From Candidatus Zambryskibacteria bacterium RIFOXYD1_FULL_40_13 (lineage in GTDB: Bacteria; Patescibacteriota; Minisyncoccia; Phycocordibacterales; DATDWN01), in NCBI GenBank assembly GCA_001824295.1, contig MHWY01000004.1, positions 80,841-134,311 on the forward strand: DNA of 53,471 nucleotides, written 5' to 3'. How positions within the stretch are numbered: the first letter of the stretch is position 1; every line of letters starts with the position of its first letter. The translations under genes and the position numbers were made by a program. The notes under the pieces were generated by a model. It was not told the DNA's origin, did not search any database, and saw only the letters and a list, made by a program, of their open reading frames with translations. This document shows, in pieces, positions 1 through 53,471 of the stretch.

Positions 1-2
1 TT

Positions 3-1430
3 ATCGTAACAATACTGTTGTTTGGGGTAGCTGTATTTTTTAGCACATACAAACTTACCGAAAGTCCCCCAACATGGATGGATGAGGGAATAATCATTCA
101 GACAGCACGGGCTATTGCGGATACGGGTCTTTCTGGTATACCAGTGGCCCCAGGTGTTTATGAGTCAGCCGGAATCGTGTCTACGAGCTATCCTGTTACA
201 TATCCAATCGCTTTGGTTTTTAAGTTGTTTGGACCTGGCTTGTTTCAGGCAAGGGTGGTCATGGTCGTATATTTGCTATTACTTTTCATCACGGTGTTTT
301 TCTTGTTAAAACGATTTATATCACCAAAATGGTATCTTTTCTCATTTGCACTATTTGTCACTTTTGCTCCGCTTTATGGACAGGGTAAGAATGTGTTGGG
401 TGAGGTGCCGGGGATGTTTTTTCTGTTTGTTTTTTTGATTACACTTTATTATCAGGAAAAAACAAAGGGGGACTCGGCAATCTTACCTGTGATCAGTGGT
501 TTGTCAGCTGGGTTGTTTGTAGCTACAAAACCAATCTTTATTCTTATTATTCCGGCTGTGGTGGGGGCGCTACTTTTGCGGTGGATTTGGTTAAAAAAGA
601 GTGGGGTTTTATTTAATCATAAACAGATATTTCTATTTGTCTTTCTTGTTACATTGCCAGTTTTTTTGTGGTTTTTGGTTCAGTTTTCAGGGGACTCTAT
701 AAGTACGATTTTTTCTCACTATACAAACCCATACAAAGTAGAGATGGGTTCAGTTATATGGAACAATATAAGATTATTTTTCTCTGATTTTCAGCCAGTA
801 TATTTTTTGTCATTACTTGGAGTTTGGGTTATAGCCTTTGTTTTGAGGTTGTGGAAAAAGGCGGATATTTATTTCTCTGAATGTGTTGCCTTGGCTTTTT
901 CTTTACTTGTGTTTTTGGCTTTTTTCCGCACGCCAGGGTACTACAGATACTTTTTTCCAGCCCAAGTGCTTGCGCTCCTGTATCTGATTCCGAGTGCTGA
1001 GTTCATTGTGTCTAAAATAAAAATATTTACGGAGTCAAAAAAGAAAATAATTATGGTTGGATTTGTGTGTGTTCTTTTCATTATCCATGCCTACGGACTC
1101 CTTTTTACCTCCTGGACTGCAAAGTCATACTCGAGTACAAGAACACAAAATATGCAAGAGTATTTTTCTAAAGTGAAATCTCAAAATATTTTCTTATATC
1201 AGGTTCCTGAGGTGGCCACGTTTTTGCCCGTTGGAAGCTTTTACCAGTTTTTCTATCCCGCACCACTTGTACCTATTGGGGAAGAGTCTCTTTGGGCATT
1301 ATCTTCTGATGCTCTTGATTTGGTGATAGTAAACACAGATAACCTGGAGTCATTTCAGAGGCAGTTTACAACCTTTGAAAAAATAGATACTGTGGAGAGA
1401 TACAGTATTCTTATTAATTCAAAAAAATGA
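3..1430 (+). CDS. Multi-pass membrane glycosyltransferase (GT39/ArnT-like GT-C fold), 5'-truncated by window edge
   Basis: Track start at 18 is a TTG; the frame is open back to position 3 (IVTILLFGVAVFF...). WMDEG motif after TM1 and many TM segments. Confidence 0.75.
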   Translation: MVTILLFGVAVFFSTYKLTESPPTWMDEGIIIQTARAIADTGLSGIPVAPGVYESAGIVSTSYPVTYPIALVFKLFGPGLFQARVVMVVYLLLLFITVFFLLKRFISPKWYLFSFALFVTFAPLYGQGKNVLGEVPGMFFLFVFLITLYYQEKTKGDSAILPVISGLSAGLFVATKPIFILIIPAVVGALLLRWIWLKKSGVLFNHKQIFLFVFLVTLPVFLWFLVQFSGDSISTIFSHYTNPYKVEMGSVIWNNIRLFFSDFQPVYFLSLLGVWVIAFVLRLWKKADIYFSECVALAFSLLVFLAFFRTPGYYRYFFPAQVLALLYLIPSAEFIVSKIKIFTESKKKIIMVGFVCVLFIIHAYGLLFTSWTAKSYSSTRTQNMQEYFSKVKSQNIFLYQVPEVATFLPVGSFYQFFYPAPLVPIGEESLWALSSDALDLVIVNTDNLESFQRQFTTFEKIDTVERYSILINSKK

Positions 1431-2107
1431 AAAACATTGAAGAAAGATTTGAAAGCGTGGGGAACTCTACAACATTTGGCCACATAATAAAGAAATACGA
1501 CCTGGGTACAAAAAAAGTACTGGATATTGGTTGTGGGTATGGTGAATATTTGGCCAAATTTGGTGTCGGCAGTGTTGGTATAACATCCACACAATCTGAG
1601 GTGCAATATGGGCAGGAGAGGAATCTCGATATTCGACCTGGCAATGCTGAACAAATTGACCAAATTAAATTTGAAAACGCGTTTGATTGTATATGGGCAA
1701 ATAACCTTTTTGAACACCTGCTTTCACCCCATGCATTTTTGGTGAGGTTAAAAAGGGTATCAAAGTCAGATGGAAAGATTATTCTTGGTGTTCCGGTAGT
1801 GCCACGGATAGTCTCACTCATGAGACTTAAAGTTTTTGTCGGAGCTCTGGCAAGTAACCACATAAGTTTCTTTACAAAAGAAACCTTGAAACTAACAGTT
1901 GAGAGGGCTGGTTGGGATATAGAGTGTGTATCTCCTTTTATAACAGGAATAGGCTTTGTTGATTCTGTTTTGTCCTGCATTGCTCCACATCTGTATGTTG
2001 TGGCAAAGAATAATACCAAGTTTCATTATCCACCAAAGAAGATAAAGGAATGGGAAGGGGAAGTGTATTACAAAGATTTACTATCAATAAATGGCGATGG
2101 ACAATAG
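1427..2107 (+). CDS. Class I SAM-dependent methyltransferase
   Basis: VLDIGCGYGEYLAKFG motif I; FDCIWANNLFEHL; overlaps upstream stop by 4 nt. Confidence 0.85.
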   Translation: MKNIEERFESVGNSTTFGHIIKKYDLGTKKVLDIGCGYGEYLAKFGVGSVGITSTQSEVQYGQERNLDIRPGNAEQIDQIKFENAFDCIWANNLFEHLLSPHAFLVRLKRVSKSDGKIILGVPVVPRIVSLMRLKVFVGALASNHISFFTKETLKLTVERAGWDIECVSPFITGIGFVDSVLSCIAPHLYVVAKNNTKFHYPPKKIKEWEGEVYYKDLLSINGDGQ

Positions 2108-3230
2108 AACAAAAGTGATAAAGATGTGTTATCTCGCCGACGTGCGAATGCCAACAGAAAAGGCACACGGTATTCAGATTATGAAAACCTGCGAGGCCTT
2201 TGCTGATGTGGGTATTAATATAAAATTATTTGTTCCTAGTTTTCTGTTTTTTAAGAAAGAAGATCCCTTTTTATACTATGGAATCAGAAGGGTTTTTGAA
2301 ATTAAACGACTGTTCAGTATAAGACTTATTCGTCTTGGCCCTATTGGTTTTTCTATTGAGAAATTTATATTTTTTATTTTACTTGTTTTTTCAAAGGATT
2401 TTTGGGCTTCTGATTATATTTTTAGCAGAGACGAAATGCTCACTAGTCTAGCTAGTTTGTTGGGTAAAAAAACCATCTGGGAAGTTCACGTTAGTAGTTA
2501 TAATTTTTTCACAAAAATTGCCATAAGTAGGGCAAACCATATTGTATCAATATCTCAGGGTTTAAAGGACTACTATGTTGCCAAGGGTGTAGATTCAGGA
2601 AAAATACTAGTTGCTCATGATGGCGTGGATTTAAAAATGTTTGACGCCAGTTTCTCTCAAGAGGAAGCAAGAAAAACTCTAGATTTACCAACAGACAAAA
2701 AAATAGTTTTATACACTGGGCATCTTTATGAGTGGAAAGGGGTTGGGGTATTGGCGGAATCAGCAAAGTTTTTTGATGAAGATACACTTTTTTTATTTGT
2801 TGGGGGTACGGAGTATGACAAAAAAATATTTTTGGATAAGTATCAGGGAGTTAAGAACATTAGAGTTATTGGGAACAGGCCTTATTCTGAAGTGCCAATG
2901 TATCTAAAGTCGGCGGATGTTCTAGTTCTCCCAAATAGTGGAAAAAGTGATATATCAAAGTTGTACACCTCACCAATGAAATTGTTTGAATATATGGCTT
3001 CTGGGGTGCCCATAGTGGCTTCAGATTTGCCCTCTATGAGAGAAGTCTTAAATACTAGCAACTCGACTTTGGTGAAATCAGATTCTCCCAGTGCCCTTTC
3101 TCAAGGTATAAAAACAGTTTTTGATAATACCGGTAGTGCTGGTATACTTGCCAAACAGGCACTTCACGATGTTGATATTTTTTCTTGGGAGAGCAGAATA
3201 AAAAAAATATTGAGTGTAATAGAAAAATAA
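2091..3230 (+). CDS. GT4-family glycosyltransferase
   Basis: Glycosyl transferase group 1 pattern: HDGVDLKMF, LYTGHLYEWKG, PMKLFEYMASGVPIVASDLPSMREVL. Confidence 0.88.
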   Translation: MAMDNRTKVIKMCYLADVRMPTEKAHGIQIMKTCEAFADVGINIKLFVPSFLFFKKEDPFLYYGIRRVFEIKRLFSIRLIRLGPIGFSIEKFIFFILLVFSKDFWASDYIFSRDEMLTSLASLLGKKTIWEVHVSSYNFFTKIAISRANHIVSISQGLKDYYVAKGVDSGKILVAHDGVDLKMFDASFSQEEARKTLDLPTDKKIVLYTGHLYEWKGVGVLAESAKFFDEDTLFLFVGGTEYDKKIFLDKYQGVKNIRVIGNRPYSEVPMYLKSADVLVLPNSGKSDISKLYTSPMKLFEYMASGVPIVASDLPSMREVLNTSNSTLVKSDSPSALSQGIKTVFDNTGSAGILAKQALHDVDIFSWESRIKKILSVIEK

Positions 3231-3934
3231 TGAAAAACGTTGTAATCATCCCAACCTATAACGAGAAAGAAAATGTTGGCATTATTATCCCAATGATTTT
3301 TAATTTATGCCCAGGTGTCATTGTTTTGGTTGTTGACGACAATTCTCCAGACGGAACAGGAGGTGAAGTAAAAAAGCTACAGAAAAATTATAAAAATCTA
3401 GACCTCTTAGAAAGAGAAAAGAAAGATGGTCTTGCCAAAGCGTACATACACGCCTTTAAAGAGGTACTTAAAGACAAGGAAGTCAGTACGGTTATTATGA
3501 TGGATGCGGACCTCTCTCATGACCCGAAGCATCTAAATGATATGATTGAGCTACGAAAAAAATATGACATAGTGGTTGGGTCACGATATGTTGAGGGTGG
3601 AAGAACTGAGGGGTGGGAATTATATCGAAGAGTTCTTAGTCGTTTTGGAAATATATATGCAAAGCTAATTACCAGAATGCCAATAAATGAGTGTACTGGT
3701 GGTTTTAATGCTATCAATGCGGATGTACTACGGCGAATATCTCTTGATGAAATAAATGTTGCCGGCTACGCATTTATAATGCATTTCAAATATATGCTTT
3801 TTAAATCTGGTGCAACCTTCATTGAAATTCCAATTTGTTTTAAAAATAGAGTGGAGGGTGTGTCAAAACTTTCCAACATGATTATTCGTGAGGGCATACT
3901 AGCTCCGTGGAAAATGATTTTCTCTAAGGAATAA
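3230..3934 (+). CDS. GT2 polyprenol/dolichol-phosphate mannosyltransferase-like protein (soluble Dpm1 type)
   Basis: ATG at 3230; VVIIPTYNEKENVGIII, VVDDNSPDGTG, MDADLSHDP, VVGSRYVEGG. Confidence 0.88.
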   Translation: MKNVVIIPTYNEKENVGIIIPMIFNLCPGVIVLVVDDNSPDGTGGEVKKLQKNYKNLDLLEREKKDGLAKAYIHAFKEVLKDKEVSTVIMMDADLSHDPKHLNDMIELRKKYDIVVGSRYVEGGRTEGWELYRRVLSRFGNIYAKLITRMPINECTGGFNAINADVLRRISLDEINVAGYAFIMHFKYMLFKSGATFIEIPICFKNRVEGVSKLSNMIIREGILAPWKMIFSKE

Positions 3935-4588
3935 CTCAATATCTTCCGGTTTTAAAACAAACCAGCATGTCATAAAAAGCGAACTTACACTTAGGTGATA
4001 CTTGAATTTTAGTTTTGGAAATTTATTTTTAAAATATGATTTAGTAAATAGTTCGTCATCTGCCCACACACCTTTAAGTTTTCTTATGTTTCTATTAAAC
4101 CACATGATTGTAATCATGTGAGGGCTTCTAGTTGGAACTTCAATAATCACTGTCTTCTTAGTAACTCTTGCTTGTTCAGATAAGAATTTTTTTTGTTCCT
4201 CTTTGCTAAAGTGTTCAAATAGTCCCAGGGAGTAAGAAGTTTCTACGGATTTGTTTGGAAGAGGTAACTTCAATGCGTCGCCCAGTATTATCTCGCATTC
4301 CTTCGCAATATTCTTTCCAATCTCATAAGCTCTTGGTGTTTTTTCAACACCAACACATCTAGCACCTGTCTTTTTGCATATATAATCCAGAGTTTGAGCA
4401 GTTCCAGCCCCTGTTTCTAGATAGCTTGTACTTTTTCCGCTTAATTTTATAACCGTCTCTGCAAATGTGCCCTTGAAGTATTTTTTTCGAGCTAAATGGA
4501 CTGCTTTTTCAAAAATAGAGTTACCTCTTTTAGAGGCATAATATTTGTTCCACATATCTACACTATTGTCGTGTTCTAAATCTTGCAT
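3899..4588 (-). CDS. Class I SAM-dependent methyltransferase
   Basis: YLETGAGTAQTLDYI motif, LGLFEHFSKEEQ; tail-to-tail overlap with upstream CDS. Confidence 0.75.
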   Translation of the reverse strand: MQDLEHDNSVDMWNKYYASKRGNSIFEKAVHLARKKYFKGTFAETVIKLSGKSTSYLETGAGTAQTLDYICKKTGARCVGVEKTPRAYEIGKNIAKECEIILGDALKLPLPNKSVETSYSLGLFEHFSKEEQKKFLSEQARVTKKTVIIEVPTRSPHMITIMWFNRNIRKLKGVWADDELFTKSYFKNKFPKLKFKYHLSVSSLFMTCWFVLKPEDIELFLRENHFPRS

Positions 4589-4739
4589 TTAACAATTATA
4601 TATTATAGCCAATAGATATCCAATGTGGGTGGTAAAAATGGTAAAGCCCAATTGCAAAAAACAGTTTTAATTGCTATCCTGGTGAGGATTGGGTTTAGAC
4701 ACTCGACGGATCAATAAATTTTAGTTAGTCTTAATATTT

Positions 4740-5483
4740 ATGAGCGATCAACATAAACCGGAACTATCTGTTGTAATTCTTTGTTATAAAGCCGGAGAAT
4801 TTGCGCAAGCCTTTGTTGCTCAAGTGGAAAAAGTTTTAGAAGAACATGCTCTAAATTCCTACCAGCTTGTTTTGGTAGCTAATTATAATGGAGATGAAGT
4901 GTCTTCAGACATAACTCCTAATGTAGTAAAAGGACTTGCCCAAAAAAACTCAAAGTTAAAAGTAGTTTCCATGGTCAAGAAAGGTATGATGGGCTGGGAT
5001 ATGCGTAGCGGATTTGAAGCAGCTGATGGTAAGAATATTGCAGTTATCGACGGCGATAACCAAATGCCACCGAAAGATATAGTCAGGGTATATCAGGCGC
5101 TTAAATTAGGCAACTATGATATGGTTAAAACTTATCGTCAAGAAAGACACGATGGGACTTGGCGTTTTTTCATCTCTACAATTTATAATTTTTTACTCAA
5201 AGTTTTTTTTCCAAGAGTAAAGGTTCGGGATGCCAATTCAAAACCAAAAATTTTTACCAGAGAGGCTCTCGAGAAGCTGAAGTTGACTTCTAATGATTGG
5301 TTTATAGATGCAGAAATAATCATTCAGGCTAGCCGTTTGAATTTTTCAATAAAGGAAATCCCTACTATTTTTTATGTAAACAAACAAAGGTCTTCCTTTC
5401 TAAAATTTAAAGCAATCCTAGAATTTATCAGTAATCTAATTAGATATCGAATTAAAATGTTTAAAGGCACACTACTAGATTGA
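4740..5483 (+). CDS. GT2 glycosyltransferase
   Basis: LSVVILCYKAGE...IAVIDGDNQMPPKD...DAEIIIQASRLNFSIKEIP. Confidence 0.82.
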   Translation: MSDQHKPELSVVILCYKAGEFAQAFVAQVEKVLEEHALNSYQLVLVANYNGDEVSSDITPNVVKGLAQKNSKLKVVSMVKKGMMGWDMRSGFEAADGKNIAVIDGDNQMPPKDIVRVYQALKLGNYDMVKTYRQERHDGTWRFFISTIYNFLLKVFFPRVKVRDANSKPKIFTREALEKLKLTSNDWFIDAEIIIQASRLNFSIKEIPTIFYVNKQRSSFLKFKAILEFISNLIRYRIKMFKGTLLD

Positions 5484-5534
5484 AAAGAGGGGAAAAATTG
5501 AAAAAAATTCTTCATTTGTTATACTGGAAGGGAC

Positions 5535-7526
5535 ATGGAATTATTCTTGGCGATTATTTTTTTAGGGGCAACCATTTTTTTTGGTTATGTTTTAGGGCGT
5601 TATGTTTTAGGTGAAAATCGGGTTTTTGCCCTAATACCCGTTTCAGTCATACTCGGAATTAACGGATATATTTTTCTTGTTAACGCTAGTTCATACATTA
5701 TACCAATCAGGATTAACGTCTGGATTATGCTTATTCTCGTTGTAGTTTTATCGGTGGGTATTTTTATATATAGACGACAGAAGGTGTCGGCACTTACGTC
5801 CGTTTTCACTACTAGGCAACTTAGATTCTTGTTTATCATGGCGACGCTCATTTCACTCTCTTCTGGTTTGATTGCCATTAAATCACTTGCGCTTGACGAT
5901 CTTAATATTGCCCATTTACCGCTTGCAAGGACAATTGCGGAAGGTAATTTCCCAGTAGTAGATCCAAGTGCTCCCAGCCATATTTTCTCATCTCACTATG
6001 GTCCTGATTTGGCTACTGCTATCCTTAACATCATCACACAGATTCCGTTGTGGCTGGGGTATGATCTACAGACTTTTCTCTTTAGCGGTTTCCTTTTTCT
6101 CATGCTCTTTGTTTTGGTCTACGATATAACTAAACGATATTGTGCATCACTTGTGGCGTCGCTTCTCTTCCTCTTTGGCACCGGCTTTCAATGGCTCTAT
6201 TTTTTTACTGAGGGTATTCCTGTCTTATGGCAACGCTATGTTGGTGGCGAAGTAGTAATAGCACCATGGCGTTTCTTGGCAGATGTTGCTTTTCCCCAAT
6301 TGAATACGAGTTATATCTATAGTATGCACAACCATTCTATTGTTGTAGGGGTGCCGATGCTCATCCTTGCTTTGTGGTTATATTTCAAATCTCTCTCAGC
6401 CAATACGACGCGTCAATCTATTGTGTATGTCGTCTTTTCCTCCATTTCCTATGCGTATGTGGCGCTTCATCTTGAACCACATTTCGTAATTACTGCGATA
6501 GCCTTCTTGACACTTTTGGTTATAGCGTTTATTGACCGGTGGTTACCTTGGTTTGGTGACACATTTTCTCTCGTGAGGTCAAAAGTTTTCCTGCGTAATA
6601 CGATTGTCTTGCTGGTAATCAGTGTTGGTTTGTCTCTTGTACAAGGGGGTATTATCACATCACTTTTATATGGTAGTGATAATGCCAGCATTACGTTTGT
6701 CAAAGATTGGCAGGAGTTTACTTATTTTAACCTTGCCCCAGATCCAGCTGGTCTAAATGACCCGAGCACCTTTATTTATCTCCTCAGCTTCGATTTTTTC
6801 GTTCAGTTTGGCTTACCACTCTTACTCATTATCCCAGCCCTAGTATATTTTATTCGGAGAAGGAATGGAGAGTTTTTGTTCCTTGCCATTATAGGACTCG
6901 GGGCATTTGTCGTACCCTACTTATTTAGACTACCGTCAAGAAATTGGGAGATGTCTAGATTCTTTTTAATCGCGATCCCTTTATTTTGTTTAATCATCGG
7001 CGTATTTCTTGAGGCATGGTATCGAAGGGCGATTTCCTCATTTGGACGCCGGAGTATCGTAATTCTTGGAATTCTTGTGGGTCTGACTGGGGTGATTTCT
7101 CATTTCATGTTTGCTGTGTCTAATCTCGATCGATTTGGTCAACTTGGACCACTTATTATGCGACCACCAGCTCCCAGCACAATCGATGCCTTAGCCTACA
7201 GTTGGGTTAACACAAACACCACCCTCAAGGATCGGTTCTTCCCTTATGATCCAAATTTTATTCTTTATACTGGTCGGTATACTCCAGGTGCACCATATAA
7301 CTTTACTTTCAGCCATCGTAATGTCGAGCGTGCCTGGTACAATAAAATTATCGCCGAATGTTCGCCTGAAGCATTCCGATTTTTTGGGATCAATTATCTG
7401 TATGTAAGTCCTGAATTTCCAATTAAGAATCCCGTCGATTGTTTTAAAAAATTGAAGGCACAGCAAGTCTATGAATTCACGTCAGGCGTTGATTACCGAC
7501 AGGTCTATACTTTTCCAAGTAATTAA
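5535..7526 (+). CDS. Large multi-pass membrane protein, GT-C-like
   Basis: 663 aa, many TM helices with soluble C-terminus; glycan-locus context. Confidence 0.6.
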   Translation: MELFLAIIFLGATIFFGYVLGRYVLGENRVFALIPVSVILGINGYIFLVNASSYIIPIRINVWIMLILVVVLSVGIFIYRRQKVSALTSVFTTRQLRFLFIMATLISLSSGLIAIKSLALDDLNIAHLPLARTIAEGNFPVVDPSAPSHIFSSHYGPDLATAILNIITQIPLWLGYDLQTFLFSGFLFLMLFVLVYDITKRYCASLVASLLFLFGTGFQWLYFFTEGIPVLWQRYVGGEVVIAPWRFLADVAFPQLNTSYIYSMHNHSIVVGVPMLILALWLYFKSLSANTTRQSIVYVVFSSISYAYVALHLEPHFVITAIAFLTLLVIAFIDRWLPWFGDTFSLVRSKVFLRNTIVLLVISVGLSLVQGGIITSLLYGSDNASITFVKDWQEFTYFNLAPDPAGLNDPSTFIYLLSFDFFVQFGLPLLLIIPALVYFIRRRNGEFLFLAIIGLGAFVVPYLFRLPSRNWEMSRFFLIAIPLFCLIIGVFLEAWYRRAISSFGRRSIVILGILVGLTGVISHFMFAVSNLDRFGQLGPLIMRPPAPSTIDALAYSWVNTNTTLKDRFFPYDPNFILYTGRYTPGAPYNFTFSHRNVERAWYNKIIAECSPEAFRFFGINYLYVSPEFPIKNPVDCFKKLKAQQVYEFTSGVDYRQVYTFPSN

Positions 7527-7530
7527 AAAA

Positions 7531-9291
7531 ATGAGTACAATCCGGACAATAATTCAAAAACATTGGTCAGTGGCTATGCTTGCACTAATCATTGGTTTGA
7601 TCTGCGTTCTACCTTTTTTGTATTTTTCTGGTGCGATTGGAGATAATTACAAGGGTTTTTTTCTTGCCGGTTCTTATGACGAAGAATTTTATTGGGGGAT
7701 AGTTGACCAAGTTCGTGATGGTAAATCTGTTGATGGAAATCCATATATTTATGAACAAAGAGATTCTGGAGCTAATTTCCGTTACCACCCGATAGAATAC
7801 GTTTTAGGACAAGTAGAACAGTTCGCCTCTATAGATAGTTTTGCTGTAACGACAAAATTTTTATTTCCAGCCATTCTTGCTATTGCGGTTTATTTTTTAT
7901 TTATTGTTTTAGGATTATCTAGAATGGGGGCTGTAGTCGGAGCGACAATTGTTCTCCTCGGGAATGAATTAGCTCCGTTAGCAATAGGACAAATATTTAA
8001 AACCGTAACTCTTTCTGGTGGGCCACACAGCTTTCTTTATTATGTCAGGCCTGTTAACCCTGCCGTTAGTGCGATTTTATTCTTTGGATTACTTGCTCTA
8101 TTTTATCGCTTGTTTAGTGAGCCAAGTCGGGGGCGTGCTATTCTATTAGGCGCTGGAGTGGGTCTTATGACTTACATTTATTTTTTCTATTGGAATTATC
8201 TCACTATCCTTTTGGGACTTATTATCATTTTATCTATTTGCTTTAAGCTCTGGAAATTATTTCGTTTAACTCTGCTTGCCTTATTAGTCGATTTATTAGT
8301 CTCTTCACCATATTTATTTAAAATTCTTCATACGTTCCTTAATCCAAGTCTTGACCAAACTACCATGGCCAAAAACTTTATTTCAACTCATCATTTCATA
8401 ATTGAAAAAATGATTATTGCGCCACTTTTGTTACTGGGTATTTTGTGGTTCATAGACTGGTATAGGAATAATACCCTAGTCGCTAATCCAGAGAAAAAAC
8501 CATTAATTTTCGTTGGTCTGTTACTCGTGACAGGACTTATTGCAAGTAACCAACAAGTCATAACGGGTATAGAAATTCAACAGTTTCACTATCATTTCTC
8601 CACAAACATACCCGCCTTTTTGATTACCATGAGTTTGATTTTTGGGCTATTTCTGACTCGATTACCGAAAAAATGGCAGATAACTTTAGCATCACTAGTT
8701 GTATTTATTTTTGTTGCACATGCGTCGCTCATTCAGACATATTCATATGGGTATAATTTTCAGGAAACCTTAGATAATCAAAGATATATTCCTGCTTTCA
8801 ATTGGTTAAATGAAAATACAAATAACGAAGATGTAGTTTTCACACAAGTTAGATTGTCCGGCCTCTTGCCGATTTATACACACAACTATGTCTATGGAGC
8901 ATTGTGGGCGTCTGCCTTTCCAGTTCCACAAGAAAGATTGGAGCATAACTACTTTACAAATATTGCTTTCGCCAATGTCACAGGCAGTCTTGCCCCCGAT
9001 TATTTCTACGACCCGATAAATCGTAATGCATTAGGTCAATATATATTTGAAGGTCAGTATTGGAGAGCAACTTGTGGAAGTTTCGGTTGTTTTCCAGATG
9101 AAACGCTAGATAATTTAATTCTAAAATATAAACAATTTTTGAAACAGCCAATATCTCTAAATCTTAAAAAGTATCGAGCTGATTATGTCTTATGGGACTT
9201 AAGAAAAGATAAAGACTGGAAACTGGACCAGTATAAATTTTTAGAAAAAGTATTTACGGGGGATGAAGTTTCTATTTACCGAGTTCGTTAA
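7531..9291 (+). CDS. Large multi-pass membrane protein, GT-C-like
   Basis: Probable ATG at 7531 (MSTIRTIIQKHWSVAML) rather than 7471; many TM helices. Confidence 0.6.
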   Translation: MSTIRTIIQKHWSVAMLALIIGLICVLPFLYFSGAIGDNYKGFFLAGSYDEEFYWGIVDQVRDGKSVDGNPYIYEQRDSGANFRYHPIEYVLGQVEQFASIDSFAVTTKFLFPAILAIAVYFLFIVLGLSRMGAVVGATIVLLGNELAPLAIGQIFKTVTLSGGPHSFLYYVRPVNPAVSAILFFGLLALFYRLFSEPSRGRAILLGAGVGLMTYIYFFYWNYLTILLGLIIILSICFKLWKLFRLTLLALLVDLLVSSPYLFKILHTFLNPSLDQTTMAKNFISTHHFIIEKMIIAPLLLLGILWFIDWYRNNTLVANPEKKPLIFVGLLLVTGLIASNQQVITGIEIQQFHYHFSTNIPAFLITMSLIFGLFLTRLPKKWQITLASLVVFIFVAHASLIQTYSYGYNFQETLDNQRYIPAFNWLNENTNNEDVVFTQVRLSGLLPIYTHNYVYGALWASAFPVPQERLEHNYFTNIAFANVTGSLAPDYFYDPINRNALGQYIFEGQYWRATCGSFGCFPDETLDNLILKYKQFLKQPISLNLKKYRADYVLWDLRKDKDWKLDQYKFLEKVFTGDEVSIYRVR

Positions 9292-10000
9292 AGTTATTGA
9301 CCCTCCCTCTTATTTTAGTAAGTTGAAACAAGACCTGAAAATAGGCAAGTGGGCCAACCTTGCTACCTGATTTATGCGTCCACTTAACACCAACCTCCTT
9401 GATTTTGAAGTTCATTTTCTGGGCAAGGGCGAGGACCTCAATATCGAAGCCCCAACCAGTCGTCTGTACATAAGGAAATATCGCGTTTGCTGATTTTGCA
9501 CTAAATAACTTAAATCCACGCTGGGTATCTAAAAATGGAATACCTGTAATGTAGCGAATTAGCCGATTGCCAATTTTACCAGACACACTACGTATAAAAG
9601 ATTCGTGTTTTTTTATCTCTGCATCTTCGGTCGCGATGGAACCTATGACAATATCATTTTGATTAGTGTACTGAAGAAGCTTATCTAGCTCTTCAATCGG
9701 GGTTGCATTATCAGCGTCAGTGAATATTCGCCACAACCCCGTGGACTTTAACATTCCCGCACAAACCGCGGCGCCCTTTCCTAGGTTTTTTTCAAAAGAT
9801 ATCAAATGTAGGTTTTTTATTGTGTCTAAGTAAGAAGATACTATTTGTGATGTCTTGTCTACAGACCCATCATTAACGACTATTATTTCATAAGTTATAT
9901 TTTTTTTGTTTAAAAAATCTACGATCGATTTAAGGGTTGATTCAATCCTACCTTCTTCATTGAAGGCGGGTATTATTACTGATAAAAAAAACTCATGCAT
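9272..10000 (-). CDS. GT2 glycosyltransferase (dolichyl-phosphate beta-glucosyltransferase/ALG5-like)
   Basis: LSVIIPAFNEEGRIESTLKSI, IVVNDGSVDKT, IFTDADNATPIEEL, DTQRGFKLF. Confidence 0.85.
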   Translation of the reverse strand: MHEFFLSVIIPAFNEEGRIESTLKSIVDFLNKKNITYEIIVVNDGSVDKTSQIVSSYLDTIKNLHLISFEKNLGKGAAVCAGMLKSTGLWRIFTDADNATPIEELDKLLQYTNQNDIVIGSIATEDAEIKKHESFIRSVSGKIGNRLIRYITGIPFLDTQRGFKLFSAKSANAIFPYVQTTGWGFDIEVLALAQKMNFKIKEVGVKWTHKSGSKVGPLAYFQVLFQLTKIRGRVNNFNELGK

Positions 10001-10005
10001 GTTTA

Positions 10006-10959
10006 TTATTTTTTGTGGTCGTTAACAATATCTCTAATTATAAATCTAGGTCTTCCTTTTACTTCTTCAAATATCTTTCCGATATATTCTCCCATTATAC
10101 TCAAGGTTAGTAGTTGAATTGAGGCAAAAAACAATATCATCACAATTATAGTTGAAAATCCTTGTGGTGCTCCATAGATGAGGAACAGAACGAGATATAC
10201 CACTATTCCTATCAAGGCAAGTATTGTCGTGCAGATGGCAATGTACGTGACGATTTCAAGTGGCTTATATGAAAATGAGAATATCGCTTTTCTCGCCCAA
10301 CGAAAAGCACTCAAGAGCCCTTTTGTGGAAACGGATGCCCTGCCATCAAACCTCTCTGGTCTCTTATAACTTATCCCAGTACTTTTGTAACCAACCCACG
10401 CTCGCAATCCTCTAATGAATCTGTCTCTTTCGGGAAGACTGTTTATATGGTCAACGACAACCCTATCCATTAAGGAGAAATCTCCCGCATCATTTGGTAT
10501 TTTTATATATGCACTATAACTAAATAATAGATAAAACAAGTGGTAAAGGTGTTGTTTTAGTTTTCCCATACTTTTCTCTCTCTCCTTTCGTATCCCATAG
10601 ATGACCATATTTCCCTCTAACCATTTTTTAACGAATTCCTCAATTAACTCTGGTGGGTCCTGAAGGTCTCCATCCATCAAGACAACCGCATCTCCTGTGG
10701 CTTGTATCATTCCGCTTGTAAAGCCGGCTTGTGCTCCAAAATTTCTTGAATGGTTAATTATAGTTAAATTGTTGTCTTTTGAAGCTATTTCTCTCAACAA
10801 CACTTCCGAATTATCTGGACTGGCATCATTAATATATATGATTTCGTATGATGGGGTGATTTTCTTGAGTGTTTCAGAGAGTCTGCCATAAAGGGCCTTG
10901 ATTGCTAATTCATCAAAATAACAAACGACAACCACTGATATTTTTTTTGTTGTAATCAT
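10006..10959 (-). CDS. GT2 glycosyltransferase with two C-terminal TM helices (ArnC/GtrB-like)
   Basis: VVVCYFDELAIKALY, YINDASPDNSE, LMDGDLQDPPELI, C-terminal TM pair then LSIMGEYIGKIFEEVKGRPRFII. Confidence 0.9.
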   Translation of the reverse strand: MITTKKISVVVVCYFDELAIKALYGRLSETLKKITPSYEIIYINDASPDNSEVLLREIASKDNNLTIINHSRNFGAQAGFTSGMIQATGDAVVLMDGDLQDPPELIEEFVKKWLEGNMVIYGIRKEREKSMGKLKQHLYHLFYLLFSYSAYIKIPNDAGDFSLMDRVVVDHINSLPERDRFIRGLRAWVGYKSTGISYKRPERFDGRASVSTKGLLSAFRWARKAIFSFSYKPLEIVTYIAICTTILALIGIVVYLVLFLIYGAPQGFSTIIVMILFFASIQLLTLSIMGEYIGKIFEEVKGRPRFIIRDIVNDHKK

Positions 10960-11706
10960 TTATTTAACTAAGTAAGAGCTTAATTTAGCATACAATTCGT
11001 CTGGAATCAAAGTGAGTAGGCGGGCAATGGTTGTTGATAGAAAGGGAATATATGAGACAGATTTTGGGTGGTTTATAAGTACCATAATTCTTTCTGCAAC
11101 TTTTTCTGGTGTGGTAAGCATAAAAGATTTCCTTCCTTCCCACATGTCAGTCTCGACTGGTCCGAGGTATATTGTAGAAAAATGAACATTATTTTTTTGA
11201 TAATGTAGATTTAGACCTCGGAACGCTATGGCGATTGCTGCTTTACTTGCTGGGTATGATATACCTTTTATATTGGCTCTCCAAGAAGTAATAGATGATA
11301 GGGTTATGAAATGGCCGTGGCCATTTTTCACAAAAATATCAAGAAAGTTTTCTACGATATTCATTGTCCCAAAAAAGTTTACTTCAATAGTTTTTTTTAT
11401 TAACTCTGCGTCATATGGGTGTGTATCCTTTTCAAACATAGCTGCGGCACAAACTATAACATCTGGAATATTATTTTCAATCTCTAAGTCATCCCTAATT
11501 TTTTTGATTGCATTTTGGTCAGCTACATCTGCATTATAATATTCGAATCTGTCACTAGAAAGTTCTATTTTTAACTTTTCGAGCTCATTTCGCCTACGAG
11601 CAATGCCAATGACTTTGTTTCCATTTCCTATACATTTTTTAACAAGGGATTTTCCGATTCCGGAAGATGCACCTGTAATTAAAATTGTTAGATATTTTTT
11701 AGGCAT
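10960..11706 (-). CDS. Short-chain dehydrogenase/reductase
   Basis: ITGASSGIGKSL Rossmann motif; SSITSW...YPASKAA catalytic Y-x3-K. Confidence 0.9.
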   Translation of the reverse strand: MPKKYLTILITGASSGIGKSLVKKCIGNGNKVIGIARRRNELEKLKIELSSDRFEYYNADVADQNAIKKIRDDLEIENNIPDVIVCAAAMFEKDTHPYDAELIKKTIEVNFFGTMNIVENFLDIFVKNGHGHFITLSSITSWRANIKGISYPASKAAIAIAFRGLNLHYQKNNVHFSTIYLGPVETDMWEGRKSFMLTTPEKVAERIMVLINHPKSVSYIPFLSTTIARLLTLIPDELYAKLSSYLVK

Positions 11707-12614
11707 TGTATTATTTTTTTCGAGACTGTCTCTGGATCAAGACCAGATTTTTTTAACAGAAAATCTCTATTTCCAACATCCTTAATAAAACGGTCGGGGA
11801 TACCAAACGGAAGGAATTTTTTATTTAATCCAGATTGACTAAATATCATTGATATTTTTGAAGCCAGACCTCCGTGTAGGCTGTGTTCCTCCATTGTTGC
11901 TACCATCTTCATATTTTTTGCTACTTTAAGGAACCATTCCTCATCTATAGGTTTAATACTTGGCATACTAACCAAGCAAATATTTAGACCAACCTCTTCT
12001 TTTATTATATTAGCAATTGTCACTCCATAATCAAGTATGTTGCCAGTAATCATAAGCAAGATATCTTTTCCTGGTTTAATAATATAACCTTGTCCAACAA
12101 CAAACTTAAAATCCGGTTTAGAATAATCAAGTGCCGGATTTTTCCCAAGACGAATATATGCGGGCCCTTTGGATTTTATCATTGCCCTTATTGATTCTTT
12201 GGCTTCCCATGAATATGACGGAGAGAATACTTCCATGTTTGGCATAACAGACATGATAGCGAGGTCTTCTATAGAATGGTGACTAAGCCCGTGCGTTGAG
12301 TAATTAAATCCTCCTCCTGTGCCGACTACTTTTACATCCAGGTTTTGATAACAAATATCGTTTCTAATTTGCTCGTATGCTCGCAATGTAATAAATGGCG
12401 CTATGGAATAAGTTATTACCTTTTTACCAGTTAAGGCGAGTCCTGCAGCGATACCAATCATATTTGCTTCTGCAACTCCGACATTTATGAATCGGTCAGG
12501 AAAATTTGTTCTGATGGATTCTAGTGCATTAAAACCCAAATCTCCAGTCAGAAAAATAATGTTCTTGTTCTTTTTCATCTCGATATTAACTTGTTTTGTA
12601 AAATCATTTCGCAT
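11688..12614 (-). CDS. Transketolase C-terminal (Pyr + TKC) subunit
   Basis: FINVGVAEANMIGIAAGLALTGKKVITYSIAPF; split transketolase partner of adjacent CDS. Confidence 0.9.
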   Translation of the reverse strand: MRNDFTKQVNIEMKKNKNIIFLTGDLGFNALESIRTNFPDRFINVGVAEANMIGIAAGLALTGKKVITYSIAPFITLRAYEQIRNDICYQNLDVKVVGTGGGFNYSTHGLSHHSIEDLAIMSVMPNMEVFSPSYSWEAKESIRAMIKSKGPAYIRLGKNPALDYSKPDFKFVVGQGYIIKPGKDILLMITGNILDYGVTIANIIKEEVGLNICLVSMPSIKPIDEEWFLKVAKNMKMVATMEEHSLHGGLASKISMIFSQSGLNKKFLPFGIPDRFIKDVGNRDFLLKKSGLDPETVSKKIIQCLKNI

Positions 12615-13407
12615 AGTGATTTTTGTGAGTTTTTTCGTCTACGACATAGTAATGAGCAAGTAGTGTATGTTCTATATGGGGGATACCTTTTCCTGCAATT
12701 GTTTTTGCAATAACTACCGTTGGTTTGGACTGATTTCTCGCCTCGGTCAGTGTTTTTTTCAACTGAGAATGGTTGTGACCGTCAGTTTTCAAAACCTTCC
12801 AACCAAAAGATTTGAATTTTTGCTCCAAATTCATTTTATGTATTTCTCGCGTTTTTCCAAATCCCTGAAATCCATTGTCGTCGATGACTGCTACTAGGTT
12901 GTTTAACTTATGGGTTGAAGCAAACATGGTTGCCTCCCATATAGACCCCTCATTACATTCTCCATCTCCGACAAGTACAAAAACTCTCACTTTGGGATTT
13001 TCTTTTTTAAGTGTTAGGGCGATTCCTGTGCCAATAGATAAACCATGACCAAGAGATCCTGTTGAGACCTCAATTCCAGGTGCTGATCCTCTTGATGGGT
13101 GGCCGTGAAATATTCCATCATTGACCCTGTATTTTTCGAGTTTGTTTGTAGGGAAAAAACCTCGTTCTGCAAGAGTGGCATATAGTGCAGCTGCTCCGTG
13201 TCCCTTACTTAGTACAAAATAATCTCGTTTCTCGTCCTTTGGCTTTTTAGGATTTATGTTCAGAATATTGAAATATAAAACTGTCAAAATGTCACTGATA
13301 CATAAGGCTGAACCAATCTCAGCTGTTTTGCTACGGTAAGACATATCAACAACATGGCTTCTTATCCGGCAACTCGTCTTTTCTGTGTCGTTCAACCTTT
13401 TTTTCAT
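12604..13407 (-). CDS. Transketolase N-terminal (ThDP-binding) subunit
   Basis: DYFVLSKGHGAAALYATLAERGF, GSLGHGLSIGTGIAL, LVGDGECNEGSIWEA...DDNGFQ. Confidence 0.92.
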   Translation of the reverse strand: MKKRLNDTEKTSCRIRSHVVDMSYRSKTAEIGSALCISDILTVLYFNILNINPKKPKDEKRDYFVLSKGHGAAALYATLAERGFFPTNKLEKYRVNDGIFHGHPSRGSAPGIEVSTGSLGHGLSIGTGIALTLKKENPKVRVFVLVGDGECNEGSIWEATMFASTHKLNNLVAVIDDNGFQGFGKTREIHKMNLEQKFKSFGWKVLKTDGHNHSQLKKTLTEARNQSKPTVVIAKTIAGKGIPHIEHTLLAHYYVVDEKTHKNHYAK

Positions 13408-13559
13408 TGATATTTTATATGGCTATATTATTAATCATTTTAATGATTTAGTCAATAATTTTTATTAGGAGAAATTCCGAGAGGTTTAAAACAAACAGTG
13501 GACATTTTGTAATTCCTGGTGATACTATTAAGGAAACAATTTTCAAAAACCTTATTCTT

Positions 13560-14273
13560 ATGATAAAAAAAGTTCTACAGAAAATAGGAGCGAGCGAAAA
13601 TGTGATTATGAAACAAATAGCCAGTATTATCCGATTGCCAATTCGCGGTGCTCAATTGCAATTATTACGATTTCACAAGGATAAAAATGTAATTGATCTA
13701 ATCCAAAGAATTCAAAAAACCGGTGGCTCTCTTATGTGGCCTTCAGAAATGATTCAAATTTACAACTGTGTTCTTTCAACAAAACAATTACCGGGTGACT
13801 TGGCGGAAGTCGGTGTTTATATGGGAAGATCTGCCAGACTAATATGTGAAGCCAAGGGAAACAAGACCCTTCATTTGTTTGACACCTTTGAAGGATTACC
13901 AAAAACCACGTTGGTAGACGATAATGCTATATCACGGGAAAAAATGTATTCGGCGAACCTTGATTCTGTAAGGACTTATTTGAGTAACTATGACAACATA
14001 ACCTATAATCAAGGGATATTTCCCGAAACTGCAATTCCTGTTAAAAACAAGACATTTGCTTTTGTCCATCTTGATGTCGATTTATACCAAAGCACCTTTG
14101 AAAGCTTAAGTTTCTTCTATCCCAGGATGGTTGTGGGTGGAATCATTTTGTCACATGATTACTCAACACTAACTAGTGTCAAGGATGCGTTTACCGAATT
14201 TTTCAAAGATAAAAAAGAATTAGTTGTTGAACTGTCGACGAGCCAATGTATGGTGATAAAAGGATCTTTTTAG
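13560..14273 (+). CDS. TylF/MycF (macrocin O-methyltransferase)-like methyltransferase
   Basis: GDLAEVGVYMGRSARLI, LHLFDTFEGLPKT, FVHLDVDLYQSTFESL, GGIILSHDY. Confidence 0.85.
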   Translation: MIKKVLQKIGASENVIMKQIASIIRLPIRGAQLQLLRFHKDKNVIDLIQRIQKTGGSLMWPSEMIQIYNCVLSTKQLPGDLAEVGVYMGRSARLICEAKGNKTLHLFDTFEGLPKTTLVDDNAISREKMYSANLDSVRTYLSNYDNITYNQGIFPETAIPVKNKTFAFVHLDVDLYQSTFESLSFFYPRMVVGGIILSHDYSTLTSVKDAFTEFFKDKKELVVELSTSQCMVIKGSF

Positions 14274-14274
14274 T

Positions 14275-14904
14275 TCATTGTGGTTGAATGCACAAGTACA
14301 ACATATCTTGCTGTTTTATTAACCAATTATCTGGGCTGTAGAATATTTTCTTTTTTGTAATGTGATATTTTTTACTGGCAAATATGTTCTCATTCTGTTC
14401 TAAGGTACGAATAAATTTACCTTGGTCAAAACGAGTTAATAATCTTGTAGTAAAACCATCTACACCCGGCTGTCGAAAGATATCAAAAAAATGTAAATGA
14501 CCAGTTGGTTTTAAATAAGTAAGCAAAATGTCTATTATTAAAGTGATTTCGGTGTCAGGTATATGATGCCCTGCTGTAGCAAATAGAATATGATCAAAAT
14601 CTTTTTCTGGTAATTTTGTTTTAGTAATATCTAAAGCGTAAAATTTCACGTTAGTGTGTTGGGCGTATCGCTTTTGAGCGGCAAGAATAGCTTCACTATC
14701 AACATCGAGCCCAATGTAGTCAAAATTAAAAAAAGCCGGAGTTGTGTTGCCAATTGAACATCCAAAATCTAGCAGTTTGCCATTTTGGTTTTCAAAAACC
14801 GAAGGATATACCACCAATTTCCACTGATTTGCTCCGACAACATTCTGCAGTATATTCCAAACGATTGGGATATTAGCAATTTTTATCAATATTTTTCTCA
14901 GCAT
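14275..14904 (-). CDS. Class I SAM-dependent methyltransferase
   Basis: LLDFGCSIGNTTPAFF motif; HILFATAGHHIPD. Confidence 0.8.
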   Translation of the reverse strand: MLRKILIKIANIPIVWNILQNVVGANQWKLVVYPSVFENQNGKLLDFGCSIGNTTPAFFNFDYIGLDVDSEAILAAQKRYAQHTNVKFYALDITKTKLPEKDFDHILFATAGHHIPDTEITLIIDILLTYLKPTGHLHFFDIFRQPGVDGFTTRLLTRFDQGKFIRTLEQNENIFASKKYHITKKKIFYSPDNWLIKQQDMLYLCIQPQ

Positions 14905-14938
14905 TTTTAATTGGAATATTCTTTTTTGCCCACATGTA

Positions 14939-17044
14939 TCATTTCATGTCTCTTTGCAGAACATCATCAACAGTCTCTCTTCTTTGAATAACATGTGATT
15001 TATCACCATCTACCATAATTGTAGCAGCACGTGGATAGAGGAATTGGTTTGATTGTACAGCACAATACGCGCCTACAGCTCGTACAATCATAAGGTCACC
15101 TATTGAAGCTTTTGGCATTAATCTGTTGGAAGCTACAATATCAGCAGAATAAAGTAGTGGTCCTCCGATTGAAGTTTTTTTGAACTCGGTATTATTTGTA
15201 CACATTTCTATTCGATGATATTCGGAAAATAGTGTTAAAACTGGCAGAAGATTTGTTCCTCCGTCTACGATTATCCAGTCTGCAACATCAGTCCTTTTTG
15301 TGTTTAAAACCTTCAAGATTAGATCAGTACTATTGCCGACCAAAAATCGGCCTGGTTCCATCATGAGATGAGGATAAGTAAGTCCATGCATATCCAATGT
15401 ATCATGTAGTTTTTTTACAATATTCTGAGCTAGGCTAGCAAAGTCAAATGATTCATTAAATCTATACACAATAGGTTTGCCAAGCATATTTTTAATAAAG
15501 TTTTTACCAAGATCAAACATAGTGTAAAAAACAATCTCTGGTATTCCAACACCCCCACCCATATTTATAATAGAAATTTTTACATTATATTTGTCTCGTA
15601 AGAGTTTCATAAAGTCCACTACCAACTCAACACCCTTAAGATATTTCACAGTATTCATTTGATTTGAGCCCGTATGACAATGTAAACCAATGAGGTTGAG
15701 GTACTCACTGTGTATAATAAATTCGGCTACTCGCATTGCTTCGCCCATTTTTACACTATTTCCAAATCGATCGTAAGTTACTCCAAGAAGTGATTTGATT
15801 CCGGTTTTAGAAGGGAAGGCTAGTCTTAATCCAACATCTATTTTATGATTCTGATCCTTCACAATTTTTTCAAGACGGACAGCTTCGTCAAATGATTCAA
15901 TATTGATTATTTTAACCTTACTTTTAACTGCGAGGGTCAACTCTTCATTTGTCTTAGTTAGTCCTTCGTAAATCATTTGATCACCTGTGAATCCAGCTTG
16001 TAATGCACTGCTCATATCTAAAAATGAACAGACTTCAGCAACTACACCCGAGTCCTTCATGGTTTTGAGAATAGATAATTGGGAATTTGTTTTAGTTGAA
16101 TAGCACAAGGTAAATCCTCCTTTGTAATTAGAAAAACCAGAACGAAACTTTTCAACATTTTTTAAAATAACTGATTTGTCAGTAACAAAAAGAGGTGTGC
16201 CAAATTTTGTAGCAAGGTCAGTGGCCATACTTCGGTCAAGCATTGGTTTTTCTACAACTGCTGCTAATAAACCACTATGACGAAGTAAGAAAGATGACCG
16301 GCTTAAGTAGTCGCAGAAAGCAATAACAGGTAAGAGCAGAGTGCTCGCCCAAGGCATATTTTGAGCAAAAAACCAATCGGTAGCTCTAATAAACCACGGC
16401 ATAAAATAAGGTCCATCCTCTCTGATAACTTTAAAACCACAACCCTCAAGGTCTCTTCTTAGTTGTTTCCATCCAAAACTGTGTTCTTTTCCATCCTCTT
16501 TAATACCAAAATAAGCCATAATGTTCAAAGCAATTGATTTGCCGAACCATTCGTATTTATTTGGTACCCCAACTACTGCCTTACCTCCTGGCTTGAGTAC
16601 TCTGTAAATTTCTCTCATGGCATCAATGGGTTCCGGTATGTGTTCTATAGTTCCCATGCTGAAGTTAAAGTCGAAATAATTATCTGGATAAGGCATTTTT
16701 CGCATATCACCAACAACCCCATTGACCTCTATGCCGGATTGTTTCAAACGATACATAGCCTTTTTTACTACATCAGGCGATATATCAATAGCATGAACTT
16801 CATCGTAATTCTGATATATATGAGAGAGAGTAGCTGTGTGATGGGCTTCGTCCCATAAATCCAACTTAAGTATTCGCCCAGTTTTGTGCGGTGGCTTTAA
16901 AAACTCATTACACAGACGCACATTACCTTTTAGTAGGGATTGGGAGCTTGGAGCCCTGGCAATAGAGATAAACTTTTCAGAATATTTGTCCCAAAACTTG
17001 TCTCTTAACTCCTCATTAGTACCTCTCAATGGATCAAAACTCAT
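14939..17044 (-). CDS. Fusion: N-terminal SAM methyltransferase (~aa 1-270) + C-terminal fold-III PLP decarboxylase (LysA/ODC-like)
   Basis: N-term: VHAIDISPDVVKKAM, FDFNFSMGTIEHIPEP, YRVLKPGGKAVVGVPN. C-term: TLCYSTKTNSQLSIL, GLHCHTGSN, NMGGGVGIPE, MEPGRFLVGNS. Confidence 0.85.
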   Translation of the reverse strand: MSFDPLRGTNEELRDKFWDKYSEKFISIARAPSSQSLLKGNVRLCNEFLKPPHKTGRILKLDLWDEAHHTATLSHIYQNYDEVHAIDISPDVVKKAMYRLKQSGIEVNGVVGDMRKMPYPDNYFDFNFSMGTIEHIPEPIDAMREIYRVLKPGGKAVVGVPNKYEWFGKSIALNIMAYFGIKEDGKEHSFGWKQLRRDLEGCGFKVIREDGPYFMPWFIRATDWFFAQNMPWASTLLLPVIAFCDYLSRSSFLLRHSGLLAAVVEKPMLDRSMATDLATKFGTPLFVTDKSVILKNVEKFRSGFSNYKGGFTLCYSTKTNSQLSILKTMKDSGVVAEVCSFLDMSSALQAGFTGDQMIYEGLTKTNEELTLAVKSKVKIINIESFDEAVRLEKIVKDQNHKIDVGLRLAFPSKTGIKSLLGVTYDRFGNSVKMGEAMRVAEFIIHSEYLNLIGLHCHTGSNQMNTVKYLKGVELVVDFMKLLRDKYNVKISIINMGGGVGIPEIVFYTMFDLGKNFIKNMLGKPIVYRFNESFDFASLAQNIVKKLHDTLDMHGLTYPHLMMEPGRFLVGNSTDLILKVLNTKRTDVADWIIVDGGTNLLPVLTLFSEYHRIEMCTNNTEFKKTSIGGPLLYSADIVASNRLMPKASIGDLMIVRAVGAYCAVQSNQFLYPRAATIMVDGDKSHVIQRRETVDDVLQRDMK

Positions 17045-17104
17045 AATTTCACTATGATATCATATCACTGATGATGTAGCAATTATTAGTGATATAATAA
17101 AAAA

Positions 17105-19408
17105 ATGAGAAAATTTCTAGTTTTTGTTGTCTTTCCAATGTTGATTGTTGTTGCGCCAGTGCTCCTTTTTGGGAAAATTTTTCTGTCTGGAGACACCCTA
17201 CACTTCTCTTATCCATCTGCGGAATTTTTTCAGTCGCACTTTCTATCAGGCTTAAACCAGAACTTATATCTTGGTTTTCCATGGGCTTCTTCTTTTCACT
17301 ATGCTTATTTTAACCCTGTTTATTTGTTTGTTTTTACTTTTTTTGACTTTTTACTTGGTTATAATTTAATTTTACTCCTAGACATATTGCTAGGGGGGAT
17401 TTTCATTTACCTTTTTGCCCGAAATTTTTCTTTAAATAAAGATGGGGCAATAGTAGCCTCTCTCACATATTTATTTAGCCAGTTTAGTGTTTTTTGGTTT
17501 AGTTCTCTCCCTATAACTAATGGACTTTTTCTTTTGCCTGCTCTTGCTTTGATTGTATGCAAAATTACCTCTGGCAAATTTTGGTATGCCTTTGCCTTAC
17601 CCCTTGTCCTTGGGTATGCATTTTTAAGTGTGCATTATCAATTTATCGTTATGGCTTTTGTAGGCGCAACAGTTATGTTGGCTTATTTTCTCTGGGATAG
17701 GTATGACAGAAGTGAGCCACTAATTAAAAATTTTACCCCGCTATTTCTATATATCGGAGGTTTGTTTGGGGGGTTGCTTTTGGGTGCTCCACAAATTTTG
17801 AATACTGTGGGTTTTTTCAAACACATCACTCGTTCTGATTTCATTAACTTTGATTATCTTAAGATTCTTGATTTAGGAAAGTATTTTTTGCCAAATTTAA
17901 ATGTATTCAAACTAACTGGCCAGGAATTTTTTCCTTACATAGGAGTTACTTCCTTGTTGTTAGTTTTAACTGCTATTTTTTTTCAAATACACAAAGATAA
18001 GAAGGTTCTTTTCTGCACGGTATCTTTCTTGTTGTTTTTCAGTTTAATGATTAAGTATTCTCCAACCGCACTCTTAATGCAACACATACCTGTTTTTGAA
18101 TATTTTTCTCAGCCGGTAAGGTGGCTTTATGTTGCTAACTTGTTTTTAGCTCTTCTTTCAGGGTTTGGGTTCCAATTGTTGGTTGGGAGTAGTACCGATT
18201 CTCTGTTGATTAAGACCATTTTAAAATATTATAAGAAGGTCCTAATATTTTTTGGCTTATTGTTTGTGTTTGGCAACCTAATTATTTATTTTTTAAAGGA
18301 TTATTTTATTCTTTACGCACAGAATTATTTTGATTCACATCTTTTCGCACAAACATCACAGTTACCAATTGATTATTATCATAATCTTATAACAGTTCTA
18401 GTTAACGGAGTTTTATATAACTTTAGTTTCACTAATCCAAATGTTATTTTGTTGTTTATTGTATTGTTGGTTGTCTACATGTGCATCAGATTTTTTAAAG
18501 GTAAAAGGTTTCTGGGAAACGCTCTTATATTAATTATTATTTTTAATCTAATTGCTTCTTTCTTCATTAACACAAAATTTACCGATAAAAGTTTGATACT
18601 GGATAAGCCTAGATTAACCGAGTTTATATTAAACAGAGAAAAAGATATCAACTCCTTTAGAGTATTCAGTTATGCTATTTCTGATGCTCAGTATAAAGAG
18701 ATTGCTGCATTAAACCCCAATGAATCAGAAGAAATTGAAAGATTCGCAATAGAAGGGTTGGTCGGTAATACAAACGACGTATCCCTGGTAGGGGGCCTTG
18801 AGGCAAACGGTGATAAAAAAGTTCAACAAATAATATATTTTTACTTGAACTCTGTCGGTAATGATTTTAGTGCTAAAATGCCTATACTTTCTGCTCTTAA
18901 TGCAAAATATGTCGTGACACCATATCCTTTGAATGTAGTTGGATTAGGTTTGGCAACAAGTACCACTGTCACGAGGTTTAATGTTCCACTTTATTTATAT
19001 GAAAACAAGAATTTTCTGCCTAGAGTTTATTTGGCAAAAAAAGTCATTTATCTTGAGGAAAACGCAGATGAAAAAAATTTAAGTACTGTTTTAAACCCTG
19101 AGAACAATTTTGATGATTTGACTTATGTTGAGTGCAACACATGTGAAACATTTGAAAGTGGTTTCAGTTCTGCTGACAAGGTTTCTATTCTCAGTTATGG
19201 TGATGAAAGTATTAAAATCGAGGTAACGAGTAAGGCTGGACGCTGGCTGGTTGTTGGAAATGGAAATGTGCTTGGCTGGACTGCTTATCTTGATGGTAAT
19301 ATGACCACAATACATACAGCCAATTACATTCTTCAGGGGGTGCATGTTCCAAAAGGAGTACATAATGTAGAATTATTCTATAAAACCGAGTGGTATCGTT
19401 CATTATGA
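17105..19408 (+). CDS. YfhO-like bacterial membrane protein
   Basis: 767 aa multi-TM with GDTLHFSYPSAEFF N-terminal motif and C-terminal beta-rich domain (GRWLVVGNGNVLGWTAYLDG). Confidence 0.72.
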   Translation: MRKFLVFVVFPMLIVVAPVLLFGKIFLSGDTLHFSYPSAEFFQSHFLSGLNQNLYLGFPWASSFHYAYFNPVYLFVFTFFDFLLGYNLILLLDILLGGIFIYLFARNFSLNKDGAIVASLTYLFSQFSVFWFSSLPITNGLFLLPALALIVCKITSGKFWYAFALPLVLGYAFLSVHYQFIVMAFVGATVMLAYFLWDRYDRSEPLIKNFTPLFLYIGGLFGGLLLGAPQILNTVGFFKHITRSDFINFDYLKILDLGKYFLPNLNVFKLTGQEFFPYIGVTSLLLVLTAIFFQIHKDKKVLFCTVSFLLFFSLMIKYSPTALLMQHIPVFEYFSQPVRWLYVANLFLALLSGFGFQLLVGSSTDSLLIKTILKYYKKVLIFFGLLFVFGNLIIYFLKDYFILYAQNYFDSHLFAQTSQLPIDYYHNLITVLVNGVLYNFSFTNPNVILLFIVLLVVYMCIRFFKGKRFLGNALILIIIFNLIASFFINTKFTDKSLILDKPRLTEFILNREKDINSFRVFSYAISDAQYKEIAALNPNESEEIERFAIEGLVGNTNDVSLVGGLEANGDKKVQQIIYFYLNSVGNDFSAKMPILSALNAKYVVTPYPLNVVGLGLATSTTVTRFNVPLYLYENKNFLPRVYLAKKVIYLEENADEKNLSTVLNPENNFDDLTYVECNTCETFESGFSSADKVSILSYGDESIKIEVTSKAGRWLVVGNGNVLGWTAYLDGNMTTIHTANYILQGVHVPKGVHNVELFYKTEWYRSL

Positions 19409-20478
19409 AAATACTAGTTATAACAAATAATACGAGGCCAGACTCTGGATGGGGGAGATATTCCCAGGCGGTTATTAACGAATACCCCAGCCTTGGAGTC
19501 GAGAGTCGGGTTTTAACAGAGCAGGACGAGATATTGCCGGCTACTTCAGTTGTGAATTTTATAAAAAATTGTTTTGCAATAAGAAGGATGGCGGGGGATT
19601 ACGATATTGTTCATGCCTTTGATGCTTGGCCATACGGGGTGTATGCATGGATTGCAACATTTGGTACAAAAAAGAAATATTTTATAAATGCTATTGGCAC
19701 ATATTCAGTTACACCCCTGCACGATTTTTTTAAAGGGTTTCTACTGAAACGAGTCTATAAAAACGCCAAAGCTGTTTTTGCAATTAGCAATTTTATAAAG
19801 GAAAAAATATTGAAATACATTAACTTGGATAATATTCATACAGTTTATCTAGCCCATTCTAAATTTTCACATATTAGTCAAGCTGAAATAGACATTTATA
19901 AGGAAAGATTTGGAATTAGCGATGGTTCCCCAATTATTCTGACAGTTGGTGAAGTCAAAGACAGAAAGGGACAATATGAAGTTGTAGAGTCTATAAAGAT
20001 TTTGAAAAATAAATACCCAGATATCTTATATATTATGGTAGGTTCTGACAGAAAGAACATTGGATATATTAATAAAATAAACGAGTATATTAAAAAGGAA
20101 TCTTTAGATAAGAATGTAAGAATTATTTCAGATGTTAATACTGATGCAGAGTTGGCTTACTTTTATGGTATTTCTGATGTGTTTATTCTTAATGCTAAAA
20201 TAGACGGGAAGCATTTTGAGGGCTTTGGTATTGTGATGTTGGAGGCTGGAAGTTTTGGTAAGCCGGTGGTGGGTGTTTCTGGTACTGCCACAGAGGAGGC
20301 TATGAGGAACGGTTTTAATGGGCTACTCGCAGAGGGTAATGAGCCTGACAAAATCAGTGTTGCAATTGAAGGTGTCTTGGCAGACAAAGAAGTTTTTGGT
20401 AAAAATTCCCTGGTTTTTGTAGAAGATTTTTCGTGGAAAAAGACAGCAACAGAATATTTTAGGTATTATCGTGTATAA
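19405..20478 (+). CDS. GT4-family glycosyltransferase
   Basis: Probable start 19405 (ATGA overlap); PIILTVGEVKDRKGQYEVVE, FEGFGIVMLEAGSFGKPVVG. Confidence 0.88.
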   Translation: MKILVITNNTRPDSGWGRYSQAVINEYPSLGVESRVLTEQDEILPATSVVNFIKNCFAIRRMAGDYDIVHAFDAWPYGVYAWIATFGTKKKYFINAIGTYSVTPLHDFFKGFLLKRVYKNAKAVFAISNFIKEKILKYINLDNIHTVYLAHSKFSHISQAEIDIYKERFGISDGSPIILTVGEVKDRKGQYEVVESIKILKNKYPDILYIMVGSDRKNIGYINKINEYIKKESLDKNVRIISDVNTDAELAYFYGISDVFILNAKIDGKHFEGFGIVMLEAGSFGKPVVGVSGTATEEAMRNGFNGLLAEGNEPDKISVAIEGVLADKEVFGKNSLVFVEDFSWKKTATEYFRYYRV

Positions 20479-20489
20479 ATAAAAAACTT

Positions 20490-21134
20490 ATGTATATTTT
20501 TCAACCAGACAGATTTTTACTCAAAAAACAGATTAAAAATGTCTCTCACTACGTGGGGGGTAGTGTTCTTGATGTTGGGGCTGGTGGAAACGACAGGTAT
20601 AGTGGGTTATTCAAATATGATAAATATGTAAAAATGGACGTTCAAAAAGGAGATAATGTAGATGTGGTTGGTTCAGCCGAGAATATACCTTTTCCTGAAG
20701 AAAGTTTTGATTCTGTTGTCTGTACCCAAGTATTTGAACATTTGGCCAGACCACAAATTTGTGCCGGGGAGATTCATAGAGTTTTGAGAAGAGATGGATA
20801 CGCTGTTGTAACAGTTCCACAAATGAATGAACTCCACGAAGAACCACACGATTTCTTTAGGTATACTAAATTTGGTTTAGAGCAAATGTTTTCTGATGTC
20901 GGTTTTAGAATTGTTGAGTGTAATCAGCGTGGTGGTTTTTTTACAACCATAGCTCAAATGAAAATAAGGTATTGCATAGATAAGTTTCATTTGTATGATC
21001 ACAAAGCTGTTGGGAGACTTTACAATATATTTGCCAATGTGATTGGTCAAATGGCAATATGGCTTGATGCTGTTGATAAAAGCGATGCTAATCATAAGCA
21101 TGCTATTGGTTGGTGTGTTGTATTAAAAAAATAA
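20490..21134 (+). CDS. Class I SAM-dependent methyltransferase
   Basis: VLDVGAGGNDRYSGLF, ENIPFPEESFDSVVCTQVFEHL. Confidence 0.87.
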   Translation: MYIFQPDRFLLKKQIKNVSHYVGGSVLDVGAGGNDRYSGLFKYDKYVKMDVQKGDNVDVVGSAENIPFPEESFDSVVCTQVFEHLARPQICAGEIHRVLRRDGYAVVTVPQMNELHEEPHDFFRYTKFGLEQMFSDVGFRIVECNQRGGFFTTIAQMKIRYCIDKFHLYDHKAVGRLYNIFANVIGQMAIWLDAVDKSDANHKHAIGWCVVLKK

Positions 21135-21135
21135 T

Positions 21136-22380
21136 ATGAAAATCATTATTTTATCAGATGGTTTTCCTCCAACAGGGTTGGGTGGTGCAGAGGTTATAGC
21201 CTTTAATCTAGCAGATTCGCTTTCTAAAGGCGGTCATGATGTTTCTGTTATTACTACTACTCGGGATAAAAAAGATGTAGGTCAGGCTATTTTAGGAGAT
21301 ATTACTGTGTATAAGATATACAGTAATTATCATGATAGATGGAGAGCTTATAGGTGTTTATATAATATGAAGACAGTGCGTGAATTGGATAAAATCTTAT
21401 CAAGATTAAATCCTGATGTTGTTCATGCTCACAATGTCCATGCGCACTTATCCTATGCCAGTTTGAAAGTAGCCAGGAAGTATTCTAGGGCAGTTTTTCT
21501 CACTATGCATGATGCTATGTCAGTACACTACGGCAAACTTGGTGCTGTGGTGGAATCTGGGAAACTTGTTTCTGACTCAATTAATCCATTTAGGCAACTA
21601 ATGCAGTATAGGTTTCGTTATAATCCACTTAGAAACATACTCATCAAACACTACCTGAAGTCAGTTGATAAAATTTTTGCAGTGAATACGGCTTTAAGAG
21701 AAGTTTTGGCAAAAGGAGGGATTCGCGATATTGAAGTCTTGCATAACGGCATAGATGTTTCAGATTGGGATATAAACAATGAGACACTAAACAGATTCAA
21801 AGAAAAGTATGATTTAAATAACAAAAAAGTTTTGTTTTTTGGTGGTAGATTAAGTTCAGCAAAAGGTGGTCTCATCGCTATTGATGTCTTATCTAGAGTC
21901 TCATTGAAAATAGAGGATATAGTAATGCTTGTGGTAGGTATTAAGAACAAATCTGTAGATGAAATGATAAAAAGGGTAGAAAGCATGGGAATTAAGAACA
22001 AGATTGTATTCACTGGATGGATTGACCATGCTGAAATTCGCTATGCTTACGCATCATCTACAGCAGTCTTAGTTCTGTCTCAATATATTGACCCATTCCC
22101 GACAGTGAACCTGGAAGCTATGGCTTCAAAAAAGCCAGTTATCGGGACTATTTTTGGTGGTACTCCAGAGGCGGTTTTGCATCAAAAAACAGGGTTAATT
22201 GTTAATCCTCGAAACGTAGAAGAAATTGCAAGTGGTATTATTGATTTACTTCAAAATGAAGAAAAAATAAAAACTTTTGGCTTGGCGGGTTACAATAGGG
22301 TTTTGAATCTTTTTAATCAAAAAGATTGGATGGCGAAAACTGTTTCGTGGTATACTGCAATACTTCAAAAAAATAAATAA
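21136..22380 (+). CDS. GT4-family glycosyltransferase
   Basis: PPTGLGGAEVIAFNLADSLSKGGHDVSVIT, LHNGIDVSDW, FPTVNLEAMASKKPVIGTIFGGTPEAV. Confidence 0.9.
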   Translation: MKIIILSDGFPPTGLGGAEVIAFNLADSLSKGGHDVSVITTTRDKKDVGQAILGDITVYKIYSNYHDRWRAYRCLYNMKTVRELDKILSRLNPDVVHAHNVHAHLSYASLKVARKYSRAVFLTMHDAMSVHYGKLGAVVESGKLVSDSINPFRQLMQYRFRYNPLRNILIKHYLKSVDKIFAVNTALREVLAKGGIRDIEVLHNGIDVSDWDINNETLNRFKEKYDLNNKKVLFFGGRLSSAKGGLIAIDVLSRVSLKIEDIVMLVVGIKNKSVDEMIKRVESMGIKNKIVFTGWIDHAEIRYAYASSTAVLVLSQYIDPFPTVNLEAMASKKPVIGTIFGGTPEAVLHQKTGLIVNPRNVEEIASGIIDLLQNEEKIKTFGLAGYNRVLNLFNQKDWMAKTVSWYTAILQKNK

Positions 22381-22381
22381 T

Positions 22382-23098
22382 ATGACAGAAGAAAGTACAA
22401 TAAATTATTATAATCAAGAGAGTAGCCAATATTCTAGAAAGCGATATGAAGGCAAAACCGAAAGCTATTTTCAATTTCTTTTTAGATATCGTCAAAATCT
22501 ATTTTTGAATTTTGTTGACAGGATTGCGTCAAATATGAAGAATGCCAGTGTTTTAGAAATTGGTTGTGCAGATGGTGTGCTTATTAAAAGCTTGCTCGAG
22601 AGATGGCCAAATGTTTTCGGGTCACTAATTGGGGTTGATATTTCTCCAATGATGATTGAAGAGGCAATTAGAACTACCAAGGATTCAAGAGTTAAATATT
22701 TTTTGAGGGGTGTTGAGCCAGGAGAAAAAAACGATTTGGTTATTGAGCTTGGTGTTCATTCACAAAATTTTGACGCCGAGATAAATTCTGTTTCTGAAAA
22801 ACTTAAAGAATCTGGATATTTTATATATTGCGTGGCCGGAAGGAGTTCGCTTCATGCGAGGTTCAAGTTGTTGGGCGTGAGTTATGTGAATGATTATATG
22901 AGCTATGCTGAGTACGAAAAAATTATAAAAAAATATTTTGACGTTCTATCTTCAGAGCCTTATGGATTATTTATTCCTAAACTATGGGCTTTTCCTAGGT
23001 TCGCAATGGTGGTTCAACCAATACTAGAGAAGCTGTTCAGAAACATGTTTTCAAACCTATTTCACGAAAAGATTTACCTGCTAAGGAAAAAACAGTAG
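22382..23098 (+). CDS. Class I SAM-dependent methyltransferase
   Basis: VLEIGCADGVLIKSLL, LIGVDISPMMIEEA. Confidence 0.8.
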   Translation: MTEESTINYYNQESSQYSRKRYEGKTESYFQFLFRYRQNLFLNFVDRIASNMKNASVLEIGCADGVLIKSLLERWPNVFGSLIGVDISPMMIEEAIRTTKDSRVKYFLRGVEPGEKNDLVIELGVHSQNFDAEINSVSEKLKESGYFIYCVAGRSSLHARFKLLGVSYVNDYMSYAEYEKIIKKYFDVLSSEPYGLFIPKLWAFPRFAMVVQPILEKLFRNMFSNLFHEKIYLLRKKQ

Positions 23099-24358
23099 CT
23101 AGTCCTCCTTGTGTGTAGAAAAATAGTAGTAGTGGACGCCCAGCATTATGAGCCACGATATTCCGTTTTCTATCACAGCACCCTTTAGACCAAAGTTGTA
23201 GATTAAAATAAAAGTTAGGATGATTGTTGTAACATTGCTTACAATTGTCAGTTTGTACATTGTTCGTGTTGCCTTTTTGATTTGGAAGTATGTTCCGAAT
23301 AGGGAAATGCCCGGTATAGCAATAAGTCCTAGCATGTATATTTGAGAGTAGATTACAGCATCTGTATATTGTGGGAAGAAGAATTGGAAGATGAATGGTG
23401 CGACGAGAATATAGGCAACAACAATGACCGAGGTGATTATCATGAGTTGCCATGTCTTTTTCAAAATACTTTTTCTCAAGTCTTGGTCTTCCAGTACGGC
23501 ATACTTTGGTAGAGCTATATTGAAAAGATTTTTGAAACTACCTTTGATTTGCTCTGGTATGGCTTGGGAGAATGCATATATAGCCAGGTTGGCAGCGCCG
23601 AGATAGTGGAAGACCAAGATCTTATCTAGCTGGTTGGCCAGAGTTCCGAAGAAATTCATAAAACTTACATGTTTGCCGTAGCTCATAAACGAATCGTCTC
23701 TCTCCGAGTTCAAGTGGTTTCTTCTGGTTACATAGTAGTAACCACAAACAGCCGATATTGCACTTATAGCAAAATAGACGGCAACAAGAGCCAGAGCATT
23801 TTTCGTCAGTATGGCCACAACAACTATTCCGATAGATAATATAGTTTGGGCTACTATCCAATACAAGGTACTTGATTTGAAATCTCTTTTTCCAGAGAAA
23901 TATCCGCCATACAAGTTGAACGAGTTTGAAAGTGGTAGGGAAATAGATGCAATGAGCATAGAAAATCCAAGCACACTGTTCCCGTTTATAAAATAATATG
24001 CAGAGCCAGCAAGTCCAACCACTAGCATAATAGAACCCCATTTGAGAGTTGTGAACACTGCTTCTTTGAGCATTCCTTCCTTGCCTTTTGCTACTGCCTG
24101 TATTACCACATTTCCCATTCCAGAGAGAGATAGGGCACCGAGTATGCCTGTAGCTGAAAGTATGAATTTATACTGTCCATAGACCTCCTTTGGAATAAAG
24201 TTTGCAAAGAAGACTGACATACCAAAAGCCAGCATGACAGAGACTACCTGGCCCACAGTGAGCCAGAAGCCACTCTTGGCCACATATACCATATCTGTCT
24301 GCAAATACTGTTCAAGCCAGTGTAGGCCGTTTACACCGTGTTTTTTAATCCTTTCCAT
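23099..24358 (-). CDS. Polysaccharide flippase (Wzx/MATE-like oligosaccharide transporter)
   Basis: FWLTVGQVVSVMLAFGMSVFFANFIPKEVYGQYKFILSATGIL; multi-TM. Confidence 0.85.
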   Translation of the reverse strand: MERIKKHGVNGLHWLEQYLQTDMVYVAKSGFWLTVGQVVSVMLAFGMSVFFANFIPKEVYGQYKFILSATGILGALSLSGMGNVVIQAVAKGKEGMLKEAVFTTLKWGSIMLVVGLAGSAYYFINGNSVLGFSMLIASISLPLSNSFNLYGGYFSGKRDFKSSTLYWIVAQTILSIGIVVVAILTKNALALVAVYFAISAISAVCGYYYVTRRNHLNSERDDSFMSYGKHVSFMNFFGTLANQLDKILVFHYLGAANLAIYAFSQAIPEQIKGSFKNLFNIALPKYAVLEDQDLRKSILKKTWQLMIITSVIVVAYILVAPFIFQFFFPQYTDAVIYSQIYMLGLIAIPGISLFGTYFQIKKATRTMYKLTIVSNVTTIILTFILIYNFGLKGAVIENGISWLIMLGVHYYYFSTHKED

Positions 24359-24430
24359 AATTTCCTACATATTACTGTATATTGGGGCTATTTGCTAGCA
24401 TCAGGGCCATTGATTTGGTACACTACACTA

Positions 24431-26611
24431 ATGAAAAATACAAAAAGTGTCCTCAACTATCTTATTCTTGCTGGTTTGTTTATTACCCCTTTTATTGTTT
24501 TCCTGGTTCCGTCTGGAGTATTTTTCCCTTATATCGCTGGAAAGGGTTTTGCCTTCAGAATTTTAGTTGAGATTATTTTCGGTTTGTTTGTTATTCTGGC
24601 TTTTATTGATAAGGAATACAGACCAAGGTTTTCCTGGATTACAAAAGCTTTTATTGTTTTTACACTAGTCATTCTCCTCGCCGATCTTCTTGGCCAGAAT
24701 CCATACAAGAGTATTTGGAGTAACTATGAACGCATGGAAGGATTTATGATGCTCTTGCACTTGCTTATGTATTATATTGTTGCATCTTCTGTCTTTCAAA
24801 CTGTCAGACAGTGGTTTGGATTTTTTAACACAAACATATTTGCGAGTGTCCTTATGTCTATCTACGGTTTGTTTCAGCTTGGTGGCAAGGCCACGATAAG
24901 TCAGGGTGGGGTCCGTCTGGATGGTACATTTGGTAATTCTACATACTTGGCTATTTATCTTGTTTTCCATATTTTCCTTTGCGTATATATGCTTGCAAGT
25001 GATGCCAAAGAGAAGTGGCAGAAATGGACCTACAGTATCATCATCGCTCTGGAGGTAATCATGCTTTATTTCACTGCAACCAGAGGAGCCATCCTTGGTC
25101 TTATTGGTGGTTTGTTTCTTACTGGATTACTTTTGCTCTGGAAAGAAAAAGAAAACAAGAAACTTCGCAAGATTGCTTTCTGGCTTTTGGGTGGTCTGGT
25201 TATCTTGATTATTGGGTTTTACTCTTTGCGAAGTCAGCCGTTCATAAAAAACAGTTATGTTCTCTCTAGGTTTTCTACACTGAGTGTTTCTGAGCTGAAG
25301 ACACAAGGGAGATACTTCGTCTGGCCAATGGCTATTGAGGGTATCAAGGAGCGACCACTTCTCGGCTGGGGGCAAGAAAATTTTAACTTTGTATTTAATA
25401 AAAATTACAACCCTGGACTGTTTGGCCAGGAGGAATGGTTTGATCGTACACACAACTTGTTCCTAGACTGGCTTATCGCTGGTGGTATCGTCGGGTTCCT
25501 CGCATATCTCTCAATGTATGTTGCTCTGTTTTACTATATCTGGAGGAAACGCAGTCCACTGAAGCATGCACAGCAGAGCATATTGACTGGAATGATTTCT
25601 GCCTATGTCTTCCATAACATTTTCGTCTTCGATAATCTCATTAGTTATATTATTTTCTTCTCTATCCTTGCCTATGTCCACTCTGTCAGTCAGACAAGGG
25701 AAGAGACATCTGGGTTCTACACAAAAACATTTTCAAATGGAGTCGTGAGCTATGTTGTCTTTCCTTTGACTATCATCCTTACCTCTACTATGGTCTATAT
25801 GGTAAATGTGCCCGCTATGCTTGCTAATACCACTCTTATAAGAGCCATGTCTCCACAACAAGTGGGGATAGAAAAGAATCTTGAGCTATTCAAACAGGTT
25901 TTCTCTTACAACTCCTTTGGCTCTGGAGAAGCAGTGGAGCAACTAACCCAGGTGACCTCACAGCTGTTTTCGGTCCAAGGCCAAATATCAGAGAAGACAA
26001 AGCAAGATTTCTTTGATTACACAAAAACCATGATAGACAAGAAAGTGGCTTCCAGTCCTACTGACGCAAGGTATCTTGTTTTTGCTGGAAACTTCCTCAA
26101 CCGATTTGCTAAATATAGTGATGCTATAGAGTATCTTGAGAGAGCACTGAAAGAATCACCAAATAAGCAGTCCATTCACTTTGAGCTTGGTACTTCGTAT
26201 CTAGGAGTGGGGAATACACAAAAGATGCTGGAACTGTTTAAGAGGGCATACGAACTCAAGCCTTCATCACAAGAGTCTCAGGTTATCTATACTGTCGGTG
26301 CAATATATGCAAGGAATGATGCTGTACTAGAAGAGATGTCGAAAGTAATCACAAGGGACGCAGTCATTTCTGACCCAAGATTCTACAAAGCGTATATGAG
26401 TATAGGTGACACGAGCACAACGATAACAATACTAAACGCAAGGATAGAGAAAGACCCAGGAAACATGCAGGACAAACTAGCTCTAGCAGAAGTCTATATG
26501 AGACTAGGACAGAAACAAAAAGCAATAGATATCGTCCGCGAAATGATGACCCTAGACCCAACATTCAAAGACCAGGGTGAAGCTATCATCAAACAAATCC
26601 AAGCCCAGTAG
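24431..26611 (+). CDS. O-antigen ligase (WaaL)-like membrane protein with C-terminal TPR region
   Basis: ATG at 24431; TFGNSTYLAIYLV, TATRGAILGLIGGL, LLGWGQENFNFVFNKNYNP, DRTHNLFLDWLIAGGIVGFLAYL; C-term TPR (IEYLERALKESPNKQSIHFELGTSYLGVG). Confidence 0.85.
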   Translation: MKNTKSVLNYLILAGLFITPFIVFLVPSGVFFPYIAGKGFAFRILVEIIFGLFVILAFIDKEYRPRFSWITKAFIVFTLVILLADLLGQNPYKSIWSNYERMEGFMMLLHLLMYYIVASSVFQTVRQWFGFFNTNIFASVLMSIYGLFQLGGKATISQGGVRLDGTFGNSTYLAIYLVFHIFLCVYMLASDAKEKWQKWTYSIIIALEVIMLYFTATRGAILGLIGGLFLTGLLLLWKEKENKKLRKIAFWLLGGLVILIIGFYSLRSQPFIKNSYVLSRFSTLSVSELKTQGRYFVWPMAIEGIKERPLLGWGQENFNFVFNKNYNPGLFGQEEWFDRTHNLFLDWLIAGGIVGFLAYLSMYVALFYYIWRKRSPLKHAQQSILTGMISAYVFHNIFVFDNLISYIIFFSILAYVHSVSQTREETSGFYTKTFSNGVVSYVVFPLTIILTSTMVYMVNVPAMLANTTLIRAMSPQQVGIEKNLELFKQVFSYNSFGSGEAVEQLTQVTSQLFSVQGQISEKTKQDFFDYTKTMIDKKVASSPTDARYLVFAGNFLNRFAKYSDAIEYLERALKESPNKQSIHFELGTSYLGVGNTQKMLELFKRAYELKPSSQESQVIYTVGAIYARNDAVLEEMSKVITRDAVISDPRFYKAYMSIGDTSTTITILNARIEKDPGNMQDKLALAEVYMRLGQKQKAIDIVREMMTLDPTFKDQGEAIIKQIQAQ

Positions 26612-26718
26612 GTTTTTTTAAATAATCATCTAAGGGTTCCCCTTGGATTTTGGTTGTGGTCAAAAAACCTTTCGTTTGGTAAAATTAATAATTATTTATC
26701 GTATTAAATCCTAATAGG

Positions 26719-29700
26719 ATGAGAAGAATATTTTTACTTAGTTTGTTTTCTTTCTCAGTATTATTTTTAGGTTTAGCAAAAGAGACACAAGCAAGTATAG
26801 TTTTCAACCAAACACCTCCAAACGAAATACGCAGTTTCGTTATTCCTGATTCCACTGACTTAATATCATTTGGGTGCTCGTTTGGTTTAAATTGTAATAT
26901 TTCTGGCCAGACTGTTTACAATGTGGGAGTGTGGATAAAGAAAGTTGGAAACCCAGACGACATTAGCCTTAATGCCATAAGCAATTGGAGTGACCCAACA
27001 AACAGTGTCGCTACTTCTTCTGGCACTGTTTATTCAAGTACGGTATCGGATAAATATTACACCCTACACTGGTTTTATTTTCCAGAAGGCATAGTTATTG
27101 GTGAAAGAGGTGGCTACAACCAAGTTTTCCAGATTCGTGTTGCGACTACGACCGGAGTAGATAGTCAGACCAACCATTATAGAATTTTGGCGGATGTTTC
27201 AAATGACACTTCTGCTCCACAGCAGTGGTGTATAAATAGTCACTCTTGCATCCGCTCAAAATTCTATTGGATTATGGACAATAGTCCAAGCGATTTATCT
27301 GAGGAATCTCAAGATGTGGAACCTCGGTCGTTTACTGGTAATATTTTTTCTCAACTTGATTCGTCCGAAGTATATGAGGTGACAAGTAAAGAATTGAATG
27401 TGATGCAGAGTATCGGGACAGGAAAAACAGGAACAATTACAAAAATAAAAATAAAAATCGGCCAGGATTCAGATTATGAGTGGAACGGAAGCTATAGTAT
27501 TACTTTGCACGATTTGGGAGAGAATAATGTCTACACTGGAGTGAGACAATGTTATCGAAATAATTCTTCCACCGATTTTTTCTCTAAAGGATTGGCTGAC
27601 CAAGATATTGTTTTTGATGACAGTACAGTTACGTGTAGTGGAGGGATGACGCTGACACTTGATCCAACTCACTATTATACTTTCCAGATTGCTATACATC
27701 CACCGGGCTGGACCAATACAGTTACAAAGTTTTACATTGCTGGAAGTTCTTCTGAAACCGAAAATGCACCAGCGTATTTAGCAAATACTACCGATTATCC
27801 TGGTACTATAAAAACCGTCTTTATGCAGGTTGATGGGGTTGGTGTGATACCACCGACTCCAAAGTATTCAAGTGTTCTATTTTTACCAGGGATAATGGCC
27901 AGTAGGCTCTACAAGACGGGTGTTATAAATTGTTCAATCAATTGTGAAGACCAGTTATGGGAGCCAAACGCTAACAGTGATGCAGAAGATTTAAGTCTCG
28001 ATTATGATGGTAAAAGTATAGATGATCGTATTTATACTAGAGATGTAATAGATGAGGCGTATGGAACACTCAATGTCTATAAATCATTTCTAGCAAAGCT
28101 GGAAGAGATGAAGGTGGAGGACGAAACTATTGGGGACTATTCAGTTGTTCCTTATGATTGGAGACTTTCTATAGATGATATTTTAGAGGGCGGAACAAAA
28201 ACTGGGGACAATATTTCCTATATTAAACCGTCAGATGACCCGTACATTTTAAGCGAGCTTAATCGTCTGGCAAGCAGTTCGGAAAATGGTAAAGTCACGA
28301 TTATTGCTCACTCAAACGGCGGACTTATTACCAAAGCACTTTTGAAAAAACTTTCTGATACAAATGACCCACTTTTGCAAAAAATTGATAAGGTTATATT
28401 TGTTGCTGTTCCACACCTTGGAACTCCTGCGGCTATACCAGCATTGCTTCACGGTTACAAACAGGGAATATCAGTTATGGGTTACACAATGCTTTCTGAA
28501 GAAGTGGCCCGGGAATTAGGCAAAAATTTACCATCAGCTTACAACTTATTACCAAGTAATAATTATTTTACTTACGTTGATAATCCAGTCGTCAAGTTTG
28601 ATGAAACCTTACCAGACTCAATTTCGCGTTATGGAGAGGTAATTCATTCTCAAGAGCTTTTGCATAACTTCTTGGTAGGGCTTGATAACAGAGTGGATAG
28701 TGCTGACGAGAATACAGATACCCCAACATTTTTATGGGAAAACCTTCTAAATAATGCAGAAGCCGAGCACCTTGCTTTAGATGCCTGGGTTCCCCCATCA
28801 AATATAGAAGTTACAGAAATTGCTGGTTGGGGAGTGCCGATTACAGTGAGTGGGCTGAAGTACTATAAGAAAAAGGACAAGATAAAAAAGGACCCGATTT
28901 TTACAATAGATGGTGATGGTACGGTGGTGACACCAAGTGCTTTGTGGGCTGGTGGTGCGACTAGTACAGACAAATATTGGGTGGATTTGAAACAATACAA
29001 TAATTCTCATGCAGATGTTAAACACAGTAGTATTTTAGAAACGAAAGAGCTTCGTACATTAATTAACAATATAATTCTAGCAACCTCAACCCAACCTCTT
29101 CCACAATATATATCAACATCAATTCCTACAGCTGGGGCAAAGGATACTCGTCTGATTTATGCTTTACATTCACCACTCACCATTGATATATATGATGACT
29201 TTGGTAACCACACAGGTATTTCTACAACAACAAATAATTTGGAGGAACAGATTCCTGGTACCTATTTTATTCAGTTCGGGGACGTTAAGTATATATTTAC
29301 TGATACTACAAGTCCGATACACATAAGTATGTCTGGATATGATGAGGGCACATTTACATTCAGCATCGAGCAGAAGCAAGGAGACGATACGATTTCTACT
29401 GTAACATTTAAGGATATTCCAACCACCCCCACCACGAAGGTGAGTATGAGTGTGACTGGGGATATAAGCACTTTATCAAACCTAAGTGTTGATACTAACA
29501 ACGATGGTTCATCTGATATTATCTTAGAGCCAGTAATAGACGGGGTTGTCACATATAATCCTCCACCCCCACCAGAAACAGAAGAACCTGTTGTTGTTGG
29601 CAATGGACCAATAGTTCAGAATACTCAGTCATTGGCTAGTGCAGGTGATAGCTCGTCTAGCACCTCGCCCAATCTTCCTACCGTGGAGACAGTGCCTGGT

Positions 29701-29967
29701 GTGTATACAGAAGAAATATCTACAACAACAGAGACTGTGACTCCGGAAGATGCTAGAGAAATAAAAGAGGATATAGAAATGGAAGAACTTCATAATATAC
29801 CAACCACCATTGAGAATATTCCAGTGACTGATAATTTTATTGAGGAGGAGGGTGGTAGTTTGTCTAGCCTTGGTGCTCAGGTTATATTTGCTGATACTGG
29901 GTATTGGTCCAAGTTTACTGGTTTTATAAAAAAAGCAGTTCGTATTATTGTGGATTTAGTTATATAA
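26719..29967 (+). CDS. Secreted lecithin:cholesterol acyltransferase (LCAT)-like alpha/beta hydrolase
   Basis: Signal peptide; VLFLPGIMASRLY, YDWRLSIDDI, IIAHSNGGLITKALL nucleophile-elbow-like motif, VAVPHLGTP. Confidence 0.8.
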   Translation: MRRIFLLSLFSFSVLFLGLAKETQASIVFNQTPPNEIRSFVIPDSTDLISFGCSFGLNCNISGQTVYNVGVWIKKVGNPDDISLNAISNWSDPTNSVATSSGTVYSSTVSDKYYTLHWFYFPEGIVIGERGGYNQVFQIRVATTTGVDSQTNHYRILADVSNDTSAPQQWCINSHSCIRSKFYWIMDNSPSDLSEESQDVEPRSFTGNIFSQLDSSEVYEVTSKELNVMQSIGTGKTGTITKIKIKIGQDSDYEWNGSYSITLHDLGENNVYTGVRQCYRNNSSTDFFSKGLADQDIVFDDSTVTCSGGMTLTLDPTHYYTFQIAIHPPGWTNTVTKFYIAGSSSETENAPAYLANTTDYPGTIKTVFMQVDGVGVIPPTPKYSSVLFLPGIMASRLYKTGVINCSINCEDQLWEPNANSDAEDLSLDYDGKSIDDRIYTRDVIDEAYGTLNVYKSFLAKLEEMKVEDETIGDYSVVPYDWRLSIDDILEGGTKTGDNISYIKPSDDPYILSELNRLASSSENGKVTIIAHSNGGLITKALLKKLSDTNDPLLQKIDKVIFVAVPHLGTPAAIPALLHGYKQGISVMGYTMLSEEVARELGKNLPSAYNLLPSNNYFTYVDNPVVKFDETLPDSISRYGEVIHSQELLHNFLVGLDNRVDSADENTDTPTFLWENLLNNAEAEHLALDAWVPPSNIEVTEIAGWGVPITVSGLKYYKKKDKIKKDPIFTIDGDGTVVTPSALWAGGATSTDKYWVDLKQYNNSHADVKHSSILETKELRTLINNIILATSTQPLPQYISTSIPTAGAKDTRLIYALHSPLTIDIYDDFGNHTGISTTTNNLEEQIPGTYFIQFGDVKYIFTDTTSPIHISMSGYDEGTFTFSIEQKQGDDTISTVTFKDIPTTPTTKVSMSVTGDISTLSNLSVDTNNDGSSDIILEPVIDGVVTYNPPPPPETEEPVVVGNGPIVQNTQSLASAGDSSSSTSPNLPTVETVPGVYTEEISTTTETVTPEDAREIKEDIEMEELHNIPTTIENIPVTDNFIEEEGGSLSSLGAQVIFADTGYWSKFTGFIKKAVRIIVDLVI

Positions 29968-29997
29968 GAAATGGTATTATATAATTAATCAATTATT

Positions 29998-30405
29998 ATG
30001 ACAAAAAAAAATAATTTTATATACTCTGTTGTCTTAGTATTAGTTAGTCTTATCATTAATCCATATATCATTGGTCTATGTGGTCAAAGTGAAAAATATT
30101 GTATTTTTGGTTCGTTGGCACACTCGGTTGGTAAACCAATGTTTTATCTTTCTTTTGTTTTACTAATCTTATCTATCGTTGTTTTATTGGTTTCCGATTT
30201 TGCTTTTAGAAACTGGCTGAAGTTTGCTTACGTATGGGTTCCTTTGTCTGTTTTGTTCATGGTTTTTTCTCCAGAATATGATAGTAGTCTTTTTCCAATG
30301 GACAGAGGAAGAGTTTCTTTTTTCATGTCTACTCTGCTTCTGGTTATATCCCTATTAATCATAATCATTACATATTTTAGAACCAGGGGTAGCAAAAGGG
30401 CCTGA
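29998..30405 (+). CDS. Small four-TM hypothetical membrane protein
   Basis: 135 aa, hydrophobic segments. Confidence 0.55.
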   Translation: MTKKNNFIYSVVLVLVSLIINPYIIGLCGQSEKYCIFGSLAHSVGKPMFYLSFVLLILSIVVLLVSDFAFRNWLKFAYVWVPLSVLFMVFSPEYDSSLFPMDRGRVSFFMSTLLLVISLLIIIITYFRTRGSKRA

Positions 30406-30427
30406 AATAGGGCCAAAGTAGGGGTAG

Positions 30428-30456
30428 TTGCATTTATAGTGAATGTATGATACAAT
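30428..30456 (+). promoter_or_regulatory. Sigma70-type promoter: TTGCAT-N17-TACAAT
   Basis: -35 30428-30433, 17-nt spacer, -10 30451-30456. Confidence 0.45.
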
Positions 30457-30525
30457 ACTAGAGTGGGTGTGATTTTACAGGATTGTGAAAGCAATAATGT
30501 AGTTGAGCATCAACAACAAATGTCT

Positions 30526-30555
30526 CATAAAAGTCTCCGCAAGGAGGCTTTTATG
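30526..30555 (+). other. 13-bp stem hairpin with GCAA (GNRA-type) tetraloop
   Basis: CATAAAAGTCTCC-GCAA-GGAGGCTTTTATG, paired along its length with one G-T wobble. Confidence 0.75.
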
Positions 30556-30569
30556 TTGCAAAACTTCCA

Positions 30570-30672
30570 AATTTAGCGAACTTCTTCGTTGAAATACAAA
30601 AAACAACCCTCACTTTACGACAAGTAAAGCTCGGATTCTTTTTTGTATTTCGCCTCGAATTTCATCTAAATT
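30570..30672. repeat. Nested inverted-repeat element copy 1 (TCAC-N15-GCTC core)
   Basis: Outer AATTTAG/CTAAATT, inner GAAATACAAAAAA/TTTTTTGTATTTC, core TCAC-TTTACGACAAGTAAA-GCTC (30610-30632). Confidence 0.6.
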
Positions 30673-30739
30673 ATGAAAGTTTTAGAATTTTGTGTCTTGT
30701 TTTGTATATCCAGTTTAGATATTATTAAAGTGTATTCCA

Positions 30740-30803
30740 AGACATGGTTAGCGGTTCGCACTCACACGACATTTGTTGGAGCTCGCCTCCGCTAACCATG
30801 TCT
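30740..30803. repeat. Nested inverted-repeat element copy 2 (TCAC-N15-GCTC core)
   Basis: Perfect 15-bp arms AGACATGGTTAGCGG/CCGCTAACCATGTCT; core TCAC-ACGACATTTGTTGGA-GCTC (30762-30784). Confidence 0.65.
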
Positions 30804-30819
30804 CGGAGTAAGAAAAATT

Positions 30820-30838
30820 CTGCAAAAACATTTTGCAG
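30820..30838 (+). terminator. Hairpin CTGCAAAA-ACA-TTTTGCAG followed by T-run
   Basis: Perfect 8-bp stem then GATTTTTT. Confidence 0.5.
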
Positions 30839-30840
30839 GA

Positions 30841-30876
30841 TTTTTTATTTGAAAAATTTATTTTTCAAATAAAAAA
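30841..30876. terminator. AT-rich 16-bp perfect hairpin, possible bidirectional terminator
   Basis: TTTTTTATTTGAAAAA-TTTA-TTTTTCAAATAAAAAA. Confidence 0.5.
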
Positions 30877-31034
30877 GTTATCCACACTTTTTTGCAAAAA
30901 AATATTTTATTTTGTTTCGGATGTAATATAATTAACTCAGGTCGGAACAACGAAATAATTTTATTATCGTTGTAAACTTAAAAGAAAATAATTTATGTTG
31001 ATAGCTTGTCACAGAGCGAACAACAAAAAACAAA

Positions 31035-31094
31035 ATGGCAGCAAAAAAGAAGAAAGCAGCAAAGAAGAAAGTAGCTAAGAAGAAACGAGCTTAA
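31035..31094 (+). CDS. 19-aa Lys/Ala-rich micropeptide MAAKKKKAAKKKVAKKKRA
   Basis: ATG...TAA read directly; below the ORF-track length cutoff; followed by a terminator at 31144. Confidence 0.5.
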   Translation: MAAKKKKAAKKKVAKKKRA

Positions 31095-31143
31095 TATTCT
31101 TTGTTCTCAAATCGATCCGCCAGCTGGCGAAATGATTTCAAAA

Positions 31144-31175
31144 GTCCGCATATTATATGTGCGGATTTTTGTTTT
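31144..31175 (+). terminator. Rho-independent terminator (TCCGCA...TGCGGA + T-run)
   Basis: GTCCGCATATTATATGTGCGGATTTTTGTTTT. Confidence 0.65.
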
Positions 31176-31180
31176 CTATG

Positions 31181-31307
31181 TTAAAATCAATAAAATTACC
31201 CAATCTGCGTTGTTGCAGTTCAATTTTGTTCGTTCACCGTACGTCTAGTACGGCTCACTCACAAAATTTCCTGCGCCTAGCATCTCGGGCAATTTTATTG
31301 ATTTTAA
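31181..31307. repeat. Nested inverted-repeat element copy 3 (TCAC-N15-GCTC core)
   Basis: 21-nt arms TTAAAATCAATAAAATTACCC/GGGCAATTTTATTGATTTTAA (1 mismatch), inner AATTTTGT/ACAAAATT, core TCAC-CGTACGTCTAGTACG-GCTC (31234-31256). Confidence 0.7.
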
Positions 31308-31317
31308 TTGAATTTAT

Positions 31318-33807
31318 ATGGCATTTTTAGACAAAATTTTTGGTTCAGAATCGTCAAAAGCCCTGAAAGAGATTCAACCCATTGTTTCTAAGATAAACGC
31401 TCTAGAGAGCGGTATTTCTGCACTGTCGGACGATGAGCTCAAGGCCAAGACAGCGGATTTTAGGAAAAGACTTGATTCGGGGGAGACTTTGGACGAAATT
31501 CTACCAGAAGCCTTCGCAGTAGTGCGAGAAGCTTCCAAGAGAACTCTCGGCCAGAGACATTTTGATGTCCAGATGATTGGAGGAATCGTTTTGCATAGGG
31601 GGGGTATTGCTGAGATGAAAACCGGAGAAGGAAAAACTTTAGTTGCTACTCTTCCACTGTATCTCAACGCTCTGTCTGGTAAGGGTGTGCACCTAGTTAC
31701 TGTGAACGACTATCTTTCTCGCTTGCATGCTGTTCTCATGGGACAGATTTATTCATTCTTAGGAATATCTGTCGGAATAATAAACCATGATGAATCTTTC
31801 ATATACGATCAAACACACACCGAGCTAGACAAGAAGAGAGACGAAACAGGTTCGTTCAAGGTGTTCAATGAATTTCTGCGACCAGTGACGAGACGAGAGG
31901 CGTATCATGCTGACATTACTTATGGAACAAACAACGAGTTTGGTTTTGACTACCTGCGCGACAATATTGAATATGAATCAGGACAGCTAAGACAGAGGGA
32001 GCCAAACTTTGTGGTGGTTGATGAGGTGGACTCTATTTTGATAGACGAGGCTCGTACTCCGCTTATTATTTCTGCGCCAACCACAGATTCTGATGAGTTG
32101 TACAAGACTTTTGCCGATATTTCCACCAAAATGGAGAAGGGCGAGCATTATACAGTGGACGAGAAGTTCAAAACTATATCTCTAACTGACTCGGGTATAA
32201 GCAAAGCTGAGAGCCTCTTGGGGGTTGAGAATATATATACAGAGAAGGGTATAAAGTATGTTCATCATCTAGAGACGGCTATCCGTGCTACAGCCCTGTT
32301 TAACAAGGATAAAGACTATGTTGTGAAAGAAGGCGAGATAATCATAGTTGATGAGTTTACTGGTAGGCTTCAGCCAGGCAGGCGTTGGTCAGAGGGTTTG
32401 CACCAGGCAATAGAGGCCAAAGAGCATGTGCCTATCCAGAAGGAATCCAGAACTTTCGCGTCTGTCACATTCCAGAACTACTTTCGTTTGTACAAGAAAT
32501 TGGCTGGTATGACAGGTACGGCCATGACTTCATCAGAGGAGTTTTACAAAGTCTATGGTTTGAATGTGGTTTCTATACCAACAAACCGACCAAACGCTCG
32601 TATTGACCGCAACGACCTGATTTTCCAGACAGAGGTCGGGAAGTTTAAGGCTATAAGCAGAGAAATAAAAGAAAGACACAGCAAAGGACAACCAGTGCTT
32701 GTGGGTACTGTATCAATAGAGAAGAACGAGTTGCTTTCTGAATATCTAAAAGTAGATGGTGTGCCACACGAAATACTAAATGCCAAGAATCACGGAAGAG
32801 AGGGTGAAATAATCGCCCAGGCTGGGAGACCTTCAGCGGTTACTATTGCTACAAACATGGCTGGTCGTGGAGTGGATATAAAGCTCGGGGGTAATCCAGG
32901 AAGCCAGGAGGCATATGAAGAGGTAAAGTCCAAGGGTGGGCTGTTTGTGCTTGGTACAGAGCGTCATGACGCTCGTAGGATAGATAACCAGCTCCGAGGT
33001 AGGTCTGGAAGACAGGGTGACCCAGGCGAAACGCAATTCTTCGTCTCTCTTGATGACCATCTCATGCGAGTTTTTGGTGGAGATGGAATAAAGAACATGA
33101 TGGGCAAGCTCGGAATAAAGGAGGACGAGCCAATAGAAAATCGTATGATCACGAGGTCTCTTGAGGGTGCCCAGGAAAAAATAGAAGGATTTAACTTTGA
33201 CGCCAGAAAACATGTTTTGGAGTTTGATGATGTTTTGAATTTTCAGAGAAAAATTGTTTATGCTAGGCGTCGGGATATATTGCTCGGTGACGACGAGGCG
33301 GTGAAGGCATACATACAAGAAATACTGGTTGACGCGAATGAAGCAGAGAGAAAATCAGTCGAGGAGAAAATATCAAAGGCAGATAGTGACTATCTCAGAG
33401 TACTACGACGAGTTATCTTGCAGTCTATGGATATGTACTGGGTGGAACATCTAGAAGTTATGGATTATATGAGGTCCAGCGTAAATCTTCGTGCCTACGG
33501 CCAGAGAGACCCCTTGGTTGAGTATAAGCGAGAAGGGCTTCAGTTGTTCAAGAGTATGGAGATTTCTATCGGTCAGGAGGTAATAAAGCTTATTCCTCAG
33601 ATTCAGCCAAGTATTAAGTTTGACGCACCAGTAAAGCTTACTGAAACCATGGAAGACGCCGGTGGTTTGACTGCTGAAGCCCCGAAACCTTCTGAGTCAC
33701 ACAGAGCACCAGATGGAAGCAGAGTTGGTAGGAATGACCCATGTTGGTGCGGAGCGAAGAAATCAGATGGAGTTCCGATTAAATACAAAAATTGTCATGG
33801 GAAGTAG
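31318..33807 (+). CDS. secA: Preprotein translocase subunit SecA
   Basis: EMKTGEGKTLVATLP, VVDEVDSILIDEARTPLIIS, TNMAGRGVDIKLGG, GRSGRQGDPG, C-terminal CWC...NCHG zinc motif. Confidence 0.98.
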   Translation: MAFLDKIFGSESSKALKEIQPIVSKINALESGISALSDDELKAKTADFRKRLDSGETLDEILPEAFAVVREASKRTLGQRHFDVQMIGGIVLHRGGIAEMKTGEGKTLVATLPLYLNALSGKGVHLVTVNDYLSRLHAVLMGQIYSFLGISVGIINHDESFIYDQTHTELDKKRDETGSFKVFNEFLRPVTRREAYHADITYGTNNEFGFDYLRDNIEYESGQLRQREPNFVVVDEVDSILIDEARTPLIISAPTTDSDELYKTFADISTKMEKGEHYTVDEKFKTISLTDSGISKAESLLGVENIYTEKGIKYVHHLETAIRATALFNKDKDYVVKEGEIIIVDEFTGRLQPGRRWSEGLHQAIEAKEHVPIQKESRTFASVTFQNYFRLYKKLAGMTGTAMTSSEEFYKVYGLNVVSIPTNRPNARIDRNDLIFQTEVGKFKAISREIKERHSKGQPVLVGTVSIEKNELLSEYLKVDGVPHEILNAKNHGREGEIIAQAGRPSAVTIATNMAGRGVDIKLGGNPGSQEAYEEVKSKGGLFVLGTERHDARRIDNQLRGRSGRQGDPGETQFFVSLDDHLMRVFGGDGIKNMMGKLGIKEDEPIENRMITRSLEGAQEKIEGFNFDARKHVLEFDDVLNFQRKIVYARRRDILLGDDEAVKAYIQEILVDANEAERKSVEEKISKADSDYLRVLRRVILQSMDMYWVEHLEVMDYMRSSVNLRAYGQRDPLVEYKREGLQLFKSMEISIGQEVIKLIPQIQPSIKFDAPVKLTETMEDAGGLTAEAPKPSESHRAPDGSRVGRNDPCWCGAKKSDGVPIKYKNCHGK

Positions 33808-33818
33808 GAACTAAAAAT

Positions 33819-34187
33819 ATGATTGGGTTTATTTTAAATATTCCATACACAATTGTTGGGTTGGTAATAAGTTTAATCTCAATTCCAACCAAGCTGGAGT
33901 TTAGAAAGAATCCATATGCCTTTATGGTAAAAGTGAAAAAGTTTTGGTGGGTGTTCGGCTACGTGAAAAATGCAAGAGCTGTGGTAATTGGTCATGTGGT
34001 CATCTTCGGTTCAAATCTTGAAGATAAGGATTTGGAACACGAACTAATACATGTTGAGCAGTACCAACGAATGCCTCTCATACAACCAATTCTGTATTAC
34101 ATTGAGTTAATACGGAAAGGGTATAAAAACAATAAGTATGAGGATGAGGCATATCGGAAGGCTGGTAATATATATAAGGGTAAATAG
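33819..34187 (+). CDS. Small hypothetical membrane-associated protein with HExxH motif
   Basis: Probable start 33819 (MIGFIL); N-terminal hydrophobic segment and LEHELIHVEQYQRMP. Confidence 0.6.
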   Translation: MIGFILNIPYTIVGLVISLISIPTKLEFRKNPYAFMVKVKKFWWVFGYVKNARAVVIGHVVIFGSNLEDKDLEHELIHVEQYQRMPLIQPILYYIELIRKGYKNNKYEDEAYRKAGNIYKGK

Positions 34188-34279
34188 TTCTTGCGGAATT
34201 GATAAGGAGCCTAGACATTGTCATGGAAAATAAATCTGATATTGTTGTATAATTAACCTTTTACATTAAGAAAAAACAG

Positions 34280-34663
34280 ATGAAAAAATATATATACATT
34301 TTAATTGGGTTGTTGTTCTTCGCGGGGGTTGTTTGGCTCATAATGACACCAGGTAGAGCAGGTGGGTCTAATAAATATGATGGTTTTGCCCAGTGTCTTA
34401 CAGAGAGGGGGGCAATATTCTACGGAGCATTTTGGTGTCCGCACTGTCAGGACCAGAAGGCGGAGTTCAGTAGGTCGGTGAAATATGTTCCATATGTTGA
34501 GTGTTCAACTCCGGATGGCAAGAGCCAGCTCCAGGTGTGTAAGGATGCCGGGATAGTTACATATCCAACATGGCAATTTAATGCAAGTACCACAGACAGA
34601 ATTCTAGGTAAAGTAGAGATGTCTACATTGGCAGAGAAAACTGGTTGTGCTCTTCCTCAGTAG
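34280..34663 (+). CDS. Membrane-anchored thioredoxin-fold protein (CPHC active site)
   Basis: N-terminal TM, FYGAFWCPHCQDQKAEF, ...GIVTYPTWQF. Confidence 0.85.
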   Translation: MKKYIYILIGLLFFAGVVWLIMTPGRAGGSNKYDGFAQCLTERGAIFYGAFWCPHCQDQKAEFSRSVKYVPYVECSTPDGKSQLQVCKDAGIVTYPTWQFNASTTDRILGKVEMSTLAEKTGCALPQ

Positions 34664-34702
34664 TATTTACTTTATGAACTTTACAAACTTTATAACTTAT
34701 TT

Positions 34703-35257
34703 ATGATTCAATTTATTCAAACAAACGCTACTCCGATAGTTGGGTTCCTTACCATGTTATCCAATGTTATATTTGTTGGAGTTATACTGGTTATAGTTTT
34801 ACATTCTGGAACAAGAGCAAAAATGTATGCCTTTGTTCACAAATATATTCTTGAATTGCTTTTCTGGGGAATAATGGCCGCGGTGGTTGGTAGTCTAGTT
34901 TATTCAGAAATAGTAGGTTTTCCCGCTTGTGATTTGTGTTGGTACCAGAGACTATTCCTTTATCCACAAGCAATTATTGTTTTACTTGCCATGAGGAGGA
35001 AAGATAAAACAATAATAGATTACCTCGTACCACTCTCTATATTGGGTGGACTTGTGGCCTTGTACCAGTCAATAATCCAGTGGGGATTCTCTTTCGGTTC
35101 TATCTTAGATTGTACGGCGGTGGGTGGGGAGTGCGCCAAGGTTTATGTAAACGAATACTCGTATATAACTATTCCGTTCATGTCTCTCTCTGTTTTCGTC
35201 TACATAATCACCATGAAGTATGTTTATTACAGTCATAGGAAAAATATAGAAAAATAA
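34703..35257 (+). CDS. dsbB: Disulfide bond formation protein B
   Basis: FPACDLCWYQRLFLYPQA signature, four TM segments. Confidence 0.88.
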   Translation: MIQFIQTNATPIVGFLTMLSNVIFVGVILVIVLHSGTRAKMYAFVHKYILELLFWGIMAAVVGSLVYSEIVGFPACDLCWYQRLFLYPQAIIVLLAMRRKDKTIIDYLVPLSILGGLVALYQSIIQWGFSFGSILDCTAVGGECAKVYVNEYSYITIPFMSLSVFVYIITMKYVYYSHRKNIEK

Positions 35258-35258
35258 A

Positions 35259-36152
35259 ATGGGAAAACAAATCACAATCGTCGCACATGATGGGAGTTTT
35301 CATCCTGACGAAATTTTTGCGGTAGCAGTTTTACATATCTACTTGGGAGAGGGGGCAAATATTAAAATAGAGCGTACCCGTGACCCAGAAATAATAGAAA
35401 ATGGGGACTATGTGGTTGATGTCGGTGGTGTCTATGATGAATCAAAAAACCGTTTCGATCATCATCAAATAGGTGGTGCGGGGGCGCGTCCAAATACTGT
35501 TCCTTATGCTTCATTTGGACTTGTCTGGAAGAAATTTGGTGAGCAACTTTGTGGAAGTCAAGAGATTGCAGATAAAATAGACCAAGTCCTTGTTCAGTGG
35601 ATAGATGCTACGGATAATGGGGTAAGTATTGTTGAATCAAAAATTCCAGGTGTTTACCCATATGATATTGGTTTATTCTTTAATACTTTTGCTCCTGACT
35701 GGAAAGAAGAGAAAAATGATGTTGACGAGATATTTAAGGAGGTCGCTTCTTTGGCACAGATTATGTTAAGCAGGGAAATATATAAAAGAAAAAGTTTGGC
35801 TGAGGTTCAGACAATAGTTGAAAAGGTTTATAACGAAACAGAGGACAAAAGACTTGTTGCGTTTGATAGATATTATCCGGTAGTTGAATTCCTATCCAAA
35901 TACCCGGAGCCTTTGTTTGTTATCTTCCCAAAGGAAAAAGGCACTTGGATTCTGAAAACAATTCGCGATAATAGGGAGACTTTTGTCAGCCGTAAAAATT
36001 TGCCAGAAAGCTGGGCCGGAAAGACGGGCGAGGAGTTAGAAAAAATCACCGGTGTCTCTGGTGCGGTCTTTTGTCACAACGGACGGTTTATTGCGGTAGC
36101 CAAGACAAAGGAAGCTATACTTCAGCTTGCTCACATTGCCCTGAATTCCTAG
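35259..36152 (+). CDS. MYG1/GAMM1-family (UPF0160) protein
   Basis: IVAHDGSFHPDEIFAVAVL, YVVDVGGVYDESKNRFDHHQ. Confidence 0.88.
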   Translation: MGKQITIVAHDGSFHPDEIFAVAVLHIYLGEGANIKIERTRDPEIIENGDYVVDVGGVYDESKNRFDHHQIGGAGARPNTVPYASFGLVWKKFGEQLCGSQEIADKIDQVLVQWIDATDNGVSIVESKIPGVYPYDIGLFFNTFAPDWKEEKNDVDEIFKEVASLAQIMLSREIYKRKSLAEVQTIVEKVYNETEDKRLVAFDRYYPVVEFLSKYPEPLFVIFPKEKGTWILKTIRDNRETFVSRKNLPESWAGKTGEELEKITGVSGAVFCHNGRFIAVAKTKEAILQLAHIALNS

Positions 36153-36271
36153 ATAAGAATTCCTGGAACATACATAATAACCATACTGACGATAACAAGT
36201 ATGCAGATTATTATCCATATTGCCCTGAAGGTTTTTTTGTTCTTCTGTTGGAATAACATATAATAGATATA

Positions 36272-36649
36272 ATGCTTGATTTTCAACAAAAACGCAAGAT
36301 AAGTAAGATAGCGTATAGCCGTGTAACTTTGGTGATATTGCTTGTTTTAATCCTAGTCATGATTCGTTCTACCTGGATAGTCTATCAGAAAAAAAGGACC
36401 AGTGAAGAGATGAAAAATATATCGGAACAGAATGTTGAAGTGCTGAGGTCAAGAAATGATGAGTTAAAAGCATTGATTAATAGACTTGAAACCCAACCAG
36501 GTATTGAAGAAGAAATAAGATTGAAGTTTAATGTGGTCAAAGGAGAAGAAAATATGGTGGTGGTGGTTGAGGATGAACGCGGGGTGGTTGGGACCACGAG
36601 TCCAGAGGTCAGTTTCTGGCAAAAAATTAAAACTTATTTTTCTAGATAA
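36272..36649 (+). CDS. FtsB/DivIC-like septum formation initiator
   Basis: Single TM followed by coiled coil (EQNVEVLRSRNDELKALINRLETQPGIEEEIRLKFNVVKGEE). Confidence 0.72.
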   Translation: MLDFQQKRKISKIAYSRVTLVILLVLILVMIRSTWIVYQKKRTSEEMKNISEQNVEVLRSRNDELKALINRLETQPGIEEEIRLKFNVVKGEENMVVVVEDERGVVGTTSPEVSFWQKIKTYFSR

Positions 36650-36718
36650 GGTAAGGCTTGTTACGAATTACATTTTTATATATACTAGTTGAACATTATA
36701 AATTAAAAAACAAAAAAC

Positions 36719-36952
36719 ATGAAAAAAGTCACAATGTATTCCACACCAACATGCCACTACTGTAGCTTAGCAAAAGAATATTTTGACCAAAACAAAGTGA
36801 AATACGAAGTTTTTGACGTGGCTAGTGATATGGAAAGGAGGCGTGAAATGATGGAGAAGTCTGGACAGCTTGGTGTGCCTGTTATTGTGATAGATAAAGA
36901 TGTAATAGTTGGCTTTGATAGACCCAAGCTGGCCCAGTTGTTAGGGATTTAA
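36719..36952 (+). CDS. Glutaredoxin-like protein
   Basis: STPTCHYCSLAKEYFDQNKVKYEVFDV, GVPVIVIDKDVIVGFDRPKL. Confidence 0.92.
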   Translation: MKKVTMYSTPTCHYCSLAKEYFDQNKVKYEVFDVASDMERRREMMEKSGQLGVPVIVIDKDVIVGFDRPKLAQLLGI

Positions 36953-37015
36953 TAGAACTTACTTTCTTTCTATTATAACACTTGGCTGTATCTATTATTG
37001 TGATAAAATATCACT

Positions 37016-37639
37016 ATGAGGGTACACAGCATAGACAAAATAAACGAATTAAAATTCTTAAGAGAAAAAGGATATAGTATCAATGAGATAGTATTGAAAT
37101 TACAAATTCCGAAAACAACGGTTTGGCATCATATTAAGAATGTGGTTGTTTTGTCAAAATATCTTTCTGTCTTAAAATCAAAAAGAGGTGGTAGTAAAAT
37201 CCGTAAAGAATCAAGACTTCTTGAGGCTAAGATTTCTTCTGCGAGGTTACTGAAAAGTAAAGATAGGGAATCAGTGCTTCTGTTTGCTATGTTATACTGG
37301 GCTGAAGGAGCTAAAAAAAGATTTCAATTCATCAATTCTGATGGAAGGATGATTGTTTTATGGTTAAGTGTTCTTCGGGACGTTTTTAAAATATCAAATA
37401 ATGATATAGTTCCAGTTATGAGGATATTTACGGGAATGAACAAAATAGTTTGCCTTAAGTATTGGTCAAAAATTACAGGATTTCCTTTGTCAAAATTTAT
37501 AGTTCGCTATAATGATGGTGGCACGAGTGGTAGGACAAAATATGGCATGTGTAGAATTGAAGTAAAAAAGTCTGGCAATTTATTAAAACTAGTTTTAGCG
37601 ACAATTAATGAAGTTTGTGTGGAGAGAGGTATTGTTTGA
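37016..37639 (+). CDS. HTH protein with LAGLIDADG-like C-terminal region
   Basis: HTH (EKGYSINEIVLKLQIPKTTVWHHIK) then YWAEGAKKRFQFINSDGRMIVLWLSVLRDVF, resembling a widespread LAGLIDADG-related family. Confidence 0.5.
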   Translation: MRVHSIDKINELKFLREKGYSINEIVLKLQIPKTTVWHHIKNVVVLSKYLSVLKSKRGGSKIRKESRLLEAKISSARLLKSKDRESVLLFAMLYWAEGAKKRFQFINSDGRMIVLWLSVLRDVFKISNNDIVPVMRIFTGMNKIVCLKYWSKITGFPLSKFIVRYNDGGTSGRTKYGMCRIEVKKSGNLLKLVLATINEVCVERGIV

Positions 37640-37645
37640 TAAATT

Positions 37646-37720
37646 GCTCTTGTAGTTAAATGGATATAACGGGTCAGTCCTAATGATCTGTTCCAGGTTC
37701 GATTCCTGGCGAGAGCACCA
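37646..37720 (+). tRNA. tRNA-Arg (anticodon CCT), CCA encoded
   Basis: GCTCTTG/CGAGAGC acceptor, anticodon loop GTCCTAA, CCAGG-TTCGATT-CCTGG T-arm, ACCA 3' end. Confidence 0.93.
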
Positions 37721-37805
37721 AAACGAACTCAATGATTTTGATGTTAGAATCTGGCAATGTTATAAATTTGCCTGTAATTTTTTCGTTTCTATTTCGGCAT
37801 AAGAT

Positions 37806-38318
37806 ATGACTCGAAACAATAGAAACATGATGAAGTTACTTATAAAAAGAATTCCAATCATTAAAAACAACCCATATTTGGCAACATTTTTTGGTGTGTC
37901 GTTTGTGGTCTTTATTTTTGGACTTATTTTTTTTGTTGCAGTTTATTTCATGTCTAGCACTGAGATTGTGACAGCGCAGGAGCCAGAAAGTGTCTCGTCC
38001 GTTAGTACTTCTATTATGGAGGTGCATATAGCAAATAATGGAATGGTCCTTCTTCGTGGTGCTAAAGTGGAATCTGTATCTGGTACAAGTATCATGGTTA
38101 GTACCTCATGGGATAATACAAAGTTACAGTGGACAATAAACACAAACGGGTCAGATTATGGTGAACGACATTTTGGCACAAACTTCTTTGACTCAAAAGG
38201 TAATAAAATAGATGTAAAAGATCTTCATAAAGGAAACATAATAAGTGTAAGTGGTGTATTTAATACCAACGAAGTCGGGCTTACAGTAAAGGCGGACACC
38301 GTTAGAGTTTCATATTAA
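37806..38318 (+). CDS. Membrane-anchored hypothetical protein (DUF5666/OB-like beta domain)
   Basis: TM segment then RGAKVESVSGTSIMVSTSWDNTKLQWTINT beta-rich domain. Confidence 0.5.
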   Translation: MTRNNRNMMKLLIKRIPIIKNNPYLATFFGVSFVVFIFGLIFFVAVYFMSSTEIVTAQEPESVSSVSTSIMEVHIANNGMVLLRGAKVESVSGTSIMVSTSWDNTKLQWTINTNGSDYGERHFGTNFFDSKGNKIDVKDLHKGNIISVSGVFNTNEVGLTVKADTVRVSY

Positions 38319-38344
38319 ATTATATATTAATAACCAAAAAAAAC

Positions 38345-38494
38345 ATGATAAAAATTATCGCGATTGTGCTCATAGTATTGTGGTTGCTTGGGGTTGTTAC
38401 CTCAACTACTCTTGGGGGTTTCATCCATATATTGCTTGTTGTAGCCATAATAATGATTTTAGTCAGATTAATAAGCGGTCAAAAGGTCCTCTAG
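38345..38494 (+). CDS. lmo0937-type small membrane protein (49 aa)
   Basis: MIKIIAIVLIVLWLLGVVTSTTLGGFIHILLVVAIIMILVRLISGQKVL; below ORF-track cutoff. Confidence 0.72.
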   Translation: MIKIIAIVLIVLWLLGVVTSTTLGGFIHILLVVAIIMILVRLISGQKVL

Positions 38495-38624
38495 ACTTCT
38501 ATTTATTAGGCTCAGTTTTTGACTGACAAAATCCAAGCATCTATACATGCTTGTATTTTGTCATAATAATTCCCTTGATACGGCTACAAATATAATAGAA
38601 CTAATAATTAACTTAAACAAAAAA

Positions 38625-39938
38625 ATGAATAAATTACATAAATTTTTAATAACAAATACGCTGGCGATTTTGTGTCTTTTTGTGGTTTCTTCTCCGGGAG
38701 ATGTTTTTGCTGATAGTCCATCAGTCGTGAATCTCGGGACTGCAGGTGACTATGTGATTCTGTCTAAAACAGGGATATCAACTACCGGTTTTACATCTGT
38801 GGTTGGAAATATTGGAATTAGTCCAGCGGCTGCAAGTTATATAACTGGTTTTGCACTGATCCTTCCTGCTGAAGGGGCTTTTTCTACCTCAGCTTTAGTA
38901 AACGGAAAAATATATGCACCAGGATATGCCAATCCAACACCTACTAATTTAACTACGGCCATACTTGATATGCAGACTGCTTATGCTGACGCAATGGGGA
39001 GAGCACCTTCTGTCACAGAACTAGGTGCGGGAAACATTGGTGGACTGACACTCGCTCCTGGTGTTTATAAATGGGGAACTGGTGTAACAATACCAGGAGA
39101 CTTAACTCTTTCTGGTGGCGCAAATGATGTTTGGATTTTTCAGGTAGCACAGAATCTTAATATTAGCTCTGCAACAAATATAGTTCTTGCCGGTGGAGCT
39201 CAAGCGAATAATGTTTTTTGGGTTGTAGCGGGTCAAACCACAATCGGTACAACCGCAGTATTCAATGGAAATATATTGGGTCAGACAGCAATTGTTTTAA
39301 ACACTGGCGCAAAATTAAATGGTAGAGCCCTGGCACAAACTGCAGTTACGTTAGATTCAAATGCAGTTACTGCGCAAACTTCTATAGCTTCAACTCCCGC
39401 ACCAACTCCAACTCCAACTCCTACCCCGACACCCACTGCTTGTACACAAGAAGCCAAGATTTGCTCAGATGGTTCGTCTGTGAGTAGAGGTGGGTCAAAC
39501 TGTGAGTTTGCATCATGCCCCGTTTATCCTGCTACGGCTCCAAGCTCAAACTCGTTTGGACCAGCAAGCACAAATTCAAGTGAGCAGGCTCAGTTAAACG
39601 CACTACAGGTGATTGTTGAGTCACTTCAAGCGAGGGTACAGGAGGCCCAAATAAAACAAGGATATTCTATTCCATCATCCAATTTTGGTCAGCAAATTAA
39701 AACAATTACAGCCAACCTTTATGAAGGAAATAAAAATAATGATGTGGCGATTCTCCAACAGTTTTTGATTTCTCAAAACAAAGGCTCATCTGCTTTGGCA
39801 CTAGCTAGAGTTGGGGCGACTTCATATTTTGGTATTCTAACCCGTGCAGCGTTAGCTGAATTTCAAATAAATACAGGGATAAACCCACCCCTTGGAAATT
39901 TCGGACTGATAACTAGAAATTATATAAGTAATAATTAA
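38625..39938 (+). CDS. Secreted DUF3494 (ice-binding-like) protein with Pro/Thr linker and C-terminal peptidoglycan-binding domain
   Basis: Start 38625 (MNKLHKF); VVGNIGISPAAASYITGF, APGVYKWGTGVTIPGDLTLSGG, VFWVVAGQTTIGTTAVFNGNIL; TPTPTPTPT linker; NDVAILQQFLI...FGILTRAALAEFQ. Confidence 0.87.
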   Translation: MNKLHKFLITNTLAILCLFVVSSPGDVFADSPSVVNLGTAGDYVILSKTGISTTGFTSVVGNIGISPAAASYITGFALILPAEGAFSTSALVNGKIYAPGYANPTPTNLTTAILDMQTAYADAMGRAPSVTELGAGNIGGLTLAPGVYKWGTGVTIPGDLTLSGGANDVWIFQVAQNLNISSATNIVLAGGAQANNVFWVVAGQTTIGTTAVFNGNILGQTAIVLNTGAKLNGRALAQTAVTLDSNAVTAQTSIASTPAPTPTPTPTPTPTACTQEAKICSDGSSVSRGGSNCEFASCPVYPATAPSSNSFGPASTNSSEQAQLNALQVIVESLQARVQEAQIKQGYSIPSSNFGQQIKTITANLYEGNKNNDVAILQQFLISQNKGSSALALARVGATSYFGILTRAALAEFQINTGINPPLGNFGLITRNYISNN

Positions 39939-39958
39939 TACTTATCTTATTAAAATCT

Positions 39959-41542
39959 ATGAAAAATATTAATAAAATTTTAGCTATAATGGTTTTCTCT
40001 GCAGTTTTTACTTTAGGGTTTAGTGGTCCCACAAGCATATTTGCTGCGACCACTCCGTCTTTGGGGACGGCTGGAACATATGGTGTCTTATCTGAGACAT
40101 TTACTCGTAATGTTGGAGTAACGACAATCATAGGGGATTTGGGTTACACAACATTGAGTGGGTCAGGAACGCATACAATTTCTGGTTCTGTTTTTGTAGT
40201 ACCCCCAGCTCAGGCAGGAACAGATCAGGCAGTGGCCTTGAGTAATCTTGACCTACAAGCCTGTACATTTACTTTCGCTCCGGGGGCAGTTGATTTAGCA
40301 ACTGACACTACCCATGGTCCAATGGGAGTTTATACTCCTGGAGTATATTGTACTTTAGGGGCTGCCTCAATTGGTACAGCGGGAATAACATTAACTGGTA
40401 CAGGAACCTACATATTTAGAGTTACGGGTGCACTGACAACAGTAGATAATTCTAGTGTCACATTGGCAAACAGCGCATCATCATGTGATGTGTTTTGGAC
40501 TCCAACCGCTGCTACAACTCTGGGTGCAAACACCTCATTTAAGGGGGTTGTAATTGATGACTCTGGTATCACAATCGGAAATACTACAGCATGGATAGGT
40601 AGAGCTTTGGCGTTTAATGGGACAGTGACTTCTAATACAGACACCATAACGTCAACATGTACTACAGCACTCCCAACACCACCCACACCACCTACACCTG
40701 TTCCTGTTCCTGTACCTGGTAACTGGTGGGCACCACTACCACTTATTAATGTAACAAAAATACCAAGTCCTCTTGCTTTACCAGCTGGGCCTGGGTCTGT
40801 CACATATACATTCGTTGCAACGAATGTTGGTATAGTGCCAATGAGTAGTGTGTGGGTTAGGGATGATAAATGTAGCCCAGTAAATTATATTTCTGGCGAC
40901 AGCAACAGTAATCTTTTTCTTGATGTAAGTGAGTCGTGGACCTATCGCTGTACTAAACAAGTCCTTTCAACCGAAACAAATACAGTTACTGCTCACGGCT
41001 GGTCCAATGGCGCAGACGGATATGATACTGCAAATGCTACTGTGGTAGTTGGTTCATCCCTCACCCCTCCATTAATACATCTAGTAAAAATTCCTAATGT
41101 TTTCACCCTTCCGTTTGGTGGTGGAGTGGTTACCTACAACTATTCTGTAACTAACCCAGGCATTGCACCACTAAGCGATGTCGGTATCACAGATGATAAA
41201 TGTACTGGTTTGCCAGGTCGTGTAACTGGACACCCGGGTGACATCAATAAAAACAATTTACTAGACCCAGGTGAGACATTTTATTTTACCTGTATAACCA
41301 ACATTACCCAAACAACAACAAATATTGGTACAGCCACTGGGAGCGCAAACGGTTTTACTATTTCTGATGTTTCGTCTGCCACTGTTGTAGTAATGTCACC
41401 AATAGCGGTATCACCCGGTTTTCCCAATACAGGATTTCCTCCCGAAGAGTCAAGTAATAAATGGGGAATCGCTATGGTTTCAAGTATTTTTGTTTTGATT
41501 TTGGCTTTTGCCCTTATGTTTGCAGTGAAACGCATAGGCTAA
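39959..41542 (+). CDS. DUF3494 (ice-binding-like) surface protein with DUF11-like repeats and sortase-type C-terminus
   Basis: TIIGDLGYTTLSGSGTHTISG, GVYTPGVYCTLGAASIGTAGITLTGTGTYIFRV; two conserved repeats with DDKCS/DDKCT; FPNTG + TM + KRIG. Confidence 0.85.
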   Translation: MKNINKILAIMVFSAVFTLGFSGPTSIFAATTPSLGTAGTYGVLSETFTRNVGVTTIIGDLGYTTLSGSGTHTISGSVFVVPPAQAGTDQAVALSNLDLQACTFTFAPGAVDLATDTTHGPMGVYTPGVYCTLGAASIGTAGITLTGTGTYIFRVTGALTTVDNSSVTLANSASSCDVFWTPTAATTLGANTSFKGVVIDDSGITIGNTTAWIGRALAFNGTVTSNTDTITSTCTTALPTPPTPPTPVPVPVPGNWWAPLPLINVTKIPSPLALPAGPGSVTYTFVATNVGIVPMSSVWVRDDKCSPVNYISGDSNSNLFLDVSESWTYRCTKQVLSTETNTVTAHGWSNGADGYDTANATVVVGSSLTPPLIHLVKIPNVFTLPFGGGVVTYNYSVTNPGIAPLSDVGITDDKCTGLPGRVTGHPGDINKNNLLDPGETFYFTCITNITQTTTNIGTATGSANGFTISDVSSATVVVMSPIAVSPGFPNTGFPPEESSNKWGIAMVSSIFVLILAFALMFAVKRIG

Positions 41543-41571
41543 TATAGAGGCAAAGGATATATCACATAATT

Positions 41572-41820
41572 ATGTCTGTCATACTCCAATCCCAAGTATT
41601 CTTCTTTATTTCCTCGGTGGGGTTTGTCGTTTTGGGAGTCTTAGTGTTAATCATTCTGATATATGTGCTAGATGCAGTTAAGGTTGTTTCAAGAATTCTA
41701 AAAAAGGCAGAAAAAGATATTAATTCGGTTGGTGATATAACTAAAGAAATAATTGACAATATTCTGGGTAGTAGAGTATTTCAGTTTTTATTCAAGATTA
41801 AAAGAAAAATAAAAAAATAA
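41572..41820 (+). CDS. Small membrane protein, hypothetical
   Basis: 82 aa with one TM and basic tail. Confidence 0.5.
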   Translation: MSVILQSQVFFFISSVGFVVLGVLVLIILIYVLDAVKVVSRILKKAEKDINSVGDITKEIIDNILGSRVFQFLFKIKRKIKK

Positions 41821-41825
41821 ATTAT

Positions 41826-42197
41826 ATGACAAAAAATAAAAACAAAGTGTCGGTGGGTAAGGTTGCAGTAATTAGCGCAGGGGTGGCGGCTGTGAGTGCT
41901 GGGGCGTATTATTTTCTAGGACCCAACAGAAAACAACACCAAAAAAAAGCTAAGGTCTGGATAGGGGAGATGAAAGAAGAGGTGGAAAAGAAGTTTAAAA
42001 AAATGAAAAATGTTACCGAGCCCATTTATCAGAATGTTATAGATGTTATGGCGGAAACATATAGTAAAAAACACAAAGAACACTCAGGTGAAATAGAGGC
42101 CTTTGCGAAGAAATTAAAGAGTCAGTGGAAGAAAACAAAAAATAGTGCTAATTCTGTAATAAAAAAGGCAAAAAAGACGAAAAGCATTGCTAAATAA
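41826..42197 (+). CDS. YtxH-like membrane/lysine-rich protein
   Basis: N-terminal TM (AVISAGVAAVSAGAYYFLGP) and long Lys-rich helix. Confidence 0.5.
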   Translation: MTKNKNKVSVGKVAVISAGVAAVSAGAYYFLGPNRKQHQKKAKVWIGEMKEEVEKKFKKMKNVTEPIYQNVIDVMAETYSKKHKEHSGEIEAFAKKLKSQWKKTKNSANSVIKKAKKTKSIAK

Positions 42198-42212
42198 ACT
42201 AATAAGTGACTC

Positions 42213-42803
42213 ATGAAAGTCAGACTACCATCAAGAAGATTATTTTTGGTCATCAGCCTTGTTGTAGCGACATCTCTTGCACTGTTTGATTTATGGATGA
42301 CAGATAACAAGGGAGGTGAGCTCCCACAAAGCGTTGTTTTCGAGAATAAGGGCCTTGGGCCCCCAGTTAGACTAAGAATTCCTAGTATTGATGTTGATGC
42401 TGGGGTGGAGTATGTTGGTCTAACTTTGAGTGGAGAAATGGGTGCGCCGAAAAGTCCAGAGAACGTTGCTTGGCTAAATTTAGGACCAAACCCTGGGGAA
42501 GTGGGGAGTGTGGTAATAGCTGGACACTCTGGGTGGGAGAATGCTATACCTGCTGTCTTTGATAATTTAGACAAATTAGATATAGGAGATAAACTATATA
42601 TTGAAAACAACAAAGGAACGACCGTTGTTTTTATTGTGCGAAAAATCCAGTCATATGATTCGGGCGTGGACACTTCTATCGTCTTTAGTTCAACAGATGA
42701 AAAAGAGCATCTTAACCTAATCACCTGTGCCGGTGATTGGGACAAAATAGCCAAAAAAAGCGCCAGCAGACTTGTTGTGTTTACTGATAAAGAGGGGGAG
42801 TAG
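42213..42803 (+). CDS. Sortase (class E/F-like)
   Basis: LRIPSIDVDAGVEYVGLT, SVVIAGHSGW (His), LNLITCAGDWD (Cys), SRLVVF (Arg). Confidence 0.88.
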   Translation: MKVRLPSRRLFLVISLVVATSLALFDLWMTDNKGGELPQSVVFENKGLGPPVRLRIPSIDVDAGVEYVGLTLSGEMGAPKSPENVAWLNLGPNPGEVGSVVIAGHSGWENAIPAVFDNLDKLDIGDKLYIENNKGTTVVFIVRKIQSYDSGVDTSIVFSSTDEKEHLNLITCAGDWDKIAKKSASRLVVFTDKEGE

Positions 42804-43317
42804 ATTGTGCTTGTATATATAACAATTTTAACTTTTCAAGACCTCTGTGCAGTTGAACTGCGACGGTGTTTTTTGATTGTTTATTTTTAATAGACATTTC
42901 TTCTAGCGACAAATCTTGAATATATCTCATCTGCATTACCTTCTGAAATTTTACGGGCAGGCGGTTAATTAATAATGATGCCGATTTTCCATCCAAGTAA
43001 TCCATCAGTTGTTTTGAGGTATCTGTTCCAGGCTCAAAACCTTTTTCAAGCAAATCGTCAAGTGACGACGCTTTGTGTTTTCGGTACTCGTCTATAATGA
43101 GGTTGTTAAGAATGTGGTATAAGAAGGCTTTCATTGTTTCAATTTGTCCGCCCTTAACAATATACGCCCAAGTTTTTAAAAAAGTGTTTTGGACCAGGTC
43201 CTCACTAGTTGCCTGGTTGTGTATTTTGAAAAATGCATATGAGTTTAAGCTTTTATGGTAATCAAAATGGGCTGAAGTTAGTATTGCTTGTTGTTTTGTT
43301 TTTTGCTCTTGTGTCAT
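42781..43317 (-). CDS. ECF-family RNA polymerase sigma factor
   Basis: Probable start MTQEQKT at 43317; NQATSEDLVQNTFLKTWAYI (region 2), LPVKFQKVMQMRYIQDLSLEEMSIKNKQSKNTVAVQLHRGLEKL (region 4). Confidence 0.87.
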   Translation of the reverse strand: MTQEQKTKQQAILTSAHFDYHKSLNSYAFFKIHNQATSEDLVQNTFLKTWAYIVKGGQIETMKAFLYHILNNLIIDEYRKHKASSLDDLLEKGFEPGTDTSKQLMDYLDGKSASLLINRLPVKFQKVMQMRYIQDLSLEEMSIKNKQSKNTVAVQLHRGLEKLKLLYIQAQSTPPLYQ

Positions 43318-43459
43318 GTTTATTAAGATAACATTAAAACTTAACGATAACTTAATAATCATATTCTTTAAACTACACACAGTCAAGCAAAAAAAGCATT
43401 ACAACACACTTTATGTGATATCTTATATTCCTGTTTTAATATAAAGTTAATAATAGCCC

Positions 43460-43487
43460 TTGTATTAATTACTGTAGGTGGTATTAT
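43460..43487 (+). promoter_or_regulatory. Putative promoter TTGTAT-N16-TATTAT immediately upstream of response regulator
   Basis: -10 ends 6 nt before ATG at 43494. Confidence 0.5.
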
Positions 43488-43493
43488 ATACAT

Positions 43494-44162
43494 ATGTCAA
43501 TATTAATCGTTGAGGATGAGAAAAAATTAGTAGATATTCTAAAGATTGCCTTAAAAGGCGAACGGTATTCTGTTGATGTGGCATATGATGGAGAAGATGG
43601 ATTAGCAAAAGCAACAAAGAACAACTATTCACTTATTCTTTTGGATATAATGCTTCCCAAAAAGGATGGACTAACTATTTGTAGAGAATTGCGAGCCAGA
43701 GAGATTCATACTCCTATTATCATGCTCACAGCCAGGGGTAGTGAAGAGGACCGAGTGGAGGGTCTCAATGCTGGTGCCGATGATTATCTTATTAAACCTT
43801 TTGGTCTGAATGAATTATTTGCTCGTATTCGTGCTGTTTTGCGTCGTCGAAAAAAGACTGATTCAGATGTTAGTAAGGTTGCTGATTTAGTAATGGACAG
43901 GAAGAAACACGAAGTCACTCGCAGTGGCGTTGTTGTGCCACTTACCCCAAAAGAGTACAAGCTTTTAGACATACTACTATCTAACTATGGGGAAGCAATT
44001 AATAGACGGAAGCTCATTGACCACGCCTGGGGGCCAAGTTTTGAAGAAACAAACAATGAACTAAACGTTCACATAAAATATCTGAGAAACAAAATTGATG
44101 GGAACAAAAGCAAGTCTCTAATTCACACAATACGCGGGGTCGGTTTTATTTTGAAGGAATAA
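43494..44162 (+). CDS. OmpR/PhoB-family response regulator
   Basis: ILIVEDEKKLVDIL, LILLDIMLPKKDGL, MLTARG, KPFG; C-terminal winged HTH. Confidence 0.95.
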   Translation: MSILIVEDEKKLVDILKIALKGERYSVDVAYDGEDGLAKATKNNYSLILLDIMLPKKDGLTICRELRAREIHTPIIMLTARGSEEDRVEGLNAGADDYLIKPFGLNELFARIRAVLRRRKKTDSDVSKVADLVMDRKKHEVTRSGVVVPLTPKEYKLLDILLSNYGEAINRRKLIDHAWGPSFEETNNELNVHIKYLRNKIDGNKSKSLIHTIRGVGFILKE

Positions 44163-44180
44163 ATAAATCTATTTAAATAT

Positions 44181-45839
44181 ATGACAAAAAAAGAACAAAG
44201 AGAGATTACCGCCAAAGAAAAAGAAGATGTTAGGCGTAAGCTCGTGGTAACAGCTAAAAAGTTGGCGGTTGTTGCTAAGGAAAAAGAGGGTGTCAGACGA
44301 AGGTTGGTGATTGTGGCGGAGGAGCTTCGTCTCAAAGCCATGCAACTTGCGATTACTGCAAAACAGCTTGCTATGGTTGCTAAGGAAAAAGAAGAGGTTA
44401 GGTGTAGGTTAGCTCTGGTTGCAGAAGAATTGCGTCTTAAAGCAAAACAACTTGCTATAACTGCCAAGGAAAAAGAAATAGCGAGGCGAAAACTAGCAGT
44501 AGTTGCGAAAGAACTTCGTCACAAAGCCATACAGCTAGCTACAATTGCCAAACAAAAGGAAATAGTCAGGCGAAAACTAGCAGTAGTTGCCAAACAACTT
44601 GCAACTACAGCCAAACAACTAGCGGTGACGGCCAAACAACTTGCAGTGACTGCCAAGGAAAGAGAAGATGTAAGAAAGAAGCTGGCTCTTGTTGCAGAGG
44701 AACTTCGTCTCAAGGCAGAACAACAAAGTAAAATCCAGGTAAAAATGGAGGAGTCGGAGATTAGGTATCGTCGTCTATTTGAGACTGCTCATGACGGAAT
44801 ACTTATACTTAATTCAGTAACCGGTCAGATTACAGATGTTAATCCATTTTTAGAGAAATTACTCGGTTACTCTAAAAGTGAATTTTTGGATAAAAAGGTT
44901 TGGGAGGTGGGTGCATTTAAAAACATAAATGCCTCAATAAATGCCTTCGAATTATTACAGAAAGAGGGTGTCTTGCGTTATGATGATTTGCCCTTGGAAA
45001 CAAAAGATGGCCGGTTTGTTGAGGTGGAGTTTGTTAGCAATTCATACATGGCGGGAGGAACTCTAGTTATCCAGTGCAATATACGAGATATAACAGAGCG
45101 CAAAAGGATGGAGCAGGCAAAAGAAACGAAAAGACTTTTAGATGAAGAAAAAGCAAAAGTGGATTCAATAGCAGATGCAACACATGAACTACGTACGCCA
45201 ATAGCAATTATAAAAGGGAATGTTGATTTGGCCATGTCGCATAATGGAAAAAACTTAAAATCACCACAGGCTGTCTTGAAAGCCATTGATTATGAGGTCA
45301 GGCACCTTTCCAGTATTCTTTCTGACCTTACCATGATAACTTCCAGAGGAGGTGAATTAAAAAACAGGATTATATTTGAAAAGGTAAATATAAAAACTCT
45401 AGTTGCGGGTGTTGTAGATAGGTCAAAAACCCTTGCTTATAACAAGAACATATCAATAACAGCCGGACTTATCCCAGAAGTAATTGTTTGGGGAGATAAG
45501 GTTTATTTGGAAAAAATGTTGACCAATCTAGTTAAGAATTCCATTATTTATGGCAACAAAAACGGCCACACTAAAATTACTGCGGAGGAATCAAAGGGGT
45601 TCATCGTGTTAAGTGTGATTGATAATGGAATTGGAATATCTAAAGAAGATTTGCCCCATGTATTTGAACGATTTTACAGAGCAGATAAAGCACATAGTTC
45701 TGATGGAAATAGTATAGGTTTAGGGCTGGCGATTGTTAAATGGGTTGCTGAAGCCCATGGCGGTCAAGTTAGTGTAAAAAATTCAAAAAACAAGGGAAGT
45801 ATCTTCAGTGTTTCCTTGCCGATTAAAGAAAATAAATAG
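44181..45839 (+). CDS. Soluble PAS sensor histidine kinase with repetitive N-terminal coiled coil
   Basis: No TM seen; repeats KEKExxRRKLAVVA; PAS (YRRLFETAHDGILILNSVTGQI); ATHELRTPIAIIKG; NSIIYGN; DNGIGI; GLGLAIVKWVAEAHGG. Confidence 0.93.
   Translation: MTKKEQREITAKEKEDVRRKLVVTAKKLAVVAKEKEGVRRRLVIVAEELRLKAMQLAITAKQLAMVAKEKEEVRCRLALVAEELRLKAKQLAITAKEKEIARRKLAVVAKELRHKAIQLATIAKQKEIVRRKLAVVAKQLATTAKQLAVTAKQLAVTAKEREDVRKKLALVAEELRLKAEQQSKIQVKMEESEIRYRRLFETAHDGILILNSVTGQITDVNPFLEKLLGYSKSEFLDKKVWEVGAFKNINASINAFELLQKEGVLRYDDLPLETKDGRFVEVEFVSNSYMAGGTLVIQCNIRDITERKRMEQAKETKRLLDEEKAKVDSIADATHELRTPIAIIKGNVDLAMSHNGKNLKSPQAVLKAIDYEVRHLSSILSDLTMITSRGGELKNRIIFEKVNIKTLVAGVVDRSKTLAYNKNISITAGLIPEVIVWGDKVYLEKMLTNLVKNSIIYGNKNGHTKITAEESKGFIVLSVIDNGIGISKEDLPHVFERFYRADKAHSSDGNSIGLGLAIVKWVAEAHGGQVSVKNSKNKGSIFSVSLPIKENK
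44214..44717 (+). repeat. In-frame degenerate heptad-type repeat region encoding coiled coil
   Basis: Repeated KEKExxRRKLAVVA + xxLRxKA / KQLAVTA units. Confidence 0.8.
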
Positions 45840-45909
45840 ATTATTTTGATTTAGCTGAGTTGTACTATATTTTGCAATAATACTTGCCTTCCTTCGGCTT
45901 AGTTGTTAT

Positions 45910-46485
45910 ATGCAAGATGAAACAGTAAATGCACTAAAAGAACAAGAGCAGGAGAGTAATAATGCTGAGCGTTTATGGGGAGAAAGCTGGGCACATATTA
46001 AAACAATGGTAGACACAGAAGTTGAGCCTTTCTTGGTTCTTGACGCCAAACTTCTCGTTGTGGCAGTTAACGATGCATTTTGTCGTAATTTTCTAGTTAC
46101 CCAACAAGAAACAAAAGATAGATATATTTACGAGCTTGGAAATCATGAGTTCGATATCCCAGCCCTAAGGAAATTGCTTGAAGATATAGTATTGAACGAC
46201 ACCTTTTTTAAGGGTTTTGAGGTGAATTACGATTTCCCCAAAATCGGTCACAAAGTAATGATGCTAAATGCTCGCCAAGTTCATTTTAGTAGGGATAAGG
46301 TTTCAGCATTTCCTCCGCCAATCATCCTTCTGGCATTTGAAGATGTCTCGGAAATGATGCTTGTAGCCGAAAGTTTTGCTGGCCACACAAACCAACTACA
46401 AACAAAGCTCACTGAACAAACAAAAAGCACAGAACTTCATATAGAAAAGCTTGAAAAAGAGATTAGTGAGCTTAAATATAAATAA
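45910..46485 (+). CDS. Standalone PAS-domain protein
   Basis: VEPFLVLDAKLLVVAVNDAFCRNFLVTQQETKDRYIYELGNHEFDIPALRKLLEDI. Confidence 0.75.
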   Translation: MQDETVNALKEQEQESNNAERLWGESWAHIKTMVDTEVEPFLVLDAKLLVVAVNDAFCRNFLVTQQETKDRYIYELGNHEFDIPALRKLLEDIVLNDTFFKGFEVNYDFPKIGHKVMMLNARQVHFSRDKVSAFPPPIILLAFEDVSEMMLVAESFAGHTNQLQTKLTEQTKSTELHIEKLEKEISELKYK

Positions 46486-46491
46486 TAAAAT

Positions 46492-46548
46492 GACCTGTAA
46501 TGATGAGCCGTTTGGAGCGTCATCATATATAGATGTGTACAACAGGTC
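46492..46548. other. Nested inverted repeat (candidate regulatory/RNA structure)
   Basis: GACCTGT...ACAGGTC enclosing ATGATGA...TCATCAT. Confidence 0.45.
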
Positions 46549-46600
46549 GAGCTGTCTATTATAAACTTAATAAAAAAACATTATTAATTAACAAAAAATT

Positions 46601-47302
46601 ATGACAACAAAAATTATAAAAGCTTCTCCACGAAAATCATTAAGCCGCATGCTTACGATATCAATCATGGGGATAGCAGCATTTCTTATGTTTGGTTTAG
46701 CTCTTACTGCAGATGCAGCTACACTTTATCGTCAGCTGGATCTTGGATCAAAAGGCGATGATGTTTCTTCTCTTCAAACATATTTATCTACCGACGTTAA
46801 CATTTATCCTTCTGGTCTAGTGACTGGATATTACGGACAACTTACAAAGGCTGGAATTGAAAGATTTCAGACAGCTCAGGGAATTGTTAGTTCAGGAACA
46901 CCAGCTACCACGGGTTATGGTCGCGTTGGTCCTACAACACTAGCATCCTTAAATGCTAGGATGGCCGGTGGTAACGTGGGTTATGATACATATGCTCCAG
47001 TTATAAGCTCACTCAGTGTTGGTGTTACAAACTCAACAGCCGTGTTCAACTGGAACACTTCAGAAAACTCCTCAGCAATAGTATATTATAGTACCTCACC
47101 TATATATATGACTGAGGGAAGTCCATCATCAGCCATAACGGTGTCTGGTTCTAGCTTCTTGGTTCACTCTGACTTACGTTCATCACATTCAGCAACACTA
47201 ACAGGTCTACAAGCTAATACTACATACTACTATGTTGTATATGTAAGAGATGCTTCAGGTAATGAAAACATTACATGGCCCGCAACTCTTCGTACTAACT
47301 AG
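46601..47302 (+). CDS. Secreted peptidoglycan-binding (PG_binding_1) protein with Fn3-like domain
   Basis: Signal peptide; LGSKGDDVSSLQTYLS...YYGQLTKAGIERFQTAQGI; APVISSLSVGVTNSTAVFNWNTSENSSAIVYY. Confidence 0.82.
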   Translation: MTTKIIKASPRKSLSRMLTISIMGIAAFLMFGLALTADAATLYRQLDLGSKGDDVSSLQTYLSTDVNIYPSGLVTGYYGQLTKAGIERFQTAQGIVSSGTPATTGYGRVGPTTLASLNARMAGGNVGYDTYAPVISSLSVGVTNSTAVFNWNTSENSSAIVYYSTSPIYMTEGSPSSAITVSGSSFLVHSDLRSSHSATLTGLQANTTYYYVVYVRDASGNENITWPATLRTN

Positions 47303-47322
47303 CAGTATCTTGGTTTAGGAGC

Positions 47323-47354
47323 ACAAAAACCACCGGAAACCCGGTGGTTTTTGT
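47323..47354 (+). terminator. Rho-independent terminator, perfect 14-bp stem
   Basis: ACAAAAACCACCGG-AAAC-CCGGTGGTTTTTGT. Confidence 0.85.
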
Positions 47355-47401
47355 TGTCTCCGGTTTTGATTTTTTTGGGTATTTTTGGTAGTATATGTCA
47401 T

Positions 47402-47662
47402 ATGTCGCCAGAAGAAAGGGAACTTTTACAAAGATGCGTTGAGCTTGCTGAAGAAAACAACAGCATGTTGCATTCAATGCGACACTCTATGCGTTTGGCT
47501 AGAATCATGAGTATTGCCTATTGGGTGGTGATAATCGGTTCAGCAGTAGGGGCTTTGTACCTCATACAGCCTTATCTGGATGCAATGATGGGGGCATATG
47601 GAGGTGCTACTGGTATGGGTAATAGTGTAGATGGTATAAGAGATATACTAAATAGCTTATAG
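47402..47662 (+). CDS. Small hypothetical membrane protein
   Basis: Start revised to 47402 (MSPEERELLQRCVELAEENNSML) because the track start at 47351 lies in the terminator; one TM. Confidence 0.6.
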   Translation: MSPEERELLQRCVELAEENNSMLHSMRHSMRLARIMSIAYWVVIIGSAVGALYLIQPYLDAMMGAYGGATGMGNSVDGIRDILNSL

Positions 47663-47691
47663 TCTTAAATTTAGTAATATAAGTGAGTATT

Positions 47692-47764
47692 GCCAAGATA
47701 GCTCAGTTGGTAGAGCATTCCCCTGAAGAGGGAAGGGTCCCCAGTTCGAACCTGGGTCTTGGCA
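47692..47764 (+). tRNA. tRNA-Phe (anticodon GAA)
   Basis: GCCAAGA/TCTTGGC acceptor, CTGAAGA anticodon loop, CCCAG-TTCGAAC-CTGGG T-arm; CCA not encoded. Confidence 0.95.
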
Positions 47765-47771
47765 CAGCTAA

Positions 47772-47801
47772 AAACAAACCACTCAATTGAGTGGTTTGTT
47801 T
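47772..47801. terminator. 30-bp perfect palindrome between convergent tRNA-Phe and HSP20 genes (bidirectional terminator)
   Basis: AAACAAACCACTCAATTGAGTGGTTTGTTT. Confidence 0.7.
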
Positions 47802-47805
47802 GATT

Positions 47806-48276
47806 CTAACCTTTAACCTTTAGGCGAGTCTGTCTATTTTTATCAATCTTTGGAAGTCTAATTATTAGAAGACCATGTTTCTCTATTGCATCCGCCTCTT
47901 CAACCTCTATCTCTGCTGGCAACATAATTGTTCTTGAGAACGAACCCCAGTATAATTCTTGATGATAGTAATCTTCCTCTTTTATAAACCGCTCTGTCTC
48001 TCTTTTGCCCTTTATTGTGACCATGTCACGGGTAATAGCAATGTCTAAATCCTCTGGTTTAACTCCAGCAACCATGCTTTTTATAACAATTTCTGTTGGT
48101 GTTTGATATAGGTCAACAGTAAGCTGTCCTTCCTCAGGTTCACCATCAAACCACGGTTCGCCATTTGGGCCAACCTTTTCTGGTTTTTCTGGTGTATTTT
48201 CAATATCTAAATCCTCCGATTCATCCATTTTTATACTTCCAGTTAGTTTTTCAAAAAACGATCTGTTATCTTTCAT
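47806..48276 (-). CDS. HSP20/alpha-crystallin small heat shock protein
   Basis: VDLYQTPTEIVIKSMVAGVKPEDLDIAITRDMVTIKGKRE...GSFSRTIMLPAEI...GLLIIRLPK. Confidence 0.93.
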   Translation of the reverse strand: MKDNRSFFEKLTGSIKMDESEDLDIENTPEKPEKVGPNGEPWFDGEPEEGQLTVDLYQTPTEIVIKSMVAGVKPEDLDIAITRDMVTIKGKRETERFIKEEDYYHQELYWGSFSRTIMLPAEIEVEEADAIEKHGLLIIRLPKIDKNRQTRLKVKG

Positions 48277-48313
48277 AGTTTTTTTAAAGTTAATTTTCGA
48301 AATTGAAGATTAA

Positions 48314-49030
48314 TTACAAAATATCTTTTTTTATATGTTTTACTTTCTCAAACATTAATAGTAACACAACTATACCAATCCAAACCGTTCCGAATATAAG
48401 TAAAAGATTTTTTTCTACCCCATTAATTATAAATAAATTAAAGGCAGTATGCAATACGATAGCGATGATAAGTCCCGAAATAATGTGTTGTACTTTTTGT
48501 TTCTCCGTCTTATAAAACGCTAGGGCAAGACTGATACCGACAGCACCAGAGGACATGATATGGAGAAGCGATGCGCCGACAAAACGCAGGTTTCCGTGAA
48601 CAATAACGTTAAAGAAGTCTCCACCAGAAATCGCTGGCATAAGAAACAAGGTATTTTCGAAAGTAACAAACCCAAGAGCAGATACAATAAGATAAATTAT
48701 ATCGTCGACTGGTTCCTCTGCTACCTTTTTGTTCTTGATGGCAATAAAATATACAAATACAAATTTTAGAATTTCTTCAATTGAGGACCAGAGTGCAAAT
48801 GATAGAAACTCCTGGTTTTTAAAATAATGATAGACGATAGTCTGGAGTGGTAAAACAAAAAGGACAGCTGCCATACCTCCAAGAAAAGAAAGGGTAATCA
48901 TTTTTGCTGGTTCAGGGTGTATGTCTTCCTTGAGCCAGAACCAAAGCCAGATAAGGGCAGGCAAAAGTCCAAGTATAAAAGCAAGTACGAAGGGATATTT
49001 TTGTGTTAAATCTAAAATTGTATCTATCAT
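48314..49030 (-). CDS. PrsW-family intramembrane protease-like protein
   Basis: Multi-TM; SSIEEILKFVFVYFIA, VSALGFVTFENTLFL, IVHGNLRFVGASLLHIMSSG. Confidence 0.85.
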   Translation of the reverse strand: MIDTILDLTQKYPFVLAFILGLLPALIWLWFWLKEDIHPEPAKMITLSFLGGMAAVLFVLPLQTIVYHYFKNQEFLSFALWSSIEEILKFVFVYFIAIKNKKVAEEPVDDIIYLIVSALGFVTFENTLFLMPAISGGDFFNVIVHGNLRFVGASLLHIMSSGAVGISLALAFYKTEKQKVQHIISGLIIAIVLHTAFNLFIINGVEKNLLLIFGTVWIGIVVLLLMFEKVKHIKKDIL

Positions 49031-51186
49031 TAGTTATTTTTTGGCCACTCCGTGACCATGAGCAAGTTTTCTTTTTCTATATTTGTCCAAATTTCTTCCG
49101 TAATAAACGGCATAAAAGGATGGAGTAGAATGAGAGAGTTTTCAAATACATATCTAAGTGTGTACTGGATTGATTCAACTATCTCTTTGTTGTCACTTTT
49201 TAATTTATCTTTTGATTCCTCTATTATTTTATCAGCAAAGTTGTGCCAAACATAGTGGTAAAGCTTTTCTGCTGCTAAATAAAATCGGTAATTGTCCATA
49301 TCTACTGTTACATCTTTTATTAAGTCGCCAAATTCTGTAATGATTAGATGGTCATCTTCGGATAGCTTGTCTGGTTTTTTACCATTCCAACCCTCGGTAT
49401 TTGATAGCACAAAACGAGAGATGTTCCATATTTTGTTTGCAAAGTGTTTATAAGCTTTTACCTTTTGGATATCAAATTTACTATCAGCGCCCGGTCCGAT
49501 ACCGATTACCAAGGACATTCTGAGAGCGTCTGCGCCGTACTCTTCTATGACTTGTATTGGATCAATTCCGTTGCCTAGAGATTTACTAAATTTTTGTCCC
49601 TTGGCATCACGGAGCATTCCATGAAGATATACAGTTCTGAAGGGGATTTCACCCACTAAGTATTGTGACATTAAAATCATGCGAGCAACCCAGAAAAACA
49701 AAATCTCGTAGCCTGGGTTTATAACATTTGTGGGGTGAAATCTTTTCAGGTCTACTGCACTGTCTTCGGGCCAGCCAAGGGTTGAGAAGGTCCATAGTCC
49801 AGAAGAAAACCACGTATCCAATGTATCTGAATCTTGTTCCCAACCTTCATCTTCTGGGGCCTCGAGTCCCACGTGGATTTTCTCCTTTTTATACCAGACC
49901 GGAATTCTGTGTCCATACCAAATCTGTCTGGAGATACACCAGTCCCTAAGGTTTTCTATCCAATTAAAATAAACTTTTTCAAAGTGCTCTGGCATTATTT
50001 TTATTCTGCCGTCTCTAACGGGCTCAAGCATTAGTTCCTTTAGTGATTTATTGTTATGGGATGGTATTTTTTTATTTACATCTACAAACCACTGAAGCAT
50101 GATTTGTGGCTCAATAATTCCACCAGTTCTTTCTGCAGTAGCAACTCTGTTAACATAATTTTCGTCTATAGAGACAAGTAGCCCCTTTGATTTCAGCTTG
50201 TCTACTATTTTTTCTCGTGCCTCAGTTATTTTTACTCCAGAAAACTCACCGGCAATTGGTAGAAGTTTGCCAAACTGATCAATGATTTGTTCCTTATCTA
50301 ATTTATATTTTTCTGCTAGCGCAAAATCTTCATGTGAGTGCCAAGGAGTAATAGTCATAACTCCAGTACCGAATTCCATGTCAATTATCTCATCTTTAAT
50401 AATTGTTGCCTCTATCGGACCATTAATCCATTCAACGGTAATTTTTTGGTTGTGGTTCCAGTTTTTATATCTCTCATCTTCTGGGTGCATTACGACATAC
50501 TTGTCCCCAAATTTAGTCTCGGGTCTAGCAGTTCCAATTTCAAATGGGCCGTATTTAAATGTGTAAAATTTATTTTTCTTCTCTTCGTATACTATCTCGT
50601 CATCTGAAATTACGGTTTGACCTCTTGGGTCCCAGTTAACTATTCGTGACCCGCGGTATATTAACCCGTCATCGTACATCTTTTTGAAGGCTGTTTTGAC
50701 TGCAACATTTCTAAACTTGTCTAAGGTAAATGCTTCACGAGACCAATCAAGTGAAGCACCGATTTTTCTAAGTTGGCTGACGATAGTTTTTCTACTGTTT
50801 TCAACGAACTCATTCACTCTTTCTAGAAATTTTTCCCTACCTATTTCTTTTTTACTCAATCCCTCCTTTTCAAGCATTTTTGTCACTTTCGAATCAGTCG
50901 CAATTGCAGCGTGGTCAGTTCCAGGCAACCAGAGCGTTTTTTTACCCTTCATTCTGTTATAGCGAATCATTGTGTCTTGCATTGAATCTTCAAGTGCATG
51001 ACCTAGGTGCAAAACCCCCGTTGCATTTGGAGGGGGGAGAATAATTGAGAAATACTCTGCATCTTTTTCTGTTAATCCTTTCCCAACACAAACATCGGGA
51101 TTAAAAAAACCACTTTCCTCCCAAACTTTATAGATTTTTTCTTCTGTATCCTTTGGATTGTAGGGTGATAAGAATATTTCTTTCAT
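49030..51186 (-). CDS. valS: Valyl-tRNA synthetase (718 aa)
   Basis: PPPNATGVLHLGHAL (HIGH), KFSKSLGNGIDP (KMSKS), DWCISRQIWYGHRIPVWY, IDWSREAFTLD-like region. Confidence 0.95.
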   Translation of the reverse strand: MKEIFLSPYNPKDTEEKIYKVWEESGFFNPDVCVGKGLTEKDAEYFSIILPPPNATGVLHLGHALEDSMQDTMIRYNRMKGKKTLWLPGTDHAAIATDSKVTKMLEKEGLSKKEIGREKFLERVNEFVENSRKTIVSQLRKIGASLDWSREAFTLDKFRNVAVKTAFKKMYDDGLIYRGSRIVNWDPRGQTVISDDEIVYEEKKNKFYTFKYGPFEIGTARPETKFGDKYVVMHPEDERYKNWNHNQKITVEWINGPIEATIIKDEIIDMEFGTGVMTITPWHSHEDFALAEKYKLDKEQIIDQFGKLLPIAGEFSGVKITEAREKIVDKLKSKGLLVSIDENYVNRVATAERTGGIIEPQIMLQWFVDVNKKIPSHNNKSLKELMLEPVRDGRIKIMPEHFEKVYFNWIENLRDWCISRQIWYGHRIPVWYKKEKIHVGLEAPEDEGWEQDSDTLDTWFSSGLWTFSTLGWPEDSAVDLKRFHPTNVINPGYEILFFWVARMILMSQYLVGEIPFRTVYLHGMLRDAKGQKFSKSLGNGIDPIQVIEEYGADALRMSLVIGIGPGADSKFDIQKVKAYKHFANKIWNISRFVLSNTEGWNGKKPDKLSEDDHLIITEFGDLIKDVTVDMDNYRFYLAAEKLYHYVWHNFADKIIEESKDKLKSDNKEIVESIQYTLRYVFENSLILLHPFMPFITEEIWTNIEKENLLMVTEWPKNN

Positions 51187-51434
51187 TTATTTAGAATACC
51201 ACATTGGTGCGAAGCATGGTAGTTTACCCGTGAGATGCACAGTATGTTTTCAAGTGTATTAAGGACATGTCTGTTATAATACAAGTATAATGTCCTTAAG
51301 TAATGAATTTCAAATAAGACATATTTTGCAAAGCAAAAAATATATTATAAAAAGTTTTTTCCCCTTCAAGGACACTTGAACACAATACGGCTAGAAACAA
51401 GGGTATTTATCCGAATGGGCATTTTGTGTGTCCA

Positions 51435-51463
51435 TTGACAATTTTGTAATGAGAATGTATCCT
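51435..51463 (+). promoter_or_regulatory. Putative promoter TTGACA-N17-TATCCT
   Basis: Consensus -35 51435-51440, 17-nt spacer, upstream of 51484 CDS. Confidence 0.5.
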
Positions 51464-51483
51464 TTTCGTCATCATAAAAGATT

Positions 51484-53471
51484 ATGAATGCCAACAAAAA
51501 TAAACTAACAAATACTCAAAAGATTGGCATATTTGCAACCATATTTATGGCTGTGCTTTTTGTTTTTGGTTTATCAAAGGCCACAGCGGAAATATTAAAC
51601 CCAGTTAGACAGGATATATCTTATACAATTACAGGTGATAATGTTTTTGGTACTTACAATGTAAAAACAAATGGGCACAAGGTTTTCACTTGGACCGTAA
51701 CCCTTACTCATAATGGGCCCGGTGCGATGCATCCAGTTACTATAGGTCATTGGAATAAGCAAGCCGGAACAGCTGCCACAGTGACCAACCCTTTCGCTGT
51801 TTCTGCAACAGGAAAGGTTGATTACAAAAATCCAGTAGAAAGTGGATCATTCAGCTTCAGTTACGACACAAGGCAGAATAGTTGTGGTCGTGTTCAAATT
51901 GACGGAAGTTTCATAGATGAAAGATATTCATCCTATAATGATGATTACCTTTTCCACGCAATAGTTATTGATTATGGTGAGGACTGCCCAGATGATGTAC
52001 CTCCACCCCCACCTCCACCAGCATCTTGTATAGAAAATTCATCTGTGGTCATAACAAGTTCTTTACCATCTGTGATGACAGCGGGACAGACTTATTCGTT
52101 TACAGTAAGAGCAACCAATACCGGTGATACTCGGTGGTATCATGGTAGTTATTTTCAATTTGTAAAGAAATCCGGGAATCTTGCTATTACTCCGTCATAT
52201 GGTCATGTTGGAAATATTTATCCAGGAGACAGCGAGACGTGGACATTCAGCGTAACTGCACCATCTACACCAGGTAATTATTCTGTCGGTCTTCAAATGG
52301 TTCACAAGCCAGGAGCAAACTATTTGAAAGTTGACGGGACAACTTGTCCTGGACCACTGTCTGACACTTTTTATGGAAATATTGGTGTAATAACTACATC
52401 TGTTCTTCCTCCGCCATCATCATATATTCTAACTCTTAATACCGCAGGAACAGGTACTGGCACAGTCACTGGTGCTGGAACATATAGCCAAGGAACAGTT
52501 GTTGCTCTAGGAGCTACAGCAAGTCTTGGTTCAGTATTTTCTGGTTGGTCAGGAGATGCAGATTGTACTGATGGTTCGGTAACAATGAATAGTAGTAAGA
52601 CATGTACAGCCACATTTACTTTAAATACATATACAATTACTGCGACATCTGGTGCTAACGGGTCTGTCACACCTAGTGGTGTAACAACAAAAGACTATGG
52701 AACAAGCCAGGCATACACTATTACACCGAATTCTGGTTATCATATATCTGACGTATTAGTTGATGGGGTTTCAGTAGGAGCAGTTGCTACATATACATTT
52801 TCAAACATATCAGCTAACCACACTATTCACGCTACGTTTAGTATAAATACACACACCCTAACGATTAATACAGCAGGAACAGGTACTGGTACAGTTACTG
52901 GTGCTGGGACATATAGCCATGGACAAATAGCTACTGCTACTGCTATCGCGGGGGCTGGTTCAACTTTCACTGGATGGAGCGGTGCTTGTGGTAGTGGCAC
53001 AAATCCAACAGCTCAGGTAACAATGGATGCAGACAAGACTTGTACAGCAAATTTCAACCTAATATCAGCTATTAATGTAACCTTATCTGCAAGTCCAAGT
53101 TCAATGACACTTCCTGTTAGTTCTACTGTCTTAACATGGACAACAACGGGCAATCCTACAAGTTGTACTGCAACAGGCGCATGGAATGGTGCCAAATCAG
53201 TTAATGGTGGTTCAGAAACCATATTTGGCCTTGTTGCTGGAACACACATTTTTAATATTACATGTTCAAAGATCGGAACCCCCGATGTTTCCTCAACAGT
53301 TAGTGTAACTGTTATACCAGCAACACTACTAGCCGAGCTCTCAATCTCAAAGACATCCAATGTTTCTACAGCTAATGTAGGAGATACAGTGGTATACACA
53401 CTTACTCTAGCAAACAATGGCCCGGACAATGCGACCGGAGTTATCGTTACAGATATACTACACGCTGGTTT
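51484..53471 (+). CDS. Large secreted protein with Ig-like, InlB_B-type (PF18998-like) repeats and start of DUF11 domain; 3'-truncated
   Basis: Open frame from ATG 51484 to window end, absent from track for lack of a stop: [35 protein letters not shown]...[45 protein letters not shown]...[39 protein letters not shown]. Confidence 0.87.

Follow-up and report, generated by a model that had tools for sequence, protein, structure and literature searches.

ERIC elements, which are intergenic imperfect palindromes of 127 bp, are confined to the Enterobacteriaceae and Vibrionaceae and share one consensus sequence. Bacterial MITEs such as Correia, Nezha, Chunjie and QMITE2 are small, non-coding, multicopy units of intergenic regions with inverted-repeat ends; their target duplications fade with age, QMITE2 lies mainly in 3' untranslated regions, and there are known cases of ERIC at 3' gene ends (PMC10969869). 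REPINs and the GTAG- and CGTC-tagged REPs are hairpin repeats concentrated downstream of genes, and the ends of REPs can supply a stop codon (PMC3733652). Finally, template switching is an established process in which the arms of an inverted repeat are made identical by DNA synthesis, without single-sided intermediates (PMC8604942).

Here, we describe a family of ~120-bp nested mobile DNA hairpins, two copies of which lie upstream of secA in Candidatus Zambryskibacteria bacterium RIFOXYD1_FULL_40_13, and we show that in one of its subfamilies the right arm is the reverse complement of the host gene's native last codons. The family is previously undescribed, and the literature yielded nothing linking its core or end sequences to any known repeat. 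It resembles ERIC in size, imperfect-palindrome shape and intergenic position, bacterial MITEs in being small, non-coding, multicopy and intergenic with inverted-repeat ends, and REPINs and tagged REPs in being a hairpin repeat found mostly downstream of genes. It is set apart from ERIC, as that repeat is described, by stems that are free to vary and by a span across phyla. In contrast to bacterial MITEs, its most conserved part is the centre rather than the ends, it keeps a fixed nested fold across phyla, its outer arms can be host-derived, and no parental IS was found for it. Unlike REPINs and REPs, it is about 120 nt long with three nested stems, lacks a tag tetranucleotide and a RAYT association, and makes 5-bp target duplications.

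The elements upstream of secA

The window (the whole 53,471-nt stretch of contig MHWY01000004.1 that was analysed) had been read, from its letters alone, as containing three palindromes of one kind with a common TCAC-N15-GCTC core. Three inverted repeats are indeed present at the positions given (Table 1), each forms a much stronger fold than its dinucleotide shuffles (z = -4.9, -4.9 and -7.6 for copies 1, 2 and 3), and each contains the motif, starting at 30610, 30762 and 31234. In the window alone the motif is not significant (3 against 0.82 expected, with 9 of 100 shuffles reaching 3); genome-wide it is, with 31 matches against 6 for the reversed pattern. Copies 1 and 3 proved to be members of one family by covariance model (CM), whereas copy 2 is separate. 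The palindrome of copy 1 exists but had been drawn too small, as its outer arms extend to 30560-30575 and 30667-30683. That the outer arms are mutually unrelated was correctly seen and becomes the key feature of the family, and copy 3 does end 10 bp upstream of the secA ATG. Relatives of copy 1 include C1:42673, C7:8507 and C2:145146, among others.

Table 1. Features of the secA upstream region, in positions of the window
Feature	Positions	Strand	Description	Evidence
Copy 1	30560..30683	+	Hairpin-family member, own-genome subfamily B; 3' of an intrinsic-terminator-like hairpin	CM R1, 91.9 bits at 30563-30680
Copy 1, left arm of outer stem P1	30560..30575	+	AAAACTTCCAAATTTA	Sequence and P1 alignment
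Copy 1, right arm of outer stem P1	30667..30683	+		Sequence and P1 alignment
Copy 1, core	30610..30632	+	TCAC - apical stem-loop P4 - GCTC	Motif search and CM
Copy 2	30740..30803	+	Separate hairpin, 15-bp stem, TCAC..GCTC in loop part; not a family member	
Copy 3	31181..31307	+	Subfamily A member, lying 3' of the secA -10-like region and 5' of its ATG	CM R1, 109.5 bits at 31187-31303
Copy 3, left arm of P1	31181..31201	+	Outer part TTAAAATCAAT = native pre-secA sequence (TGTTAAAATCAAT in G433)	
Copy 3, right arm of P1	31287..31307	+	Outer part ATTGATTTTAA = reverse complement of native pre-secA sequence	
Copy 3, conserved core	31203..31285	+	ATCTGCGTTGTTG ... CGCCTAGCATCT; has P2, J2, P3, J3, P4	Alignment A1
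Copy 3, apical core	31234..31256	+	TCAC - P4 (CGTAC GTCTA GTACG) - GCTC	Motif search and alignment
secA	31318..33807	+	Downstream of copy 3; orthologous in congeners	ORF list

The family model gives no match to copy 2 up to E = 5. This hairpin is found at the orthologous locus upstream of secA in four congeners (G433, G432, G428 and G429), where its 15-bp stem is changed but compensated and the loop letters TTYGCACTCAC...GTTGGAGCTCGCYTC are conserved. Copies 1 and 3 are missing from those congener loci, while copy 2 is stable across the genus, and for this reason the TCAC/GCTC letters that copy 2 shares with the family would be a coincidence or a very old kinship only. Copy 2 is probably a hairpin of its own in this genus, either a small RNA or a regulatory one.

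Two other features of the region were noted in passing. Window positions 30456-30560 hold a conserved stretch (GTGGGTG..ACAGGATTG..GCAATAATG..CAACAACAAATGT) with a -10-like TACAAT ahead of it and a terminator-like hairpin behind; it is shared with several congeners and is a candidate small RNA. At 31036-31094 there is a Lys/Ala-rich mini-ORF (MAAKKKKAAKKKVAKKKRA) that is kept in the genus together with its leader (AGGTCGGAACAACGAAATAA..TTATCGTTGTAAAC).

Anatomy and distribution of the family

The genome of 728,731 bp was searched in stretches comprising all but its shortest contig. Iterative BLAST within it recovered two related subfamilies, A and B, and a covariance model built from 57 elements gives 25 matches at E < 1e-4 (0.73 Mb), i.e. 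about 25 copies, which like the other copy counts here is a lower bound. Elements at or near contig ends (L270, L284, L259) suggest that long hairpins break MAG assemblies.

The half-length of the element is nearly constant (~60 nt) and its core is orientation-specific. The outermost stem, P1, is typically 14-18 bp of free sequence; inside it, a short conserved junction leads to P2 (3 bp) and then to the conserved internal loop J2, with GTTG on the left and CGCCT on the right. P3, also of free sequence, lies between J2 and J3 (TCAC / GCTC), and the apical stem P4 has the consensus CCGTAC-N5-GTACGG. The pairs of the helices vary freely yet remain complementary. A covarying central stem, as suggested by the sequence-only reading, was confirmed on 105 and 75 elements, with scores of 0.633 and 0.689 against 0.151 and 0.196 for shuffled alignments (0 of 500 in each case reaching the observed value) and 0.08-0.19 for slid-structure controls. 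Within J2 (alignment A4, columns 33-35 / 108-110), the left-hand triplet seems to vary in step with the final base on the right (GTT-A, TTC-C, TGC-T), which was not significant in one small test. A rule of maintained mismatch in the same loop (X1-N never Watson-Crick) was dropped, since 0 of 37 against 1.96 expected is not significant.

The family is not confined to one genome. By covariance model it is present in 56 of 289 genomes of the class and in all 16 tested genomes of the organism's own family, at 5-38 copies each. In the order, 25 of 147 genomes contain the strict core pattern, with a maximum of 16 copies, and matches to the reversed control are close to zero. Named genomes with the core pattern include Kaiser-, Zambryski-, Nomura-, Yanofsky-, Uhr- and Saccharibacteria, Rokubacteria, Janthinobacterium and Lentisphaerae. 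The majority of the loci take the fold of the family model and match it; several, Janthinobacterium among them, lie outside the list of model matches and are unproven relatives. A match in Streptomyces is probably due to chance and sits inside a longer ORF. Viral contigs gave 0 matches, as did plasmids, for which one element was searched.

Mobility and the search for a mobiliser

Sites with and without the element can be compared directly. The site of copy 3 is empty in G433 and G427, which have an uninterrupted junction before secA (TGTTAAAATCAATCACATT-ATG in G433); in G429 a copy at secA points the other way. G433 and G432 lack copy 1 at the corresponding site, and G427, which has 5 copies in its whole genome, is element-free in the stretches orthologous to the further own copies that were inspected. 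Turnover within the genus is high. An exact 5-bp target duplication flanks 6 of the 23 copies with intact ends (TAGGACTTACGC.../...GCGTAAGTCCTA), against 0.00 expected, and direct repeats of other lengths around these 23 elements do not exceed expectation. All six cases come from other genera and none from own-genome copies, and over all 176 elements together the signal is weak, being clear only for intact ends. On the strength of these exact duplications, we regard the family as transposed, MITE-like units. The elements have the attributes of a MITE (~120 bp, non-coding, dispersed, with P1 as terminal inverted repeats, a target duplication and polymorphic orthologous sites), and they are classed only as MITE-like, since no autonomous transposon sharing their ends was found, the transposases covered being Y1, DDE_Tnp_1 and rve.

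The sequence-only reading had suggested a REP/MITE-like family as one possibility. The MITE half of this suggestion is borne out by the ~25 copies, the filled and empty sites and the 5-bp duplications, and the REP half is not. Were these REPs or REPINs mobilised by a RAYT (Y1) transposase, one could account for dispersed hairpins that are often at 3' gene ends, and the organism's own genome does have two Y1_Tnp genes. However, the consensus of 57 elements has no GTAG/CGTC tag, of the 32 Y1 loci only 1 lies less than 1.5 kb from an element, and three genomes that carry elements (G121, G114 and the element-rich G137) have no match to the Y1 transposase (PF01797). In addition, Y1 enzymes (IS200/IS605 family) are not known to make target duplications, and 5-bp duplications are what is seen here. 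A REP origin is thus strongly disfavoured. Other partners fared no better: DDE_Tnp_1 and rve genes are absent from the own genome and from G431, which has 38 copies, and rve loci in other genomes have no element beside them. Y1, DDE_Tnp_1 and rve are accordingly rejected as mobilising partners, on absence from element-rich genomes or lack of adjoining elements. A search for an autonomous element with the same ends found no end pair 0.8-3 kb apart in six genomes.

Position at gene ends

Most copies lie immediately 3' of a stop codon, in sense. Among the 176 elements, 96 lie directly after an ORF of at least 150 aa in the same orientation and 19 after an antisense one, and as a rule P1 has the stop codon at its outer edge. 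The genes upstream are varied housekeeping genes of the chromosome (rpoD, secA, secY, mreB, S7). The same gene end is reused in distant genomes (rpsG 5x, mreB 3x, nusG 2x and ssb 2x), which is more than we would expect; between rpsG and fusA, three genera have the element, with P3 arms that are completely re-matched. The idea that elements insert into terminator hairpins already present was considered and set aside, as the corresponding G427 sites, inspected by eye, are mostly free of a hairpin at that point.

Several observations on individual gene ends may be added. The gap behind ribosomal protein S7 holds an element in genera of several families (L251, L269, L272, L279, L281, L124), and rpsG-end loci of three genera have an extra hairpin of ~40 nt within the left P1 arm. 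At L272:681-1126, G390 has, in comparison with G336, an additional small ORF between rpsG and fusA as well as a second, degenerate element, an arrangement that gives the impression of a gene brought in or trapped by the element. Tandem arrays in one orientation also occur, with three copies and a remnant behind secA in L178 and two copies in L097. Those at L178:6263-6680 are three head-to-tail elements and a decayed fourth, spaced by ~125 bp, with different P3 and similar P1.

A place directly 3' of the stop codon in the same orientation, tandem arrays of like-oriented copies (L178, L097), stems that vary while their bulges are conserved and a slight bottom-strand wobble preference (see below) are also what a folded single-strand recombination site would show, comparable to attC and set at gene ends as in integron cassettes. 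We consider this very improbable: the upstream genes are chromosomal housekeeping genes, on which ground gene cassettes were rejected, the consensus is without GTTRRRY/RYYYAAC boxes, and target duplications are present.

Outer arms and the host gene

In the A subfamily of the genus (29 copies), the cores are 84% identical and the outer arms 55-58%. The arms of a given copy pair with each other at a mean of 14.3 of 17 positions, against 9.9 when they are swapped between copies. In 12 of these copies the stop codon is inside P1, the left arm being the coding end of the gene, and the coding positions are paired with the right arm at 87% (56% when swapped); an example is ..CTGGACAAGTAAAATAA / TATTTTACTTGTCCAG in G431. 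The coding ends are native, with the C-termini YHNKG*, FYKLKSN* and FLEKQ* in element-free G427 corresponding to FHNKS*, FYKLKNN* and FLENQ* in the own genome. For two genes that each have an element in two species, the right arm tracks the codons of the respective species. Outside the genus, the right arm matches the native coding end of mreB (..IIAKR) in L152 and of nusG (..LQIKRV) in L170. When every genome is counted, pairing in P1 extends to 12 or more coding bases in 16 copies, against 2.2 expected.

These matches would need no copying from the host if the element were an ordinary MITE with fixed terminal repeats, the left repeat of which supplies the last codons and the stop. Many copies do have an element-encoded end (TAGGACTTACGC, TAAAACTTYC) with the stop codon as its first bases, and a stop codon supplied by the repeat is also known from GTAG REPs (PMC3733652). 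Against this, A cores that are 84% identical bear different arms, each fitting its own gene, and the coding ends are native in the element-free orthologs of G427 and likewise for mreB and nusG. We hold fixed repeats to be an unlikely general account, one that is already contradicted for about a dozen copies.

DNA or RNA

Covariation well above shuffles and slid controls, together with a place in the 3' part of transcripts, could indicate a structured RNA, either cis-regulatory or a small RNA family, as the sequence-only reading had also entertained. For a structure selected in the sense transcript, G.U pairs are expected clearly above A.C. In the helix cells (n=3680) we count 53 G.T and 99 A.C, numbers that are not independent, as copies are related within a genome and within genera, and the covariation is from Watson-Crick to Watson-Crick without an excess of G.T. 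By comparison, 34 tRNAs of the own genome have 41 G.T in 739 pairs (5.5%) and 0 A.C. That G.T is not in excess over A.C, unlike in the tRNAs, points to DNA rather than RNA. The excess of A.C over G.T would fit folding of the bottom strand, to which we give little weight because the copies are related to each other. Rfam 15, searched with the window and 14 further loci, contained no family at gathering score. With G.T rarer than A.C, no Rfam family and target duplications, an RNA family is unsupported and we judge it improbable. Nor are the elements plain intrinsic terminators, a U-tract at the 3' end being not enriched on the sense side (6/55, 5/29 and 6/17, against 13/55, 5/29 and 8/17 on the other side).

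Alternatively, the arms might be matched by selection for pairing, through compensatory mutation, because the folded element serves the host at gene ends, for example in 3'-end processing, mRNA stability or termination. The strong sense orientation, the reuse of the same gene ends in distant genera and the conserved internal loops all speak for such selection. On the other hand, there are almost no G.U intermediates and no 3' U-tract excess, and turnover in the genus is high, so that we view it as doubtful, though to be taken seriously.

Origin of the matched arms

A MITE-like DNA hairpin mobilised in trans accounts for the dispersal, the empty sites and the target duplications. That the arms match native codons, with no wobble intermediates, is best explained if one arm is copied into the other at the DNA level. 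We therefore favour, at a probability of about 0.68, a non-autonomous, transposed MITE-like hairpin with arms rematched at the DNA level by template switching and a core kept by selection. The element would move by cut- or copy-and-paste with a transposase acting in trans, and may persist since gene ends tolerate insertion. When the hairpin forms on a single strand, fold-back synthesis would copy one arm and the adjoining host sequence into the other, in the manner of quasipalindrome-type template switching. P1 would thus be written by the neighbour, and the core loops would be maintained by selection on the folded DNA. Quasipalindrome correction acts on pre-existing repeats, whereas in this case its effect would be to lengthen a mobile hairpin outward, into coding sequence of the host.

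Counting against template switching on a transposed element, no transposase with matching ends was found in the searches above, and the target duplications are found only in other genera. Its weakest part is the orientation bias together with the reuse of gene ends, and the fact that elements have settled more than once at one gene end in distant genera could mean host function rather than tolerance.

A variant is that the inverted copy is made during insertion itself: a single-strand hairpin would be joined behind the gene, and its free 3' end would fold back, prime on the host flank and copy that flank. The two species-pair comparisons favour continued arm correction over copying at insertion only, and we put this variant forward tentatively, as a rather unlikely one. 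If true, the element would build its own terminal inverted repeat from each target, an undescribed mode of transposition.

Implications

Hairpins of this family are found across CPR bacteria and beyond. If the combination of a conserved fold with neighbour-written ends is true, perfect covariation would be possible without an RNA function, which is a warning for covariation-based RNA discovery. With about 25 copies per genome, the elements offer as many natural replicates for studying template switching at DNA hairpins. In streamlined genomes, they would further be a source of 3'-end sequence that has received little study.
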